Assembly: GCA_030595125.1 (NCBI GenBank)
Contig: JAUVDV010000020.1
Span: forward strand, 1 to 64,000
DNA from: Deltaproteobacteria bacterium
GTDB lineage: Bacteria > Myxococcota_A > Polyangia > JAAYKL01
DNA length: 64,000 nucleotides
Direction of reading: 5' to 3'
In this document: in pieces, positions 1-64,000 of the stretch
How positions within the stretch are numbered: position 1 is the stretch's first letter
Layout of the letters: each line of letters starts with the position of its first letter
The notes under the pieces: model-generated
Databases searched by the model: none
Seen by the model: the letters and a program-made list of their open reading frames with translations, nothing else
Told to the model about the DNA's origin: nothing
Position numbers and translations under genes: made by a program

Positions 1-169
1 GATATTGTTTCAGAATGTCTGCCACCGCCTGCCGCTCCAGATCTCAGCACACTGAAAACCCGCACACCGCGACAAGGCGACACTTCAAGGGCTCGACGAA
101 AAAGATCTCTGTTTTTCGCCGCCTTAAGTTGACAGCGGTAGTCTCCGTACCCGCCCGTGCTCTCGAAAT

Positions 170-231
170 ATCCATTTATCCATCCGTTTCCATCCATTTA
201 GTTTGACTATTTGCGGGTAAATGGATAATTA
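170..231 (+). promoter_or_regulatory. Promoter and repeated operator of the Fic gene
   Basis: The nonamer ATCCATTTA occurs at 170-178 and 192-200 and inverted (TAAATGGAT) at 218-226; the outer pair extends to a perfect 10-base inverted repeat (TATCCATTTA at 169-178, TAAATGGATA at 218-227). A -35-like TTGACT (203-208) and a -10-like GATAAT (224-229) lie among them, with a short 15-base spacer. The last operator copy overlaps the -10, so binding would block transcription. The natural candidate repressor is the downstream Fic protein, which ends in a winged helix-turn-helix; that link is inference. Confidence 0.5.
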
Positions 232-254
232 TGGATGGTGTAATGGAGGTCGAG

Positions 255-1301
255 ATGGACCCATTGTTGAAAACGCAGATTACGCCCGAGCTGCTCAAGG
301 CCATCGGCGAGATCGATGAATTCAAGGGACGATGGGAGGCACTCGCCAATCTGGTTCCGGAACGCTTGTCGGCGTTAAAGCGCATCGCGACAATTGAATC
401 GGTGGGATCGTCGACGCGAATCGAAGGCGTCAAACTTGACGATGACGAAATAGAGAGGCTCCTGGCCGGGCTCGACATCAGTTCTTTTCGATCCCGCGAC
501 GAGGAAGAGGTGGCTGGCTATGCCGAGCTGATGGAGATGATCTTCGAGTCATTTGCCGATATCCCGCTTACCGAAAACACCATCCGCCAGCTTCACGGCA
601 TTCTGCTCAGGTACTCGAACAAGGATGTGCGTCACCGGGGCAATTACAAGACACTGTCCAATTCCGTGGAGGCCTTCGATGGGGAGGGTCGCAGCATTGG
701 CGTGATCTTCGAAACGGCTACGCCCTTTGACACGCCCCGGTTGATGGAGGCGCTGGTGCTCTGGACCAACGAAGCCATGGAAGAGGGCAGGCATCACCCC
801 TTGTTGATCATCGCTGTGTTTGTGGTGCGCTTCCTGGCGATTCACCCGTTTCAGGACGGCAACGGTCGCCTGTCGCGTGCGCTTACCACACTGCTGCTTC
901 TTCGGGCCGGGTACAATTACGTGCCGTATAGCTCGCTCGAAAGGATCGTGGAGGACAGCAAGGATGAATACTACAAGTCGCTGAGGAGCGCACAGGCTAC
1001 CCTGGACAGGGACGAGTCTGCGCTCATCGACTGGCTCACTTTCTTTGTGCGCGCTCTGCATCGGCAAAAGGAAGTCCTCGACCGAAAAGTCGAGAAGGAA
1101 AAGCTCATGGCGCCGCTGGCGCCGCTTTCGGAAAAAATCTTGAGCATCGTGCGCGAGCACGGACGGGTCACGGTGCGTGAGGCGGCGGCCATCACGCAGG
1201 CAAACCGAAATACGATCAAGGATCACCTCAGGCAACTGGTCAACGCAGGGCGTCTGGTCAGGCGAGGTCAGAGCAGGGGAACATGGTATGAGAAGGCATA
1301 G
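255..1301 (+). CDS. Fic-domain AMP-transferase with C-terminal wHTH
   Basis: A 348-residue Fic-family enzyme, expected to transfer AMP (or another nucleotide part) to target hydroxyls. The catalytic loop HPFQDGNGRLSR matches HPFx(D/E)GNGR with its histidine. Near residue 55 there is SSTRIEG, the S/TxxxE(G/N) inhibitory helix, here N-terminal (class II Fic). The last ~60 residues read as a winged helix-turn-helix. I chose ATG 255 because GGAGG sits 5 bases upstream; the in-frame ATG at 231 overlaps the likely -10 region. Such Fic-wHTH proteins are often autoregulated, which fits the repeated operator upstream. Its target is unknown. The gene converges on the MFS gene, 12 bases away. Confidence 0.9.
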   Translation: MDPLLKTQITPELLKAIGEIDEFKGRWEALANLVPERLSALKRIATIESVGSSTRIEGVKLDDDEIERLLAGLDISSFRSRDEEEVAGYAELMEMIFESFADIPLTENTIRQLHGILLRYSNKDVRHRGNYKTLSNSVEAFDGEGRSIGVIFETATPFDTPRLMEALVLWTNEAMEEGRHHPLLIIAVFVVRFLAIHPFQDGNGRLSRALTTLLLLRAGYNYVPYSSLERIVEDSKDEYYKSLRSAQATLDRDESALIDWLTFFVRALHRQKEVLDRKVEKEKLMAPLAPLSEKILSIVREHGRVTVREAAAITQANRNTIKDHLRQLVNAGRLVRRGQSRGTWYEKA

Positions 1302-1313
1302 CGTGCGGTTTTA

Positions 1314-3011
1314 TTAAGCCGTGGTCTTGAACTCTTTTCCCACCCAGCCCTTGGCCAGGAAGAGGATCACCGTAGATGTCATGGCGATGCACGCGTAGAT
1401 GAGCCACATGGTCTCGGTGTTCATGTCGCCTTCCATGGGGCAGAAATTCTCCAGGAACAAGCCCGAGTAAATCGGAACGATGGCCTTGGTCAGGAACCAG
1501 GGGATCTGGGCGACGCCGATGTAGGCGCCGGTGCGGCCCTCGGGAGCGATCTCAGCCGCGTACTGGAGGAAGCGCGGCTGCCACATGGCCTCACCCACGG
1601 TCATGACCACCAGATACCCCGCCAATGTCCAGAAGTTAGGGCCAAAGGCGAGAAAGAAGGTGGGAGCTGCCATCACCAGCGTTCCAATGATCATCATGTT
1701 GTACACGTTTCGCTTGCGGGTCATCGCCGCAACGATGGGCACCAGGATGAAAATGAGTAACGGATTGAAGTTCACCGCTGCCTCGAAGTTTGCGCCGATC
1801 CATAGACTCAGCTGCCTGGAAATCTCCCCTTTCTTCGCAGCTTCCGCTGACGCCGTAAGATAATCGAAATTCCGTATCGAGCTTTTGGCTTCTTTGACCC
1901 GTGCGGTCGTCTCCTTGTCAAGCGTCTCGCCTTCCTGCGGCGTAATCTTCGAGACCTCTCGGATGTGCTTCTTTGCCTCGCACGCGCCCTTCGTTCCTTT
2001 GAATGACTCAACGACCTTTTCCAGACCCTCGATCTCACCCTCTTTGGCCTTCTCAAACGCCGAATTCGCCTCATCCGACTCCGAGGCTACCTCGCAAACC
2101 TCAACGGCAACAGGTGGACGGAATGCACGCTCCGTGTACTGGGGCAAAGTCAACCAGTTGTGAGCGAAAAGAGTTTGAACTGGAATAAGCGCAAAGATAA
2201 AAAAGGTGAACTTGAGATCCGCCAATGGATGGTTCTTCAGCCATTTCCCCAAATTGAATTTTTCTTTTGGTACCTCTTTCTTCTCTTCTTTTTCCTTTTC
2301 GCCACCTTCCCTGGAGGTCTCCGATTTTGCCTTTGCGATCGCTTCCTTGACTGTCTTGGAGGTCAGAACAAAAAACGTGAGGATGATCGCGACGACCGTA
2401 ATGCTTGTGTAGACACCGTAGGCGCCGTTGATTCCGACAGCCTTGCGAACCGGCGAGAAGAACGACGGCAGCCATCCGCCCAGGTTCATGAGCGCGTACA
2501 GCATGGCGTAGCCCATGGCCGCGGTTTTCGGTGTGGTGAAAACACGTACCGCGCCGTATGCGGCGGGCTGAAAGAGCCCGTATCCGATTATAATGAACAG
2601 GATTCCAAACAGAGTGAACAGGTGGAGCGCGCCCCACATCCCGCTCTCCAGGCCCAGGTAGGTCCCGCTCGCAATGATCGAACGGCCCACCAGCATCAGG
2701 AGAAGCGCGAGCAAGATGGCTCGCCGTGGTCCCAGCTTGTCGGCTCGTCCTCCGAGAACGACCATGGCAACGGTGATACCCACGGTGAGGAATCCGACGA
2801 AGGGCGACGCCTGGGTGTCGGTGAGGCCCACGTGTTCGTTGAAGTACATGGCCAGGTAGCCGAGCATTCCGAAGTAGACGAAACCCTCCAGGACATAAGC
2901 CAGGTTCACGCCCCACAGGGCTCTGGGCGCGCGGATGAAATCCTTGAACGGCTGGATGATTTCGTTCAGCGGGCTCTTTTGCTCTTGTTCTTTGTTGTTT
3001 TCGTCGTTCAT
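1314..3011 (-). CDS. MFS transporter, POT-like, with large extracytoplasmic insert
   Basis: A 565-residue inner-membrane protein with MFS architecture: an N-terminal helical bundle with a loop 2-3 GGRADKLGPRRA motif, then a second bundle. The protein resembles proton-coupled oligopeptide (POT) transporters, but the substrate cannot be read. After about the seventh helix it carries a ~110-residue hydrophilic, Lys/Glu-rich segment with two cysteines, absent from ordinary MFS proteins. A charged Lys/Glu-rich stretch also joins the two bundles. ATG 3011 is preferred because GGGAG precedes it; an upstream in-frame start at 3050 has no such site. Confidence 0.8.
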   Translation of the reverse strand: MNDENNKEQEQKSPLNEIIQPFKDFIRAPRALWGVNLAYVLEGFVYFGMLGYLAMYFNEHVGLTDTQASPFVGFLTVGITVAMVVLGGRADKLGPRRAILLALLLMLVGRSIIASGTYLGLESGMWGALHLFTLFGILFIIIGYGLFQPAAYGAVRVFTTPKTAAMGYAMLYALMNLGGWLPSFFSPVRKAVGINGAYGVYTSITVVAIILTFFVLTSKTVKEAIAKAKSETSREGGEKEKEEKKEVPKEKFNLGKWLKNHPLADLKFTFFIFALIPVQTLFAHNWLTLPQYTERAFRPPVAVEVCEVASESDEANSAFEKAKEGEIEGLEKVVESFKGTKGACEAKKHIREVSKITPQEGETLDKETTARVKEAKSSIRNFDYLTASAEAAKKGEISRQLSLWIGANFEAAVNFNPLLIFILVPIVAAMTRKRNVYNMMIIGTLVMAAPTFFLAFGPNFWTLAGYLVVMTVGEAMWQPRFLQYAAEIAPEGRTGAYIGVAQIPWFLTKAIVPIYSGLFLENFCPMEGDMNTETMWLIYACIAMTSTVILFLAKGWVGKEFKTTA

Positions 3012-3086
3012 CGCATCTCCCGGTAGGTGCTCAGGTTGAACCAGCGTCACTCTAGCAGAAAAAGGTGAAGGGGGGTCAAGGGCTCG

Positions 3087-5309
3087 CTATTCGCCGAATG
3101 CTTTCTCCCACACGCGCACCTGGTTGCGGCCGCCCTCCTTGGCCGCGTAGAGCGCCGCGTCGGCGCGTTTGAGCAGATCGTCCTGGGATCTGGCGTGTAT
3201 CGGCAGGGTGGCCACGCCCATGGAGATGGTACACCTCAGATCACCCTTGTCCGTGTGGAAGACCTGGCCCTCCAGGTCCCTTCGGATCTTCTCGGCCAGC
3301 TTGACGGCGCCCGAAGTGCCGGTGCCCGCGCAGATTACCGTGAACTCCTCGCCCCCGTAGCGTGCGGGCAGATCCGTGTCGCGAACCACATTGCGGCGCA
3401 GGATATCGCCGAAGGCCTTGAGAACCTGGTCGCCCACCGGATGGCCGAATGTATCGTTCACGTTCTTGAACTTGTCCACGTCGCAGAGGATCACCGACGT
3501 TTCGGTGTTGAAGCGGGTGGACTGGGCAGTCTGGCGGTTCAGCTCCTCCTGGAAGATCCGGCGATTGGGCAGGCTGGTGAGCCCGTCGGTGGTCGCCATT
3601 TCCTCGAGATGTTTGACCATCATCGCGTTTTGAAGAGCGGTGCCCAGCTGATTGATCATCACCTGGATCGTCGTGCGAATATTGTCGGTGTACGCGGTGG
3701 GCGCGGCTGTGGCCAGGGTGAGGGTTCCGAGCATCTCCTCTCCGGCGATGAGCGGCAGCACCAGTACGGACCGCATCCTTCCGAAGACCTTCTGCGTCTT
3801 CTTGCTGAAGATCACCTGCTGTTTGGGGTCGAAGACGCCCTTGTAAGGTAGATAGTGGCGGTTCTTCTGAACCGAGGACGCCAGGCTTCCGTTGTCGCCG
3901 ATTACCTCGCCCTCCAGCGCGATAGTGTCTTCGCCGATAGCCTTTGCGACTACCTGGCGACCCTTTTCGTCGAGGGTTGTGATGGCGGCGATGTCATAGT
4001 TTGCGATCCTGCCGGCAGCTTGCAGTGCCGCGTCGATCACCTCGTCCTGGGCCAGGGCTCTGGTGAGGGATTCGGACGCGTCGAGGAGCTTTCCCTGCTC
4101 GAACTTGGCCCGCCGGAGTTGCGAGAAGATACGTTCGTTGGAGATGATCTGCAGGATGCTCTCGACCGCGGCGTTGAGGTTCTCCTTCTCCACATCCCCG
4201 AACGGACGGTTATTATTGCGGTCGGCGCACAGGACACCGCGAAGAGATTCCCCCTCGATGATCGGCACACCTAGGAAATCGGTGACGGCGCTTTCGCCTT
4301 CGTAGTACGGAATTCCGGAATATCCGGGGCGCAGGCCCTTGAGACAGACGGGCGCCTGGTTGCGGAGCACGGCCCCGATCACGCCTTCGCCGCGATCGAC
4401 CTTTCGCGAAGAGATGTCGGTTGCATCGGTCACGCACTCCAGTCGACGGAGGGTGTCTCCGTTTCCCTCGATCCACATGAGGAGGCAGGTATGCAGTCCC
4501 ATGGTGCGCTTGAGCAAGTCCACGTGGTGGTACATCGATCTCCTCACCTCGCCCACGGTGCAGTGAGACAGGCGGGCCTCCTCCTTTGCGCGGTTGCCCG
4601 TCTTTCTGCGATCGCTCGCGGCCGAGGTGAGCCTGAAGTCGCGCGCGTCGTCATCCATGTCGCTCCTGGTGTTCTCTATCTGGCGGCGTGCCGCCCGGCG
4701 CATCCGGGAGATCTCCGTGCGGGTGAAGACCAGGTTTATCAGCGCGAAACACACTACGAAGACGGCGTTCAGGAGGCCCCGGATCAGGTCGGCATTGGAG
4801 GCGCCCATAGCGGCGAGAGACATCTCCAGGCCTATGGTCAGGGCCACCAGCGCGAAGCCGACCCACTGTTGTGTGTAGACCACCAGAAAGGCCACGAGCA
4901 CGAACACCAGGGGTTGCAGCGGTGAGCCGAATCCCCCTGCCACTTGCAGGAATGCGTGGACGGCGACAACGAGGAGCATTCCGATTTCAAGTTCCTCGCG
5001 GCCGGTGATCGCATGGGTTTTCGATTTGCCCGAGCGAAGATAGCGGTGAACCTTGAGGCCGAAAACCAGGGCCCACAATCCGATCGCGAAAATCGCCGGG
5101 ATCTTGAGAGAGGAGTGCGACATGTTGGTGAACAACCCCGCGACTACCGCAGCGGCGAAGGCTCCCGAAAACAGGAAAGTTCCCGTTATCCGCCAGCCCC
5201 TGCGAATGCCGTAGATTGTGTGTTCAAGTGTCGACAATGTGATGACTCCGATCTCCAACGTACCTATCGGAAGTCGATCCGACAAAATAATGGCTAAAAG
5301 ACGTACCAC
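3087..5309 (-). CDS. Membrane diguanylate cyclase with GAF domains (GGDEF)
   Basis: A 740-residue protein predicted to make c-di-GMP. The first ~210 residues hold about six hydrophobic helices. A short coiled segment, two GAF-type regions (about residues 250-400 and 410-565) and a C-terminal GGDEF domain follow. The active-site motif is RYGGEEF, and an RDTD inhibitory site lies five residues before GGEEF, so product inhibition is likely intact. No EAL or HD-GYP domain is present. The start is uncertain: GTG 5309 has no clear ribosome-binding site, while TTG 5237 follows CGGAG and would remove 24 residues ahead of the first helix. The signal sensed by the GAF domains is unknown. Confidence 0.9.
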   Translation of the reverse strand: MVRLLAIILSDRLPIGTLEIGVITLSTLEHTIYGIRRGWRITGTFLFSGAFAAAVVAGLFTNMSHSSLKIPAIFAIGLWALVFGLKVHRYLRSGKSKTHAITGREELEIGMLLVVAVHAFLQVAGGFGSPLQPLVFVLVAFLVVYTQQWVGFALVALTIGLEMSLAAMGASNADLIRGLLNAVFVVCFALINLVFTRTEISRMRRAARRQIENTRSDMDDDARDFRLTSAASDRRKTGNRAKEEARLSHCTVGEVRRSMYHHVDLLKRTMGLHTCLLMWIEGNGDTLRRLECVTDATDISSRKVDRGEGVIGAVLRNQAPVCLKGLRPGYSGIPYYEGESAVTDFLGVPIIEGESLRGVLCADRNNNRPFGDVEKENLNAAVESILQIISNERIFSQLRRAKFEQGKLLDASESLTRALAQDEVIDAALQAAGRIANYDIAAITTLDEKGRQVVAKAIGEDTIALEGEVIGDNGSLASSVQKNRHYLPYKGVFDPKQQVIFSKKTQKVFGRMRSVLVLPLIAGEEMLGTLTLATAAPTAYTDNIRTTIQVMINQLGTALQNAMMVKHLEEMATTDGLTSLPNRRIFQEELNRQTAQSTRFNTETSVILCDVDKFKNVNDTFGHPVGDQVLKAFGDILRRNVVRDTDLPARYGGEEFTVICAGTGTSGAVKLAEKIRRDLEGQVFHTDKGDLRCTISMGVATLPIHARSQDDLLKRADAALYAAKEGGRNQVRVWEKAFGE

Positions 5310-5386
5310 TGATGAGATGGGATACGGCGGGTTGGGCGGATCAATGCTGGATCGGTAAAAAGCTCCTCTGATTTCAGGCGTAAAAA

Positions 5387-5454
5387 GCTAAAAATTCTAG
5401 TTTGTAGAAAATATGGGCTAGTAATTGCCATGAAAGTGGCTAAAATATTCTACA
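5387..5454 (+). promoter_or_regulatory. Repeated operator-like motif upstream of the XRE/ImmA gene
   Basis: Two near-identical direct repeats, GCTAAAAATTCTAG (5387-5400) and GCTAAAATATTCTAC (5439-5453), flank an imperfect inverted repeat (TGTAGA at 5403-5408, TCTACA at 5449-5454). They lie just upstream of the XRE-family gene, whose N-terminal helix-turn-helix is the obvious candidate ligand. This AT-rich patch stands out from the GC-rich surroundings. No confident -35/-10 pair could be assigned. Confidence 0.4.
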
Positions 5455-5501
5455 GGGGAGAACTCGGGGTGTGGCCTCGGGTAAAAAAGGGGAGGGAGAC
5501 C

Positions 5502-6608
5502 ATGACTCTTCACCATAAGTTGAAGTACGCGCGAAAGAGGGCCAATTTTACCCTGGCTACCGTTTCAGAGCGTGCCCAGATAGGACAGAGTTCTATTTCG
5601 GAGTTTGAAAATGACAAGCGCGAACCGAGCGTGAGTCAGCTTGTCAAGCTGGCCAACGTTTATCAACGTCCAGTTGAGTTCTTCATGTCGGATTCGCCAA
5701 TACCAAGGGAAGTTGTACTGTGGAGAGAGAAGCCCACGGAGGCTCCGGAGGAGGTGGAAACACGGTTTCTCAAGCTTTGTAGGCAATACGCGAATCTGGA
5801 AAAATGGAGCGGGGAGAAGATACAGGCAGATCTTCCTTCGGCGAAGGGCGTGCCGGCTTCTTTCGAATATGGCGATGCCGAGGCATTGGCGAAAAAGGTC
5901 AGAGACAGGCTGCGATTGGGAGATGCTCCAGGCCAGGTTCTTATTCGAGTGCTTGAGGAAACCTGTGGAGTGAAAGTTTTTCATTTGGATTTTGAGCCGA
6001 GCGGCACGGCCGCTTGTACGTCAAGCGATGACACCGGAGCTGCGATTCTATTGAACGTAAATAGCAAGCGATGGAGGAGGAATTTCGATCTGGCCCACGA
6101 GCTATTCCATCTTCTGACGTGGGCGGTTTTCCGAAACGACGACGATATGACCGCTGTAGAGGCTTCCAAAAAAGAAGAAAAGCTGGCGACATGCTTTGCC
6201 AGGAACCTGCTTATGCCAATTGATGCGCTGAGAACAGCAGTGAATGCGCGGCGTATGGAAGATGGGATAACCACCGCCGACCTGTTTGACATTGCGAGGC
6301 AGTTTGATGTGTCTGTCGAAGCTCTGATCTGGCAACTTCGCTTCGCATACAATGTTCCCGAAGAGAAGTGCAATAAGATGATTGCCGATTCAAAATCCTG
6401 GGCGTCGTCATACGAAGAACGAGTTAGCGACAGGCCGCCACCCGAGTATCCCTCTCGCTACCGGTCATTGGCGAAACGAGCCCTTCGGAATGGCGAAATC
6501 TCGTTAGGCAAGTTTGCGGAGTACATTGACATCACGAGAAAAGCTGCGCGCAAGTACGTGTCTGAAGAAGGCGAGGACGCTGGTGAAATTCAACTTACTG
6601 CTTCTTGA
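5502..6608 (+). CDS. XRE regulator fused to ImmA/IrrE-type metallopeptidase
   Basis: A 368-residue protein. Residues ~5-60 form an XRE/Cro helix-turn-helix (KLKYARKRANFTLATVSERA...SISEFENDKREPS). The middle is an ImmA/IrrE (COG2856) zinc peptidase with the HELFH form of HExxH, and a downstream glutamate in EEKLATCFARNLLMP. Relatives cleave repressors or antitoxins. Start ATG 5502 is backed by GGAGGGAG; the upstream in-frame ATG at 5430 would add residues unlike the family. The last 26 bases overlap the PIN-like gene, so the two are translationally coupled. Inferred role: DNA-binding antitoxin or regulator with a stress-triggered protease for its partner. Confidence 0.88.
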   Translation: MTLHHKLKYARKRANFTLATVSERAQIGQSSISEFENDKREPSVSQLVKLANVYQRPVEFFMSDSPIPREVVLWREKPTEAPEEVETRFLKLCRQYANLEKWSGEKIQADLPSAKGVPASFEYGDAEALAKKVRDRLRLGDAPGQVLIRVLEETCGVKVFHLDFEPSGTAACTSSDDTGAAILLNVNSKRWRRNFDLAHELFHLLTWAVFRNDDDMTAVEASKKEEKLATCFARNLLMPIDALRTAVNARRMEDGITTADLFDIARQFDVSVEALIWQLRFAYNVPEEKCNKMIADSKSWASSYEERVSDRPPPEYPSRYRSLAKRALRNGEISLGKFAEYIDITRKAARKYVSEEGEDAGEIQLTAS

Positions 6609-7107
6609 CGCGAACATCATCATCTACCTTTTCGAATTGAATCTGTGGGATGCCCTGGTCGACAGGTGCGGCATCTACCTGGCGAGAACCGTAATGGACG
6701 AATCAGCCTTCTGGGATGCTGACGACGGGTCTCGTAATGACATCGATTGGTCTGACTACACGGGCAGGGTTACCGTATTTGATGTGCCTGTTTCAAAGTT
6801 GAAGGCTTTTCACGACCGATTCGAACAAATCTATTTGGAGAAACTCGATCCTGGTGAATCTGAGGCACTGGCATATCTTGTGGAAGCAGATGATGAAGAC
6901 TGTCTTATTAGCTCGGCAGACAAGGTAGTATTTCGCGTGCTGGGTAACTTGGGACTCGGAGAGCAAGGAATTTCCCTCGAAGAAATTTTTGACAAACTCG
7001 GTATGAAGCGCCGTGTTGAGCGGCAGTTTTCCAGGAAGTTTCGAGAAGAATGGACACGGAAGGGGTTTGAAGAAAAGCTCCATGGATACGGAGCAACAGA
7101 CGAATAG
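6583..7107 (+). CDS. PIN-like domain protein, putative RNase toxin
   Basis: A 174-residue protein starting at GTG 6583, preceded by GGCGAGGA. It has PIN-fold acidic positions: LLLDANIIIYL near the start, DPGESEALAYL in the middle and SSADKVVFRVL later, consistent with a metal-dependent ribonuclease. The start lies inside the end of the XRE/ImmA gene in another frame, a typical two-gene operon overlap. The C-terminal ~50 residues after the PIN core are basic. With an XRE-peptidase partner, this resembles the XRE-COG2856-linked toxin-antitoxin arrangements. Toxicity is inferred from context. Confidence 0.75.
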   Translation: MKFNLLLLDANIIIYLFELNLWDALVDRCGIYLARTVMDESAFWDADDGSRNDIDWSDYTGRVTVFDVPVSKLKAFHDRFEQIYLEKLDPGESEALAYLVEADDEDCLISSADKVVFRVLGNLGLGEQGISLEEIFDKLGMKRRVERQFSRKFREEWTRKGFEEKLHGYGATDE

Positions 7108-7178
7108 CATCTTCTATGTCCGTATTGGGGGGATAGGATGATGGTCCCGGATCTTACGAGTCGTGGTATCATCCCGGC

Positions 7179-8060
7179 ATGCGTTTATTTGTCATATTGG
7201 CCGTATTCGGGTTCCTGGCGGGGGAGTGCTCACAGGAGGAGACCCCGCCGCCGCCCATCAAGCAGGCGCCCGGCCATATGGCGGCCTTGCGTATTCACGT
7301 GCAAAACGCCACCGCGCGAGCGGCCAGCGAGGCCAAGGAGGACGTCTGTGCCAACACCATCTACTTGCGGGGCGCCGTTCAGCGGTCGCTGGTGAGGGCC
7401 GGGTACCGGGTGGTGGTGAGCGCCGACGAGTCCAGGGACCTGACCGCCAGGGTGAGCGCCGACTGGCCATGGGACAAGCCGGGGACGGCGACCCTCAGTT
7501 TCATTGATGCCAGCGGCACGGTGGTAGATCAGATCTCCGGCCTGGTGGTGTTCGACAGCAAGCACAACCTGGACGAGCGATCCGCAGTGGCGTTGGTGGA
7601 GGCGATGAAACACTCGCCCAGGCTGGCGAGCTTTGCCCGGGCAGCCAGGGTCGCCCGGTCATCCAGGCCCGGAAAGACGCCTCCGAAAAGCCCCGAAAAA
7701 AGGTTGCGCCGGTTCGCTCCCTTATTTTGCGGAAAGGTGTTGGCGGGGGACAGGGCCTTCATGGGCACCCACATTCGGATTCCCCTGGCGGTTCAGACAA
7801 TCACCGCCGAGAACTACGGCAACCCCAGAGTCGCCAGGAGTTCGGTGACAACGTTGGAGGGAGTCGCGGAGCTAAAACCCTGTCAGCACTTGATGGGTCT
7901 CGATCCCGCGCAGACCGAACCCGGGATGCCGCCGCCCACCATTCGCAAGACCGCGGCCAATCGATACGAGGTGACAACAATGATAGGTCAATTCGACGCG
8001 GTGCTGGAGTTCATGGACACCGAAGGGGCGTTCATCCTGGTGGGCTACCGGGAGCAATAA
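7179..8060 (+). CDS. Exported protein of unknown function
   Basis: A 293-residue protein with an N-terminal hydrophobic segment (MRLFVILAVFGFLAGECS). The cysteine follows a glutamate, so it is a poor lipobox; export is likely but lipidation is doubtful. A proline run follows. No recognised domain; several short beta-rich stretches and conserved-looking cysteines (DVCANT, LFCGKV, LKPCQH) suggest a disulfide-containing periplasmic protein. No strong ribosome-binding site precedes ATG 7179. Its 3' end stops 7 bases short of the convergent trkA gene. Confidence 0.6.
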   Translation: MRLFVILAVFGFLAGECSQEETPPPPIKQAPGHMAALRIHVQNATARAASEAKEDVCANTIYLRGAVQRSLVRAGYRVVVSADESRDLTARVSADWPWDKPGTATLSFIDASGTVVDQISGLVVFDSKHNLDERSAVALVEAMKHSPRLASFARAARVARSSRPGKTPPKSPEKRLRRFAPLFCGKVLAGDRAFMGTHIRIPLAVQTITAENYGNPRVARSSVTTLEGVAELKPCQHLMGLDPAQTEPGMPPPTIRKTAANRYEVTTMIGQFDAVLEFMDTEGAFILVGYREQ

Positions 8061-8067
8061 GAACTGA

Positions 8068-9435
8068 TCAAAAGAACCCGAGCTTGACGCTCATCATCTT
8101 TTCTATCTTGGGAATGGCTCGCTTGGTGGCGAAGACGAACACGTTGTCGCCCGGCATTATCACGTCATCGCCGTCGGGGATGATTGTCTCTCCATCCCTC
8201 ATGAGCGCGCCCACGATTGCGCCTTCGGGGAACCGTACATCCTTGAGGGGTTTTCCGACTGCTTCGGACGTGTCGAGGGCTTCGAACTCTATGGCTTCGG
8301 CTTGCCCGGCGTCACCGTAAGGGATGACGGCCTTTACCTTGCCCTTGCGGGCGTGGTGAAGCATGGTGCCGATGGCCAGGGCGCGCGGAGAGACGACGGC
8401 ATCGATGCCGGCGTTTTCAATAATCGGGATATACGCGAGCTTGTTTGTGAGGGCGATTACCCGATGAGCGCCGAGCCTCTTTGCGTTCAGCGCCGCCATG
8501 ACGTTTGTTTCTTCTTCCGGAAGCGCCGCGATGAAGACGTCGCAATCTCGAATGTTTTCCTCGAGAAGGAGGCTCTCGTCCGTGGGGCTGCCCTGGAGCA
8601 CCAGCACATTGTCGAACCCCTCCGCCAGCTCGAGCGCCCTGTGATGATCTGACTCTATGAGCTTGACGTTCCTGCGCCCCGCTGCCTCAAGACGTTTCGC
8701 AAGGAGGGCTCCGATACCGGTACCGCCGGCGATGGTAATCCTCTTGGCGGGTCGCCAGGCCATCTCGAAGAGCTTTGCCGTCTCTTCCAGATCTGCCGGG
8801 TGGACCACGACATAGAGCGTATCGCCGCTCCTCAAATCGTCGGTTCCGCGTGGAACCGTAGTCTCACCCGCTCTCACGCGAGTGGTTGCCAGGATCCTGA
8901 GATCCGGCGCCTTTGCACGGAGCTGCACGAAGGTCAGTCCATCGAGCGGAGATCCGTTGGGCAGGCGTATACCCACCAGCCGGAGATCTTTTCCGCACAG
9001 GGCGACGTCGGAGGCGATGGGAACATCGAGGATGTCGGTGATACGATCGGCTGCAACGAGTTCAGGGTTGATGGGATGGTCCACCTGGAAACCGCCTTTT
9101 CCGAGAACCGTGCAGTCCTCGAGAAAGGATTTCTCACGAATGCGGGCAACCTTTATGGCGAGGGGCGCCTTCATCCCCGCGATGGCACTGGCCACCATAT
9201 TGACCTCGTCGGAATCGGTAACAGCCACAACAATATCTGCGGACTCCACACCCGCATCGCCGAGGACACATGGAGTGGAACCCGACCCGCAGACGGTCTG
9301 TATGTCGTACCTGTCCCGCAACGCCTTGAGCTTTTCCTCGCGCAGGTCGATTACCACCACGTCTGCGTGCTCTGTGGCCATTGCGCCTGTAATGGCCGAC
9401 CCCACCTGGCCGGCGCCGATGACGATGATACGCAT
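8068..9435 (-). CDS. trkA: Trk potassium uptake regulatory protein TrkA
   Basis: A 455-residue cytoplasmic protein with two RCK_N (NAD-binding) and two RCK_C modules, as in full-length TrkA. The first nucleotide fold starts at residue 1 (VIGAGQVGSAITGAM), and a second half begins near residue 232 (ITIAGGTGIGALLAK). TrkA gates Trk/Ktr potassium channels in response to NAD(H). No TrkH/TrkG membrane subunit is in the window. It sits 12 bases downstream of the CheY-like gene on the same strand, so the two may be cotranscribed. Confidence 0.93.
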   Translation of the reverse strand: MRIIVIGAGQVGSAITGAMATEHADVVVIDLREEKLKALRDRYDIQTVCGSGSTPCVLGDAGVESADIVVAVTDSDEVNMVASAIAGMKAPLAIKVARIREKSFLEDCTVLGKGGFQVDHPINPELVAADRITDILDVPIASDVALCGKDLRLVGIRLPNGSPLDGLTFVQLRAKAPDLRILATTRVRAGETTVPRGTDDLRSGDTLYVVVHPADLEETAKLFEMAWRPAKRITIAGGTGIGALLAKRLEAAGRRNVKLIESDHHRALELAEGFDNVLVLQGSPTDESLLLEENIRDCDVFIAALPEEETNVMAALNAKRLGAHRVIALTNKLAYIPIIENAGIDAVVSPRALAIGTMLHHARKGKVKAVIPYGDAGQAEAIEFEALDTSEAVGKPLKDVRFPEGAIVGALMRDGETIIPDGDDVIMPGDNVFVFATKRAIPKIEKMMSVKLGFF

Positions 9436-9447
9436 TGCTATGCCCTG

Positions 9448-9822
9448 CTACATCTTGAGGAGTTCTTTGACCTTGGAGATTACCTGGGGAGCCTGGATTG
9501 GTTTTGTGATGTAAGAGTTGGCGCCCAGCAGAAGGGCGCGCTGACGATCTTCCTCCGCGCCTTCCGTGGTTATTATCATGATGGGCACGTCCTTGTGGAT
9601 CGCGTCGGAACGAATGCGCTTGACCAACTTGAGACCATCCATGATCGGCATGTTGATATCGGTGATTACGATGTCAAAGCGTCCCTGGGCCAGCTTCTTG
9701 AGGCCGTCGACGCCGTCATCGGCTTCCACTACAGAAAGGTTTTTGATTCTCGACAGGGCGAAGGTGATGAGTTGCCTCATCATTGGTGAATCCTCCACGA
9801 CCAGACAAGTATATTCAGCCAT
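9448..9822 (-). CDS. CheY-like single-domain response regulator
   Basis: A 124-residue stand-alone receiver domain. Acidic residues near the start (VVEDSPMMR), the phospho-acceptor aspartate in VITDINMPIMDG, a Thr in IITTEGAEED and the Lys in YITKPIQAP make a complete active site. No output domain, so it should act by protein contact. A GGAGGA site precedes the start. It lies between a GAF protein and trkA on the same strand; its cognate kinase is not in the window. Confidence 0.92.
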   Translation of the reverse strand: MAEYTCLVVEDSPMMRQLITFALSRIKNLSVVEADDGVDGLKKLAQGRFDIVITDINMPIMDGLKLVKRIRSDAIHKDVPIMIITTEGAEEDRQRALLLGANSYITKPIQAPQVISKVKELLKM

Positions 9823-9843
9823 CCTTGGGGTCCTCCGTGGCTC

Positions 9844-10686
9844 CTAAAGGCGTTTGTATTCGTTCAAGCTGGCGGCAATGCCGCCGGTCTTGGAAAAAAG
9901 CCCGGCGCCGACAATAGCCGATGCCGAGTGTAACGCCAGAAGTTTGAACAGTTCATAATCTATCTCAACAAATTTTTCTTTTTGCTCCAGGAGCTCAAAT
10001 ATCACTATCACGCCCACGGTCTCGTTTCCGAGGACCATGGGAATGCACGCGAGGGGTTCGTCGCCCCCCCGACTGATGGATGGGTCTCCCACATGGCTGA
10101 CCTGTGTGGCCGCCGACTCTCCGATGATGCCCTGGTTCCAGGGAACGGTGGTTCCCTTGACACTGTCGCAATGAAACGCGTGAACCGGGATCAGCAGATC
10201 CGTACCGTCGGCGGGTTGCCGCAGGAAAATGGCGAAGCTGGCCGCGCCCACGAATTGCATGAGCATCTGATCGAGGACGCTCAATACCCCTTCGGGTTGA
10301 AGTGTGCCGTGGAGTTGAAAAGATGCCACGTAGAGATTGGCCATGCCGTCGAGTTCGGCCTCGACCACCGCGTACCGGTCGATGTAGTTGCGGTTTTCGT
10401 TGTCGGCGTCTTTCATGCGTGTTCGCAGCTTGTGTTTATCTTCTTCGAGTTTTTCAATTGTGGTCAGCAAATCCCTGATCGCGTCGTCGGAAGCCAGGTG
10501 AGTCTGCAGGTTGGCGTTCTCATCTGAGAGGTTGGACACTCTTTTGCGCAGGGAGTCGATTTCGCCGAGGAGCTCCGTCGTGAAATGTGCGCCTCTCTTG
10601 AAGAAGTTGTCGAGAAACTCTTCGCGCTTGGCGGTCAGGTTCAGCGGGTCTTCGGATTTGCCCTCTCGTTTGTTGTCTTCCGCCAT
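9844..10686 (-). CDS. Coiled-coil GAF-domain protein
   Basis: A 280-residue soluble protein. Residues ~35-105 are a heptad-rich coiled coil (ELLGEIDSLRKRVSNLSDENANLQ region), followed by a GAF-like domain from ~115 to 260. No kinase, cyclase or DNA-binding output is attached, so it is probably a sensor or scaffold working through partners, possibly the adjacent CheY-like protein 21 bases downstream. AAGGA lies in front of ATG 10686. Confidence 0.75.
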   Translation of the reverse strand: MAEDNKREGKSEDPLNLTAKREEFLDNFFKRGAHFTTELLGEIDSLRKRVSNLSDENANLQTHLASDDAIRDLLTTIEKLEEDKHKLRTRMKDADNENRNYIDRYAVVEAELDGMANLYVASFQLHGTLQPEGVLSVLDQMLMQFVGAASFAIFLRQPADGTDLLIPVHAFHCDSVKGTTVPWNQGIIGESAATQVSHVGDPSISRGGDEPLACIPMVLGNETVGVIVIFELLEQKEKFVEIDYELFKLLALHSASAIVGAGLFSKTGGIAASLNEYKRL

Positions 10687-10747
10687 ATGGATTCCTTTTT
10701 AAAACGTACCTTGAACCTGTAAACCTATCATGTAATCCGAGGGCGGA

Positions 10748-12142
10748 TCAATCGCGACCAGACCTGGATGTATCATCTCTTCGCAGGCCGAGGGTCTTGA
10801 TCTTTTTGTGTAGATTGGTTCGTTCGATGCCGAGAACCTGCGCCGTTCTGGAGATATTCCACTCGTTCTCCTCGAGGGTATCGAGCACGAACCTGCGCTC
10901 CGTCGCGTCCCTGAAATCCCTCAGGGTCGGTCGGGGTCCCTGAAATTTGGGCGCCACGGGCGCCGGCCGGACCCCGGCGATGCTTTCGGGTAGATCCGCC
11001 AGCCCGATTGTCTCGCCGCTCATTATGACGAGCCGCTCGGCGATATTCTTGAGCTCGCGCACATTGCCGGGCCAGGAATACGAGGTGAGCCGGCCAAGAG
11101 CGTCGTCGCTCACGATTTTTTTTGTGTATCCGTTTTCCTTGCAGAAATCCGCGATGAACGATTTGAGCAAGAGGGGCACGTCGGAGAGCCGATCACGCAA
11201 CGGCGGAGTGTGGATCGGGACCACATTGAGTCTGAAGAAAAGATCTTCGCGGAAGGCGCCCTCGCCGATTGCGGCCTCGAGGTCGCGGTTGGTTGCAGCG
11301 AGAACGCGAACGTCCACTGTGCTGGTTCGCTGGCCGCCCACCCTGGTGACCTCGCCGGATTGCAGGAAGCGCAGCACCTTGGCCTGTGCCGAGAGGCTCA
11401 TGTCCCCGATCTCATCGAGGAAGAGAGTTCCATCGTTCGCAAGTTCGAACTGGCCCGGTTTGCGACCGTGCGCTCCCGTGAAGGCGCCCTTCTCGTATCC
11501 GAAGAGCTCGCTCTCGATGAGCTCATTGGGTATCGCGGCGCAGTTGACCTTGATGAAAGTGTTGTTTTTTCTCGGGGACATGGCGTGCAACGCACGTGCG
11601 ATCAGTTCCTTTCCGGTACCTGATTCGCCGGTGATGAGCACGCGGCTCTTTGTGGGCGCCACCTTTGCGAGCTGTTTGATGATGTTCTTCATCGCGGACG
11701 ATTCTCCGAGCATTTCGTGACGCTCGTCGACCGCAGCGCGAAGCTCTTTTACTTCGTTGGCCAGCCGGGTCTGCTTGAGGCAGTTGGCGACTCTGATGAG
11801 GATCCCGTTTCTGTCCAGGGGCTTTTCGAAGAAGTCGGTCGCTCCGTGCTTCACGGTGTCCACGGCTTCGGCAAGCGATGCGTGGCCGGAGATCATGATG
11901 ACCGGGATCTCCCGGTAATCGGTGTTGCCCTTACGGATCTTTTGGAGCGCCTCGACGCCGTTCATCCCCGGGAGCTTGATGTCCAGGATCACGAGATCCG
12001 ATGGCTCCGAATCAAGGTGCTTGAGCCCTTCCTCCGCCGTGGCGAAGGCGTTGACCTCATACCCCTCGCCCTCAAGAACGAGGCCAAGAGTTCGTCTGAT
12101 ATTTTTTTCATCGTCGATGATCACGATGCTTGGAGGTAGCAT
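10748..12142 (-). CDS. Sigma-54-dependent response regulator (NtrC family)
   Basis: A 464-residue transcription activator. An N-terminal receiver (phospho-Asp in VILDIKLPGMNG) leads to an AAA+ domain with Walker A GESGTGKE, the sigma-54 contact loop GAFTGA and Walker B LFLDEIGD, then a Fis-type helix-turn-helix (WNISRTAQVLGIERTNLHKKI). It should activate sigma-54 promoters when phosphorylated. Its histidine kinase is not adjacent; the upstream neighbour on the same strand is aspartate kinase, 12 bases away. GAGGAGG precedes the start. The regulon is unknown. Confidence 0.93.
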   Translation of the reverse strand: MLPPSIVIIDDEKNIRRTLGLVLEGEGYEVNAFATAEEGLKHLDSEPSDLVILDIKLPGMNGVEALQKIRKGNTDYREIPVIMISGHASLAEAVDTVKHGATDFFEKPLDRNGILIRVANCLKQTRLANEVKELRAAVDERHEMLGESSAMKNIIKQLAKVAPTKSRVLITGESGTGKELIARALHAMSPRKNNTFIKVNCAAIPNELIESELFGYEKGAFTGAHGRKPGQFELANDGTLFLDEIGDMSLSAQAKVLRFLQSGEVTRVGGQRTSTVDVRVLAATNRDLEAAIGEGAFREDLFFRLNVVPIHTPPLRDRLSDVPLLLKSFIADFCKENGYTKKIVSDDALGRLTSYSWPGNVRELKNIAERLVIMSGETIGLADLPESIAGVRPAPVAPKFQGPRPTLRDFRDATERRFVLDTLEENEWNISRTAQVLGIERTNLHKKIKTLGLRRDDTSRSGRD

Positions 12143-12154
12143 CAGGTTTCCTCC

Positions 12155-13366
12155 TCATTCTTCAATAAATGCCTTGTGAAAAGCAGTGACTGCGCTGTCC
12201 AGGAGTTGTTCGCTCGTGATGAAGGATATGCGAAAGCCCGACGTGGACAGGGCGTGAACCGGTGCGCCCAGATCGTGGAGGATGCGGGTAGCCTTCATCA
12301 CATTTGCAGTGTCCCTGTTGATGCCGACACCAATGAGGGACAGGGCGCCCAGATCGTCGTCTATCTCCAGATTGTCGCCCCCTGCCTCGATCAGGCGCGC
12401 CCGCGTTTTGGGCCAGTCGGACAGGGAAGAGGTGGAGACGACGAAAGACCCGCGCGCCCACGATTCTGGCCCGTTCGGGCACTGGAACCGGAGTTCCTTG
12501 ATGTTGGTCAGTCCGGATTCGGCCGCATCGATGATATCCCAAAAATCTTCGGTCACAGCCTTCCCGAGAAAGGTCACGAGGGACACCTTGCGCTCGGAGA
12601 CTACCGCCCGCACACCGTGGTGCTCTGCCGGGATGTCCTTGCGCACCACCGTTTCTTCCCGTCCCCGGGTGAAAGAGGACCTGGCGTAGATGGCTATTCC
12701 CGCCCTCTTGGCAAACTCCACGGCGTCGGCCTTGAGCACTTTGGCGCCGGCGACGGCCATCTCCTGCATCTCCTCGTAGGAGACCTCGGCGAGATGCCGG
12801 GCGTTCTTTACCAGGTTGGGATCGGAGGAATAAACGCCGTCCACGTCCGAGTATATCTCGCAGCGCTCGGCGCCGAGCGCTGCCGCCAGGGCGACTGCGG
12901 TAGTGTCGGATCCGCCGCGACCCAGGGTGGTTATTTCCCGTTTGTAGCTGACCCCCTGGAAGCCGGCGACAATGACCACTTTTCCGGCGGCAAGCTCGTC
13001 CTCCACCCGCACGGGTCGGACCTCGATGATCCTGGCGTCCGAGTGGCGGTCGTTGGTGAGAATCCCGCACTGGGAACCGGTCAGGGAAATTGCCTTGTAT
13101 CCCAGATCGGTGATGGCGATGGAGAGCAGGGACGAGGTGATTCTCTCTCCCGCTGTCAGGAGCATGTCCATCTCGCGCCTCGGTGGGTTCGGCGCAACCT
13201 CCACGGCCATGGCCAGGAGGTCGTTGGTGGTCTTTCCCATGGCGGAGACAACGACGACGATGTCGTCGCCCGCTTCCTTGCAAGCGCAAACCTGTTTTGC
13301 AACCTTGCGGATCATGTCGATATTCGCAACCGAAGAGCCGCCGTATTTTTGGACAATGACCGGCAT
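12155..13366 (-). CDS. lysC: Aspartate kinase
   Basis: A 403-residue aspartokinase, which phosphorylates aspartate in the first step of Lys/Thr/Met biosynthesis. It begins [15 protein letters not shown], the family's N-terminal signature. The kinase core includes [20 protein letters not shown] and two C-terminal ACT domains follow (from ~265), so feedback control is expected. It is a monofunctional enzyme without a homoserine dehydrogenase domain. ATG 13366 places the KYGGSS motif correctly; upstream in-frame starts to 13480 add unrelated residues. Confidence 0.92.
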
Positions 13367-13445
13367 AACGATCCGGAAAGCTACCACACCCTTTTTAAAA
13401 TGTCGCGGAGTCCGGATACATGCTATTTGATCGGTCATGGAACTC

Positions 13446-14240
13446 ATGAAAAGACGTGACTTCCTGACCATCACCTCCACGGCCGGCGCGGCGGTGCTGG
13501 CGGGTTGCGCGATGAGGTGCCCTCCGGTTCAGACGGGGACAGGCGCTGCGGCGCCGACGGATCCCCCGGACTCGGACGCGCTCGCGGAGTGGAAGTGGCC
13601 GGACGAGGAGCGTTCCCTGCTGGAGGTGCAAGGGCCGGACTTCGAGGTGGTGGTGCGAGGATGCTCCGATACGGACGTGCTCAGGCTCAGGGCGCGTACT
13701 GTGCCGGCCCGGCTCGATCTCACCGACGTGGCGGCGCGAATGGCCCGGACCATGGTCGATGCGAGCGGGGTGGGAATTGCGGGGCCGCAGGTCGGGCTTT
13801 CCCTCCGAGTGGCCACGTTGATGCTCGATTACAAGACCGACAAGCCGCACACTATTTTTGTGAGAAACCCGGTCATCATCGAGCGTTCGGACGAGACCGT
13901 CGACGGCTACGAGGGGTGCCTCAGCATTCCCGGTGTGGGCGGCAAGGTGCGGCGCAACAGCTGGATCAAGGTGACGTACGAAAACGAGGAGGGCGAGAAA
14001 ATCACAACCGAGGCGCACAAGCACAACGCGGTGCTGTGGCAACACGAGATCGATCACCTCGACGGAGTCCTTTACGTGGACAGGTTGCTAGGGGAGTTGA
14101 TGTCCATGGAGGAGGTCAGAATCAAGCGCAAGGAGCTGGACGAACTTCCTCCGGAGGGCTCCCACATCATCCCCGGTTCCGAGCGATTGTCCATCCGTGG
14201 GCGTCTCAATAGTATATGGCCAGGCATCCATCGCAGCTGA
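13446..14240 (+). CDS. Peptide deformylase with Tat-lipoprotein signal
   Basis: A 264-residue peptide deformylase. All three family motifs are present: GVGIAGPQ (GxGxAAxQ, second Ala changed to Gly), EGCLSIPG with the metal-binding cysteine, and QHEIDHLDG (HExxH). It begins [21 protein letters not shown]: a twin-arginine motif, hydrophobic core and LAGC lipobox. Ordinary deformylases are cytosolic and act on nascent chains, so export as a lipoprotein is surprising. A Pro/Asp-rich linker and ~50 extra residues precede the catalytic core. ATG 13437 is an alternative start that leaves the signal intact. Its end overlaps the barrel-protein gene by 25 bases. Confidence 0.85.
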
Positions 14241-14848
14241 TCCTGGTCGGCCTCGTGATGCTCATCCCCTCCGTGAGCATCGCCGCCGAAGCTTCGCGCC
14301 ACCTCTTCCTCACAGTCGCGCCCATCAACCTGGGGAGATTCACCTTTTTCGATGACGGGGATCAGGCGTACGAACCGAACCTGCGTACGGCTATCGGGCT
14401 GACCGTCGGTTTTGAAAAGAGGATTCCGCAACACCTCACCATCGGCGCCAGGTTTCAGTATCTCCACACAATGGCTCCTTACGATGTGGGTTACTCCGAG
14501 TATGTTGAAGAGGGAATGCGAGGGTACGCTGACCTTCTACGGCCATCGTTCACCGTGGGCGGTCGCTGGTCCTCGCGGGAAGAAAATCTGGATTTTACGG
14601 TCACCGCGTTGCTGGGCCCCACGTTCGCCCTGTTCGAGGATACGGGCATGGCCGGCGCTCATGTGGCCGCGAGTGGCGGCGCAATCTTCTGGTTGAATCG
14701 GATGGTGGGTCTCCGTGTTGGGGTCGCGCTGGTTTTTGATTACCTGCGCGCCTACAAGGCCACCGGGTGGGCGTCGAGCAACTTTGAGGACGCTCGGGCA
14801 ACCACACTGTTCTTCCTCGCCGACGTGGGCGTGGAAGTTCGGTTCTGA
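14216..14848 (+). CDS. Outer-membrane beta-barrel-like protein
   Basis: A 210-residue protein with a Sec signal peptide (hydrophobic stretch ending SVSIAAEA) followed by alternating amphipathic strands rich in aromatic residues and ending in EVRF, with the terminal aromatic typical of outer-membrane barrels. It starts inside the deformylase gene in another frame, suggesting coupled expression of two envelope proteins. No specific family recognised; the size would suit an 8-stranded barrel. Confidence 0.65.
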   Translation: MARHPSQLILVGLVMLIPSVSIAAEASRHLFLTVAPINLGRFTFFDDGDQAYEPNLRTAIGLTVGFEKRIPQHLTIGARFQYLHTMAPYDVGYSEYVEEGMRGYADLLRPSFTVGGRWSSREENLDFTVTALLGPTFALFEDTGMAGAHVAASGGAIFWLNRMVGLRVGVALVFDYLRAYKATGWASSNFEDARATTLFFLADVGVEVRF

Positions 14849-14927
14849 CCCGGAACAACGGAGACCTTGACAATGCGTGGCGGTCACTTGATGATTCCCT
14901 CAATTATAAGTAGATCAAGGTAGCAAA

Positions 14928-17390
14928 TTGGCGAAACAACACCTTCTTATAGTCGACTCCGATCCAAAGAGCCTCAGGGTTCTGGAGGTAAGCCTCAAGA
15001 AGGCCGGCTTCAGCGTCACAAAAGCCGTAAACGGCGCGGACGCCATAGAAAAGATACATATCTCCATTCCGGATCTTGTCATCTCCGATACCAACATGCC
15101 GGAAATGGACGGCTTCGATCTCAATACCAAGATCAGGGAGAATCCCGAGTGGTCGGACATTCCCTTGATTTTCCTCACAGCGCAGAAGTCCATCGAAGAC
15201 AAGATCCGTGGGCTCGAGCAGGGGGTCGAGGACTACCTTACCAAGCCGATCTTCATCAGAGAAATCCTGGCTCGCGTGGGGTTGGTGCTCCAGAGGAGAC
15301 AGCGGGAGCGGTTGGAGAATCGCGGGTCCAAGACCAAGTTCTCTGGAGACCTAGAAGATATGGGGATCATCGACCTGATCCAGACCATTGATATCAGCAG
15401 GAAGTCCGGGGTCATCCACCTGGTGCGAGAGGACGACAAGGGCGAGATCTTTTTTCGGGACGGCAAGGTCATTGACGCGGAGACGAACAATCGCAAGGCG
15501 GAAGACGCGGTCTACCGGATGCTTGTCTGGTCACGCGGAACCTTCGAGATCGAGTTTGTCAATGTAGACCGCAAGGACAACATCACACTGTCCACTCAGG
15601 GTCTCCTGATGGAGGGGATGCGACGCCTCGACGAATGGGGCCGCCTGCTCGAGCAGTTGCCGCCGCTCGTTTCGGTTTTTGACGTGGACGATGAAATGCT
15701 GGCCGATCGGTTGAGTGAGATCCCTGACGAGATCAATACCTTGCTCAAGCACTTCGATGGAAAACGCTCCCTGATGAGCGTCGTGGACTGTTGCTCTCTG
15801 GGTGATCTCGAAGCGCTGACTGTGATCTCCAAACTCTATTTTGAGGGTCTGATTTGCGAGGGCGGGCCCGATCCACTCGATGACGACCTGAAAGACACAA
15901 TGGTCTTTCCGAGTTTCGAAGAAACGGAAGACGAAGATTACGATGACGAGAATCTTCCGGGCGAAGAGGAGAGCGGCCTCAAGGAACTCCCCCTTCCCCC
16001 GGCAGGCGGCGACAGAGCCCCCTCACCGGTAGTCGAGGAGATCGTGGAAGAGGCGGCCTCGCCCACCTTGAAGCTCCCGAGGATCGAAGCGGTTTCCAAG
16101 CCCGACAAATCCTCGATGGGCGCGCGGGGTGCGGGTTTCATCGCCGCGATTTCCCAGGTACCCCCCGATCCCGCGGAGCCTGTACAGGCGCCTATCGTAT
16201 CCGCTCCACAGACTCCGGCAAAAATTGCCAGGGTAATGCTCACGCAAAAAGCCGTGCCGGTCAGTCCTTCGGACAGGCCCACCAAGACACCTCGTCCGAT
16301 CGAAAAACAGCCTGTAGAAATGCAGTACGAGGAGGCGCAGGCGGATGAGCGCGCCAGGATCAAGGAAGCGCTCGATGCGGCAGCACCGCCGCCATCTCCA
16401 GATCAAATAGATGCTCCACCCGGTAACGGAGAGGAGCAGTACTATCACGGTGAGACCTATGCCAGGGAGTTCCAGGACGGCGTTGCTCCTTCGCCTTTGC
16501 CCGAGCCGACACCCGAACCGGCACCCGAACCGGCACCTGAACCGGCACCTGAACCGGAACCTTCACCTTTGCCCGAACCGAAGCCTTCGCCTTTGCCCGA
16601 GCCGGAACACGAACCGACACCCGAACCGGAGTCCGAGGAGGAAGAACGCGACGATTCGGACGAATACGAAGAGGGTGACGGCGACTCATGGGTGCCCGCG
16701 CAGAGATCCGCATCCGGTCCCAGGCGGTTTATCATCGCTTTTTTCGTGATAGCGGCCCTCGCGGGCGGCGCCTACGGAATCATGAAATTGGGGATAATCG
16801 GTGGCGTAAAAGACTTTGACGATGCGCCCATTCTTCAACCCGACCTTGTCAAGAAGAAGGCCGGCGCGGGATCTTCGGCCGAGACCCAGCCTCTGGTTGC
16901 AACAGCGCCTGAGGCCATCGAGCCCGTCGCCGAGCCGGTAGAGGAGCCCATTGCCGAGCCGGTGGAGGAGCCCGTTGCCGAGCCGGTGGAGGAACCCGTC
17001 GCCGAGCCGGTGGAGGAACCCGTCACCGAGCCGGCAGCAGCAGTGGATCCCGGCGCTTACGAGGATCTCCTGGCACAGGCAAAGAGGAAACCCCGCAAGA
17101 AGAAAGTGGAGTTGCTCAAGCAGGCCATCGTGGCCAACCCTCAAGGCGACGTGGCGCTCGCCGAGCTGGCCGTCATCTTCATGGAAGGCAAGAAGACCAG
17201 GGCAGAAGCCCTCGACTATGGTCAGCGGGCGGTCGCAGCCAACCCGGATAACGCTCAGGCCTGGCTGGCCATCGGGTATATCTATCAGCTCGAGAACAAT
17301 CGGGCTCAATCCAAAGATGCATATAGAAAATGCGCCAAGTGCAGCGGTCCCAAGATGTACGTGAGAGATTGCAAGCTCATGGCGCGGTAA
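14928..17390 (+). CDS. REC-DUF4388(PATAN)-TM-TPR signalling protein
   Basis: An 820-residue protein starting at TTG 14928 behind CAAGG. Residues 1-125 are a receiver with phospho-Asp in VISDTNMPEMDG and Lys in LTKPIFIRE. A DUF4388/PATAN domain (~138-300) begins FSGDLEDMGIIDLIQ. A long acidic, proline-rich linker with Pro-Glu repeats (~525-575) leads to one membrane helix (~603-625), a second repeat of EPVEEPVA-type units (~665-705), and C-terminal TPR-like helices. The receiver should be cytoplasmic and the TPR end periplasmic, so the protein could transmit information across the membrane. Relatives occur in gliding and polarity systems of Myxococcota; a role here is inference. Confidence 0.8.
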   Translation: MAKQHLLIVDSDPKSLRVLEVSLKKAGFSVTKAVNGADAIEKIHISIPDLVISDTNMPEMDGFDLNTKIRENPEWSDIPLIFLTAQKSIEDKIRGLEQGVEDYLTKPIFIREILARVGLVLQRRQRERLENRGSKTKFSGDLEDMGIIDLIQTIDISRKSGVIHLVREDDKGEIFFRDGKVIDAETNNRKAEDAVYRMLVWSRGTFEIEFVNVDRKDNITLSTQGLLMEGMRRLDEWGRLLEQLPPLVSVFDVDDEMLADRLSEIPDEINTLLKHFDGKRSLMSVVDCCSLGDLEALTVISKLYFEGLICEGGPDPLDDDLKDTMVFPSFEETEDEDYDDENLPGEEESGLKELPLPPAGGDRAPSPVVEEIVEEAASPTLKLPRIEAVSKPDKSSMGARGAGFIAAISQVPPDPAEPVQAPIVSAPQTPAKIARVMLTQKAVPVSPSDRPTKTPRPIEKQPVEMQYEEAQADERARIKEALDAAAPPPSPDQIDAPPGNGEEQYYHGETYAREFQDGVAPSPLPEPTPEPAPEPAPEPAPEPEPSPLPEPKPSPLPEPEHEPTPEPESEEEERDDSDEYEEGDGDSWVPAQRSASGPRRFIIAFFVIAALAGGAYGIMKLGIIGGVKDFDDAPILQPDLVKKKAGAGSSAETQPLVATAPEAIEPVAEPVEEPIAEPVEEPVAEPVEEPVAEPVEEPVTEPAAAVDPGAYEDLLAQAKRKPRKKKVELLKQAIVANPQGDVALAELAVIFMEGKKTRAEALDYGQRAVAANPDNAQAWLAIGYIYQLENNRAQSKDAYRKCAKCSGPKMYVRDCKLMAR

Positions 17391-17468
17391 GCTTTCGGCG
17401 TGGAGATACCATTGTGATATGAATGGAGCAGCGATCCGCGGGGAGTGATCGCATCAGAGAGGTGCTCC

Positions 17469-18074
17469 ATGAAAAAAGCAGTCTCCTTTTTCAAGACAAC
17501 TATCATCGGCGGTCTGGTAGTAATCCTGCCGGCCACCATCATCTTCGGCGTGTTCAGCTGGTTGTACGGGAAGATCACCGCGTTGATCGGTCCGCTGACC
17601 AACTTGTTGTTGGCCAAGTCTGAGATATGGAAGTTTTTTGCCGACCTGATTGTGATCGTGACGATCATCGTCTTCTGCTTTTTGCTCGGCGTGCTGGTCA
17701 AGACCGGCGTCGGCCGGTTTGTTCAGACAAAACTTGAGGCCAAGCTGTCTCGCTTTGCGCCCGGTTACAAACTGGTCAAGGAGACGGTGCTGCAATTTCT
17801 GGGAAAGAAAAAGTCACCGTTCTCACGGGTGGCCATCGTGCAACTCTACGGCAGCGACACCCTGGCGACAGCCTTCATCACGGACGAGCACGACAACGGG
17901 ATGTTCTCCGTGTTTGTGCCAACCGGCCCCAATCCAACCTCGGGTCAGATATTCCATCTCGATGGGAAATATGTTCACGCGGTTTCGATCGGAGTGGAGG
18001 ATGCCATGAGGTCCATCATATCTTGTGGAGCGGGTTCCGGAGCAATAGTCGCCCTGCGCGACAAGTCCGGTTGA
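17469..18074 (+). CDS. DUF502 family membrane protein
   Basis: A 201-residue protein matching DUF502: two N-terminal transmembrane helices (from VSFFKTTIIGGLVVILPAT and from WKFFADLIVIVTI) joined by a short loop, then a soluble domain containing VFVPTGPNPTSGQIF. Start ATG 17469 follows GAGAGG; earlier in-frame codons from 17445 are less likely. Function of the family is unknown. It lies between a signalling protein and a Cys-rich lipoprotein on the same strand. Confidence 0.85.
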   Translation: MKKAVSFFKTTIIGGLVVILPATIIFGVFSWLYGKITALIGPLTNLLLAKSEIWKFFADLIVIVTIIVFCFLLGVLVKTGVGRFVQTKLEAKLSRFAPGYKLVKETVLQFLGKKKSPFSRVAIVQLYGSDTLATAFITDEHDNGMFSVFVPTGPNPTSGQIFHLDGKYVHAVSIGVEDAMRSIISCGAGSGAIVALRDKSG

Positions 18075-18091
18075 AATTATGGGGAGAAATC

Positions 18092-18625
18092 ATGTCGATT
18101 TACAGGGTAATCACAATGCATCGGCTGTGCGCGGTGGCCGGTTGCCTCGGGCTGCTTTTTTTCTTTTCTTGCTGTGACGATGAGCCCAGCAACGTGGAAT
18201 GCGAGCAGAGCTGCGCGGGGAATTATGCCGACGCGGTCGATTCCTGCGAAGAGAACGCGGCGACCTGCATGGGGGACTGTTCGAGCCCCGATGACACATC
18301 TTGCATGTGGGATTGCGAAGACTACGAGTTCGAATGCAATATGGCGATGATCATGTGCATGTCAGGGTGCCCCTGCCTCGAGGCCTCACAGCACTGCGTA
18401 TTGGGCTGCGACAGCGAAGACATGGATTGTCTGACGGCCTGTTCGAGCGACTACGTGGATTGCGCCGGCGTCGACTCCGCATACAACTGTGTCAATCTCT
18501 GCTCGCCGGTGAAGAGCGGTTGTGTATGGGACTGCGAGGACAACTTTACGGACATGCCCGGATATCTGGATTGCAGAGCCGAGTGCCATCATACGTTCAG
18601 GGAGTGTCTCAACGATTGCGTGTGA
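18092..18625 (+). CDS. Cys-rich lipoprotein with repeated Cx3C pairs
   Basis: A 177-residue protein with a signal peptide ending in FFFSCC, a usable lipobox. The mature part has about two dozen cysteines arranged mostly as Cx3C pairs about every 12-25 residues (CEQSC, CMGDC, CMWDC, CVLGC, CLTAC, CVNLC, CVWDC, CRAEC, CLNDC). Spaced Cx3C pairs resemble disulfide-clamped helical hairpins. No family name is assigned. The acidic composition and anchor suggest a periplasmic or surface role. GGGGAG precedes ATG 18092. Confidence 0.7.
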   Translation: MSIYRVITMHRLCAVAGCLGLLFFFSCCDDEPSNVECEQSCAGNYADAVDSCEENAATCMGDCSSPDDTSCMWDCEDYEFECNMAMIMCMSGCPCLEASQHCVLGCDSEDMDCLTACSSDYVDCAGVDSAYNCVNLCSPVKSGCVWDCEDNFTDMPGYLDCRAECHHTFRECLNDCV

Positions 18626-18710
18626 CACCTCGTTGGATTAGGCAGATGAATGACTGGAACGCCGGGCAAGTGATATATGATGGGTATTGATTTTAGGAGC
18701 AGCCCAGGCC

Positions 18711-19910
18711 ATGCGTAAAAATGCCCGTATAGCAGTTACTGGAGTAGGAGCTGTCAGCGCGGTGGGTTCCAACAACGCTGCCTTCCTCAATGCACTCTCC
18801 ACCGGAACTTCCAACTTTGGTCCTAGCATCCGTCATGAGTTGGATTTCGATTCGGTTGTTTGCGAAGCGAGTGAAGAGTGTTTCAGGGAACACGGACATG
18901 ACGAATTGGATAGTCCCACGGGACGGCTTTGCCTGGCCGCCGCTCACGAGTGCATTACCAATGCACACCCTTCGGACGCGGGGAAACCGGACGGCCTCAT
19001 CCTCGGCACAAGCACTGGCGGACAGGCTATGAGCGAGGCAGCAATTCTGGCTCTTGTTGATGGTAAAAGTCTCCCTTCTTACAACTATCGCGGCCAAGGA
19101 AGCATTGCTTCTCCCGCACGTTTAGTGGCACGAGATCTGGACATCCGGGGACCGGTGCAAACCCTCTCTACCGCCTGCACCTCAGCGGCGAACGCCATCG
19201 CAATGGCAATCACATGGCTTTGCAGTGGAAGGTGCAATAGGGTTCTGGCAGGCGGAGGCGACGCCCTCTGCTACACAACACTAACCATCTTTCACTTGCT
19301 GGAACTAACCGGCCCAACCATGTGCACGCCTTTCCATCAAGACCGCAAAGGCATGACATTGGCTGATGGCGCCGGATTTCTACTTTTGGAACGCTTGGAT
19401 GACGTGGTTGCGCGAAATCAGATTCCCATTGCCGAACTCTACGGCGCCGGCATGAGCAGTGACGCATATCACATGACCGCCCCTTCCGAAGACGGAGCCG
19501 GCGCAGAACTGGCCATGCGAAGGGCATTGATTTCGGCGGGCATTGAACCTGGAGATATTGATCATATCAACGCCCACGGAACCGGCACCAGTCTCAACGA
19601 CAAAGCAGAAGCCCGCGCCATCAACCGTGTCTTCGGCAAAGACGTACCCGTCATGTCGTGTAAAGGCCTGACTGGACATGCGATCGGTGGCGCTGGAGGG
19701 ATCGAAGCGATTGCTTCTATCTACTCCGTTATGGAAGGTCGTGCTTTTGTCAATGTCGGCGCATCAGAACCGGCATCCGATTGTCCTGTCTCATTGGTTC
19801 CAGCCGGCGGCCTACAACTGGGAGGGTCTCCGGTCATTATTTCAAACTCGTTTGCATTTGGCGGAAACAACACATCTCTGGTCTTCGGTACTCCAAGGGA
19901 GGTCCGCTGA
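18711..19910 (+). CDS. Beta-ketoacyl-ACP synthase (FabF-like ketosynthase)
   Basis: A 399-residue condensing enzyme. The active-site cysteine lies in TLSTACTSAANA, with the two histidines in NAHGTGTSLND and GLTGHAIGGAGG, so the Cys-His-His triad is complete. Such enzymes elongate acyl chains on ACP. No ACP, reductase, dehydratase or fatty-acid gene is nearby. Its stop overlaps the start of a degenerate ketosynthase, as in KS-alpha/chain-length-factor pairs of type II polyketide and aryl-polyene systems. ATG 18711 is chosen; a TTG at 18687 is possible. Sequence here is somewhat less GC-rich than upstream. Confidence 0.88.
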   Translation: MRKNARIAVTGVGAVSAVGSNNAAFLNALSTGTSNFGPSIRHELDFDSVVCEASEECFREHGHDELDSPTGRLCLAAAHECITNAHPSDAGKPDGLILGTSTGGQAMSEAAILALVDGKSLPSYNYRGQGSIASPARLVARDLDIRGPVQTLSTACTSAANAIAMAITWLCSGRCNRVLAGGGDALCYTTLTIFHLLELTGPTMCTPFHQDRKGMTLADGAGFLLLERLDDVVARNQIPIAELYGAGMSSDAYHMTAPSEDGAGAELAMRRALISAGIEPGDIDHINAHGTGTSLNDKAEARAINRVFGKDVPVMSCKGLTGHAIGGAGGIEAIASIYSVMEGRAFVNVGASEPASDCPVSLVPAGGLQLGGSPVIISNSFAFGGNNTSLVFGTPREVR

Positions 19911-20848
19911 TGACACTATTTATTCACGGTATCGGGCATATCTGCGCTGGTATCGATGAACCTCATAACAAGTCGACCAAGCGTCTGGAGGAGATCCACA
20001 TCTCCAAATGGGCAAAGGGATCCGTTCGGCGAAGAATGGGAAGACCGGCGCAAATGGCCTTTGTCGCAGCAAAACGGGCTCTCGAAAACGCCCGTCTTGA
20101 TAACTCCGACCAAATAGCAATCGTGACTGCTTCGTCACTCGGGGATACCTCTGTTGGATTGGACACGCTTTCGGTACACAGAAGAACTATGGAGCGCAAA
20201 CTCCGAACATGGCTCCTGCCAAATGCAACACACAATGCCCCCGCCGGACACCTGTCAATAGCGCTCAAGAGCACCAGTCCTTCCCTGACGGTGAGCCACG
20301 GTTGGCTAAGCGCCGAGTCAGCTATTTCGGCCGCACATGATCTGATCGTTTCTGACACCTCAAGGTACGTCCTGGTCGTTGTCGGCGATGAAGCAGATCC
20401 CGAGTGGGGGGACCTCCTGCGGACATGGGGCGCAAATGAATGGGCCGACAGACTTGACGATGAACGGTTTCAGGAGGGCGCTGTCGCTCTGGTACTTGGC
20501 GGACAACCCGGAGAAAACGCTCTCGGGCGTATCCACAGTTTTGTCGAGCGGTGTGAAACCGAACCAATTGCGCTCAAGGGCGCCATGATGCGCCATCGTA
20601 TTGACCACAGTTCTTCAACCGAAGTGAGGATCAGGGCCAATGCGGGAGACCGGGATCTATTGCTTTCTTCTGCCGAAGCACTTGAACGTTCAGAAAACGA
20701 GATCCACATGGAAGAGGCAGGCGCCGGCACTTCGCAAACAGGTCCTCTTGCAATCCTTGCGAAGCACGTTGAAAACGACAATTCTTCTGATCTTCTCTTC
20801 ATCTCCCGCGAGATGGACGATCTGGCCGTTTTGCACTGGAGCCGCTGA
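19910..20848 (+). CDS. Degenerate ketosynthase-like protein (chain-length-factor type)
   Basis: A 312-residue protein with a ketosynthase-like N-terminal region (GRPAQMAFVAAKRALENA...IVTASSLGDTSVG). At the position of the nucleophile it reads TVSHGWLSAESA instead of TACTSA, so the catalytic cysteine is gone. The C-terminal half is shorter than in true ketosynthases. It starts at ATG 19910, one base into the TGA of the active ketosynthase, behind GGGAGG. A non-catalytic partner that sets chain length is the likeliest reading. Confidence 0.72.
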   Translation: MTLFIHGIGHICAGIDEPHNKSTKRLEEIHISKWAKGSVRRRMGRPAQMAFVAAKRALENARLDNSDQIAIVTASSLGDTSVGLDTLSVHRRTMERKLRTWLLPNATHNAPAGHLSIALKSTSPSLTVSHGWLSAESAISAAHDLIVSDTSRYVLVVVGDEADPEWGDLLRTWGANEWADRLDDERFQEGAVALVLGGQPGENALGRIHSFVERCETEPIALKGAMMRHRIDHSSSTEVRIRANAGDRDLLLSSAEALERSENEIHMEEAGAGTSQTGPLAILAKHVENDNSSDLLFISREMDDLAVLHWSR

Positions 20849-20912
20849 TTCTCAGCGAAACCGAACTGACGACTCGAGGGGAAAAGAGGTCAATGCCCAA
20901 GGAGGATGCGCT

Positions 20913-20972
20913 CTATTTGATCTTCCCCTCGACAACGTCGATTTCTTCACCGATGCGGTCGAGGACTTCGGC
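20913..20972 (-). pseudogene. Remnant of a DsbA-like gene 3' end
   Basis: Read on the minus strand, 19 codons plus a TAG stop match the end of the intact DsbA-like gene at 22665-22724: 16 of 19 residues are identical and the other three are Ile/Val or Leu/Ile swaps. 51 of 57 bases agree. Upstream of this patch the similarity ends and the reading frame soon meets a stop. The conservative changes suggest a formerly working paralogue. It sits immediately beyond the stop of the ABC-F gene, which is therefore bracketed by two related gene ends. Confidence 0.8.
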
Positions 20973-20991
20973 ATTTGGCGCATCAAGCAGG

Positions 20992-22614
20992 TTAGCTGGC
21001 TGTCGTTTTGCTCAAGTAGTACTCGTAATTGCCTTCGAAAACCTGCATCCGGCCATGGTCGATTTCAAAAACCCTGCCCACGAGTGATCTCAGGAAATGC
21101 CTGTCATGACTCACCATAACCACGGTACCAGTGAATCTCTGCAACGCATTTAAAAGGATCATTCGTGACTGAATATCCAAATGGTTTGTGGGCTCGTCAA
21201 GAATGAGAAGATTGAGTGGTCGCCCCAAAAGAGTCGCCAGGACAACACGGCTTTTCTCACCGCCGGAGAGAGTTTCAATTTTTTTGTCCGCGGTTTCTCC
21301 CTGAAAAAGAAATGCCCCACAGAGACTGCGAATTATGCCGTTGGTCGCGAGGGGCATCACCTCCTGCACAGTTTCGAAGATTGTCTTTTTGAGACTGAGA
21401 AGCTCCATGGCATCCTGGCTGAAATAGCCGACGTTAACGTTTGCGCCGATGACAATTTCACCATCGGTTGGTTCGGTCTGGCCTGCAAGAACCTTTAAAA
21501 AAGTTGACTTGCCTGCGCCGTTGATTCCCACGACAGCAATCTTTTCTTGTCTGCGTATCAGTCCTGACAGGCCGCTGAAAACCAACGCCCCCCCGCCATC
21601 CGAAAGCGTCCATTCCTTCTTCAGGTTTTTAATTTTTACGACGTCATCTCCACTGCGAGGAGGCTCGTTGAACTGAAAACGAACAACTTTTTCCTCGGCT
21701 GGGATCTCGATGCGTTCAATTTTATCCAGCTTCTTGATGCGCGATTGCACCTGGGCGGCGTGTGAAACTCGGGCGGCAAACCGCGCTATGAATGCCTCGT
21801 CTTTGGCCAGCATCTCCTGCTGCCGCCGATGGCTCGCAATAAGCTGCTCGCGCCGGATCTCACGCTCCTTGAGATAGAAGTCATAGTTGCCGCTATACGT
21901 GGTGATAGTTTTGTTTGCCAACTCCACAATGCGCGTAACCGATCTGTTCATGAAATCCCGGTCATGGCTGGTCATCAGGAGCGCACCTTTAAACTCCTGT
22001 GATAGCCATTCCTCAAGCCAGAGAATTGATTCTATATCCAGATGATTTGTTGGTTCATCCAGCAAAAGAACATCTGGATTCAACGCGAGAATGCGAGCCA
22101 GCGCAATGCGCATTCTCCATCCGCCGCTGAACGATTCCACAGAACGACCATAATCAGTTGGTCCTATGCCAAGACCTGTAAGAACAGTTTGAGCTCTGTT
22201 TTCCAGGTCGTAACCACCACCGTGTTCAAACGCGTCGACGGCCACGCCGTACTTCTCCAGCAATGACGTCATCTCGTGGTCATCCAGTGGTTCACTCATG
22301 GCCTTTTCCATGGATTTGATTTCTTTGCCGAGAGAAACCACCTTTTCAGCAACAGCGACTACTTCCTCCAGTGCGCTACGTCCCTTCATGTCGTAGACGT
22401 TTTGAGAAAAGTAACCGACGACGGTCCGTTTTCCCTTGCTTATCTCGCCTGTATCTGACCTCTCAAGGCCGGCTAAAAGCCTGAAAATGGTGGTTTTTCC
22501 GCTGCCGTTGGCGCCGACAAGACCGGTGCGGCTGCCCGGGGGGATTTGAAATCCGGAGTTTCGGAAAAGAATCTGATCACCATGCTGAACCGCAATATTT
22601 GAAGCGTGAATCAT
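20992..22614 (-). CDS. ABC-F family ATPase
   Basis: A 540-residue soluble protein with two ATP-binding cassettes and no membrane helices. Walker A motifs are GANGSGKTT and GINGAGKST; signature motifs are FSGGWRMR and LSGGEKSR; Walker B segments are VLLLDEPTNHLD and LLILDEPTNHLD. A charged linker (~240-310) joins the cassettes, as in ABC-F proteins that act at the ribosomal E site. There is no long C-terminal extension. Whether it is a housekeeping factor (Uup/EttA/YbiT-like) or a ribosome protector cannot be told. ATG 22614 has no good ribosome-binding site; it lies right beside a 12-base tandem repeat and a palindrome. Confidence 0.92.
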   Translation of the reverse strand: MIHASNIAVQHGDQILFRNSGFQIPPGSRTGLVGANGSGKTTIFRLLAGLERSDTGEISKGKRTVVGYFSQNVYDMKGRSALEEVVAVAEKVVSLGKEIKSMEKAMSEPLDDHEMTSLLEKYGVAVDAFEHGGGYDLENRAQTVLTGLGIGPTDYGRSVESFSGGWRMRIALARILALNPDVLLLDEPTNHLDIESILWLEEWLSQEFKGALLMTSHDRDFMNRSVTRIVELANKTITTYSGNYDFYLKEREIRREQLIASHRRQQEMLAKDEAFIARFAARVSHAAQVQSRIKKLDKIERIEIPAEEKVVRFQFNEPPRSGDDVVKIKNLKKEWTLSDGGGALVFSGLSGLIRRQEKIAVVGINGAGKSTFLKVLAGQTEPTDGEIVIGANVNVGYFSQDAMELLSLKKTIFETVQEVMPLATNGIIRSLCGAFLFQGETADKKIETLSGGEKSRVVLATLLGRPLNLLILDEPTNHLDIQSRMILLNALQRFTGTVVMVSHDRHFLRSLVGRVFEIDHGRMQVFEGNYEYYLSKTTAS

Positions 22615-22618
22615 CGCT

Positions 22619-22658
22619 GGTACTCGATGGGGTACTCGATGGGGTCAGGCCTGACCCC
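22619..22658. repeat. 12-base tandem repeat plus REP-like 18-base palindrome
   Basis: GGTACTCGATGG is repeated head to tail at 22619-22630 and 22631-22642, running into the perfect palindrome GGGGTCAGGCCTGACCCC (22641-22658). It lies between the DsbA-like stop and the ABC-F start. Such short perfect palindromes are typical of REP elements. A near-identical half (GGGGTCAGGCCCGACC) is found at 54384-54399 inside a coding sequence. No RAYT-type transposase is in the window. Confidence 0.7.
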
Positions 22659-22664
22659 AAATGC

Positions 22665-23531
22665 CTACTTGATCTTCCCCTCGACAATGTCGATTTCTTC
22701 ACCGAGGCGATCGAGGATTTCAGCATAGTCGTTCAGTCCCACAAATACTTTCCCGTTGATGAAGAAGGTGGGCGTTCCGTCGACGCCGTATCGCATGCCC
22801 TCGAGCTTGTCCTTTTCGATGAACTTCATCACCTTAGGGTCCTTCATGTCCGCCTTGAACTTTGCGATGTCCATCCCGACCTGTTGCGCGTAATTGAGGA
22901 TATCGTCGTCATCGAGATCGGAGCGATTGGCGTACATCAAGCTGTACATCTGCCAGAACTTGCCCTGCTTCATCGATGCTACACCTGCCAGCGCCGATGC
23001 GACTCCTTTGGAGTGGCTGCGCACCGGGAAGAACTTGTAATAATGCACCACCTTGCCGCCGAACTTCTTATCGAGTTTCTTGAGCTTGGGGGCAAGATAC
23101 GCGCAAAAAGGGCACTGAAAGCACGCGTACTCCACGATAACCACCTTGGCCGCCTTGCCCCCCATGCTTGGATGACCTGACAGGTTTGGGCTGAAAGTCT
23201 CCTGCGGAAACGCCGATTCCACGCGCTTGGCGATGCCCCTCTTTATGAAGTCGTCCTGCTTCTTCTTTCTTACCATTCGCACAACGAAACCCGCGTGGCG
23301 ACGCGCCGTCTGGTCTCCTTTGGCCATGCACACGGCAATAGTGCCCGTGCATCCGCGAGTGTTCTTCAGGCGGTTCAGGTTGTCTTTGACCCGCTGTTTC
23401 TGTTCCGCGTTCAACTTGCCGGGATTGGCCCCGACTACTTTGTCCCAGGCGATATCGTCAGCGGAGGCGACTGCGGATCCCAGGACGAAAGCGGTGAAGA
23501 GAACCGGAAAAACAATCTTGCTGCTACGCAT
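22665..23531 (-). CDS. DsbA-like thiol-disulfide oxidoreductase
   Basis: A 288-residue exported protein: Sec signal (ending GSAVASADD), a ~95-residue helical N-terminal region with two cysteines (RGCTGTIAVC), then a thioredoxin/DsbA domain. The active site is CPFC in ACFQCPFCAYLAPK, with cis-proline GTPTFFING. It should form or isomerise disulfides in the periplasm, which suits the many Cys-rich exported proteins nearby. It overlaps the MauE-like gene by 8 bases, last in a three-gene operon. Confidence 0.9.
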   Translation of the reverse strand: MRSSKIVFPVLFTAFVLGSAVASADDIAWDKVVGANPGKLNAEQKQRVKDNLNRLKNTRGCTGTIAVCMAKGDQTARRHAGFVVRMVRKKKQDDFIKRGIAKRVESAFPQETFSPNLSGHPSMGGKAAKVVIVEYACFQCPFCAYLAPKLKKLDKKFGGKVVHYYKFFPVRSHSKGVASALAGVASMKQGKFWQMYSLMYANRSDLDDDDILNYAQQVGMDIAKFKADMKDPKVMKFIEKDKLEGMRYGVDGTPTFFINGKVFVGLNDYAEILDRLGEEIDIVEGKIK

Positions 23532-24000
23532 TTTGTCTTCTCCTTGCCAGCAGATGGTCCAGAGTGAACCGATCCGGGCGCATGTAGACGATGGCGGCTC
23601 CGAGCACCAGGAAGATAGCGTCTCTCACGATCAGGTTGGCATCCATTTCCTCTCCCGCCTCTGCGGAAGCGAAGCAGCCGCATTGCAGGTGCAGATCCGC
23701 CGCAAGGGCCATCGCTATGGCCACGATGAACATGACGTTCATCCCGCAGGTCAAGAGCGCCGACGCCCGTGTGAGGAACCCGACGATGAGGAGCAAGCCG
23801 ACGACCAGTTCCACCCAGGGCAGGATGATTGTCTGCAGATTCACCAGGCTCAGAGGAAGAATCTGATACGTGGCCACCTGAAGCCCGAACTCGTACGGAT
23901 TGTATATCTTGTGGATGCACGCCCAGATGAACGTGACGGCCAGGGCCAATCTGATGGCGGTGCTCACACCATCCTTGATCAAGTCTTTATGAATGGCCAT
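23524..24000 (-). CDS. MauE/DoxX-like membrane protein
   Basis: A 158-residue protein with four transmembrane helices (IRLALAVTFIWACIHKI, the LQTIILPWVELVVGLLL region, LTCGMNVMFIVAIAMALA, DAIFLVLGAAIVYM). A CGC motif in LHLQCGCF sits at the membrane edge, as in MauE-type proteins thought to help oxidative folding. Start ATG 24000 shares one base with the upstream rhodanese stop. With a DsbA-like partner next, a role in passing electrons to or from periplasmic thiols is plausible, but inferred. Confidence 0.8.
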   Translation of the reverse strand: MAIHKDLIKDGVSTAIRLALAVTFIWACIHKIYNPYEFGLQVATYQILPLSLVNLQTIILPWVELVVGLLLIVGFLTRASALLTCGMNVMFIVAIAMALAADLHLQCGCFASAEAGEEMDANLIVRDAIFLVLGAAIVYMRPDRFTLDHLLARRRQNA

Positions 24001-24542
24001 CAGTTTGCTCCTACGCTTTCTTTGACCGTCTTGATGCCCGTTTTCTTCAATTCCTCCATCCCTCCCTCGAGGTGTTTTACGCCCTTGATTTCTGATTCCA
24101 CGAGTTGCAGAGCCAGCGGCTTTGCGAAATCTACCTTCTGCTGTGGGGACGCGGGATCCTGGAAAACTCCGTAAACGATGATCCTCGTGGCTTTTTTGGC
24201 CGAGGTCTGTTCCTTGATCATGGCGATGTCTTGCTCGGACGCGCCGAAAAGGGCCGAATACGGAATGTTGATCGCCCCGTCCACATGCTCCTGTGCATAT
24301 GCCTCGATGGGTCTCGCGTCCACGTACAGAACCACCTCGTGCGCGGATCCCAGGAGATCGGCAGCGCTTGCCGCCTCCGAATCGGCCTCGGAATCCCTGC
24401 ACGGCGCAAAGATATCGTACTCTACGTCCGTGATCAGCGGTATCCCGTCGGGTCGGGCCAGGTTGGTCGCGACGGCCACCCCGGCGGACGCGGCCGTTAC
24501 GATCGCCGCCTGAAGAATGACAACTAGAACAGTTCTGAGCAT
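24000..24542 (-). CDS. Rhodanese-like domain protein, probably non-catalytic
   Basis: A 180-residue exported protein: hydrophobic N-terminus (VLVVILQAAIVTAASAGVAVA) and a rhodanese fold (VVLYVDARPIEAYAQEHVDGAINIPYSAL). In active rhodaneses a cysteine follows the fifth strand; here the place reads RIIVYGVFQDPAS, with glycine. So sulfur transfer by the usual mechanism is unlikely and a binding role is more probable. AGGAGG precedes the start. It is the first gene of the rhodanese-MauE-DsbA operon. Confidence 0.8.
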   Translation of the reverse strand: MLRTVLVVILQAAIVTAASAGVAVATNLARPDGIPLITDVEYDIFAPCRDSEADSEAASAADLLGSAHEVVLYVDARPIEAYAQEHVDGAINIPYSALFGASEQDIAMIKEQTSAKKATRIIVYGVFQDPASPQQKVDFAKPLALQLVESEIKGVKHLEGGMEELKKTGIKTVKESVGAN

Positions 24543-24664
24543 TTGCTACCTCCTGTCGACGCCTCTACGATATTTCCTTACATATCCGACCGCAAGCCCA
24601 AGTTCCAAAGCTCAAGATTTTGAAATTGTCGAGAATATGTAATGATAAGTATACGAGATACATC

Positions 24665-26296
24665 ATGTCGCCAGAATCAAACATCGGTCGGGTCCTAGGG
24701 AACAAATATGAAATTGTTCGTGTTCTGGGCGTAGGTGGCATGGGCGCGGTGTTCGAGGTCCGTCACCGCCTCATCAACCGACGGTTCGCTGTCAAGTTGC
24801 TCCACGCGGAGTACGCCTCTGACGAGGACGTGGTGGAGCGGTTCAAGCGGGAGGCCACCAACACCGCCGCCATCGGCCACGACAACATCGTGGAAATTAC
24901 CGACATGGGTATGAGCGACACTGGCGAACTCTACATCGTGATGGAGTTCCTCGCCGGCCGCGATCTATTCAAGGTTCTGGAGGAATGCAGTGTGATGGAG
25001 ACCGACAAGGCCTGTCACATCGTACTCCAGGTCCTCTCGGCGTTGGAAGCGGCTCACAAGCAGGGAATCGTTCACCGGGATCTCAAACCCGGCAATATTT
25101 TCATCATAGATCGCAACGGTGAGGATTTCGTCAAGCTGGTGGATTTCGGAATCTCCAAGGTGCGCGCTACCGAAGGCGGGTCTCAAAAAGGCCTGACCCG
25201 TACAGGCCAACTCCTTGGCACGCCTTCGTACATGTCCCCCGAGCAGGCCCGGGGAGATTCGGACATCACCTCCGGCACCGACATCTATTCGATGGGGGTC
25301 ATCCTGTTCGAAGCGCTCACCGGAGAGCGACCGTTCGAGGCCGATGGCTACGTGAATCTGTTGATGAAGATCCTCCTGGAGGAGAACCCTGATCCCCTGT
25401 CCGTCAACCCCGATATGGATCCCGAGCTCGCCGCGATCATTCTCAAGGCAATGGCAAAGGACCCTGCCGACCGCTACGAAAATGCAACCGAGTTCATACG
25501 CGCCATCTTGCCGTATTCGCCGAACACGTCCGAGATCATCGGCTACGACGTTGAACAGCTACGCGATCAGGCAGCCGATGTCGGTCCGGCCGGTTTGACC
25601 GGAACGCCGGGTCCCGGCCGCCTCATGACCACCCCTCTGGAGCTGTCCGACACCAGGGGCGGGCAACCTCGTGGCGGTGGAAAAAAGTCGCTCGCTGTGG
25701 GCATCTTCGTCGTGGCGGCGCTCGCTGTCATGGGCGCGTTGTTTTTTGGGCCTGACGGAAAGGGCGGCGATGAGATTCGTGCTCCCTCGAAACCTTCAGA
25801 ACCTGCTCCGATAACTATTCCAGGGAAACAAGAGACTCCGGCTTCAGCGACACCCGTGGAGACGCCTGTGGAGGCCCCGGTGGAAACCGAGGCTCCGGAG
25901 GAATCGCCACAGGCCGAGCCGCAGACCGCGAAGAGAAAGAAGATCAAGCTGCGTATCGGCGTTAGCCCGTCAGGCGCCGAGATCTTCCTCGACGGTAAGA
26001 GCATTGGTGTGGGATCCACCGATCTCGTCCTGCGCACCGACGACGACGAGCATGTGATCGAGGTCACTGCATCAAACCACGTCGGGGAGAAGAAGAAGAT
26101 CTCCCTGAAGGACCACAAGACCCTCGTGTTCAAGCTGAAAAAGATGAAATCGGAGACTCCCAAAGATTCCAAGAAAGTAACTATTACCGAGGTGGACGAA
26201 CCTGCGGCTCCCAAGCCCGCAGCGCCGGAGCCCAAACCCGATCCCGTCCCCGCAGAAAAACAGAAACGGGAGATCGACGAAGCCGAACCCTGGTAA
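24665..26296 (+). CDS. Transmembrane Ser/Thr protein kinase with PEGA domain
   Basis: A 543-residue Hanks-type kinase. The glycine loop is LGVGGMGAVFEV, the ATP lysine is in FAVKLLH, the catalytic loop is HRDLKPGNIF and the metal-binding motif is DFGIS; an SPEQ segment follows the activation loop. After the kinase (~residues 10-285) there is a Pro/Gly linker, one membrane helix (~350-372), an acidic linker, and a PEGA domain (~425-490) ending in a Lys/Pro tail. The kinase should be cytoplasmic and PEGA outside. ATG 24665 is preferred; a TTG at 24620 is also open. It is divergent from the rhodanese operon. Confidence 0.93.
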   Translation: MSPESNIGRVLGNKYEIVRVLGVGGMGAVFEVRHRLINRRFAVKLLHAEYASDEDVVERFKREATNTAAIGHDNIVEITDMGMSDTGELYIVMEFLAGRDLFKVLEECSVMETDKACHIVLQVLSALEAAHKQGIVHRDLKPGNIFIIDRNGEDFVKLVDFGISKVRATEGGSQKGLTRTGQLLGTPSYMSPEQARGDSDITSGTDIYSMGVILFEALTGERPFEADGYVNLLMKILLEENPDPLSVNPDMDPELAAIILKAMAKDPADRYENATEFIRAILPYSPNTSEIIGYDVEQLRDQAADVGPAGLTGTPGPGRLMTTPLELSDTRGGQPRGGGKKSLAVGIFVVAALAVMGALFFGPDGKGGDEIRAPSKPSEPAPITIPGKQETPASATPVETPVEAPVETEAPEESPQAEPQTAKRKKIKLRIGVSPSGAEIFLDGKSIGVGSTDLVLRTDDDEHVIEVTASNHVGEKKKISLKDHKTLVFKLKKMKSETPKDSKKVTITEVDEPAAPKPAAPEPKPDPVPAEKQKREIDEAEPW

Positions 26297-26341
26297 AATA
26301 AGCGCGTGGCATGATCGTTTTTTGAATGGGGGCCAGGGACG

Positions 26342-27691
26342 ATGAGCAAAATACATATCTTTTTATTGACGGTCGCCGTCGTATGTCCCGTCGGCTGCTC
26401 GCACGTTTCCTCCATTGGAGACGGTGGGATGACCGATACCGACACCGGTACCAGCCCGATCGAGTGCAATCTTGGAAATCACGACGGCCATTTCACGATC
26501 AGCGCACAATCGAGTGTCTCTACCCTCGCGGGATACACATCGATCTCGGGAGATCTGGAAATCTCCTGTCCTTCGTGCACCGACTTGAGCGAGTTGATTT
26601 GCCTTACATCTGTGGGTTTGAGCTTGACAATTGTTGGCCCCGAACTGACCGATCTGGACGGCCTTGGTGCCCTCACGTCGGTGGGTGGGGACCTGTCCAT
26701 CTACAATAACGCCGCCCTGATAAACCTGGACGGTCTGAGCGGGATCACGTCGGTGGGCGGGGACTTGAGTATCTATGGCAACGATGTCCTCACCAATCTG
26801 GACGGTCTGAGCGGGATCACCGCAATAGACGGGGACCTGGGGATTGAAGACAACGATGCTCTCACCAACCTGGACGGACTGAGCGGGATCACCTCGGTGG
26901 GTTCGGATATATTAATCATCAGTAACGCTGCCCTCACCAACCTGGACGGTTTGAGCGATATCACCTCGGTGGGTGAGCGGTTGTATATCGATAGTAACGC
27001 TGCTCTCACCAACCTGGACGGTCTGAACGGGATCACCCTGGTAGTCGGTGGGTTGTTCATCTACTATAACGCCGCCCTGACAAATCTGGACGGGCTGGGC
27101 GGGATCACCGCAGTAAACGGGAACCTGGAAATCAGAGCTAACGATGTCCTCGCCAACGTGGACGGGTTGAACACCCTGACTTCGGTGGGTGGGGATTTGA
27201 GTATCCGTGAGAACGCTGCCCTGACCAACCTTGACGGGCTGGGCGCTCTCACCTCGGTGGACGGCCTGATCATATTCGGAAACGACACCCTCACCGACCT
27301 GGACGGTCTGAGCGGCATCATCGGTCCGGTAGGCAGCTCCAATATTTTCGAGAACGACCCCTTTATCGACCTGGACTGGTTGGATGTGGTCACCCCGGGC
27401 GGGTTGGAAATTAGCACGAACGCCGCGCTCACCAACCTGGACGGTCTGAATGGCATCACCGCGGTGGGTTGGGATTTGCGCATTTCCGGTAACGCCGCGC
27501 TCACCAACCTGGACGGGTTGAACGCCGTCACATCGGCGGGTGGCGATTACCTGGGCCTTGCAGACAACGATGTCCTGCCCGACTGCGAGGTGTGCGATCT
27601 ACTGGATCAGCTCACTACCGTCCCCAATTCGATAGAAGTCCACGACAACCTCGACGACTCATGCACCCCCGTTCCGGATGGCTGTCCGTAG
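26342..27691 (+). CDS. Lipoprotein with thirteen 24-residue Leu-rich repeats
   Basis: A 449-residue exported protein: signal peptide ending PVGCSH (lipobox-like), short Asp/Thr linker (DTDTGTS), a Cys-containing cap, then tandem repeats of the type LTNLDGLSGITSVGGDLSIYNNAA, and a C-terminal cap with four cysteines. The 24-residue period with inward Leu/Ile resembles receptor L-domain/LRR solenoids. Probably a surface-anchored binding protein. It follows the Ser/Thr kinase gene by 45 bases. Ligand unknown. Confidence 0.8.
   Translation: MSKIHIFLLTVAVVCPVGCSHVSSIGDGGMTDTDTGTSPIECNLGNHDGHFTISAQSSVSTLAGYTSISGDLEISCPSCTDLSELICLTSVGLSLTIVGPELTDLDGLGALTSVGGDLSIYNNAALINLDGLSGITSVGGDLSIYGNDVLTNLDGLSGITAIDGDLGIEDNDALTNLDGLSGITSVGSDILIISNAALTNLDGLSDITSVGERLYIDSNAALTNLDGLNGITLVVGGLFIYYNAALTNLDGLGGITAVNGNLEIRANDVLANVDGLNTLTSVGGDLSIRENAALTNLDGLGALTSVDGLIIFGNDTLTDLDGLSGIIGPVGSSNIFENDPFIDLDWLDVVTPGGLEISTNAALTNLDGLNGITAVGWDLRISGNAALTNLDGLNAVTSAGGDYLGLADNDVLPDCEVCDLLDQLTTVPNSIEVHDNLDDSCTPVPDGCP
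26645..27574 (+). repeat. Thirteen tandem ~72-base coding repeats
   Basis: DNA repeats encoding the solenoid of the preceding lipoprotein. Most units are 72 bases; units nine and eleven lack one or two codons and the last gains one. Units share a CTCACCAACCTGGACGG core. Near-identity among several neighbours suggests recent expansion, so copy number may vary between strains. Confidence 0.85.
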
Positions 27692-27708
27692 ACGTCAGTC
27701 GTCAAACC

Positions 27709-29127
27709 TTACTGCTTTTCCCCCAGCTTGCTCATGTCCGCTCCCACGGCGCGAAGGAGCGCGATCAGGGATGCCTGGGCCTCGAACTGTTTTGAGGCGA
27801 GATTGATTTCGGCCTCGGAGTTGGTTCGCCTCGCGTCGGTGATCGCCAGGGATGAACCCGTTCCCATCCTGTACTCCGTCTCCACGAGTATCAGCGTCTC
27901 ACTTGCGAGTTCGGCCTGCTCCGAGGCGGTCTCGATCTTTGAAATCGCGGTCATGTAGTTCCTTCGAGCCGTGCGGATCTCCAGCGCCGCTCCCGACCTG
28001 GCATCCTCTGACTCGATCTTTGCCTTTGCGACGGAGGCCCGCCTGGCGTCGAGGTCCGCATATCTGGTCTGGTTATAGATCGGAATAGACAGAACCAGGT
28101 ATGCCGCCCACCGGGTGGTGTCCGGATCTCCCATGTCACTGGTCTCGGTGAACTGATGTGATAGCTGCCAGGACGCGTTGAGGGACGGGAGAAACTGCAT
28201 CCAGGAAACGGTGAGCTGCTTCTCGTACAGGTCCACGAGGGCCCCTTTGATGCGCAGATCCTCCCGGTTTTTTTCGCCGCGTTCGACCAACGCCTCATCG
28301 CTATCGTCTGGGGCTACCTCGCCCTGCACCACATCCACGGGTGTTGCAAGCCCGCTGATTCCGGTGAGGCGACCGAGCGTATCCCGCGAGTTGTCGTACA
28401 TGCCGAGCGCCGAGATCATCTGTTCCCTGATCCTCACCACGTCGCCCTTCGCGCGGATCACGTCGAGCCGTTTTCCGACACCGGAAACCAGGCGGGTTTT
28501 TGACACCTCCAGGTGGCGCGCGGCGGATTGAACCTGCCCCACCTGAACATCGATCAGACGTTTTGCGGTGAGGGCCTGGTAGTAGGACTGGACAACCATC
28601 ATGAGCAGCGCCTGGCGCGCGTTGGCGACCGTCAGCTCCGCCAGATCCAACCCCGCTCTGCCGACGCCGATGCCAGCCCAGGCCATCGGGCTGACGATGG
28701 GCATCTTGACCTCGATGGCGCCGCCGAGGCTGTTCTGGTGCCGGGTGGTCAGGGGGTTGCCACCGAAGTTGACGGTGTCCGGGTGGTCCAGGTGCGTCAA
28801 GGTCATGGAAGCGCTGGCCGCGGGAAACAACGTGGCCCAGGCCCTGTAGAGTTCTGCGTCGGCGCTCGCGATCTCCGTGCGAATGGCCTCCAGGGAGAGG
28901 TTGCGCTCGTCGGTCATTCGAATGGCTTCCTCCAGGGTGACCGCTTCTCCGGGCTCGATCGAGGCAAACTCAAAGAGAGCCGGGAATTCCGCCGCCGACA
29001 CCGACGGGTTGCCGTTTGCCGGCGTGGGTGGACCTTCCGGGGGAGCGCCGGGATCGCCCTGAGCCGCGACCCCCATGGGCGCAGTCATGAGCATGGCAAC
29101 AAGTGTAAACCTCTTGATGAAAATCAT
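27709..29127 (-). CDS. TolC-family outer-membrane efflux protein
   Basis: A 472-residue outer-membrane factor. A Sec signal (TLVAMLMTAPMGVAAQ) is followed by two copies of the outer-membrane-efflux repeat: long amphipathic helices (SLEAIRTEIASADAELYRAW; EIRTARRNYMTAISKIETA) and short strands. It should form the trimeric exit duct for the adjacent RND pump. Last gene of the efflux operon; its start overlaps the pump gene by 4 bases. Confidence 0.92.
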   Translation of the reverse strand: MIFIKRFTLVAMLMTAPMGVAAQGDPGAPPEGPPTPANGNPSVSAAEFPALFEFASIEPGEAVTLEEAIRMTDERNLSLEAIRTEIASADAELYRAWATLFPAASASMTLTHLDHPDTVNFGGNPLTTRHQNSLGGAIEVKMPIVSPMAWAGIGVGRAGLDLAELTVANARQALLMMVVQSYYQALTAKRLIDVQVGQVQSAARHLEVSKTRLVSGVGKRLDVIRAKGDVVRIREQMISALGMYDNSRDTLGRLTGISGLATPVDVVQGEVAPDDSDEALVERGEKNREDLRIKGALVDLYEKQLTVSWMQFLPSLNASWQLSHQFTETSDMGDPDTTRWAAYLVLSIPIYNQTRYADLDARRASVAKAKIESEDARSGAALEIRTARRNYMTAISKIETASEQAELASETLILVETEYRMGTGSSLAITDARRTNSEAEINLASKQFEAQASLIALLRAVGADMSKLGEKQ

Positions 29128-32100
29128 GACGCCTCCTCTCTACTCCCACCCTCGCGCCAATCTCGGAACTTATCTCTGAAAGTCTCGGTCATGACGTAGA
29201 GTGACGGGACTATGAGCAGGATGATCAATGTGGAGAAAAGCACCCCGAAGCCCAGGCTCACAGCCATGGGGATGAGAATGCGCGCCTGGACCGAGGTCTC
29301 CAGGATCATGGGTGACAGACCGCCGAAAGTGGTGAGCGACGTGAGGACTATGGGTCTGAACCGTTGCTTTGCGGCAGCCTCCCCAGCCTCGAGGGCGGAC
29401 ATGCCTTCGTTTCGGAATCGGTTCGCCGCAGTGACCAGAACAAGGGAGTCGTTGACAACCACGCCGGACAGGGCCACCAGCCCCATCCAGCTTACCATGC
29501 TCAGATCGATACCCATGAGGAAGTGGCCGAGTATGGCGCCCACCGCGCCGAACGGAATGGCGATCATGACAACGGTGATCGGCTGTATGTAGCTCTTGAG
29601 AGGTATCGCTATCAGGATGAACATCACCAGCAAGGCCATGGTGTAGCCCACTATCAGGAAGTCGAAGAAATCCGCCATGCTCTTCTGACGTCCGCCCTTT
29701 TCGACAACCAGGCCCGGGTACCTGGCCTGGAGTTTTGGCAGAAACTTTTTGTACATGGCGGCCATCACCTCGTTCGCGTTGGCCTCGTCCTCCACCACCT
29801 GCGCCTTCACGGAGATGGTCCGCTTGCCGTCAGTGCGCCGGATGGTTGTGTACGCGCGTCCGTGGGTCACCTCTGCCGCCGCTCGCAGGGGCATCTCCCC
29901 GCCGCTGGGAGTGCGGACGATCATCTCCTGAAGATTGGACAAAGATTCCCGCTCCCCACGAGGCAGCTTGACCAGAACCTTGATCTCATTCCTGCCCCGC
30001 TGCTGGCGCAACGCCTCGGTGCCATAGAAAGCACCCCTCACCTGGCCCGCGAGATCCAGGGAGGTCAATCCCGCGGCGATCCCATCATCGGAGAGCTTGA
30101 AGTCAATCTGGGGTTTTCCTCTTTCGATCCCTTCGTCCACGTCGATTACGCCCTTGATGGTGCCAAAATATTCAGCCAGATCAATTGCCGCGGACTCGAG
30201 CATTTTGTGATCCCGGTGGGTGAGACGCATGTCAATGGGCGGTGTCTCCCTACCACGACCGGTACTGGCATTGAACTCCAGGGTCTCCAGCCCCGGAACC
30301 TCGCCCAGCTCCTTCCTCCACTCGTCGGCGAAGGTGTGGGAGCCGATGTCCCGTTCGTCACTCGGGACCAGGAACACTCCTACAGTTGCGACGTGCGTCC
30401 CCTGCTCATTGGTTCCGCGCACCCGGGCCGAGCCCACCACCGAGAAGATACCCAGGCTGATCTCGTCACCCCCGTTCTCGTCGATCACCCGGTGGCCCGT
30501 ATCGACGAGGCGCTGGACGAGCGCTTCGGTCTCCTCCACCGGCGATCCGAAGGGCAGACTGGCATTCACGAACACCCAGTCGGATTCCTCCTTTGGAAAG
30601 TCGATGCTCTTTATCCACCTGCCGGCTATCAGCCCGAAGGTGGCTATGAGAATGGCCACGCCGATGGCCAGGGTGATTCCCCGGTTGCGAAGGGCCCTGC
30701 GTACGACCGGTCCGTAAATGTTGCTGATGAATCGCTCCACCGCTGCGGAGAAGGGCGCCTGTACAAGGAGAATCAGGAACAGAAGCCACGCGAGCATTCT
30801 CAAAAGAAGGATGAGCGGCAGCAATACCACGGTTGCAAAGATATCGAAGTACCAGGCCACTCCCGATCGCTTTTGTGGAAAGACGTGCTTCTTGAGAAAA
30901 GCCCGGACCCTTGGCATCAGCGCCCCTGCCTTTACGTGCGCCAGGTGGGCGGGCAGGACGAAGAACGACTCGACGAGCGAGAGCGCCAGCACGATGATGG
31001 TAACCACCGGTATGGCCATCATGAACTTGCCTCGCACGCCGGGGATGAAGAGCAACGGAGAAAAGGCCGCGATGGAAGTGGCGATGGAGAAGAACACGGG
31101 CACTGACATTTCTTTTGCGCCCAGGATAGCCGCCTTGAGTGGAGCCACGCCGTTTTGTCTGTGCCGAAATGCGTTTTCTCCCACAACGATAGCGTCGTCC
31201 ACAACCAGTCCGAGGGTTACGATAAAGGCGAACATGGAGATCATATTCAGAGAGATCCCCAGCGCCGGCAAAAACAGGAAGGAGCCCAGAAATGAGATCG
31301 GGATGCCCATGGTGACCCAGAAGGCCAGGCGCGGCTCCAGGAAGAGACCCAGGATGACAAGCACTAGCGCGAGACCGATGGCCGCGTTGCGTAGCATCAG
31401 GTCGAGTCGTTCCTGGTACATCTTGGAGAAGTCCATCCAGGTGGTCGCCTCCACCCCGGGGGGCAGGGACTCCTTCAGTTCGACCACCATCTCCTTGGCG
31501 GCGTCCGCCACGTCCGTGGGCGACTGATCCCCCACCGAGAAGACCTTGATGAAAACGCAGGGCACACCCTCGAACCGGGCGGTGAGATCGACCTCTGCAA
31601 AGCCGTCCTTGATCTCGGCGACATCACCCAGGGTGACCGTGCTGCCGTTGTCGTCGACTATCATCGGGACGTCGGCGAAGTCTATGCCCAGATCCCGCCG
31701 CTCCGCCGTGCGAAGCATAACCTCGCCGCCTTTGGTCTTTACCGCTCCGGCGGGAATCTCCAGGGCCGTGCGGCGTATCTTATCGGCTATTCCCGGGAGG
31801 GTCAGGTTGTAGGCCCGCAAGGTGTCGTGGGGTACTTCAACCGCTATCTCCAGGGGCAGCACTCCGTCCATCTCCACGTAGGAAATGTCCGGATGAGTGA
31901 GGAGCCTGTCCCGCACCTGCTCGCTCATCTCGTACAGGACCTTCTCGTCCTGATCTCCATACAGGACGAGCCAGATGGCCTCTCTCTTGATCTCGGGAGA
32001 TGTGACTATGGGGCGCTCGGCTTCTTGTGGAAAGGTGGTGATCCTGTCGATCTGGTTTTTCACATCGGACAGCACCTTGTTCTTGTCGGCGCTGGTCTCC

Positions 32101-32405
32101 AGCTCGATGGTGACCATGCCCATCCCTTCCTGGGCCTTTCCTCTGACTTCCTTGACGTCGTCCAGGGATCTTACCGTTTCCTCGATGGCGAGAACTATAC
32201 CCTGCTCCACCTCCTCCGGACTGGCTCCCGGGTAGGGTACGGACACAACTATAATGTCCAGCTCGGTGGTCGGAAAAACCTCCTGTCGGATACGAAACGC
32301 CATGATGATACCGCCGACGATTAGCGCGACCATTATCAGGTTGGCGGCCACGGGATTTTGGGCCATCCACGAAACGGATCCTCTGGCGAGATCTCCCCGG
32401 GTCAT
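29124..32405 (-). CDS. RND efflux transporter (AcrB/HAE1-type permease)
   Basis: A 1093-residue inner-membrane proton/drug antiporter. Domain order is standard: first helix, large periplasmic loop, helices 2-6 with proton-relay aspartates in TLGLVVDDAIVVGEN, an intracellular segment, a second loop, and helices 8-12 with GLVALSGVVVNDSLVLV. It overlaps both flanking genes by ATGA. An extended hydrophobic stretch between the halves (residues ~525-590) is longer than usual. Substrates cannot be deduced. Confidence 0.94.
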   Translation of the reverse strand: MTRGDLARGSVSWMAQNPVAANLIMVALIVGGIIMAFRIRQEVFPTTELDIIVVSVPYPGASPEEVEQGIVLAIEETVRSLDDVKEVRGKAQEGMGMVTIELETSADKNKVLSDVKNQIDRITTFPQEAERPIVTSPEIKREAIWLVLYGDQDEKVLYEMSEQVRDRLLTHPDISYVEMDGVLPLEIAVEVPHDTLRAYNLTLPGIADKIRRTALEIPAGAVKTKGGEVMLRTAERRDLGIDFADVPMIVDDNGSTVTLGDVAEIKDGFAEVDLTARFEGVPCVFIKVFSVGDQSPTDVADAAKEMVVELKESLPPGVEATTWMDFSKMYQERLDLMLRNAAIGLALVLVILGLFLEPRLAFWVTMGIPISFLGSFLFLPALGISLNMISMFAFIVTLGLVVDDAIVVGENAFRHRQNGVAPLKAAILGAKEMSVPVFFSIATSIAAFSPLLFIPGVRGKFMMAIPVVTIIVLALSLVESFFVLPAHLAHVKAGALMPRVRAFLKKHVFPQKRSGVAWYFDIFATVVLLPLILLLRMLAWLLFLILLVQAPFSAAVERFISNIYGPVVRRALRNRGITLAIGVAILIATFGLIAGRWIKSIDFPKEESDWVFVNASLPFGSPVEETEALVQRLVDTGHRVIDENGGDEISLGIFSVVGSARVRGTNEQGTHVATVGVFLVPSDERDIGSHTFADEWRKELGEVPGLETLEFNASTGRGRETPPIDMRLTHRDHKMLESAAIDLAEYFGTIKGVIDVDEGIERGKPQIDFKLSDDGIAAGLTSLDLAGQVRGAFYGTEALRQQRGRNEIKVLVKLPRGERESLSNLQEMIVRTPSGGEMPLRAAAEVTHGRAYTTIRRTDGKRTISVKAQVVEDEANANEVMAAMYKKFLPKLQARYPGLVVEKGGRQKSMADFFDFLIVGYTMALLVMFILIAIPLKSYIQPITVVMIAIPFGAVGAILGHFLMGIDLSMVSWMGLVALSGVVVNDSLVLVTAANRFRNEGMSALEAGEAAAKQRFRPIVLTSLTTFGGLSPMILETSVQARILIPMAVSLGFGVLFSTLIILLIVPSLYVMTETFRDKFRDWREGGSREEAS

Positions 32406-33637
32406 TTCACAACCTTCGCCATCGGGGGCTCGGCTGTCTTGTCCGGCCCGGCGTCACCCGCGTGTCCGTTGGTCTCGAGCTTGATCTTCATGCCATCCAC
32501 GGGAGCGGCGATGTGACTTGTCACCACCTGATCACCGGCCAAAAGCCCGTCGCGGATGTACACCTTCTCGCCGGTGACCCAGGCCACCTCGACCCGTGCG
32601 ATCTCCAGCTTGCCGCCGCGATTGATCCAGACTTTGTTTTTGTCGCGCATGGAAAGACGGGAAACGAGAATGACGTCCGTTAGCATGGGACCCTCGATCT
32701 CCACATTAACGTATGCGCCGATCAACAGGGGAAGGTCGAAGTCGGTGGAGTCCGGATTCGTCGCTACGGGATCGATTAACTCCACCAGAAGCCGCGCCAT
32801 TTTGCCCTTCATGTCCAGGTCGCCGAGCAACCTCTTGACCCGGCCTTCGCGAACGACGGTTTTGTCGTGCGCCACCTTGTGAATCACCGAGGCAGGGGAG
32901 CCTTCTTTTGCGCCGTTTATGCCGGGGATCTTTATCCACGGGAGCCGGTCCACCGGTACGGAAACGCGCACCCAGTACGTGTCGCTGTCTACCAGGGTGG
33001 CGATCCTTGCCCCCGGCATCAGCACCTGTCCCTTGTCCACGAACTCTTCGAGTATCGTTCCGTTGAACGGCGCCTTGACTACTGTTCGATTGCGGGACAG
33101 CCGGGCCTTTTCCAGCCCCGACTTTGCCGATGAAAGTGACGCCTGCGCGGTCTCCAGCTGAATCTCACGGAGGGCCAGCTTTTTTCCCTCCTCGGTGGGC
33201 TGCACCTCGTCCTTGATGAGATCCCATTCCTTTCTCGCTACCGCCCCGCGGGCCTTTTCCGTTGCCAGCTCCATCTCGGCCCTGCGCACGCCGGCCTGCT
33301 GCTGCTTGAGCATCAGGTTGTAGTCTCTGGGATCGATCCGGAGGATCCGCTCGCCGGACTTGAAATGCCCCCCGGGTATCAGCTTGGGGCTCTGGTAGAC
33401 CACCTTGCCCGTCACCTCGGGAAAGAGGGTCACGCTCCTGGAGGGCATCACGGTCCCCATGGCTTTGATTGCGACCCGCTCCCCTATCGCCCTGGCCTCC
33501 TCCACGGTGACGACCACCGCGTTGTCCGGTGGGGGTTTCTTTTCCGGATCGGTCTTCGCCGATGCCAGCAACTTGAATGTTGCGACCCCGGCGCCGATGA
33601 TGGCCAGGGCCAACAGGAACTTGAGGAATACTTTCAT
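32402..33637 (-). CDS. RND periplasmic adaptor (membrane fusion protein)
   Basis: A 411-residue adaptor linking pump and outer-membrane duct. It has an N-terminal anchor helix (FLLALAIIGAGVATFKLLA), a barrel-sandwich half with a coiled-coil hairpin (~100-185), the second half beginning TVVKAPFNGTILEEFVDKGQ, a beta-barrel, and a C-terminal membrane-proximal domain. It overlaps the regulator gene upstream and the pump gene downstream by 4 bases each. Confidence 0.93.
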   Translation of the reverse strand: MKVFLKFLLALAIIGAGVATFKLLASAKTDPEKKPPPDNAVVVTVEEARAIGERVAIKAMGTVMPSRSVTLFPEVTGKVVYQSPKLIPGGHFKSGERILRIDPRDYNLMLKQQQAGVRRAEMELATEKARGAVARKEWDLIKDEVQPTEEGKKLALREIQLETAQASLSSAKSGLEKARLSRNRTVVKAPFNGTILEEFVDKGQVLMPGARIATLVDSDTYWVRVSVPVDRLPWIKIPGINGAKEGSPASVIHKVAHDKTVVREGRVKRLLGDLDMKGKMARLLVELIDPVATNPDSTDFDLPLLIGAYVNVEIEGPMLTDVILVSRLSMRDKNKVWINRGGKLEIARVEVAWVTGEKVYIRDGLLAGDQVVTSHIAAPVDGMKIKLETNGHAGDAGPDKTAEPPMAKVVK

Positions 33638-34122
33638 CTCTCGAGCTTCTTTCTATGGTCGTCCCAGCGATTGATCATCGCGGGAAACTCCTGCCCCATG
33701 AACGTGTAGAACTCCTTCATCAATTCCAGGCGCTCCCGCTGCTGAGGCCTGGCTCCCTCCAGGATTTCCAGCCCATGGGCGGCGAGGGTCTTCATCTGGA
33801 TGATGCCCTTGATCTTTCGCTGTATTAGCTCGGGCCAGGAGGTGGTGGTGAACTTGAAGTAAGTGGCGCGTTCCCCTGGGATGGTGATCCGCTTGATGAA
33901 ACCCATCTGGTCGAGCAGCCTGGTCACCGTGCTGATGGATCCCTTTGATGCCTTCAGTTTCTCCGCGAGCTGGGCGGAGGTCTGGTGCTCCGGATCGCAG
34001 ATGAGCAGCCAACCAAGGATCCTTCCCGCCATGCCGCCGAGTCCGAAGTTGTCGAACAAGACACCAAACTCCTCAACGAATTCCATCTCCCTGTTCGCCA
34101 ACGTTGTCCCCTTTTTTTTCAT
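33634..34122 (-). CDS. GbsR/MarR-type transcriptional regulator
   Basis: A 162-residue DNA-binding protein with a winged helix: a helix-turn-helix around QLAEKLKASKGSISTVTRLLDQMGFIKR and a wing in IPGERATYFKFT. The length and N-terminus match the GbsR branch of MarR-like regulators. As first gene of the operon, it most likely represses its own promoter and thus the pump until an inducer binds. Confidence 0.85.
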   Translation of the reverse strand: MKKKGTTLANREMEFVEEFGVLFDNFGLGGMAGRILGWLLICDPEHQTSAQLAEKLKASKGSISTVTRLLDQMGFIKRITIPGERATYFKFTTTSWPELIQRKIKGIIQMKTLAAHGLEILEGARPQQRERLELMKEFYTFMGQEFPAMINRWDDHRKKLER

Positions 34123-34158
34123 TACGTTTCTCCGCCGGTTTTATTTCCACGGTGGAGT

Positions 34159-34187
34159 AATATGTGCGGTTCCGAATGTTCAGTCAA
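34159..34187 (-). promoter_or_regulatory. Likely sigma-70 promoter of the efflux operon
   Basis: On the minus strand, TTGACT (34187-34182) and CATATT (34164-34159) are 17 bases apart, about 37 bases before the regulator start. It lies in the only gap upstream of the four-gene operon. Confidence 0.45.
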
Positions 34188-34197
34188 GACAGAACTT

Positions 34198-34545
34198 TCA
34201 GAAACTTTCCTGATTTCCTGTATTTTTTGAATGCAGATCGACCAGAGTGGCTCCCCAGCTGCCCGAGCCGTGGCCGCCAAGCCGATAGGATTCGACGAAA
34301 TCGAGTCGGTCCAGGGCCGCGTGGACCATTCTTCGCACCACGCCCACGCCCTTGCCGTGAATTATCCTGACCTGAAGAATTCCGCGATCTCTGCATTCCT
34401 CCAGGTAGTCAGGCACCAGGCTTTTCACATCCCGGGGGTGGAAGGAGTGCAGGTCCAGCACACCGTCGATGGGGACCTCTACGGTTTCGGGTTCCAGCTC
34501 GGGATCCTGCTCGTCATCATTGTGCTCATCGAGGAAAATAGACAT
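34198..34545 (-). CDS. Smr-domain protein
   Basis: A 115-residue protein whose core is a small MutS-related (Smr) domain: [26 protein letters not shown] and [10 protein letters not shown] are its three conserved blocks. Stand-alone Smr proteins are nucleases or nucleic-acid binders; some cleave mRNA at stalled ribosomes. A short acidic N-terminus precedes it. The gene ends 29 bases before the VapC-like gene on the same strand. Confidence 0.9.
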
Positions 34546-34574
34546 GCTTTTTCAATAGCGTATTCTTGTTTTTT

Positions 34575-34970
34575 TTACGGTGCCCGAGAATCGAATGCGG
34601 CCTTCAGGGCTCGATCGAAGGTCTTGATTTTCTTTACGCGTCGTCGCTCGCACATGGCCAGATGCAGAAGATCTCTTGCTCCCAGCTCTCGTCGCACATC
34701 GATCAGGAGTTTCGCGACCAGGACGTCGTCCGCAGTAACATCCCAGATTGTAGGAATGCATGCCTTGATCAGCGTGAACGCCGAGTCCAGCGTGTGACTG
34801 CGGTCCACCGAGACGTATACATGCATTAACTCTTGCAGGATTTCGGCGGACGTACACAAGGGAGTTGCCGGGTTTTCCATGCTCGATTCGAAAAACTTCC
34901 GGGCCTCGGCTTTCAGTGGATGAGATCGTCCCACCGCGTACATGACAACATTGGTGTCCACAAAAATCAT
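34575..34970 (-). CDS. PIN-domain toxin (VapC-like)
   Basis: A 131-residue PIN ribonuclease. It begins MIFVDTNVVMYAVG with the first catalytic Asp; SAEILQELMHVY gives the Glu, and GARDLLHLAMC supplies another acid. Like VapC toxins it should cut RNA when released from its antitoxin. ATG 34970 overlaps the antitoxin stop by 4 bases; upstream in-frame codons reach 35060 but precede the PIN start and are antitoxin sequence in another frame. Confidence 0.87.
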   Translation of the reverse strand: MIFVDTNVVMYAVGRSHPLKAEARKFFESSMENPATPLCTSAEILQELMHVYVSVDRSHTLDSAFTLIKACIPTIWDVTADDVLVAKLLIDVRRELGARDLLHLAMCERRRVKKIKTFDRALKAAFDSRAP

Positions 34971-35239
34971 GTATTGGTGGTTCCGCTGCTCGAAGAAGTT
35001 GCGATGATATGTTTTTGCTCGGACCAATCCGGTTCGCTTCCTTCTTCTTGTGCATCGCACTGGTCAAAGAACTGCCTGAGTCCGCCGATGTCGCAAGGAG
35101 CTGCCGTCTCAGATTCTTCAAGAGCCAGAAACGCACATTTCTTCAGCCAGGAACTGAGGGACATGCTGGCCCTCTGCGCGGCAGCTCGGAACCTTTGTCT
35201 TTCGTGTTCTTCTACAATCACCTGGATTCGACCACCCAT
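34967..35239 (-). CDS. Antitoxin, ribbon-helix-helix type, partner of the PIN toxin
   Basis: A 90-residue protein; the first ~45 residues (IQVIVEEHERQRFRAAAQRA...SLSSWLKKCAFLAL) read as ribbon-helix-helix, and the acidic C-terminal half would wrap the toxin. GGAGG stands 6 bases before ATG 35239. Position first in a two-gene operon with a 4-base overlap, plus a palindromic upstream site, fits an autoregulated VapB-like antitoxin. Confidence 0.75.
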   Translation of the reverse strand: MGGRIQVIVEEHERQRFRAAAQRASMSLSSWLKKCAFLALEESETAAPCDIGGLRQFFDQCDAQEEGSEPDWSEQKHIIATSSSSGTTNT

Positions 35240-35266
35240 TACACACCTCCATTACACAAGTGTAAT
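35238..35266 (-). promoter_or_regulatory. Palindromic operator of the VapBC-like operon
   Basis: ATTACAC-AA-GTGTAAT (35251-35266) is an inverted repeat with 7-base arms; a third half-site ATTACACA occurs at 35238-35245, across the antitoxin start codon. The ribosome-binding site lies between them. Binding of the antitoxin complex here would block both transcription and translation initiation; the binding itself is inferred. Confidence 0.55.
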
Positions 35267-35303
35267 TTAAGTACACACCGGCCGATTGTCAATGTAATAT
35301 CCG

Positions 35304-36416
35304 TCAGTTTGTCGGGAGAAAGACCCGGCCGATGAAGAGCCAGGCCGGAAGAACCGTTCCGCCCTCGCCCTCGAAATACTCCGTGATGAACGCCGGACCG
35401 CTGTTGCCGGTGGTGTTGTCGGGATCCTCGGGATCCGGGCAGGAGCTCCCCGAGTTGTTGCAACCGTAGTAGCGCAATCCCACCCTCTGTCCGCCGTCCT
35501 CAATCCAGTTGACGAAGATGACCGCGTGTCCGGATCCGGTGGACCGGGACAGATTGACGTAGTCTCCCGCAAGCACCTCGTCCCAGTTCTCCTCGTAGAT
35601 GTTCTCGCCGATACCGACGGTCTCGAACGCATCGGCGGAGCTCGCGTAGGACGCCACCCCGAAACCCTGCCACCATTGATAGAAATCGCCGATGTCCACC
35701 GAGTCCACGGTCAGCACGTCGCCGCCGTATTCGAACAGGACGGATTCATCGAGACCGTGATCGTCCAGCCAGAGCCGATAGGCCGCCAGGAAGATCTCGA
35801 GTGTGTGCCCGGAGCAGAAGCAATCGCCACCTCCGTCGAAGAGGAATTCATCCCCGTAGTAGCCGTCGTGGATCTGTCCCCACATGTCTCCGCACCAGGG
35901 TTCGCCCCAGCAGTACGGATAGGTCCCGTCCTTGGGATACATGGTCCAGTCGTTGATCGTGCGAATGGTGTACTCATTGAACCCGGGCTGCGGCCCGATC
36001 AGGCAGGAGAGATCCAGCGGAATAAAGCTTATCTGATCCTCGGCAACCTCCTCGCCGTCGGCGTCGTAGCCTTTGAGGGAAATGTCTCTGGGATAGTTGA
36101 CCGCGGAGAATTCGTAGGTGAGGCTCTCCGAGCCGACCGGAACAGGATCGTCCTGCAGGGGCCACTCGTCGTCGGCGAAGAACGCCACGGATACGACGCT
36201 GCCGCCGCCGTCGAACTCGAAGGTCACCGGGTTGGGCGCCTCCGCCCCTTCGCCCGGGTAGATTATGGAAACCCAGGGCGAATCCGCATCCGAGTCGGAG
36301 TCGGAATCCGAATCACCGTCGGTGCTTCCATCGGTGTCAACTATCTTCGTGGTCGTTTCCTCCGTAGTGCAACCGAGGAGAACCAGAGCCGCCACCAAAA
36401 TATAAGTGTTTTTCAC
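35304..36416 (-). CDS. Lipoprotein with Ser-Asp linker and papain-like signature
   Basis: A 370-residue protein from GTG 36416, with AAGGAG upstream. The signal ends VLLGCTTEE (lipobox). A SDSDSDSDAD linker follows, then a beta-rich region (~60-130) resembling an Ig-like domain (IIYPGEGAEAPNPVTFEF), and a ~230-residue domain with CFCSGHTLEIFLAA and SGHAVIFVNWIEDGG. The Cys-helix and His-strand arrangement resembles papain-fold (CHAP/NlpC-type) hydrolases, but no exact family is named. Likely surface-exposed. Confidence 0.6.
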   Translation of the reverse strand: MKNTYILVAALVLLGCTTEETTTKIVDTDGSTDGDSDSDSDSDADSPWVSIIYPGEGAEAPNPVTFEFDGGGSVVSVAFFADDEWPLQDDPVPVGSESLTYEFSAVNYPRDISLKGYDADGEEVAEDQISFIPLDLSCLIGPQPGFNEYTIRTINDWTMYPKDGTYPYCWGEPWCGDMWGQIHDGYYGDEFLFDGGGDCFCSGHTLEIFLAAYRLWLDDHGLDESVLFEYGGDVLTVDSVDIGDFYQWWQGFGVASYASSADAFETVGIGENIYEENWDEVLAGDYVNLSRSTGSGHAVIFVNWIEDGGQRVGLRYYGCNNSGSSCPDPEDPDNTTGNSGPAFITEYFEGEGGTVLPAWLFIGRVFLPTN

Positions 36417-36547
36417 GGGAAAATGCTCCTTATGAATGCGTACGTACTGGAATGATGGTATCATTTTTTTAGCTGTGCATCACGCCGGGCGACACCAAAG
36501 TAAGTGGTACAGCTTGATATAGTGCTCTTATGTAGAGAATTGATTTT

Positions 36548-37591
36548 ATGAAGTTCAACAAGATATTTTCAATGATGTTGCTATCAGTTGCTGTTTTCGC
36601 GCTCGGTTGCAACGTGAAGCTTCCCGGTTACATCAATCCATACGACGAAGGGTCGGATTCCGACTCCGACTCGGATAGCGATTCGGATTCGGACAGCGAT
36701 TCGGATTCGGATACGGATACCAGCACCGATATCGACACGGACACCGAGTACGACTGCGACAATCTTCCCACCGGGCCGCTGTCGCTCACCACTATAGGGG
36801 GCGGAAACGTCATCGCATCCGAGGATCTCGCCTTCGACGCGGAGGGCAACGTGGTGGGCTCCGACGATTCGGCGATCTTCAAATCAACCTACACGGGAAC
36901 GGGAAACGATGTTCCATTCGTGCCCAACATCCACTTTCGTGCCGGCATGCGCATGCTTCCCGACGGAAACTTGATCGTGTGCAACAATAACGCCGGCACC
37001 CTGGTCCGGATCGAGGGGGACGGCGCACAGCACACAATCCTGTCGGGATTGCAGTACCCCAACGGGATCACCATCGGCATGGACGGGTTCATCTACTTCA
37101 CCGAGCACGACGCGGGGCAGGTCAAAAGGGTCGATCCCTACTCCGGGGCTTTCACCGTACTTGCGAGCGGCATGGACAATCCCAACGGCATCACCTTCAA
37201 CGAGGACTACACCGCGCTGTACATCGGAGAATTCTGCGCGGGCGCAGAGATCTGGAAGCTGCCCATCGACGGGGATGGAAACCCGGGCACCATGGAGGTT
37301 TGGGCGACCCTCCCCTCAGACAGAAACTGTCTGGACGGGATGGGTGTGGACATATGCGGCAACGTCTACGTGTGTGATTACGGGCATTCCATCATCTACC
37401 GGATCTCATCGGACGGACAAGACGTTGTCCACCTGATAGATCCTGGAGGCGGGACGTATATGCCCAACTTCCAGTGGGGGGTTGGATTCGCGGGCTGGAA
37501 GTCCAATTCCATTTACATACCCGAAGGCTGGCAGCACTACCTTCGCGAGGTCGATATCGGCGTCCCGGGCAAGCCCCGTGTCTATCCGTGA
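36548..37591 (+). CDS. Lipoprotein with Ser-Asp linker and beta-propeller
   Basis: A 347-residue protein: signal ending FALGCN (lipobox), a pure Ser-Asp run of about 20 residues followed by an Asp/Thr run, then a NHL/SMP-30-like beta-propeller. Repeated blades show PDGNLIVCNN, MDGFIYFTEHDAG, GITFNEDYTALYIGEF and ICGNVYVCDYG. Such propellers bind ligands or act as lactonases; no catalytic set is assigned. It runs in the same direction as, and 7 bases before, the dikinase-like lipoprotein. Confidence 0.75.
   Translation: MKFNKIFSMMLLSVAVFALGCNVKLPGYINPYDEGSDSDSDSDSDSDSDSDSDSDTDTSTDIDTDTEYDCDNLPTGPLSLTTIGGGNVIASEDLAFDAEGNVVGSDDSAIFKSTYTGTGNDVPFVPNIHFRAGMRMLPDGNLIVCNNNAGTLVRIEGDGAQHTILSGLQYPNGITIGMDGFIYFTEHDAGQVKRVDPYSGAFTVLASGMDNPNGITFNEDYTALYIGEFCAGAEIWKLPIDGDGNPGTMEVWATLPSDRNCLDGMGVDICGNVYVCDYGHSIIYRISSDGQDVVHLIDPGGGTYMPNFQWGVGFAGWKSNSIYIPEGWQHYLREVDIGVPGKPRVYP
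36652..36735 (+). repeat. Ser-Asp/Thr-Asp coding repeat
   Basis: Tandem TCGGAT/TCCGAC-type hexamers encode (Ser-Asp)n, then (Asp-Thr)n, in the propeller lipoprotein. Similar tracts encode linkers at about 36265-36320, 42515-42580 and 42865-42930 (minus strand). They are prone to slippage, so linker length may vary. Confidence 0.8.
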
Positions 37592-37598
37592 GGACGCG

Positions 37599-39623
37599 AT
37601 GATCCTTCGAATCACGGTGATTTTTACGCTGATCGCGACGGTCCTGGTTGCGGGGTCATGTTCCGAGGAAAAAGTATGGGAATGTGTGATCACCGACGCC
37701 GACCCCGATTTTTCGCAACAGATCGGTTGCCGACCTGATTTCGATCTCCTGGCCTCCCCGCCGGTCTCTACCGCCATCCCCGGCGCCCTTTCAGTGAAGG
37801 TGGTCGTCGACAGGGTCGATGATTTCAACCTCTATTTTCAAAACAGCGTGAAGTACCAGATTCATCACGATTTCACGTCTGCCCACCTGTCGGGAAACGG
37901 GCTGCCCCTCGTCCCGCTGCTCGGTCAGTTCAACATGACGGAGTACTACAGTCCGGACAGGCGGTTTCTTCTGGGAGCTATCGTGTACTACGAGGGCCCC
38001 GACATCTGGGCGTACGAGATCGCGCCGTACGACACCAGCTCGGCGGAGATGATCGAGACTGCTTTTTTCAAGATCAAGAAGAACTCCTATTTCGGCAAAA
38101 AGCTCTTCTTCCATCCCACTTCCGAAGCCGTGGAGGCGGTGGCGCAGGATCTGCCCGACTCCATACCCATCATCACCACCAATGAGCTGTTCGCCGGAAT
38201 AGACTACCAGCCCCTCAACCTGGGTGAGAGTATGGGACTGCTGCGGTTTTTCCACGCGAGCGATCTGGAGACTAATTTTCTCTCCTTCCGCGACATCGTC
38301 GTGCTCGACGCGGTGCCCAACGACATTTCGGTGTGCCTGGGGATAATCACCCAGGAGTTTCAGACACCGCTGTCTCACATCAATGTGCTCTCCCAGAATC
38401 GCGGCACCCCCAACATGGGCCTGCGCGGCGCGTTCGATTCCGAAGAACTGCGATCACTGGAGAACAAGTGGGTAAAGATGACGGTCGGCGCATTTGAGTA
38501 CTCGGTCACTGAAGTTACCAAGGAAGAAGCGGATCAGTGGTGGGAGGAAAACGCTCCGGACAAGGTGACCGTGCCCACCATGGATCTCAGTGTCACGGAT
38601 CTGCGGGACATCGAGTGGGTCCTTCCGCCCAAGATGGTGATGTACGATCTGGGCGCCGCCCTCGCGAAGGCCATCCCGGCGTTCGGCGGCAAGGCGAGCC
38701 ACTACGGAGCGTTCACGTACATGGACAAGTCGGTTTTGCAGTCTCCAAAAGCGTTTGCCGTGCCACTTTACTACTATCGTCAGTTCATGGAGCAAAACGG
38801 GTTCGACGTGCAGGTCGAGCAGATGCTCGCGGATTCCGATTTCCAAAACGACCCGGCGCAAAGGGCACTTGCGCTGGAGAACCTGCGAGATGCCATGAAG
38901 GCCGCGCCCGTGGACGCCGCGTTCGAGCAGATGCTCATCGACAAGCTCAACGCCGAGTATCCGGGTACGAGAATGAGGTTCAGGTCCAGCACCAACTGCG
39001 AGGATCTCGACGGGTTTACGGGGGCGGGGCTCTACACATCAAGGAGCGGCGATCCAAACGATGCTGCCTATCCGGTGCTCGACGCCGTGCGGACGGTATG
39101 GTCCAGCATCTGGTATTTCAGGGCCTTCGAGGAACGGGAGTACAGGCAAATCGAGCACGAGAGCGTCGGGATGGCGCTCCTGGTGCATCACTCGTTCCCC
39201 TACGAGGAGGCCAACGGCGTGGCCATCACCGCAAACCTCTTCGACTCCCTGTGTATGGAGCCCGGTTTTTACGTCAACGCGCAGTTCGGCGACGAGTCGG
39301 TGGTGCTACCGAATCCCGGAGTGACCAGCGACTCGTTTGTCCTTCATTACCAGATGCCGGGCCAGCCCATCGTCTACCTGTCCCACTCGAGCCTGGTGCC
39401 GCCGGGTCAGACCGTGCTCACCCGATCGCAGATCCTGGAGCTGGGCGCGGCGCTCGCCGAGATAAACAGCTACTTCTACGATCTTTACGGCCCGCTCTCG
39501 CCCAGTCATTTCTACGGCATGGACGTGGAGTTCAAATTCGACGACGACTGGGAGGGGAACGGCTCCGAACTCTGGATCAAGCAGGCCCGGCCTTACCCGG
39601 GCTGGGGAACGAACGGGAGTTAG
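37599..39623 (+). CDS. Exported PEP-synthase/glucan-dikinase-like protein
   Basis: A 674-residue protein from ATG 37599 (GAGG upstream). The signal sequence ends LVAGSCSEEK, a plausible though not ideal lipobox. Around residue 255, TPLSHINVLSQNRGTPNM resembles the phosphohistidine swivel domain. From ~340 on there is a PPDK-type nucleotide-binding region with GGKASHYGAF and MRFRSSTNCEDLDGFTGAG (compare SSxxxED motifs). Having the His domain before the ATP-binding domain is as in glucan, water dikinases. An exported version is unexpected because ATP is scarce outside. Substrate unknown. Confidence 0.7.
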   Translation: MILRITVIFTLIATVLVAGSCSEEKVWECVITDADPDFSQQIGCRPDFDLLASPPVSTAIPGALSVKVVVDRVDDFNLYFQNSVKYQIHHDFTSAHLSGNGLPLVPLLGQFNMTEYYSPDRRFLLGAIVYYEGPDIWAYEIAPYDTSSAEMIETAFFKIKKNSYFGKKLFFHPTSEAVEAVAQDLPDSIPIITTNELFAGIDYQPLNLGESMGLLRFFHASDLETNFLSFRDIVVLDAVPNDISVCLGIITQEFQTPLSHINVLSQNRGTPNMGLRGAFDSEELRSLENKWVKMTVGAFEYSVTEVTKEEADQWWEENAPDKVTVPTMDLSVTDLRDIEWVLPPKMVMYDLGAALAKAIPAFGGKASHYGAFTYMDKSVLQSPKAFAVPLYYYRQFMEQNGFDVQVEQMLADSDFQNDPAQRALALENLRDAMKAAPVDAAFEQMLIDKLNAEYPGTRMRFRSSTNCEDLDGFTGAGLYTSRSGDPNDAAYPVLDAVRTVWSSIWYFRAFEEREYRQIEHESVGMALLVHHSFPYEEANGVAITANLFDSLCMEPGFYVNAQFGDESVVLPNPGVTSDSFVLHYQMPGQPIVYLSHSSLVPPGQTVLTRSQILELGAALAEINSYFYDLYGPLSPSHFYGMDVEFKFDDDWEGNGSELWIKQARPYPGWGTNGS

Positions 39624-39627
39624 TAGA

Positions 39628-40539
39628 ATGACTAAATGGATGTTGGCGTTCGCGACAGTTCTTTCGTTCGCGCAGGGTTGCAACGGCGGCGATGACGACG
39701 GCGACGTTGTAGACACGGACACGCACCAGTTTTCGGTGGACGGGGAGTGCGGCTACGACGACCGGGTCGGCCTCTTCGAGATAAGCCACCACGAAATTTA
39801 CTCGGCCGTATCCGGGAACGTCAAGGACAGTGTCAATCCCACCGAGGTGCCTCATCCGAAGGAATCTAACGACAATTGCATCTTGCTGGAGAAGATATAC
39901 CCGCAATGCACCCCCGCCTGCGAACCGGGCTTCACCTGTGACACCGACGGCGAGTGCATCCCATTTCCCTCAACGCTGGACATGGGGACGATCACTGTCA
40001 CGGGCCTCCTCGCGGATCTCGAAATCGATCCCAATTCCGTGGGGGACTACAGCGATACCAACGTCTCGCACCCGCCCTTCGAGGACGGCTCCGAGATCTC
40101 GCTGATCGTGCCGGGCGGCGACGGCGTCGATCTGTTCATTCTGAACGGATACGGCATGGAGGTTCTGGAAACTCCCGGCGACGAGTGGCTGATCGAGAGG
40201 GATGAAACCACTCTGGAAGTCACCGACGATCTCACCATCAACTGGACGCCATCGGGCGGCGAGGCCAGGATTCTTGTCACCCTCAACATCGATCAGCACG
40301 GCAACTCCCCGATCACCATGCGCTGCCTGTTCGACGACACCGGCACCGCCGTCATATCAAAGGATTTCCTGCAGATCTTCAACGAGTACCCGGTCTCCGG
40401 GGCGGGTAACGGCAACATCTATAGGATCACCTACGACTCGGTTCAAACCGTGAACGGTTGCGTGGAGCTCCAGGTGTACAGCAAGGTGCACGAGGACCTG
40501 ACCGCGGAGCACCAGGACGAGACCGAACCACCGCCCTGA
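39628..40539 (+). CDS. Cys-containing lipoprotein of unknown function
   Basis: A 303-residue protein with signal ending SFAQGCNGG (lipobox), a short Asp linker (DVVDTDTH), and a small Cys module (CTPACEPGFTCDTDGEC) that recurs in surface proteins of these bacteria. The remaining ~200 residues are beta-rich without a named family. The start is 4 bases after the dikinase-like stop, so it belongs to the same operon (36548-40539). Confidence 0.65.
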   Translation: MTKWMLAFATVLSFAQGCNGGDDDGDVVDTDTHQFSVDGECGYDDRVGLFEISHHEIYSAVSGNVKDSVNPTEVPHPKESNDNCILLEKIYPQCTPACEPGFTCDTDGECIPFPSTLDMGTITVTGLLADLEIDPNSVGDYSDTNVSHPPFEDGSEISLIVPGGDGVDLFILNGYGMEVLETPGDEWLIERDETTLEVTDDLTINWTPSGGEARILVTLNIDQHGNSPITMRCLFDDTGTAVISKDFLQIFNEYPVSGAGNGNIYRITYDSVQTVNGCVELQVYSKVHEDLTAEHQDETEPPP

Positions 40540-40563
40540 ACGGCGCATCAGACAGTCTTGAGC

Positions 40564-41829
40564 CTACTTCTTTTTCCGAAAACGGTTTGCCACTTCGGGC
40601 GCTTCCATCATGGCGGTGCCCAGGATTCCGATGCCTTTTTTGAGGAGTTCGGCGGTGGTTTGTATCCTGCCTGCGGGGGGTGCCCCGACCTGCGGGAAAC
40701 CGGCCTCGTCGGGCGTGAGGTCCTCCCAGTTGTGGAACAGGCGGCCCCAGTCGCTCTGCAGCGCTTCGAAGACTTGATCGTTGCCGTTTTGAGGGTACCA
40801 GTACAGGTCGTGGTAGACCACCGAGGCCAGGTACGACCAGGGCGCCAGCCAGGTCTTGAGAGACCACTCGATTGGCTTCTTGAGCTTGCCCCAGTAGATC
40901 TGATGCTGCATCTTTCCCGCGAACGTGAGTTCCTCTTTGGGGTTGGTGAAGTTCCAATTTTGCTCCGCAGCCTTTTTGTCGCCCACTATCTCGATCTCGG
41001 ACGGATCGCCGCAGCCCAGGCCCTTCTCGTGGGCGATGCGGATGTACTTTAAATCGAGCGGATTGTACCCCATCATTTTGGCCGCCACCGCGTCTATGGC
41101 CACCTGATCCGACGACGCGAGGATGACGTTTTTGACATGAGGTCGCATACAGCGCGGGCCCGGTCCGTCACCGGCGAAGGTGCCGTCCATCACCGCGAAG
41201 ATGCCGGGGTGTATCTTCTTCTGGATCATCAAGAGGTCGACGAGGGTCTCGTGGATTACCGGATGAGTCCAGTGACGGTGCTCGTTGAGGAGCCCTCCGA
41301 AGGCGTTCTTCATGGCCCCGGTCGTGGTGGTGAATATGTGATTCTTGACGGTGGGCAAGTGAATGATGTTCTCGCCGATGAACCGCTCTGGAATGCTGAA
41401 GCCTTTGGGGTACACCTCGTTGAGCACCAGAAATTCGTCGGCGAGGTCGCCCACCGCATCCCGGATGTGGATCCACTCCTCGCCCTCGTAGAGATGCACG
41501 TTGCGTAGCCCGTGATCCTCGATGACATTGATCTGCTTGTTCTCGCGCTCCCCGAGGTGAGAGTCGACCACTACGGTGCGGTTGTGACATCCGTGGATGA
41601 GATCGGGATCGTAGCCGTCCTTCTTCATGGCATTGATCACCGCGTCCAGTTGCCAGGGCGTGGTGGAGCACGCCGGGAAGAAGAAGTGCCAGCTGATATT
41701 GATCTTCAGACCGGTATCAGCGTCCTTTGTGATTACATCCTGGTAGCCTGCGAGGTTCATCAACTCGTGATAATCCGTGCGGACCGTGGCCGGCGTGGTT
41801 GTGAGTACAGCGACTTTTGATCGGGTCAT
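40564..41829 (-). CDS. DUF362 family protein
   Basis: A 421-residue protein without signal peptide. It matches DUF362 in overall pattern: IHLPTVKNHIFTTTTGAMKNAFGGLL, the SSDQVAIDAVAAKMMGYNPLDLKYI block and GCGDPSEIEIVG. No ferredoxin-type cysteine cluster is present. Family members are proposed to be redox or nucleoside-related enzymes, but the reaction is unknown. It is convergent with the lipoprotein gene and 28 bases downstream of the EGF-like lipoprotein gene. Confidence 0.8.
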   Translation of the reverse strand: MTRSKVAVLTTTPATVRTDYHELMNLAGYQDVITKDADTGLKINISWHFFFPACSTTPWQLDAVINAMKKDGYDPDLIHGCHNRTVVVDSHLGERENKQINVIEDHGLRNVHLYEGEEWIHIRDAVGDLADEFLVLNEVYPKGFSIPERFIGENIIHLPTVKNHIFTTTTGAMKNAFGGLLNEHRHWTHPVIHETLVDLLMIQKKIHPGIFAVMDGTFAGDGPGPRCMRPHVKNVILASSDQVAIDAVAAKMMGYNPLDLKYIRIAHEKGLGCGDPSEIEIVGDKKAAEQNWNFTNPKEELTFAGKMQHQIYWGKLKKPIEWSLKTWLAPWSYLASVVYHDLYWYPQNGNDQVFEALQSDWGRLFHNWEDLTPDEAGFPQVGAPPAGRIQTTAELLKKGIGILGTAMMEAPEVANRFRKKK

Positions 41830-41857
41830 GTTGGCTTCCCTTGTTTAATGAGCCTTC

Positions 41858-42694
41858 TCAAGGAAGAGTGATTACCGAGCTTACCAGGTATTTGTTGGAA
41901 AAGACGGCCATCATCGAGTTGTCGATCACCGCCGAAGTGGGTGAGCTGATGAATTGATCCGTAGAGGTGCGCCAGTTGTTGAGGTAATCGAAGTTTAGGG
42001 GGCTGCTGCCGTCTTCGCTGGACCACGCCGCCGGCAACGCGGGTGGTGAGGTATTGTCGAAGCCCGCGTCGGTATCGCAAACAGTCGGTTCCTCACCCGC
42101 CGCAGCCCAGCCGATGCAGATGTCTTCAACGTACCATTTGTCGGCGTTGGTTCCCTGATAATGGAAGGCGATGCGCACGTCCTGGCCTGACCAGGCGCTG
42201 ATATCGCTCACCACACCTCGGGCCCACATGTTGTCGGCCGCAGTGTTGAGCATGGCGGCGCCGTCGGCGAGGACGGTCCATGAACCGTCTTCCGGATCCC
42301 CGGAGCTGTCCGGCCCTATCAGGAGATCATGCTGCTCGTAACCGGCCGCCTCCCAGTACTTCTCCCAGAAACTCAGGTTGAGGACCTGAATGAGTTCGCA
42401 ATCGAACCCGTCGCCCGTGTAGCCGTCGTTGCAATCGCAATCGTAACCGTCCGGCGTGTCGGTGCACGTGGCGTTTTCATCGCAATCGTCCAGGCCTTCT
42501 TCACATTCATCGACTTCCGAATCCGAATCGGTGTCCGAATCGGAATCGGAATCCGAATCGGCGTCGGTGTCCGTGTCGGTGGTGCCGCCGTCCCCGATAT
42601 AATGCGTCGGTGGTGATTCGCTTCCGCAGTTCACTGCGATGATCGCTGCCGAACAAGACAACAACACGAGAAAAAATTTACCATCCTTGATCAT
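41858..42694 (-). CDS. Exported protein with Ser-Asp linker and EGF-like module
   Basis: A 278-residue protein from ATG 42694 (GGAGG 4 bases before; an earlier in-frame ATG at 42706 is less likely). A hydrophobic signal is followed by a DTDTDADSDSDSDSDTDSDSE linker-type tract, then an EGF-like module with six cysteines (from CEEGLDDCDENATC to CDCNDGYTGDGFDC). The C-terminal ~170 residues look like a beta-sandwich (ISAWSGQDVRIAFHYQG). Either LLSC or AVNC could be the lipidation cysteine. A surface adhesion or binding role is inferred. Confidence 0.65.
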   Translation of the reverse strand: MIKDGKFFLVLLSCSAAIIAVNCGSESPPTHYIGDGGTTDTDTDADSDSDSDSDTDSDSEVDECEEGLDDCDENATCTDTPDGYDCDCNDGYTGDGFDCELIQVLNLSFWEKYWEAAGYEQHDLLIGPDSSGDPEDGSWTVLADGAAMLNTAADNMWARGVVSDISAWSGQDVRIAFHYQGTNADKWYVEDICIGWAAAGEEPTVCDTDAGFDNTSPPALPAAWSSEDGSSPLNFDYLNNWRTSTDQFISSPTSAVIDNSMMAVFSNKYLVSSVITLP

Positions 42695-42762
42695 CGGTCC
42701 TCCCATAATAAAATCATCTGACCGTCGAAGGTAATTGTCTCACAAAACGAGCAATAGCTCCC

Positions 42763-43968
42763 TTAAAAAAGAATCGTCCACAAGAGTCCCTCGGAGAGAA
42801 AGCTCAGGCTTCCAGGCGCGTGACAGCCGCACGAGTTGTCGCCGGCTGACAATTCCCCTGATCCCGCATCAGGATCTGAATCGGAGTCCGAGTCCGAATC
42901 GGAGTCCGAGTCCGAATCGGCATCGGCGTCTCCTGTGCCGCACGGCTCGGATTGCCATGAATGATCGCAGCAGTAGCCCGAGTTGACCACGTTGCTGGCG
43001 TCTTCCGGATCGGGTGTGCCTTCGCAGATGCAGGGAACCTCCAGCTCCACGCTGTCCTCGCAGGGGGCGGGTCCTACGTAGTTGAGGCTTATGATCACGT
43101 TATCCACGTCCAGGATATTTGTTGTGTTGGCCGGGTTGTTGTGAATGTAGAGGTAAACACCGACCTTGTTGATGCGAAGCTCATCAGTAGTCCGCCAGGC
43201 TATCCCGTCCACGGTCAAGATCTTCTCTCCGTCAATCCAGAAGGCCTGCGATCCGTCCGTCTGGTTGGGTGTTCCCGGATGGATCGTCATTTCGAGAACA
43301 TGCCAATCACCTCTCGTAATGAAAGCATCCGTTTGAGGTGAGAACATGTCTCCGTAGCAATCGTCCGGGCCCGGGTGCCCGCAGTCCATGTGCATCTCGT
43401 AATAGTATGAGTAGAAGCCCCATCTTCCGGGCCAGGGCAAGGATTGGTAGCTGGACCACGGCTCCAGGTTTGACGAGAACCTGTCATCTCCCACCGGTCT
43501 CTCCCCCGAGTGACCCATGCAAGCCCACGGGTAGTCATCCGGATGGCACGCGCCCATGCCGCCGAGGTGCATGAAGTTTCCCTGATGAAAATCGGCGTTG
43601 AAGCGTACGTACCGCCTGAAAAAAAGGTCGTCCCAGCTAACTACATCTCCAAGAAACTTCTTGGGTCCCGAGGAGACGCCGCTGGTCAATTCTACGCTGG
43701 TATCGTTGACCACCTGAAGGCGCATGCACTGTGTTCCCTCCACCCCCGCCATGGTTTCGTCAATGAGATAAGTGCGATCCGGCGCGCCGTAGGTGTCGTT
43801 CCAGTAATCGCTCCAATATGTATCGGAGCCATCTGCGTCGCCCGCCTCGAAATCGTGGCAGAAGACCCACTCCGGGTGATCTCCGGCGAGTTCGCATTCC
43901 GTCGCGCCTGCCATCCTCGCGATCGAGACGATCAGGATCGCGGAAACCAACATTTTACGAGCGTTCAT
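42763..43968 (-). CDS. Secreted beta-sandwich protein with Ser-Asp tail and CGC terminus
   Basis: A 401-residue protein from ATG 43968 (GGGGAG upstream). After a Sec signal (ending RMAGATEC) comes a ~280-residue domain with jelly-roll-like features (FFRRYVRFNADFHQGNFMHLGG; GDWHVLEMTIHPGTPNQTDG) as in polysaccharide-binding or lyase proteins. Then a Cys-rich patch, a DSDSDSDSDSDSDSDPD tract, SCGCHAPGS and a short hydrophobic end. The layout resembles MYXO-CTERM sorting tails, but the usual closing arginines are missing. The stop falls next to a run of six T. Confidence 0.65.
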   Translation of the reverse strand: MNARKMLVSAILIVSIARMAGATECELAGDHPEWVFCHDFEAGDADGSDTYWSDYWNDTYGAPDRTYLIDETMAGVEGTQCMRLQVVNDTSVELTSGVSSGPKKFLGDVVSWDDLFFRRYVRFNADFHQGNFMHLGGMGACHPDDYPWACMGHSGERPVGDDRFSSNLEPWSSYQSLPWPGRWGFYSYYYEMHMDCGHPGPDDCYGDMFSPQTDAFITRGDWHVLEMTIHPGTPNQTDGSQAFWIDGEKILTVDGIAWRTTDELRINKVGVYLYIHNNPANTTNILDVDNVIISLNYVGPAPCEDSVELEVPCICEGTPDPEDASNVVNSGYCCDHSWQSEPCGTGDADADSDSDSDSDSDSDSDPDAGSGELSAGDNSCGCHAPGSLSFLSEGLLWTILF

Positions 43969-44069
43969 GTGTCTCCCCTTGCTCAAGTCGTGATGTGAGA
44001 TCCGATTGCATTATAACACCCAAAATGTAAATGGTGCCCATGTCCGGCATTCCTTACATTGGAGAAATC

Positions 44070-44930
44070 ATGTCTCTTCTGGCCGCCCTTTTCTGGGCGA
44101 TCGGCGTGATCTTCTTCAAGCTCGCCGGCGAACGAATGCAGCCCCTGGCCCTCAATTTGTACAAGAACTGCGTGGCCATGGTCCTTCTGCCCATCACCAT
44201 GCTAGTCGTCTCGCAGCCCTTTTTTCCCGAAGTTCCCCTCGAGTGGTGGCTTTTGATGGCGGGCTCCGGGGTGATCGGCATCGCCGTCGCGGACACAATG
44301 TTTTTCTTTTCCCTCGAGAAGCTGGGGGCCGGGCTGACTGCGGTTGTCGACACGAGCTATACCCCCCTGATGCTGGGCATGTCTTTCTTCTTCCTTTCGG
44401 AGGACATGGCGTCCAAGAGCCTGGTGGGAGCTGTCCTCATAATGGCCGCGCTCCTTGTGGGCTCGGCCGCGCGACCCGACAAGGGAAAGACCCGCCGGGA
44501 CATCGTCACAGGAACCGTCGTGGGGATACTGGGGATCTTTCTCATGGCGATCAGCATAGTGATGATCAAGGGAATGCTGTCCCAAGTGTCCATTCTGTGG
44601 GCGACTACGGTCCGGATAGCCGCAGCGACCGTCGCGCTCATCCCTATAATGATACTTCATCCCAGAAGACGGATTCTCTTCACGTCGGTCCTTTCTTCGA
44701 AGACGTGGACCAGCGCCTTTCCCGCGGCCGTGTTCGGCACCTACCTGGCCATGATCGTCTGGCTCGGCGGGATGAAGTACATCGACGTGCACAGGTCGGC
44801 GCTGTTGAACCAGATGTCCGCCATCTTCATCTTCATTTTTGCAGTGGTTTTCCTGAAAGAACCCCTGACCAGACGCCGTCTGTTAGCCATCTCCCTCGCC
44901 GCCACCGGCGCATTCCTGGTGGCGTATTAG
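44070..44930 (+). CDS. EamA/DMT-family transporter
   Basis: A 286-residue inner-membrane protein with ten predicted helices in two EamA repeats (first from MSLLAALFWAIGVIFFKLAGE; second from TGTVVGILGIFLMAISIVMIK). Such carriers export amino acids, nucleobases or other metabolites; the substrate is unknown. ATG 44070 has GGAG 5 bases ahead and starts right at the first helix; ATGs at 44031 and 44040 are alternatives. Confidence 0.87.
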   Translation: MSLLAALFWAIGVIFFKLAGERMQPLALNLYKNCVAMVLLPITMLVVSQPFFPEVPLEWWLLMAGSGVIGIAVADTMFFFSLEKLGAGLTAVVDTSYTPLMLGMSFFFLSEDMASKSLVGAVLIMAALLVGSAARPDKGKTRRDIVTGTVVGILGIFLMAISIVMIKGMLSQVSILWATTVRIAAATVALIPIMILHPRRRILFTSVLSSKTWTSAFPAAVFGTYLAMIVWLGGMKYIDVHRSALLNQMSAIFIFIFAVVFLKEPLTRRRLLAISLAATGAFLVAY

Positions 44931-44979
44931 ATTTAGGAGAAGAGTGGGGTCGTGTATGGATTTGTGCTTCCCAATTCTG

Positions 44980-45207
44980 TCAGGTATTGGCCTTTTCGAG
45001 GCGCTCCGCGACCCAGACTTTGATTATCGATTGGCGGGGCACGCCGAGGCGCTTTGCTTCTCTGTCGAGTGAATGAATCATCCAGACAGGGAAGTCGACA
45101 TTTACCCTTTTTTGCTCCAGCTCGGGTCTGCGCGATTTGGAGAGGTCCAGGTGTTTTGTGATATCCTCGCCATCGTCGAACTTCTTATCGATTTTTTCAG
45201 CTTTCAT
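44980..45207 (-). CDS. CopG-type antitoxin of a BrnT toxin
   Basis: A 75-residue protein. DLSKSRRPELEQKRVNVDF leads into a ribbon-helix-helix (WMIHSLDREAKRLGVPRQSIIKVWVAERL), matching the CopG antitoxin family that pairs with BrnT. GAGGAGGTG precedes the start, which lies inside the toxin gene end (11-base overlap). It should neutralise the toxin and repress the operon. Confidence 0.85.
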   Translation of the reverse strand: MKAEKIDKKFDDGEDITKHLDLSKSRRPELEQKRVNVDFPVWMIHSLDREAKRLGVPRQSIIKVWVAERLEKANT

Positions 45208-45457
45208 ACAATTCCACCTCCTCAGGTCTTGAACGACGAACCGAAATGATTCTTATCCTTTCGTCGCGATAGGTGATGATTCCCGACCAGTGTTTTTCCC
45301 AAATACGGGCCACCACAAGGAAACGCTCTTCATCTGTGGTTCTGACCGGAATCTCAATTAAATATTGGTCATCCCAGAGAGCTTGGGCTTCGGTAAAATC
45401 GATACCGTGTTTCTTCTTGTTCGTTTCGCTCTTTTCAGGATTAAATTCAAACTCCAT
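45197..45457 (-). CDS. brnT: BrnT-family ribonuclease toxin
   Basis: An 86-residue BrnT (DUF497) toxin: FEFNPEKSETNKKKHGIDFTEA at the start, RFLVVARIWEKHW and ITYRDERIRIISVRRSRPEEVELYE at the end. BrnT cuts RNA when free of antitoxin. It precedes its antitoxin gene, as in brnTA operons. ATG 45457 has no ribosome-binding site and is only 9 bases after a consensus -10, so its mRNA may be leaderless. Confidence 0.88.
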   Translation of the reverse strand: MEFEFNPEKSETNKKKHGIDFTEAQALWDDQYLIEIPVRTTDEERFLVVARIWEKHWSGIITYRDERIRIISVRRSRPEEVELYES

Positions 45458-45490
45458 GGTATACAAATTATACCATATGGGTATATTAAA
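45458..45490 (-). promoter_or_regulatory. Promoter/operator of the brnTA operon
   Basis: On the minus strand TATAAT is centred near 45470, 9 bases before the toxin ATG, with a weak -35 (TTGTTT) 16 bases upstream. TATACC half-sites form overlapping inverted repeats: GGTATA-CAAAT-TATACC (45458-45474) and TATACC-ATATG-GGTATA just beyond. They cover the -10, which suits autorepression by the CopG-type antitoxin. Confidence 0.55.
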
Positions 45491-45521
45491 ACAACCAATA
45501 TTATACCGCATGAGAATCGGA

Positions 45522-45908
45522 TCAGAGTTGTGCGTTCTTTGCGAGGATCTTTTGATGGCACCCGGGGCAGACCGGCCCGCCGGGGTAGGGGACACCGCAG
45601 TATTTGCAAATCTGTAGCTTCGTGCTGGTGTTCTCGCGCAGCTCCATGGGGACCTCGTCCAGGCCTGTCCCCGTGCGGGTAGATTTGGTCCGTGCCCTGA
45701 GGGCCGAGAGACGATCCCCGATGATATCTGACACTGGTCGCGCGAGGGGAAAGTAGAGAAGGACGAAGACCACCAGGACCACCACTCCCGCGCTCGACGC
45801 CGGCAACCACCGGACGTCCGCGAACACATCGACCATCTGTAAATACACCTGCCAGGCGGCGTACCCTCCGATTCCCGCGCACAGTAGCTTCGCAACGTGT
45901 CTGGACAT
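45522..45908 (-). CDS. Small membrane protein with zinc ribbon
   Basis: A 128-residue protein with two membrane helices (LLCAGIGGYAAWQVYLQ; AGVVVLVVFVLLYFPLA), a basic region, and a C-terminal zinc ribbon CKYCGVPYPGGPVCPGC. GGAGGGG precedes the start. No family name or function. It is upstream of, but probably not in an operon with, the brnTA pair (64-base gap with its own promoter). Confidence 0.7.
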   Translation of the reverse strand: MSRHVAKLLCAGIGGYAAWQVYLQMVDVFADVRWLPASSAGVVVLVVFVLLYFPLARPVSDIIGDRLSALRARTKSTRTGTGLDEVPMELRENTSTKLQICKYCGVPYPGGPVCPGCHQKILAKNAQL

Positions 45909-45992
45909 GACATTCCCCTCCCGATCGGGGCAGATGATATCAGAGCATGGGCATCGGAATCAAATCCGGCGGGCAAAGAATATCTCCCAGGA

Positions 45993-48359
45993 TCAATACT
46001 CGATTTTCAACCCCAGGCTCGGGATGACGGGAAGGCCGTGAAAATAGGCCTTCTTGGAATAGTCGTAGCTGTAGCGGAACCCCTCCACATTTTTGTGATT
46101 GTACACGTTCTGCACGTCGATGTAGACCGCCACCTTGAGTATGTCCTCGACGAGGAGGTTCTTGTCCACCCTGAGATCGAGCTGGTGGAAGAGTGGCCGG
46201 CGGGTGGAGTTGACCTCTCCGTGGACGGGCCAGTAGATGTCCGAGTCGGCGTCGTACACGGACCCTGCGACCGGCGTGGACGGGTCCCCGCTCGCCAGCC
46301 TGAACCGCAGCCCTGCCTCCCAGCCTCGGCCCAGCACAACACTGGCCACTACCGTGAGTATGTGCGTCTGATCGTGATCGAACAGACGGGCGTCGTCGCC
46401 CGGGTGATCTACCCTGCTGCTCTTCATCAGGGTGTACGAGATCCAGCCGAAGAACCGATCCGTGGGATAGTGCTTGACCAGCACCTCCATGCCGTAGACC
46501 TCTCCTTCCCCCTCATTTGAGTAGATCTCCGGGACCTCCATACCGTCGCGCTCGACCATCCGGTCCGAGTCCACGACCATGTTCGAGATATCCTTGTAGA
46601 AGCCCTCCAGACCGACCTCTATGTTTGTGGAAATCTGTTGCTCCACACCCAGCCCGTAATGGATCGCGTTGATGTAGAGGAGGTCCGGGTTTCCGTACTC
46701 CTCGTTGGCCTGCGCCCCGTCCGGCGCCTGGTGAAACAGGCCGAACCCGGCCTTGAGGGTCGTCTTGTCGAAAATCTGGTACCGGGCGACGAAACGCGGA
46801 TCGATCCCCACGTCATTGACCCGGGCAAAATAGTCCACCCGCAGGCCGTAGATGAGCCGCCACCGGGGGATCGCCGTCAACTCCAGCTCGCCGTACCAAC
46901 CCGGCCGGTAGTAGAACACCTCGCCCTCGTCCTCCACCCACTCGGTGTTTGCTCCCATGGGATCCCACTGGGTTCCCTCCATGGGATAATCGCTCGGCGC
47001 CCTGAACTTCCACTTCGCCCAGCCCATCACCCCGTCGATACCGGTTCGCAGGATGAAGACTCTTCCGGGATCGATGACCAGTTCGTCGCGCAAGTGCAGC
47101 GGCAGATCACGCTCTTCGAACATGATGGACTCTCCCAGGCTTCCCTGGTTCATCTGGTATCCGAACCCCACGTTGACCGTGTTGGACAGGGTCCGGGAAA
47201 AGACGTGATTCCACCTCCCCTGGAGATTGTGAAACATGAGGCGGACATCGACGGCGCCGCCGAGGTTTGGGTTGTCCGCGACGTCGTCGCCCATGACAAA
47301 GACCAGCTTGTCGTCCGAGCCGTACAGGAACAGTCGCAGGTTGTCATTTCTGTCCGGGTGATAGTCCGCCGCGACCTGGTAGTCCCAGTATCTGGGAGCG
47401 GTCGTCAGCTCGAACCCGCCGTCCTTCGGGAGCACAGCGTTTAGAATCCCGTCGATGTAACTGCGCCTGGCCGCCACCGCGACGGACCAGTTTTCACCGA
47501 TGGGCGTCTCCACAAGGGCGCCGACATCCCAGATGTCCGCGTCGACGTAGCCGTGAAAACGGTCGGTCTTCGGGGCGCGGGGGTATACGTCGACTATGCC
47601 GCCCGTGGCGCCCCCGTACCTGACGGAGTAGTTGCCCGGATAGAAATCGATCTGTTCGAGCAGGTCCGAGTTGATCACGGAGGTGAGCCCTCCGAAGTGG
47701 TAGAGCATGGGCATGGGGATGGAGTCGAAGAAGACCTCGGTGTCCTGCGGTGCGCTGCCACGAACGATGAGTGCGCCGGAGATCATAGGCGCCCGGGCCA
47801 TCCCCGGTAGATTTTGCACGGCCCGCAGAGCGTCGCCCCCGGTGCCTGGTATCCGCGTGATCTCCCGTATGGTCACCTCCCGCCGCGTGACCTCGCGCAG
47901 GGGCTTGCGAGCCCGGATCACCGTTTCGTAGACAGGATCGTCAATCCCCTCGCCGACCTCTTCTTCAACCTCATCCAGGACCGGCGGCGCCTGGTCGACC
48001 TCGATCTCGTGCTCTGTCTCTTCGATGAAAAACGTATACCTGTACAGAACCCGCGCCGGGATCGGCTCGCTGTCCTTTGTGGCGGGGGAGAAGACGAATC
48101 CGTACATGGCCTCCCTTGCCAGCTCGTCGAATCCGTGCCCTGCGGCCTCCGTGATCTCCACCCGGGTCACCAGGCCGTTCTCGTCCACGTCGATCTGCGC
48201 CGTCACCACGCCCTCGATTCCGCTGTCAAATGCCTCCTGGGGGTAGTCGGCCCTCACGTACTCGATGAGGGATGGCGGGGTGAGCGTATCCTGCGCGAGC
48301 GCCGTCACAGGTTGGAGCAAGATGGCGAACGCAGCAAGATACAGTAGGTAGACGCGCAT
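45993..48359 (-). CDS. TonB-dependent receptor with N-terminal TonB_C domain
   Basis: A 788-residue outer-membrane receptor. After the signal (ending TALAQDT) comes a TonB C-terminal-like domain (PQEAFDSGIEGVVTAQIDVDENG...VFSPATKDSEPIPARVLYRYTF; ~25-110), then a plug (PGTGGDALRAVQNLPGMARAP) and a long beta-barrel ending SLGLKIEY with a terminal aromatic. Fusion of a TonB_C domain to the receptor may serve self-gating or energy coupling. ATG 48359 chosen; a TTG lies at 48368. No TonB/ExbBD genes in the window; the ligand is unknown. Confidence 0.88.
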   Translation of the reverse strand: MRVYLLYLAAFAILLQPVTALAQDTLTPPSLIEYVRADYPQEAFDSGIEGVVTAQIDVDENGLVTRVEITEAAGHGFDELAREAMYGFVFSPATKDSEPIPARVLYRYTFFIEETEHEIEVDQAPPVLDEVEEEVGEGIDDPVYETVIRARKPLREVTRREVTIREITRIPGTGGDALRAVQNLPGMARAPMISGALIVRGSAPQDTEVFFDSIPMPMLYHFGGLTSVINSDLLEQIDFYPGNYSVRYGGATGGIVDVYPRAPKTDRFHGYVDADIWDVGALVETPIGENWSVAVAARRSYIDGILNAVLPKDGGFELTTAPRYWDYQVAADYHPDRNDNLRLFLYGSDDKLVFVMGDDVADNPNLGGAVDVRLMFHNLQGRWNHVFSRTLSNTVNVGFGYQMNQGSLGESIMFEERDLPLHLRDELVIDPGRVFILRTGIDGVMGWAKWKFRAPSDYPMEGTQWDPMGANTEWVEDEGEVFYYRPGWYGELELTAIPRWRLIYGLRVDYFARVNDVGIDPRFVARYQIFDKTTLKAGFGLFHQAPDGAQANEEYGNPDLLYINAIHYGLGVEQQISTNIEVGLEGFYKDISNMVVDSDRMVERDGMEVPEIYSNEGEGEVYGMEVLVKHYPTDRFFGWISYTLMKSSRVDHPGDDARLFDHDQTHILTVVASVVLGRGWEAGLRFRLASGDPSTPVAGSVYDADSDIYWPVHGEVNSTRRPLFHQLDLRVDKNLLVEDILKVAVYIDVQNVYNHKNVEGFRYSYDYSKKAYFHGLPVIPSLGLKIEY

Positions 48360-48389
48360 TACGCGCAAGAGAATATCACGAAAATGAGG

Positions 48390-49721
48390 TCAGATCGGCT
48401 CCGCCAGGAGATCGTGATCGCTATGACTCACGACGCGGGCGTCCACAATTTCACCAACCCGGGCATCGCTCGAAGCGAGATATGTCTTCCCGTCCACCTC
48501 CGGCGCCTGCCCCCGATGGCGACCCTCGAGGACGTATCCGAGATCGTCGGCCGAGCCCTCGACAAGCACGCGCACGATCTTGCCGATCATCTTTCGGCTG
48601 TTCTCTCGCGCGATCACACGCTGCACCTTCATCACTTTTCTGAAGCGATTGTACGAATCCCTGCCCGAAACCACCGGTTCTTTTTGAAAGGACGGAGTCC
48701 CCTCCTCGTCGCTGTACCGGAAAACTCCGAGGTGATCGAAGCGTGCCCATTTTACGAAATTCAGCAGCTCCTCGAAGTCGTTGGCGGTCTCACCGGGATG
48801 ACCCACGAGCACCGTTGTTCGAAGGAAGATGTCGGGAACAATTTGCCTCGCTCGTTTTATCAGGCTCGTGAGCGTGCGCGGACCGTGCCCGCGCCGCATC
48901 CTTTTCAGCATTTTCGCAGCTGCGTGCTGAATGGGGATGTCCAGGTACGGAACCAGCTTTTCCAGATCTCTCATCGCGTGCAGCAGTTCGTCCGGAACCC
49001 CGTCCGGGTACAGGTAATGAACGCGAACCCAACGCAGCCCCTTCACCCGGTCCAGGGCGTGAACCAGGGTTACGATATCGCTGCCGTCGCCCAGGTCCGT
49101 GCCGTACGCGGATGTATCCTGCGAAACCAGATTTATCTCCACCACCCCCGCCTTCGCGAGCCTGGCCGCCTCGGCGACGATCTGCGCGACGGGCCGACTC
49201 CCCGCCTTTCCCCGGATCGCCGGAATCGCACAAAAAGCGCACTTCCGGGAGCAGCCGTCCGCCACCTTCACGTATGCCGACGGGGCGCCCGATTCCACAA
49301 ATCTGGGGGTGTTCGGACCCTGAAGAAAATGACCCGGCGCGTTCACCTCGATCACGCGCCCCGAATCCGAAAGTATGGCTTCGAAATGTTCCGCTGCGGT
49401 GGTGCCGAGGACACAGTCGATCTCCGGCATCTCCCTCGCTACTTCGAGAGCGTATCGCTGGGAGAGGCAACCGGCTGCGATCAGTTTTTGACACCGACCG
49501 TCCGTGCGAAGACGGCCCATTTCGAGAAGGGCGTTCACTGATTCTTCCCTGGCGTCTGCGATGAACCCGCAGGTGTTGACCACTATTACGTCCGCGTCGG
49601 ATGGATCGGGCACCAGGCGATAACCCTCTAGCGCCGCTATTCCCGCGAGCACCTCAGTGTCCACCCGGTTCTTTGGGCAACCGAGGGAGAGAAAGTGGAT
49701 TGTGCGAGATTTCTTGTTCAC
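48390..49721 (-). CDS. rimO: Ribosomal protein S12 methylthiotransferase RimO
   Basis: A 443-residue radical-SAM enzyme that methylthiolates Asp of ribosomal protein S12. FLSLGCPKNRVDTEV opens the UPF0004 domain with its first cluster cysteine; the radical-SAM motif is CSRKCAFCAIP; a C-terminal TRAM domain follows. Length is typical. It starts at GTG 49721, overlapping the PurF-like stop (GTGA). Upstream in-frame sequence to 50213 is PurF shadow. Confidence 0.94.
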   Translation of the reverse strand: MNKKSRTIHFLSLGCPKNRVDTEVLAGIAALEGYRLVPDPSDADVIVVNTCGFIADAREESVNALLEMGRLRTDGRCQKLIAAGCLSQRYALEVAREMPEIDCVLGTTAAEHFEAILSDSGRVIEVNAPGHFLQGPNTPRFVESGAPSAYVKVADGCSRKCAFCAIPAIRGKAGSRPVAQIVAEAARLAKAGVVEINLVSQDTSAYGTDLGDGSDIVTLVHALDRVKGLRWVRVHYLYPDGVPDELLHAMRDLEKLVPYLDIPIQHAAAKMLKRMRRGHGPRTLTSLIKRARQIVPDIFLRTTVLVGHPGETANDFEELLNFVKWARFDHLGVFRYSDEEGTPSFQKEPVVSGRDSYNRFRKVMKVQRVIARENSRKMIGKIVRVLVEGSADDLGYVLEGRHRGQAPEVDGKTYLASSDARVGEIVDARVVSHSDHDLLAEPI

Positions 49722-51130
49722 TTGCCGTAAAGGTCTTCGCCGTTCCAGCAGAAGGTGCAGAGCTTTTCTCTCGGGAGGCCGATGGCCTCGATGAGGTCGG
49801 GAAGACGCTGGTACTTGCAGGTGGTGAGATCCAGGTGTTTCCCGATCCACTCCTCCATCGCGTGGTAGCGATCTGTGTTGGGGTTGGAGTATTCGTCCAG
49901 GTGCGCTCCCGCGTCGCCCTCGAGATCCTTGATCGCCCTTCGCGCGGCCAGATCGAGTTCGGATTTGGAACGCGAGAAGTTGAGGTACTTGCAGCTGAAT
50001 ACCAGCGGTGGGCAGGCGGGTCGCATGTGCAGTTCCAGGGCGCCGTACCCGAATAGCCGCTTGATGATGTCGCGCAGCTGGGTCCCCCTGACTATGGAGT
50101 CCTCGCAGAACAACAGGCGCTTGTCCTTGATCATCTCGGCGATGGGGATCAGCTTCATCTTTGCCACAAGATCGCGCACCTTTTGATCCTGGGGCATGAA
50201 GCTCCTGGGCCATGTGGGTGTGTACTTGACGAATGGACGGCGATAGGGAATTCCGGACTCGTTGGCGTAGCCGATGGCGTGACCGATGCCGGAATCTGGG
50301 ATACCCGCGACCAAGTCGGCCTTCACGTCATCAGCCCTGGCGAGGGCCGCGCCGCATCGGTTTCGAACCTCCTCGGTGTTGATCCCCTCGTACGTGGACA
50401 CGGGATATCCGTAGTAGACCCAGAGGAACGCGCAGATCTGCATGTCCTTTCCCGGGGGGGCAACCTGCTCCACGCCCTCCGCCGTGATGCGCACGATCTC
50501 GGAAGGGCCCAGGTTCTTGTCGATGGCGTAGCCCATGTTGGGCAGCGCGCATGTCTCCAGGGTGACAGCGTAGGCTCCATCCTTTTTGCCCACCACAATA
50601 GGGGTGCGGCCGAGTCGATCGCGAGCGGCGTAGATGGCGTCCTTGGTGAGCAGCAGCAGGGAGCATGATCCGACGATCGCGTTCTGGGCGGCGCGGATCC
50701 CATCCACGATGGTGGCCTCCAGATCGATGATTGACGCCACCAGTTCGGTGGGGTTGATCTCGTTGCCGCTGAGTTCAGAGAAGTGAGTCCCCCGGTGCTT
50801 GAGCGCCATCCGGGACAGCTCCTCGATGTTGTCTATTTTGCCCACGGTGACCAGAGCGTAGGAACCGTGGTGGGAACCTATCAACATGGGTTGATCCTCG
50901 TAGTCGCTGATCACTCCGATGCCCATGCGCCCGCTCAGCTTGGGCAGATCCTCTTCGAATTTGGACCGGAACGGCGCATTGGTGATGTCGTGGATGTTGC
51001 GCTTGAACCCGTGTTCTTTCTGCACAACGAGCCCGCCGCGTCGGGTTCCCAGATGGGAGTGATAGTCTGTCCCGTAGAAGAGATCGAGAATGCAATCATC
51101 TTTGGTGGCAACGCCGAACAATCCGCCCAT
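49718..51130 (-). CDS. purF: PurF-like amidophosphoribosyltransferase lacking the N-terminal Cys
   Basis: A 470-residue protein with a class II glutaminase-type N-terminus and a phosphoribosyltransferase domain (LLFCEDSIVRGTQLRD binds PRPP). PurF normally starts Met-Cys-Gly, with Cys1 as nucleophile; here it starts MGGLFGVATKDDC, so codon 2 is Gly (GGC). The start is firm because GGAGG precedes it. Cysteines are present at the C-terminus (CTFCWNGED). It may use free ammonia or another amidotransferase, or be a distinct PRPP enzyme. It is divergent from purB. Confidence 0.8.
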   Translation of the reverse strand: MGGLFGVATKDDCILDLFYGTDYHSHLGTRRGGLVVQKEHGFKRNIHDITNAPFRSKFEEDLPKLSGRMGIGVISDYEDQPMLIGSHHGSYALVTVGKIDNIEELSRMALKHRGTHFSELSGNEINPTELVASIIDLEATIVDGIRAAQNAIVGSCSLLLLTKDAIYAARDRLGRTPIVVGKKDGAYAVTLETCALPNMGYAIDKNLGPSEIVRITAEGVEQVAPPGKDMQICAFLWVYYGYPVSTYEGINTEEVRNRCGAALARADDVKADLVAGIPDSGIGHAIGYANESGIPYRRPFVKYTPTWPRSFMPQDQKVRDLVAKMKLIPIAEMIKDKRLLFCEDSIVRGTQLRDIIKRLFGYGALELHMRPACPPLVFSCKYLNFSRSKSELDLAARRAIKDLEGDAGAHLDEYSNPNTDRYHAMEEWIGKHLDLTTCKYQRLPDLIEAIGLPREKLCTFCWNGEDLYGK

Positions 51131-51326
51131 GGTTTCCTCCGTGAATTAGAAAATTTACAGTTCGTGGTTTGCCGCATCGTTTTTCGACAATTTGCACTGT
51201 AGACCTTTTTGGTGCGCAGAAAAGGATTGAATGCAAGATATGCTCAAAAACATCATTCCCTTGCCCACGAGAGGCGCATTGAATAGTCTCAGGGTTCGGC
51301 GCCACCCTTTTTTCAGGAGAAGCACA

Positions 51327-52775
51327 ATGGAACGTGAAACCTATCGCGAGCCGCTCGTCAGCCGCTACACCGGCCGCGCCATGCAGGAACTCTTCGGCGA
51401 GAACACCAAGTTCAGAACCTGGCGCCGTTGCTGGATAGCCCTCGCGGAGTCCCAGCGGGAGCTGGGCCTCGACTCCATTGTCGGCAAAGAGGCGATAGAG
51501 CAGATGAAGGCTCATACAGACGACATCAACTACGAGGTCGCCGAGGCAAAGGAGAAGGAACTCAGACACGATGTCATGGCTCACGTGCACGCCTTTGGAG
51601 CCCAGTGTCCGGCCGCTGCCGGGATCATTCACCTGGGGGCCACGTCACAGTTCGTGGTCTGCAACACCGACCTGATCCTGCACCGGGAAGCCCTCGCGCT
51701 CATTCACGCCGATCTCGTGAGAGTGATTCACCGGCTGGCCGCCACCGTGAAGCGCCACAAGGATCTCCCGGTCCTGGGAGCGACTCACTTTCAGCCCGCT
51801 CAGCCGACCACGTTGGGAAAACGACTCAGTGTCGCGCTGCAAGATCTCATCATGGATCTGGACGCCGTGGAGTGGGTCATGAATCAGGTCAAGGCCCGGG
51901 GCGCTAAGGGCACAACCGGAACACAGGCGTCATTTCTCAAGCTCTTTGACGGCGACGCGAAGAAAGTGAAACAGCTCGACGAAGCGGTAGCGGAAAAGCT
52001 CGGCTTCGCGGCGTCGTACCCTGTCACTGGTCAGACATATCCGCGCAAACTCGATACGAAGATCGCCGAAACACTGGCCGGCATCGGCGCGTCCGCGCAC
52101 TGGATCGGCGTGAACATTCGCCTCATGTCCGGGCAAAAGGAGATGGACGAACCATTTGGCAAAAAGCAAGTTGGATCGTCCGCCATGGCGTACAAGCGCA
52201 ACCCCATGCGATCCGAACGGATGTGTTCTCTCTCGCGCAAGTTGATGAATCTGCCCGCCGATTTTCACGCCACACACGCCAATCAGTGGATGGAGCGAAC
52301 GCTCGACGACTCCGCCATCCGGCGCATGGATATTCCACAGTCCTACCTGCTTGCCGACGCGGTGCTCGGCCTTCTGCTGGACATCTGCGGGGGCCTGGTT
52401 CCCAACAGTTTTGCCATCGACGCGCGCCTGGCCGCAGATCTTCCATTCCTCGCCACCGAGGAGATCCTGATGGCGGCGGTGGAGAAGGGCGCCTCCCGCC
52501 AGGATGCCCACGAGGTTATTCGGGAGCACTCGATGGAGGTTGCGAGATTGGTCAAGGAGGAGGGAAAGCCCAACGATCTCCTCGACCGCCTCGCAGCGGA
52601 TGAACGCATTCCCCTAGTCGCAAACGACCTTTCCGGGATAGCGCGGGATGCCTCCCGTTTCATCGGCAGGGCCGTCGAGCAGGTGGATGATTATCTCTCG
52701 GGAGTAGTCGAACCCCGCCTCGCCGACTACGCTGATATTCTAAAGCGTGAAGCCGAAAACCGGGTGAAGGTGTAG
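51327..52775 (+). CDS. purB: Adenylosuccinate lyase
   Basis: A 482-residue fumarase-superfamily enzyme that splits adenylosuccinate and SAICAR in purine synthesis. The superfamily signature is SSAMAYKRNPMRSER; the histidine-bearing segment is GATHFQPAQPTT. ATG 51327 follows AGGAGA; in-frame codons from 51231 are likely untranslated leader. It faces the PurF-like gene across a 196-base divergent region in which I found no convincing riboswitch or PurR site. Confidence 0.93.
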   Translation: MERETYREPLVSRYTGRAMQELFGENTKFRTWRRCWIALAESQRELGLDSIVGKEAIEQMKAHTDDINYEVAEAKEKELRHDVMAHVHAFGAQCPAAAGIIHLGATSQFVVCNTDLILHREALALIHADLVRVIHRLAATVKRHKDLPVLGATHFQPAQPTTLGKRLSVALQDLIMDLDAVEWVMNQVKARGAKGTTGTQASFLKLFDGDAKKVKQLDEAVAEKLGFAASYPVTGQTYPRKLDTKIAETLAGIGASAHWIGVNIRLMSGQKEMDEPFGKKQVGSSAMAYKRNPMRSERMCSLSRKLMNLPADFHATHANQWMERTLDDSAIRRMDIPQSYLLADAVLGLLLDICGGLVPNSFAIDARLAADLPFLATEEILMAAVEKGASRQDAHEVIREHSMEVARLVKEEGKPNDLLDRLAADERIPLVANDLSGIARDASRFIGRAVEQVDDYLSGVVEPRLADYADILKREAENRVKV

Positions 52776-53608
52776 TGAAAGCAACTTCCGGATGGAGGAA
52801 GATCTTGCTCTGGGCGATCCTCATGCCCGCTGGAATCTACCTGATTGTCTGTGCGGCCATGTGGGCGTTCCAGAGTTCGTTCATCTACTTTCCCTCCCCG
52901 CACATGCAAGGCGATCCCGGCCTCATCGGCCTCGAGTACACAGACGAACACATGACCACCGAGGACGGCGTCGAGCTCCACGGCTGGTTCGTCCCCTCGT
53001 CGGAGAAGCGGCCAGTGGTGCTCTTTTGCCACGGAAACGCGGGAAACATCTCCGGGAGATTGGAGATGATCCGTCTTCTTCACGAGATTGATCTGAACGT
53101 CTTCATCTTCGACTACCGCGGATACGGCAAGAGCGCGGGCGCGCCGAGCGAGGAGGGAACGTACCTGGACGCGGACGCCGCCTGGGAACATCTTGTAAAG
53201 AAACGCGGCTTCTCTCCCGATCGGATCCTGGTGTTCGGCAGATCCCTCGGAAGCGCCGTCGTGTCGCACCTTGCGGCGCGGGAGAGGCCCGGCGCGGTAG
53301 TGCTCATGTCGGCGTTTACATCCATTCCGCAGGAGGGGCAGGAGGTCTATCCCTGGTTGCCGGTGAAGCTGCTCTCGAGGTTCTCCTATCCAACTCTCGA
53401 CAACGTGAAAAAGATCTCATCGCCGATAATGGTGATCCACGGGCGCAACGACGAGATCATCTCCTTTGCCCACGGAGAGAAGATCTTTGCGGCCGCCAAC
53501 GAGCCCAGACGGTTTCTCGAGATCGGCGGCGGGCACAACGACGCCCTGCACCATTCCGGAAACGATATTGAAAAAGCTCTTCGCGAATTTGTGAACGAGT
53601 ACTATTAG
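52775..53608 (+). CDS. Alpha/beta hydrolase, BEM46-like, membrane-anchored
   Basis: A 277-residue protein with an N-terminal membrane helix (ILLWAILMPAGIYLIVCAAMW), then an alpha/beta hydrolase fold. The oxyanion motif is CHGNAGNISGR, the nucleophile is Ser in VFGRSLGSAVV, an acid follows in IHGRNDEII and the histidine in GGGHNDALHH. The substrate is unknown. It starts at GTG 52775, sharing a base with the purB stop, and ends 32 bases before the cyclitol-type operon. Confidence 0.85.
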   Translation: MKATSGWRKILLWAILMPAGIYLIVCAAMWAFQSSFIYFPSPHMQGDPGLIGLEYTDEHMTTEDGVELHGWFVPSSEKRPVVLFCHGNAGNISGRLEMIRLLHEIDLNVFIFDYRGYGKSAGAPSEEGTYLDADAAWEHLVKKRGFSPDRILVFGRSLGSAVVSHLAARERPGAVVLMSAFTSIPQEGQEVYPWLPVKLLSRFSYPTLDNVKKISSPIMVIHGRNDEIISFAHGEKIFAAANEPRRFLEIGGGHNDALHHSGNDIEKALREFVNEYY

Positions 53609-53640
53609 ATCTGTCAATTGTTGATTATGAAGGAAGAAAT

Positions 53641-55515
53641 ATGAAACAGGCTCTTATTCTTGCCGCGGGACGCGGTGCTCGTCTGGACCGCCGCGGAACT
53701 CCAAAACCACTGGTAGAGGTTGGCGGGCATCCCATCATTTTCAGGCAGATTGAACAGCTTCGGGATGTGGGCGTTTCGAAAGTCCACGTGGTTCTTGGAT
53801 ACGAGAAACGTCGAATAAGACGCGCCATCGCCGGGCGCCCGTGGGGCGAAAATATGGAGATCGAGTTCCATGAGAATCTCCAGTGGCAAAAAGGTTCGGG
53901 GTTCTCGGTACTGGCGGCGAGAAAGAGTCTGGATGAGCCGTTCCTGCTTCTGATGGGAGATCACATTTTTGACGACAAGCTGGTCACCACCATGGCGCGG
54001 GCGCAGCTTGCCCACAACGCAATGGTTTCGCTCGTGGACAGGGTTACCGTGGACAATCCTTCGTTCGAGTCCGCCCTGAAGGTAGAGATTGACTCGGGCA
54101 AGATCGTCGATGTGGACTGGAGCCTGGACAAGTGCGACGCGCTTGACGCGGGTTTCTTTGTCGCGACCCCAAAACTGTTTTCCGCTCTGGACCAGGCTCT
54201 CGCGTCCAAGGAGAACGTTGAACTCTACGAGGGACTGAAGGTGTTTGCTCAGGAGGGCAAGCTGGGGTTCGTGGCGATCGAAGACGGGAAGTGGGACGAT
54301 GTGGACACGCCGGTCGATCTCGTGCGTGCCGAAGCAAGAATCCGCCTGGCCCGTAGAAAAGAGGTCGTCAAGCATGAGCGCTCGGGGTCAGGCCCGACCG
54401 AAAAGAGCAAGTCGAAGATCTACAACTACGTTCTGGGAAAACCAGAAACCGTCGAGATGATCGTTTCTCGAGGCGCTGTGGCGTCGCCGTTCAGGGAGAA
54501 TCTCATCCCGGACGCAAATGCTTCATCGCCCATATTCGTGTTTACGGACACGACGGTCGCGAAGCTGTATGCAGAGAAGTTCACCGGCAAATTGAAGGGC
54601 AGCGGATACGACGTGCAGTTGATAACGCTGCCGGTGGGCGAAGAGGCAAAGACCCTCTTGAATTATGTGCACGTGGTCGACCGGGTACTGAGCAGAGGCG
54701 TGGATGAACGATCGGTGTTCATTTCGCTGGGCGGGGGCGTTGTGTGCAACGTGTGCGGTTTCGTGGCCTCGACAATATATAGGGGGCTCGATCTGGTGCA
54801 CGTTCCCACAACTCTGATGGCACAGTGCGACGCGGCTATCAGCCACAAGCAGGCGATCAACGGCCAGCGCGGAAAGAACATGGTTGGCGCATACTACAAC
54901 CCCCGAATGGTTGTTGTGGACGTCGAGACCCTGGTGACGCTGACCGACAGGCAGACACGGGACGGTCTCGCGGAGGTCGTCAAACACGGCCTGGGCCAGG
55001 ACGCGCAGCTGGCGAAAACGCTGACCGAATACAACGGTAGCTTCAGGGACCTGGATTTCCTGGAGCAGGTCATCAAGCGCAACATCGAGCTGAAGTGTGA
55101 GCTGGTAAGGACAGATCCAAAAGAGCTGAGGGATGGGATGGTTCTGCAGTATGGTCACACAATCGGGCATCCCATTGAGCACTTGTCCGGATATTCGCTG
55201 TACCACGGTGAGTCTATTGCGATCGGGATGATGGTCGCCGCGCGGATCTCCAGGATACTCGGGGCGTGCTCCGACGAGTTGGTCTTGGCGCACGAGGATA
55301 TGATCGCCAGGTACGGGCTGCCCACAAAGGTGCCCGCCGACATTCGCACGGACGATATTCTCGAGGCGCTGAAGTTCAACAAGAAGTACCTGGTAGAGGG
55401 GACGCGAATGGCGCTGGTGAGCGACGTGGGTCAACTGTGGAGCGTGGATGGAGATTATGCCATCCCGGTTGCGGACCAGGTGTTGATCGAGGCAATAGAG
55501 GCAACGCGAATCTGA
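53641..55515 (+). CDS. Nucleotidyltransferase fused to dehydroquinate-synthase-like cyclase
   Basis: A 624-residue fusion. Residues 1-~240 are a sugar-phosphate-type nucleotidyltransferase (LILAAGRGARLDRRGTPKPL, MGDHIF, WDDVDTPVDL), similar in layout to inositol-phosphate cytidylyltransferases. After the HERSGSGPTEKS linker, residues ~258-624 are a dehydroquinate-synthase-superfamily cyclase: NAD loop LGGGVVCNVCGF, and metal ligands in GLAEVVKHG, YGHTIGHPIE and YHGESIAIG. DAAISHKQAING replaces the AroB VGGKTGIN motif, so this is not AroB but nearer sugar-phosphate cyclases such as deoxy-scyllo-inosose synthase. Expected product: a cyclitol ketone. The fusion implies NDP-cyclitol formation. 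Confidence 0.82.
   Translation: MKQALILAAGRGARLDRRGTPKPLVEVGGHPIIFRQIEQLRDVGVSKVHVVLGYEKRRIRRAIAGRPWGENMEIEFHENLQWQKGSGFSVLAARKSLDEPFLLLMGDHIFDDKLVTTMARAQLAHNAMVSLVDRVTVDNPSFESALKVEIDSGKIVDVDWSLDKCDALDAGFFVATPKLFSALDQALASKENVELYEGLKVFAQEGKLGFVAIEDGKWDDVDTPVDLVRAEARIRLARRKEVVKHERSGSGPTEKSKSKIYNYVLGKPETVEMIVSRGAVASPFRENLIPDANASSPIFVFTDTTVAKLYAEKFTGKLKGSGYDVQLITLPVGEEAKTLLNYVHVVDRVLSRGVDERSVFISLGGGVVCNVCGFVASTIYRGLDLVHVPTTLMAQCDAAISHKQAINGQRGKNMVGAYYNPRMVVVDVETLVTLTDRQTRDGLAEVVKHGLGQDAQLAKTLTEYNGSFRDLDFLEQVIKRNIELKCELVRTDPKELRDGMVLQYGHTIGHPIEHLSGYSLYHGESIAIGMMVAARISRILGACSDELVLAHEDMIARYGLPTKVPADIRTDDILEALKFNKKYLVEGTRMALVSDVGQLWSVDGDYAIPVADQVLIEAIEATRI
54384..54399. repeat. REP-like palindrome relic inside the fusion linker
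   Basis: GGGGTCAGGCCCGACC matches 15 of 16 bases of the palindrome at 22641-22658, in the short linker between the two enzyme domains. Its codons give Ser-Gly-Ser-Gly-Pro-Thr. Confidence 0.6.
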
Positions 55516-55523
55516 AGGACAAT

Positions 55524-56282
55524 ATGATGGAAGAAAAAGCTGCAGTGGTAACGGGAGCAGGCACGGGGATAGGCCGCGAGGTGGTGTTGAAACTCATCGG
55601 CCGCGGGATGAAGGTCTTTGCGGTGGGAATAGACCTGGAGCCGTTACGCGAACTCGCAAAAGAGTGTGAAGAGAAAGGCGCCACGGTTGTGCCGGTTTGT
55701 GTCGATGTGGCCGACGGCGCTGCGCTCAAAAAGGCGCTTTCAAACACGGGGCCGGTCTCGGTGGTTGTCGCCAACGCGGGTATCTGCAAACAGGCCGCAC
55801 TGGACGACCCGAACGCCGATCAGGTGTGGGCAGAGGTGATGTCCGTCAACGTGGACGGCGTCTGGAACACCTTCAGAGCGCTTTACGGGTCAATAGAAGA
55901 AAACGGTCGCGCGGTTGTCGTTTCTTCGGGACTTGGAAAGCTCGGCAGGGGCGGATACGGAGCCTACACCGCCTCCAAACATGCGGTGCTCGGCCTGGTC
56001 AAATGCTTCTCAAAGGAACTGGCGCCCCGAAAGATAACCGTAAACGCGGTTTGCCCCGGTTGGGTGGACACGCAGATGTCCAGGGGGGATATCGTCAGGA
56101 CGGCACAAGAACTGGGCTCAACCCCCGAGCAGGTCAGGCAGGACGCGCTCGCGGGAATACCCCTTGAAAGATTTGTACAGCCGCAAGAAGTCGCCGCTCT
56201 CATCGAGTGGCTCGCCAGTGACAATGCGTCGGCAATTACCGGACAGGCGTACAATATCTCCTGTGGTGAGTTCTTTGCATGA
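55524..56282 (+). CDS. Short-chain dehydrogenase/reductase in the cyclitol operon
   Basis: A 252-residue SDR: nucleotide motif VVTGAGTGIGREV, NAG motif VVANAGIC, and catalytic YTASKHAV with Ser in VVVSSGLGKLG. The following C-terminal segment VNAVCPGWVDTQM is typical. Likely reduces or oxidises the cyclase product. AAGGA lies upstream; ATG 55524 or 55527 both possible. It is 8 bases after the fusion gene and overlaps the kinase gene by 4 bases (ATGA). Confidence 0.88.
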   Translation: MMEEKAAVVTGAGTGIGREVVLKLIGRGMKVFAVGIDLEPLRELAKECEEKGATVVPVCVDVADGAALKKALSNTGPVSVVVANAGICKQAALDDPNADQVWAEVMSVNVDGVWNTFRALYGSIEENGRAVVVSSGLGKLGRGGYGAYTASKHAVLGLVKCFSKELAPRKITVNAVCPGWVDTQMSRGDIVRTAQELGSTPEQVRQDALAGIPLERFVQPQEVAALIEWLASDNASAITGQAYNISCGEFFA

Positions 56283-57175
56283 ACGCTCGCTTAAAAGCTG
56301 ATCTCTCCAGATTGACCGCAGTAACCGTCGGACAGGTGACCCACGATCGTTACGGGGACAGGATAGTTCCCGGCGGGTGTGCGTTCTTTGGCGCCAGAAC
56401 ATTTCGGGGGTTGGGCGCTGTGAGCAGGCTGCTGACGACCGTCGGTGAAGACTTCAATTGTGAGAGCGGACTTGTCGGGCTCGATGTGAGGCGAGAGGTG
56501 AGCCCGGAGACAACGGTTTTTTCAAACCTCTATCCTCCCGGTGAGCCCAGGCTGCAGCTGGTTGAGTCCCGGTCGCAGAGAATTACGGAGAGCATGTATC
56601 CCGATGAATGGAAAAGGCCGGATCTGCTCTTCATCGCTCCGGTCATGGGGGAGATGGACGCAATTCCATGGGCTTCGATCGCGCGGGCCGGTTATACAAC
56701 CGTCGGGCTTCAGGGGTTCATGAAGAAAGCGTCAGATGAGAGGAGGGATGGAAAGGCGGTTGTAGTCGCCCTGGACCATCCACTCGGTCTTGAGCTGTTA
56801 GAAGGTGTCGATGCGGTCTTTCTCAGCAAAGAGGACATTGAGCTGTTTGGAAGTGCCGATTTGTTGGAACAACTTCGATCCCGCGTGGGGGTTGTCGTCG
56901 TGACGCTGGGTGAGGCCGGCTGCGCGGTATACGAGGGCGAGAAAGAACGTCATCTCGGAGTTTACACCACGGACGCGGCGGATCCCACCGGCGCGGGAGA
57001 CACCTTCGCGGCGGCGACGTCCCTCGCTCTTGCGGCCCGCTGGGATGTCATCGATGCCGCCAGGCTGGGCGCGGGTGCGGCTTCGGTTGTCGTAGAGGCG
57101 GATGGCGGAGAAACCCTGGACAGAGTCGGGGAGGGACTGGACCGAATGGACGCGATCTCCATGGTCGATCCCTGA
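56279..57175 (+). CDS. PfkB-family carbohydrate (cyclitol?) kinase
   Basis: A 298-residue PfkB/ribokinase-fold kinase. The anion-hole and catalytic motif is DPTGAGDTFAAA; GGCAFFGARTFRGLG matches the substrate-side glycine segment. PfkB members phosphorylate sugars, nucleosides and inositols. In this operon it would phosphorylate the cyclitol for the nucleotidyltransferase half of the first gene. Convergent with the aminotransferase gene 11 bases away. Confidence 0.85.
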   Translation: MNARLKADLSRLTAVTVGQVTHDRYGDRIVPGGCAFFGARTFRGLGAVSRLLTTVGEDFNCESGLVGLDVRREVSPETTVFSNLYPPGEPRLQLVESRSQRITESMYPDEWKRPDLLFIAPVMGEMDAIPWASIARAGYTTVGLQGFMKKASDERRDGKAVVVALDHPLGLELLEGVDAVFLSKEDIELFGSADLLEQLRSRVGVVVVTLGEAGCAVYEGEKERHLGVYTTDAADPTGAGDTFAAATSLALAARWDVIDAARLGAGAASVVVEADGGETLDRVGEGLDRMDAISMVDP

Positions 57176-57185
57176 GAGTTTCAGG

Positions 57186-58385
57186 CTAGCACAAGACCTT
57201 GCGGATGCGCTCGATGGCCCAGTCGAGGTCTTCCTCGGAGATAATCAGCGGCGGGGCGAAGCGGATGACCGACTCGTGGGTCTCCTTGCAGAGTATGCCC
57301 TCTTCCTTGAGTCGCTCGCAGAAGGGGCGCGCGGGGCCGGCCTCGTCCGTGAGATCCACGCCGATGAACAGGCCGCTTCCCCGGATCTCTTTCACGTGAG
57401 GGGAGTTCATTTCCACGATCTGCTGCTTGAAATACGCGCCGAGCTCGGCGGAGCGTTCGGTGAGTTTTTCGTCCAGTATGACGGCGATTGCGGCCCGTGC
57501 CACCGCGCAGGCCAGGGGCGATCCTCCGAAGGTGGAGCCGTGCTCGCCGGGGTTGAACACGCCGAGCACTTCTTTTTTTGATGCGACCGCGGACACCGGC
57601 AACACGCCGCCGGAGAGCGCCTTGCCCATAATGATCGCGTCCGGGATCACGCCCTCGTGATCTACGCAGAACATCTTGCCCGTACGTCCGAAGCCGGTCT
57701 GGATCTCATCGACCAGGAGCAGAACGTTGTTCCTTGTACAGATCTCGCGACACTTCTTGAGATAGCCCGCAGGAGGTATTACCACGCCGGCCTCGCCCTG
57801 GATGGGCTCCACGAGGAACGCGCAGGTGGAGGGGGTGATGGCCTTTTCCAGAGCGTCGGCGTCCCCGTACGGGATGATCTTGAAGCCAGGAGTGAGCGGG
57901 CCGAAGTCCTTCTTGTAGGATTCCTCGGACGAGAAGCTGATGACGGTAGTGGTGCGGCCGTGGAAGTTTCCCTCGCACACGATTATCTCGGCGGTGTCCG
58001 GCGCGATTCCCTTGACCGTATGACCCCACTTTCGAGCGGCCTTGACCGAAGTCTCCACGGCCTCCGCGCCTGTGTTCATGGGCAGTACCATGTCCATACC
58101 CGTGAGCTTTGCGATATCTCTGTACAGTTCGCCGAGCTGGTCGTTGTGGAACGCGCGGCTTGTGAGCGTGACGCGATCGGCCTGTTCCTTGAGAGCGCCG
58201 ATGATGCGCGGGTGGCGGTGACCCTGGTTGAGTGCGGAGTACGCGCTGAGCATATCCATGTAGCGATTGCCTTCCGGGTCTTCTACCCAGCAACCTTCTG
58301 CCTTCGAGATGACGATGGGCAGGGGATGGTAGTTGCGGGCGCCGTACTTCTCGGTGACTTCAATTACTTCTTTGCTGGTAGTCAT
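57186..58385 (-). CDS. rocD: Ornithine-oxo-acid aminotransferase
   Basis: A 399-residue class III PLP aminotransferase resembling ornithine aminotransferase: [22 protein letters not shown] near the start, the PLP lysine in [28 protein letters not shown], and [15 protein letters not shown]. It converts ornithine to glutamate semialdehyde. GGAGG precedes the start. Its strand and family argue against a part in the cyclitol operon. Confidence 0.88.
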
Positions 58386-58476
58386 GTGAACCTCCGTTGA
58401 CCTGCTTGTGGAACAGGTGCGACATGTCGACTTCGGGTCGATAGTATGGGCCCTGGGGATTTGTCAACCCCATCCC

Positions 58477-58504
58477 TTGACCGGCTCGGACCCGTGCTTA
58501 TGTT
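58477..58504 (+). promoter_or_regulatory. Likely sigma-70 promoter of rpoH
   Basis: TTGACC (58477-58482) and TATGTT (58499-58504), 16 bases apart, end 21 bases before the rpoH start in the divergent rocD-rpoH gap. Confidence 0.4.
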
Positions 58505-58525
58505 GTTTAATGGAGGAAGCAACGC

Positions 58526-59377
58526 ATGGCGAAACAAATGCAGGCACTGGCGGTAGTCAGCGATCTGGACCGATACATGGCCCAGATAAGCAAATACCCG
58601 GTGCTCTCCCGTGCACAGGAAACGGATCTGGCCCTGCGGTGGAGGGACACGGGCGACGTTGAGGCCGCCCACGCGCTGGTCACGGCCAACCTCCGTTTTG
58701 TGGTCAAGATTGCAAACGAATATCGAGGCTACGGCGCGCGGATCCTCGACCTTGTCCAGGAGGGAAGCGTCGGCCTCATGATGGCCGTCAAGAAGTTCGA
58801 CCCGGACAAGGGCTATCGATTGATCACGTATGCCGTTTTCTGGATTCGATCATACATACATTCGTTTCTAATGAGCACCGCAAGAATGATCAAGATCGGG
58901 ACCACCCGGGCCCACAGGAAGCTCTTCTTCAAGCTGCGATCCCTCAAGGGCAAGCTCTCTGCAAAGGGCATGACCGGCCGGGATCAGCAGCTCGATATCG
59001 CCAGCGAACAGCTCGAGGTGAACAGAGACGAGGTGGAGGAGATGGACCGGCACCTTGCCGGACGAGACGCATCCCTCGATATGCCCGTGGCCCAGACCGG
59101 TACTTCCCTCATCGATCTGATGCCGGCGGACCAGGAAAACCAGGAGGACATGTTCGCCCGCCTGGAAGTGGAAGCCCATCGCAGCGCAATGATCGAGTCG
59201 GCACTCGGAGATCTCAACGAGCGGGAGCGAGACATCGTGCGCAAGCGCCACCTCACGGATGATCCCGTACAATTGAAAGATATAGGCGCGCAGATGGGGA
59301 TCACCAAGCAACGGGTGGCGCAGATAGAGCACCGGGCTTTAAAGAAACTGAAAGAAGCTCTCAAAGACGCCGCCTGA
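58526..59377 (+). CDS. rpoH: RNA polymerase sigma factor RpoH (sigma-32)
   Basis: A 283-residue group 3 sigma factor, close to E. coli RpoH in length. Region 2 is VTANLRFVVKIANEYRGYG...DLVQEGSVGLMMAVKKFDPDKGYRL with WIRSYIHSFL; region 4 ends in GITKQRVAQIEHRALKKL. HRKLFFKLRSLKG matches the RpoH box, which separates it from RpoD/RpoS. Directs heat-shock transcription. GGAGG precedes the start. No CIRCE or anti-sigma gene is adjacent. Confidence 0.92.
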   Translation: MAKQMQALAVVSDLDRYMAQISKYPVLSRAQETDLALRWRDTGDVEAAHALVTANLRFVVKIANEYRGYGARILDLVQEGSVGLMMAVKKFDPDKGYRLITYAVFWIRSYIHSFLMSTARMIKIGTTRAHRKLFFKLRSLKGKLSAKGMTGRDQQLDIASEQLEVNRDEVEEMDRHLAGRDASLDMPVAQTGTSLIDLMPADQENQEDMFARLEVEAHRSAMIESALGDLNERERDIVRKRHLTDDPVQLKDIGAQMGITKQRVAQIEHRALKKLKEALKDAA

Positions 59378-59456
59378 TCCGCTTTCTCATCTTTCCCTCA
59401 CATTGTGCACGATGTAATATTTCGCAAACAAAGTGGATTTTCGAAAGGACCGTGCA

Positions 59457-60230
59457 TTGCCCCAAAAGGATGAAAAACGTTCCCGGTACGTGCAGGAGAC
59501 TGCGGCCTTGCGAATCGAGGGCGACAGCGCATTGGAAGTGGAGATCCCGATTATCCGTGAGGCGACGGTTGAGCTACGCCTCAACGGCGAGCATTTCGCG
59601 GACGCCCGGTGCATGCCGTCTGATCTGGACAGGATGGCGGTGGGATACCTGGTGTCCGAGGGGATCCTCCGTCAGGCGGCGGAGCTCACATCGGTTCGTG
59701 TGGATGATGAAAAGGCTATTGTGGATGTGACCGCAAACGTGCCGGAGGATCGCCTGCGCGGGGCGCAGGACCACATGAAGCCGGCCGGTCCGGAGATGAC
59801 CATGGACGCGCAAAGAGTGATGGCTCTTGGTCATGAGTTCGACAACCGGCCCGGCCTGTACAAGGAAACCCGCTGCGTCCACTCTGCGGCCCTCAGCGAC
59901 GGGGAGCAAATTCTGTACTTCTACGAAGACCTCGGTCGTCACAACGCTGTGGACAAGACAGTGGGCGCGGCTTTCATGGACGGTTGCAACCTGGGTGAGA
60001 TGCTGCTTCTGTGCACCGGGCGGTTCCCGTTCGACATGGTCGCAAAGGTCGCACAGGCCGGATTTCCAATTGTCATCTCACCGGCCGCAGCTACTGCTGA
60101 GGGGATCCTCCTGGCCGAAAAGTTTCACATTACTCTGTGCGGACGGGTGCGCAAAAACAGCATGAACGTTTACTCTGCAAAATGGCGCATCAGCGCGACC
60201 AGTCGTCCTCCGTCCACGGAAAGGGTCTGA
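59457..60230 (+). CDS. fdhD: Formate dehydrogenase accessory sulfurtransferase FdhD
   Basis: A 257-residue FdhD, which passes sulfur from IscS to the molybdenum cofactor. Motifs seen are RMAVGYLVSEGIL, ETRCVHSAAL, YEDLGRHNAVDKTVG, TGRFPFDMVAKVAQAGFPIV and NSMNVYS. The CxxC pair found in E. coli FdhD is not present; one cysteine (ETRC) remains. TTG 59457 has AAAGGA 8 bases upstream; GTG 59433 is an alternative. Its 3' end overlaps the convergent SDR gene by 61 bases. No formate dehydrogenase is in view. Confidence 0.85.
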   Translation: MPQKDEKRSRYVQETAALRIEGDSALEVEIPIIREATVELRLNGEHFADARCMPSDLDRMAVGYLVSEGILRQAAELTSVRVDDEKAIVDVTANVPEDRLRGAQDHMKPAGPEMTMDAQRVMALGHEFDNRPGLYKETRCVHSAALSDGEQILYFYEDLGRHNAVDKTVGAAFMDGCNLGEMLLLCTGRFPFDMVAKVAQAGFPIVISPAAATAEGILLAEKFHITLCGRVRKNSMNVYSAKWRISATSRPPSTERV

Positions 60231-60934
60231 CCCGTTACGAACGGTGCGGTCGCCAGGTACGCCACCGCCCCCGCGATGTCCTGTGGCGTGCCCTCTCGTC
60301 CCATGGGAATCCCATCGATCACCTCACGCCTCTTTTTGGGCGAGTACCACTCGGGAAAGAGCACGGCTCCGGGGCATACGGCATTCACCCTCACGCCCCG
60401 GTTTGCGAGCTCCAGGGCCTTGTGTAAGGTGAGCGCCAGGAGGGCCTTCTTTGTAAGCGAATAGGCCTTGAACCTTTGAAACTCCACGATGCCGGCCAGA
60501 TCGGCGATGTTCACAATGGAGCCGCCTGTCTCGATCAGATAGGGAGTCACGAGTTCCACCAACCTGGTCGGCACGTCCATGTTGAGGACTTTCATCATCG
60601 CAAGATCTGTCATCTCGCCGTCGTCGGCCACAAAGATGGCCGCGTTGTTGACCAGGAGATCGATGCGCCCGGTGGTCGCGATCACCTTTTCGACGAGCTT
60701 GCCCGTGGCGCCGGGTCTTGTGAGATCGAAGCAAAACGAGTCGGCTTTCAGACCGTGGTCGGCCAGCTTTCCGACGAGATCGTCCGCCGCCTGCCGCGAG
60801 CCGTTGTAGTGGATAGCCACACGAAAGGAATCCACTGCCAGACGCTCGCAGATCGAACGCCCGACCCGCACGGCTCCGCCCGTGACGAGAGCGACGGGCA
60901 GATCCATTGGGGTTTTGGCGACTACGGGATCCAT
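60170..60934 (-). CDS. Pteridine-reductase-like short-chain dehydrogenase
   Basis: A 254-residue SDR: VTGGAVRVGRSICERL (the TGxxxRxG form typical of FolM/PTR1), VNNAAIF, and YSLTKKALL with a preceding Ser segment, then VNAVCPGAVLFP. May reduce dihydropteridines or a related ketone. ATG 60934 has AAAGG before it; ATG 60907 is also possible. Extended in-frame sequence to 61309 is shadow. Its stop lies within fdhD on the opposite strand. Confidence 0.82.
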   Translation of the reverse strand: MDPVVAKTPMDLPVALVTGGAVRVGRSICERLAVDSFRVAIHYNGSRQAADDLVGKLADHGLKADSFCFDLTRPGATGKLVEKVIATTGRIDLLVNNAAIFVADDGEMTDLAMMKVLNMDVPTRLVELVTPYLIETGGSIVNIADLAGIVEFQRFKAYSLTKKALLALTLHKALELANRGVRVNAVCPGAVLFPEWYSPKKRREVIDGIPMGREGTPQDIAGAVAYLATAPFVTGQTLSVDGGRLVALMRHFAE

Positions 60935-60952
60935 GATACCTTTATGGAATAG

Positions 60953-62077
60953 GTGATAATTACTCGGATGTTTTACAATCGAAATTGCCAACTTCCCATC
61001 AAAAACGTGTTTTGCGCGTTTGGGGTGATGATCTGCCTGCTGTTGCCTCTTGTTTCGTGGGCCCAGGACGAAACACCGGCGCACAGACCCGTAAAGTGCC
61101 CGGTGGAAAAATGTCTTATCGTCGAGTACGAAGAGTCGCTTGCGGGGGAGGCCGCCTCTCTCGTGGACGCGCTGGCCATCCGCCTCGCCCGATATAATAT
61201 GACCGTTCGTATCGGGGCGGGAGCTGCGGATCCCGAGATCACCGTCGAAGAAACTGAGGAGAATGAGGCTGCGTCTGATGCAGACAAACAATGGTTCTGG
61301 GTCGTCCATTTGAGGCGACTCTCCGGGGAGTACATCCTGCTGGCAGTAGACAACCTGGCCACCTCTAAAGGGGACGACGTGGTCCGGGAGATCAGGCGGA
61401 CCGAGAGTATCGGATCAACGGCGTGGACCATGGCAATAGTGGTAGAGGAGGCGGTTACCCCTTATCTGGAAAAGGGAGCCGGCGCCGCCCTCGGAGCCGG
61501 GCTGGCCATCATAGAGCCGCCGGCGGTGGGGGGCGTGAAGAAGGAGCATCCCGTCGAGGAAACGGGGTATCCGTATATAAGGAGCCTGGGCCTTGCCCTG
61601 ACCATGTACACGGTGCTGGAGACGGGCGACTTTATCGCAGGACCTCGTTTTACGCTGGAAGGAGCGTTCTCCAAAAGGGTGACGACGTCCCTGTCGATTG
61701 CCTGGGCCGGGTGGTCCGACTTCCATGCCCACGACGTGGATGGATCCCAGAGCCTTGTTCCCATCGACATCTTGTTCGGCTATGCCATCCTTCCCGGTCG
61801 TATGGTGGAGCTCGCAATATTGGCCGGGGTATCCGTGGGCTTTGCCGTGTACAAGACATCGGGGCCGCAAAGGGATCGCCTCGACCTGCTTTTCGAGCCT
61901 TCCGGTCAAGCTCTTTTAAGGGCCGTCTTCCACATCTACGGACCCCTGACGATTTACGCGGACGGCGGTGTGGCGTTGCCTTTCGTGCGCGACGTGCTCA
62001 AAAATCAAGGTCAAGTCGTATACGAACGCGGTTGGATTGTCCCTGTTTTCGATATTGGTATACAATTGTGGTTGTGA
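60953..62077 (+). CDS. Exported outer-membrane barrel-like protein
   Basis: A 374-residue protein (GTG 60953, or ATG 60968) with a hydrophobic signal ending LVSWAQDE. Residues ~45-190 hold a soluble domain with two cysteines (CPVEKC) and an acidic insertion; from ~205 there are amphipathic strands ending FDIGIQLWL, typical of a barrel. No named family. It is followed by the ECF sigma gene after 54 bases. Confidence 0.6.
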   Translation: MIITRMFYNRNCQLPIKNVFCAFGVMICLLLPLVSWAQDETPAHRPVKCPVEKCLIVEYEESLAGEAASLVDALAIRLARYNMTVRIGAGAADPEITVEETEENEAASDADKQWFWVVHLRRLSGEYILLAVDNLATSKGDDVVREIRRTESIGSTAWTMAIVVEEAVTPYLEKGAGAALGAGLAIIEPPAVGGVKKEHPVEETGYPYIRSLGLALTMYTVLETGDFIAGPRFTLEGAFSKRVTTSLSIAWAGWSDFHAHDVDGSQSLVPIDILFGYAILPGRMVELAILAGVSVGFAVYKTSGPQRDRLDLLFEPSGQALLRAVFHIYGPLTIYADGGVALPFVRDVLKNQGQVVYERGWIVPVFDIGIQLWL

Positions 62078-62131
62078 AGAAGGATTGAAAAAAAGTAATG
62101 CAACTACAATAGGTTTTCATAATCAACAGTA

Positions 62132-62794
62132 ATGACGGCGACTAATAAAAAGGATGGCAAGAAAAGAACGCGATCTCGTGAGGGGAAAGCCATGTCCGTT
62201 GGTGTGATCGAAAAACTCGGTATTGTCGCAAAGCGAAAGGCCAGGGTCGATCCGGTCGCCGATATCGTTGCGAGCGCCAAGGAGGGTGATCCCGCCGCAT
62301 TCAGGCAATTGTTCGAAAAGCACGTAGCGGGAGTTCACCGTCATCTTTCTCTGTTGATCGGCCCCAATGAGGACGTCGACGATCTGGTTCAATTAGTTTT
62401 CCTGAACGTTTATCAGTCCATCGGAAGATTCAGGGGCAAGTCGGCGTTTTCTACATGGTTGTTCAGAATAACAATCAACGTGGCCCGGCAGGAGATCCGG
62501 ATGCGGGGCCGCCGACGGAGGCTGTCCACTGCCATATGCGAGGTGAGCAAGGTTGCAAGAAGCGGAGTCAAGCATACCCCGGAGAGATCCCTGTCCACCT
62601 GGCAGCAAATCTATAAGGTGCTGGACAGGCTCTCTCCCAAGAAGAGGGAAACGTTCATTTTATACATGTACGAGGGATATTCTCTGGAGGAGATTGCCCG
62701 TCTTCTGGGATCGTCGGTGTCCACTATCGGGTCGAGGTTACAGGCCGGACGCAAGGAAATCCTTGCGATAATGGCGAGCGAGAAGAAGAGATGA
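62132..62794 (+). CDS. ECF-type RNA polymerase sigma factor
   Basis: A 220-residue sigma-70 family member. Region 2 is FRQLFEKHVAGVHRHL...DVDDLVQLVFLNVYQSIGRFRGKSAFSTWLFRI; region 4 is LDRLSPKKRETFILYMYEGYSLEEIARLLGSSVSTIGSRL. A basic, low-complexity extension of ~50 residues precedes region 2. Its stop overlaps the next gene by ATGA, the usual arrangement of a sigma factor and its membrane regulator. Confidence 0.9.
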   Translation: MTATNKKDGKKRTRSREGKAMSVGVIEKLGIVAKRKARVDPVADIVASAKEGDPAAFRQLFEKHVAGVHRHLSLLIGPNEDVDDLVQLVFLNVYQSIGRFRGKSAFSTWLFRITINVARQEIRMRGRRRRLSTAICEVSKVARSGVKHTPERSLSTWQQIYKVLDRLSPKKRETFILYMYEGYSLEEIARLLGSSVSTIGSRLQAGRKEILAIMASEKKR

Positions 62795-64000
62795 GCAGGC
62801 GAAGAAGCGAGTGTGGTCGCGCCATGCGCGATTTCCTGAGGCAAGACAGCCTCGACGCAGTGCGCCGGGGGCGCCTGGAGCTGCACTTGCGTCGGTGCGA
62901 TATTTGCCGCGCCGCCGCCGATGGCCTGACCGTCATCGCGGGCGCCAGGCCCAAAATGCAACCGATCGAGGATGTCCACAGCGCCAGGATCTACGACCGT
63001 CTCATCCCTGCGGTCCACGAAATCGCCGTTGATCTGGCGTCTGCGAAGAAAAAACCAACCCGCGTGTTCACCCCCATCTTCGGGCTCGGTGCTGCTGCTG
63101 CGGCCGTTGTGGCGGTGGTGGTGGTTGTTGGTCTCCTCCCGGATTCGCAGGAGGTTGCCAGTCCCGTCGCGGTGCAGGCGGATCAGACCATTTCGGAGAT
63201 AACCCATAACGCGACCATGGATCGATGCGAGGGCACGGCCATCGTCGACGGCCGCAAAATCGGCGGCGCGGACGGTTCCTTCGCAGTTCGCCTCGGCACC
63301 GAGATAGCTGTCAACGATGGTGGAAGGTTCAATTTCCGCATAGGACATGTCGCGCGGGTGGCCCTGGTCGGTGATACGAGATGGAGGATCAGCAATATCA
63401 CCGAGGACCTCATGGAGATGGAGCTGGACATGGGGCGCATCGCTGTAGAGTTCGACGGCAGCGGCGGACGGATGCTGGACATCCGCACCCCGGACTCCAT
63501 CGTGCGGGTTCGGGGAACCATGTTCATGGTGGAGGTCGTTCCCAACGGCGGCACGCAGGTCAGCGTTTTCGAAGGGCGCGTCGACGTGGTTTCTCTTCGT
63601 GGAACCAACAGGACAGTCGAGTTGACCGGGGGCAAGCTCGTATCCATCCCCTTCTCGCGGGAGGGTGTCGTGGATATCGGGGACGGACAGCGAGCACTGG
63701 CCGGCGAGATCATCGATCTGGAGGATAGCTTCGTGGCCACCGCCGGAAGGCTGGTGCATTTCGACGGAAGTCCGCGACGCGTGAAAGTGGAGGTCGAAGG
63801 TCGACTCCTCGGATATTCGCCGCTGACCGTGAGGCTCCCGGACGGACCGGTACAATATCGTCTCTCCTCGCCGGGCATGGAGCCGCTGGAATCCAGGCTG
63901 GCCCACGAGCAGGTGGGGGAGAGTGTATCCTTTGAGTTGGCCCCTGCTGCCCATTATCAACCCGTGGTTACCGCCGCCGCCGATCGACACGATGCGCAAA
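62791..64000 (+). CDS. Anti-sigma-like membrane protein with FecR and PEGA domains (partial)
   Basis: Open from ATG 62791 to the window end, at least 403 residues, with no stop. Near residue 35, HLRRCDICR fits the HxxxCxxC zinc motif of anti-sigma factors. One membrane helix follows (~95-117), then an extracytoplasmic FecR-type domain (IRTPDSIVRVRGTMFMVEV...VFEGRVDV) and a PEGA-like domain (VKVEVEGRLLGYSPLTVRLPDGP). It should hold the ECF sigma factor at the membrane and sense an envelope signal. The 3' end is cut off. Confidence 0.85.
   Translation, partial: MSRRRSECGRAMRDFLRQDSLDAVRRGRLELHLRRCDICRAAADGLTVIAGARPKMQPIEDVHSARIYDRLIPAVHEIAVDLASAKKKPTRVFTPIFGLGAAAAAVVAVVVVVGLLPDSQEVASPVAVQADQTISEITHNATMDRCEGTAIVDGRKIGGADGSFAVRLGTEIAVNDGGRFNFRIGHVARVALVGDTRWRISNITEDLMEMELDMGRIAVEFDGSGGRMLDIRTPDSIVRVRGTMFMVEVVPNGGTQVSVFEGRVDVVSLRGTNRTVELTGGKLVSIPFSREGVVDIGDGQRALAGEIIDLEDSFVATAGRLVHFDGSPRRVKVEVEGRLLGYSPLTVRLPDGPVQYRLSSPGMEPLESRLAHEQVGESVSFELAPAAHYQPVVTAAADRHDAQ

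Follow-up and report, generated by a model that had tools for sequence, protein, structure and literature searches.

What could be made by three tightly packed genes whose products combine a nucleotidyltransferase (NTase), a sugar phosphate cyclase, a dehydrogenase and a kinase? The question is raised by an operon at positions 53641–57175 (forward strand) of the window, that is, the whole 64,000-nucleotide stretch of DNA analysed here. The preliminary description of this DNA had assigned four activities to the three genes; the open reading frames are exactly as claimed and Pfam agrees, with NTP_transf_3/NTP_transferase (aa 4–233) and DHQ_synthase plus DHQS_C (aa 328–582) in the fused first product, adh_short in the second and PfkB in the third, all above their gathering scores (Table 1). 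The SDR gene starts 8 bp past the stop codon of the fusion, and the start of the PfkB gene overlaps the SDR stop (ATGA). Two flanking genes were considered and discarded: a hydrolase (52775–53608) as a member of the operon, as it is not conserved at the loci of relatives, and an ornithine aminotransferase (57186–58385, reverse strand) as an aminocyclitol step, since its product fits ornithine–oxo-acid transaminase above the cut-off and its presence beside the operon is not conserved.

Table 1. Positions of the operon features in the window, with conserved residues and predicted roles
Feature	Coordinates	Strand	Characteristics
NTase–cyclase fusion	53641..55515	+	624 aa; NTase aa ~1–240, linker ~241–285, sugar phosphate cyclase ~290–610
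NTase half of fusion	53641..54360	+	GxGxRL and K22, D107 (MGDH), D220/D222 (DDVDTP) conserved; nearest to CTP:inositol-1-phosphate cytidylyltransferase
Cyclase half of fusion	54505..55470	+	DHQ_synthase/DHQS_C; retains catalytic and metal residues; tree joins it to DOIS
Motif DAAISHKQAIN (fusion aa 397–407)	54829..54861	+	K-T of AroB replaced by K-Q, as in DOIS
GMVLQYGHTIGH (fusion aa 499–510)	55135..55170	+	Carboxylate-binding Arg of AroB replaced by Gly; fingerprint Asn replaced by Gln; H506 (metal ligand) and H510 retained
SDR oxidoreductase	55524..56282	+	252 aa; N109/S134-S135/Y148/K152 conserved; predicted cyclitol dehydrogenase (ketone reduction)
PfkB-family kinase	56279..57175	+	298 aa; GG (32–33) and DPTGAGD (235–241) conserved; predicted cyclitol kinase

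In more than 25 other assemblies of Myxococcota the full fusion recurs at 47–95% identity, and a Patescibacterium has it at about 34%, so that it is neither a chance product nor an assembly artefact. When 34 homologous loci from other genomes were compared, counting neighbours only where the contig continues far enough, the SDR gene followed the fusion in 29 of 29 and PfkB followed the SDR in 26 of 28, with junctions that are mostly 4-bp overlaps; the lack of co-occurrence in relatives that, according to the preliminary description, would have refuted its reading was therefore not found. In a number of carriers (L073, L081 and L185–L187) no PfkB gene stands next to the SDR, and the flanks of the trio differ between loci, with no further neighbour recurring widely. 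No relatives of the fusion were present in the viral contigs searched, and the plasmids searched held only separate AroB, DOIS or EEVS and no fusion. The operon is intact across many Myxococcota and has in part been transferred to Patescibacteria. The carriers include the cultured Lujinxingia (Myxococcota), with a homologue of the fusion (L064) in Lujinxingia vulgaris TMQ2. The residues T10, G11, G15, I16, G17, S134/S135, Y148 and K152 of the SDR, which correspond to the TGxxxGIG and S-YxxxK signatures of a classical SDR, are conserved in at least 90% of 34; those of the kinase (G32-G33 and DPTGAGD) are equally conserved in at least 90% of 28, its match being above the PF00294 cut-off. The AlphaFold2 model of the fusion resolves into two domains predicted with confidence (mean pLDDT 89, with low values only near the linker at aa 241–270), and the modelled cyclase half can be overlaid on the crystal structures of DHQS and of DOIS, a structural check that had been proposed for it.

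The cyclase half might be taken for an ordinary, or a moonlighting, 3-dehydroquinate synthase (DHQS), given that TIGR01357 (aroB) is its best NCBIfam model and that the closest PDB structures to it are DHQS. However, the score of 289.6 bits lies under the cut-off of 305 (the proteins of L080 and L083 reach 265.1 and 267.0), and the genus of the window (G000–G002) lacks both aroA and aroC, the fusion being there the sole full match to PF01761, the DHQ-synthase family. Each of the other Myxococcota carriers checked, complete genomes included, possesses a second PF01761 gene, that is, a separate AroB. The residues point the same way. The carboxylate-binding Arg (An-R264) is replaced by Gly or Ala and An-N268 by Gln in all 38 clade members, while Arg and Asn are found in 47/47 AroBs; T153, the residue found in most of these AroBs, is Gln in 38/38, and D119, invariant in the 47, is Asn in 37 of 38. 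In turn, K152, E194, K197, K250, H271, H275, H287 and K356 are retained in the clade, the metal ligands (E194, H271 and H287) and the catalytic K152 and K197 of the sugar phosphate cyclase superfamily being kept in 38/38. Genome content, residues and model score rule out AroB identity; as judged from these features the cyclase is not an AroB, and a DHQS role of either kind is scarcely credible. What had been noticed earlier about this half was borne out: its metal ligands are present (E445, H506 and H522), DAAISHKQAIN takes the place of the AroB motif and is near-invariant across the fusion family, and its affinity is to sugar phosphate cyclases other than AroB.

Which of these cyclases it resembles bears on the ring that would be formed. 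DOIS is a glucose-6-phosphate cyclase, and the tree joins the fusion clade to DOIS with support of 100/99, without nesting it inside DOIS. None of the true AroBs included grouped with the clade, so that the other outcome named by the preliminary description as a refutation, a cyclase inside true AroB, was not found either. The sampling covered only three DOIS sequences, and EboD sequences were left out. In addition to the fold and the metal ligands, DOIS (PDB 2d2x/2gru) shares three of the four changed AroB sites (Asn for D119, Gln for T153, the residue following the catalytic Lys, and Gly for R264). In contrast, the fingerprint residue is Gln503 in 38/38 clade members, Glu in 3/3 DOIS and Asn in DHQS, and the clade may accordingly use a substrate unlike that of either. 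The window cyclase also differs from DOIS in lacking the DNKRG insertion, in being fused to an NTase and in having no aminotransferase partner, and hence the operon is not a 2-deoxystreptamine route.

The preliminary description had likened the operon to the acarbose and validamycin pathways (AcbC ... AcbR, ValA ... ValB), in which a sugar phosphate cyclase, a dehydrogenase, a kinase and a cyclitol nucleotidyltransferase act (PMC9200736). The order of activities does match, and it would suit a cyclase of the EEVS/EVS/DDGS type converting sedoheptulose 7-phosphate to a C7 cyclitol, with an NDP-valienol- or valiolol-like product. Moreover, a clade of the fusion plus EEVS was not rejected by AU tests (p 0.42), nor was EEVS joined to DOIS away from the clade (p 0.39), and the deep branching of the clade is not fixed by these tests. 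Nevertheless, EEVS and DDGS form a group apart in the tree (100/100), and their references carry Met for K250, Pro for H275 and Asp or Ala for the fingerprint N268, whereas the clade has Lys (K485), His (H510) and Gln in 38/38. With one SDR and one kinase only, the operon offers no epimerase, dehydratase or second kinase, while the acarbose route takes a pair of kinases as well as an epimerase, a phosphatase and additional redox steps; acarbose and validamycin further differ in their C7 substrate, their cyclase clade, the use of GDP rather than the CDP inferred here and the absence of a fusion. Thus, the logic of the comparison stands but its C7 chemistry is probably wrong, as residues and tree favour the DOIS side, a C6 ring and an IPCT-like partner. 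Residues and bootstrap speak against a C7 cyclase, although the AU tests leave the deep placement unsettled; such a cyclase is considered unlikely, and a C6 cyclitol from a hexose 6-phosphate appears the likelier product on the present evidence of residues and tree. EboD, which its authors put close to the C7 enzymes, is likewise an SPC clade long annotated as AroB, within a conserved operon (ebo) of unknown product (PMC5133447), but its partners are UbiA-like and TIM-barrel proteins and it has no NTase fusion.

As for the NTase half, its top NCBIfam match is the inositol-1-phosphate cytidylyltransferase (IPCT) model, which 27/27 members also match, and its top PDB match is an IPCT (2xme; 4mnd is another), with GxGxRL and GDH motifs in common. 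The window NTase lies, however, far under the family cut-off (123 bits against 580 for NF041135, bifunctional IPCT/DIPPS, a model spanning a transferase domain absent here), and the partner or fusion of IPCT is a CDP-inositol phosphotransferase, not a cyclase. The half is nearest to CTP:inositol-1-phosphate cytidylyltransferase by homology, and the transfer of CMP to a cyclitol phosphate is inferred from this nearest family only. It could be argued that the NTase merely activates MIPS-derived myo-inositol 1-phosphate to CDP-inositol, the cyclase, SDR and PfkB serving a separate compound and the fusion being a convenience of co-regulation: MIPS was found in 12 of 17 genomes searched, that of the window included, and in G035 an unfused NTase homologue adjoins MIPS. 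Yet both halves remain fused across the family, and neither of the two fusion-bearing Patescibacteria has a MIPS gene, so the cyclitol there cannot be MIPS-derived. Such a division of labour is deemed quite improbable.

The destination of the product was approached through the neighbouring genes. Inositol-phosphate-type CDP-alcohol phosphotransferases adjoin the cyclase in five loci from three lineages, so the linkage that had been anticipated exists in several relatives, though no transferase is adjacent to the operon of the window itself. In two Patescibacteria the fusion is accompanied by an MDR dehydrogenase, an APH-fold kinase, a second NTase and a CDP-alcohol phosphotransferase, which is the same set of activities built from different enzymes. 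In two Bradymonadia the trio is divergent from MIPS, a PIP-synthase-like transferase and MMPL, one of them also having a phosphoinositol-dihydroceramide-synthase-like gene, and at L078, an unfused cyclase–SDR–PfkB locus, genes for a stand-alone NTase and a CDP-alcohol phosphotransferase lie 2 kb off. Apart from the Bradymonadia cassette and L078, no transferase or glycosyltransferase recurs beside the Myxococcota operon over 35 loci. AIPS/PIPS-type transferases normally use a CDP-lipid and inositol phosphate, and linkage alone is therefore no proof of a CDP-cyclitol donor; co-occurrence of PF01066 with the fusion is uninformative, because the fusion-less G002 has the same count as the genome of the window (G000). 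An IPCT-like NTase together with DIPP-synthase-like transferases (L199 in the window's own genome) belongs to the families by which thermophiles produce di-myo-inositol phosphate, which would suit a small soluble product, either a compatible solute of that kind or a secondary metabolite; the DIPPS-like protein of G000 is also present in fusion-less relatives. Against this, the genes beside the trio in the two Bradymonadia have a lipid theme, and the neighbours of the fusion in Patescibacteria include glycosyltransferases. A soluble product is regarded as rather unlikely, and the inferred CDP-activated C6 cyclitol probably ends up as the head group of a lipid or glycan, with no biochemistry to support it.

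These observations can be integrated in a model, which we favour with some reservation and without biochemical evidence, where the operon is a self-contained minimal route to a nucleotide-activated C6 cyclitol. In the first step, the cyclase half, holding NAD and a divalent metal ion, would run through the DHQS/DOIS cycle (oxidation, elimination of phosphate, reduction, then aldol closure) and turn a hexose 6-phosphate, of which glucose 6-phosphate is the likeliest, into a ketocyclitol of the 2-deoxy-inosose type. The SDR would then reduce the ketone to a deoxy-inositol-type cyclitol, the PfkB kinase would phosphorylate it, and the NTase half, which shares its polypeptide with the cyclase, would yield an NDP-cyclitol, most likely CDP. 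Finally, transfer of the cyclitol phosphate onto a lipid or glycan would fall to a CDP-alcohol phosphotransferase, whose gene lies at another place in the genome of the window and next to the operon in some relatives; the result would be an inositol-like head group. Sequence analysis alone establishes the four folds with intact catalytic residues, their kept order, the exclusion of AroB and the phosphotransferase linkage in some relatives; the substrate, the order of the second to fourth steps, the use of CTP and the fifth step are inferred. The closest proposal is that of the Bacteroidetes CDP-inositol/inositol-lipid clusters (MIPS, NTP transferase, CDP-alcohol phosphatidyltransferase and HAD), where an NTP transferase followed by a CDP-alcohol phosphotransferase would lead to an inositol lipid (PMC9246714), but their cyclitol is myo-inositol from MIPS, whereas in the operon a DHQS-fold cyclase would make it.

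No NTase–SPC fusion or CDP-cyclitol was found in the open-access papers searched, which are not all the literature, and the earlier statement that no described system has this fusion holds within those papers and the family libraries searched. The ring-forming enzyme fused to a presumed nucleotide-adding enzyme constitutes a previously undescribed cyclase class, its activity being unproven, and would be labelled AroB by automatic annotation, in a genus without a shikimate pathway. To our knowledge, all the known routes to nucleotide-activated cyclitols are many-gene antibiotic clusters or start from myo-inositol; here there are three genes only, in non-antibiotic settings that include the two Bradymonadia beside inositol-lipid genes. 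The predicted metabolite is CDP-deoxyinositol or a similar compound. It is possible, as a tentative proposal, that the new class with the Gln503 fingerprint leads to an undescribed cyclitol, formed and, after reduction and phosphorylation by the two partners, CDP-activated by one bifunctional protein, for a non-myo-inositol lipid (or glycan) head group in Myxococcota that was passed horizontally to Patescibacteria making no inositol. For Myxococcota, the cultured Lujinxingia included, and for some Patescibacteria, the operon also predicts a new head group of lipids or glycans.

The three open reading frames recognised in the preliminary description are all present. The first encodes a protein of 624 residues in which a nucleotidyltransferase (NTase; residues 4-233, PF12804 and PF00483) is N-terminal to a cyclase half containing both DHQ synthase family domains (residues 328-582, PF01761 and PF24621), and the other two encode a classical SDR and a PfkB kinase. 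The stop of the fusion gene lies 8 bp from the SDR start, and the SDR stop and kinase start overlap by four bases. AlphaFold2, run with 27 homologues, modelled the fusion as two confident domains with a low-confidence linker, and Foldseek matched the cyclase half to structures of DHQS and of the C6 cyclase DOIS.

Features of the operon and of related loci
Feature	Location	Strand	Remark
NTase-cyclase fusion	53641-55515	(+)	
SDR	55524-56282	(+)	
PfkB kinase	56279-57175	(+)	
MIPS, then IPCT-like NTase	L045:7541-9564		G035; NTase homologous to N-terminal half of fusion
Apparent inositol (sphingo)lipid cassette	L184:2097-8284	(-)	Bradymonadia, complete genome G198; also L060
DIPP-synthase-like CDP-alcohol phosphotransferase	L199:670-1818, G000:C48	(-)	98 bits to NF041135
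Further NTase domain	G000:C143:70980-71672		634-aa frame
'Iron-containing alcohol dehydrogenase' (as annotated)	L050:1958-3193		WP_168720894.1, Streptomyces sp. SAT1 plasmid

The entire fusion was found in 12 further genomes of the same class (59 relatives searched), and when about 85,000 species genomes were scanned with a pair of family peptides, 34 loci were recovered, nearly all in Myxococcota (including Lujinxingia vulgaris, Polyangiaceae, Kofleriaceae and Nannocystaceae) and one in a Candidatus Falkowbacteria. The distribution is patchy, with 24 carriers among 379 sampled Myxococcota genomes. A lack of co-occurrence in related genomes would have refuted the original proposal; among the 34 loci, the SDR comes after the fusion in all 29 whose contig is long enough to tell, and the kinase keeps its place in 26 of 28. 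Considering this conserved order, the very short or overlapping spacing across homologous loci and the absence, across 35 loci, of any other widely common neighbour, the three genes look like a functional module of exactly three members. Five loci (L185, L186, L187, L073 and L081) carry fusion and SDR without an adjacent PfkB gene; their kinase must be elsewhere in the genome or replaced.

The fusion is the sole full DHQ synthase family match in its genome. None of the three genomes of the genus contains chorismate synthase (aroC), and their aroA-like matches are only weak (E 1e-13 to 1e-15), presumably MurA paralogues. Without aroA, aroC or a free-standing aroB, the genus is predicted to lack aromatic amino acid synthesis by the shikimate route. 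Every other Myxococcota carrier that was checked, the single-contig genomes G065, G198 and G137 among them, has a further DHQ synthase family gene apart from the fusion; in many relatives this gene exceeds the aroB cut-off. Residues are numbered, and their roles assigned, after A. nidulans DHQS, in which we take Arg264 to be the arginine for the substrate carboxylate. This position is Gly or Ala in all 38 members of the clade formed by cyclases of the fusion family and Arg in 47 of 47 AroBs. Asn268 is likewise replaced, by Gln, throughout the clade (38 of 38) and kept in every AroB (47 of 47). Taken together, these observations rule out a shikimate DHQS (AroB). The metal ligands are retained, as are the remaining catalytic lysines and histidines; judging from these residues, the cyclase should still carry out the cyclisation, acting on a substrate that lacks this carboxylate.

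In a maximum-likelihood tree of 93 cyclase sequences, the clade joined DOIS (support 100/99) and grouped with none of the sampled true AroBs, as the NDP-cyclitol proposal demanded, and the C7 cyclases EEVS and DDGS formed a separate group (100/100). The clade and DOIS have in common Asn for D119, Gln for T153 and a small residue for R264, none of which occurs in the EEVS/DDGS references except for a single Ala at R264. The clade itself lacks Pro for H275 and Met for K250, which mark EEVS/DDGS. Its own mark is a Gln (Gln503 in the protein studied here), where DHQS has Asn, DOIS has Glu and EEVS/DDGS have Asp or Ala. However, AU tests did not reject a tree that pairs the clade with EEVS (p 0.42) or one that places EEVS next to DOIS and away from the clade (p 0.39), AroB was not a single clade and only three DOIS rows were included, so that a C6 type is likely, but not established, from these comparisons. 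Thus, the initial NDP-cyclitol interpretation is supported, but tree and residues favour a C6, DOIS-like cyclase over the C7 enzyme of the acarbose and validamycin type that it invoked. A Streptomyces protein, WP_168720894.1, encoded near a DegT aminotransferase, groups with the DOIS BtrC and is probably a misannotated 2-deoxy-scyllo-inosose synthase.

For the NTase half of the window protein, the curated model that fits best is the archaeal inositol-1-phosphate cytidylyltransferase (IPCT), matched by 27 of 27 fusion proteins; among solved structures, Archaeoglobus IPCT (2xme) is the top match, with GxGxRL and MGDH motifs in common. In a fusion-less Myxococcota genome (G035), an unfused homologue of this half (39% identity) adjoins myo-inositol-1-phosphate synthase (MIPS), likely as a CDP-inositol pair. 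On these grounds, a cyclitol phosphate substrate and CTP are favoured by inference. The further NTase domain of the window's genome, conserved in relatives, may belong to an NTase-aminotransferase fusion resembling PntC.

From the folds, the catalytic residues and the conservation of the linkage, a pathway can be inferred in which the cyclase half would convert a hexose 6-phosphate (glucose 6-phosphate in DOIS, PMC6170601) into a 2-deoxy-inosose-type ketone, the SDR would reduce it to a cyclitol, PfkB would phosphorylate the latter, and the NTase half would yield an NDP-cyclitol, probably CDP-linked. A CDP-alcohol phosphotransferase may then transfer it to a lipid or glycan, an inference from gene linkage at five loci in three lineages, where the partner suggested in the preliminary description was indeed found. 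Two Patescibacteria (34-38% identity to the query or each other) carry the fusion without SDR or PfkB and without MIPS in their genomes; adjoining it are a zinc-type dehydrogenase, an APH-fold kinase, a second NTase and a CDP-alcohol phosphotransferase that best fits the model for archaetidylinositol phosphate synthase. An equal set of activities from different enzymes is expected if the pathway comprises cyclase, dehydrogenase, kinase and nucleotidyltransferase. Two Bradymonadia, G198 and L060, have the trio in divergent orientation to genes for MIPS, an MMPL exporter and a PIP-synthase-like CDP-alcohol phosphotransferase, and G198 additionally encodes a phosphoinositol-dihydroceramide-synthase-like PAP2 protein. 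Locus L078 has an unfused cyclase-SDR-PfkB set, with a separate NTase and CDP-alcohol phosphotransferase 2 kb upstream. L078 and L083, neither of which is fused, lie at the clade base (support at the L078 node only 83/41), so the fusion probably arose after the operon. AIPS/PIPS-type enzymes usually take a CDP-lipid and inositol phosphate, so their linkage supports inositol-like phosphates but does not prove a CDP-cyclitol donor. In the window's own genome, the DIPP-synthase-like protein, whose N-terminal part lacks the NTase GxGxR motif, is only a candidate acceptor enzyme for an activated cyclitol because fusion-less relatives also have it.

No description of an NTase-cyclase fusion or of a CDP-cyclitol was found in the literature searched, which left out most subscription journals. 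The clade is a new cyclase class, here fused to its own nucleotidyltransferase, and falls outside AroB, EEVS/DDGS and, in the strict sense, DOIS; EboD offers a precedent for a sugar phosphate cyclase clade concealed by AroB annotation (PMC5133447). In its predicted activities, the operon parallels the part of acarbose biosynthesis that activates the cyclitol (PMC9200736), but it has far fewer steps and its cyclase is of another, probably C6, type. It is also similar to the route by which CDP-inositol is proposed to lead to lipids in Bacteroidetes (PMC9246714), except that it would make its own cyclitol. The evidence therefore supports, with the C6 correction, a minimal and widely conserved NDP-cyclitol operon.
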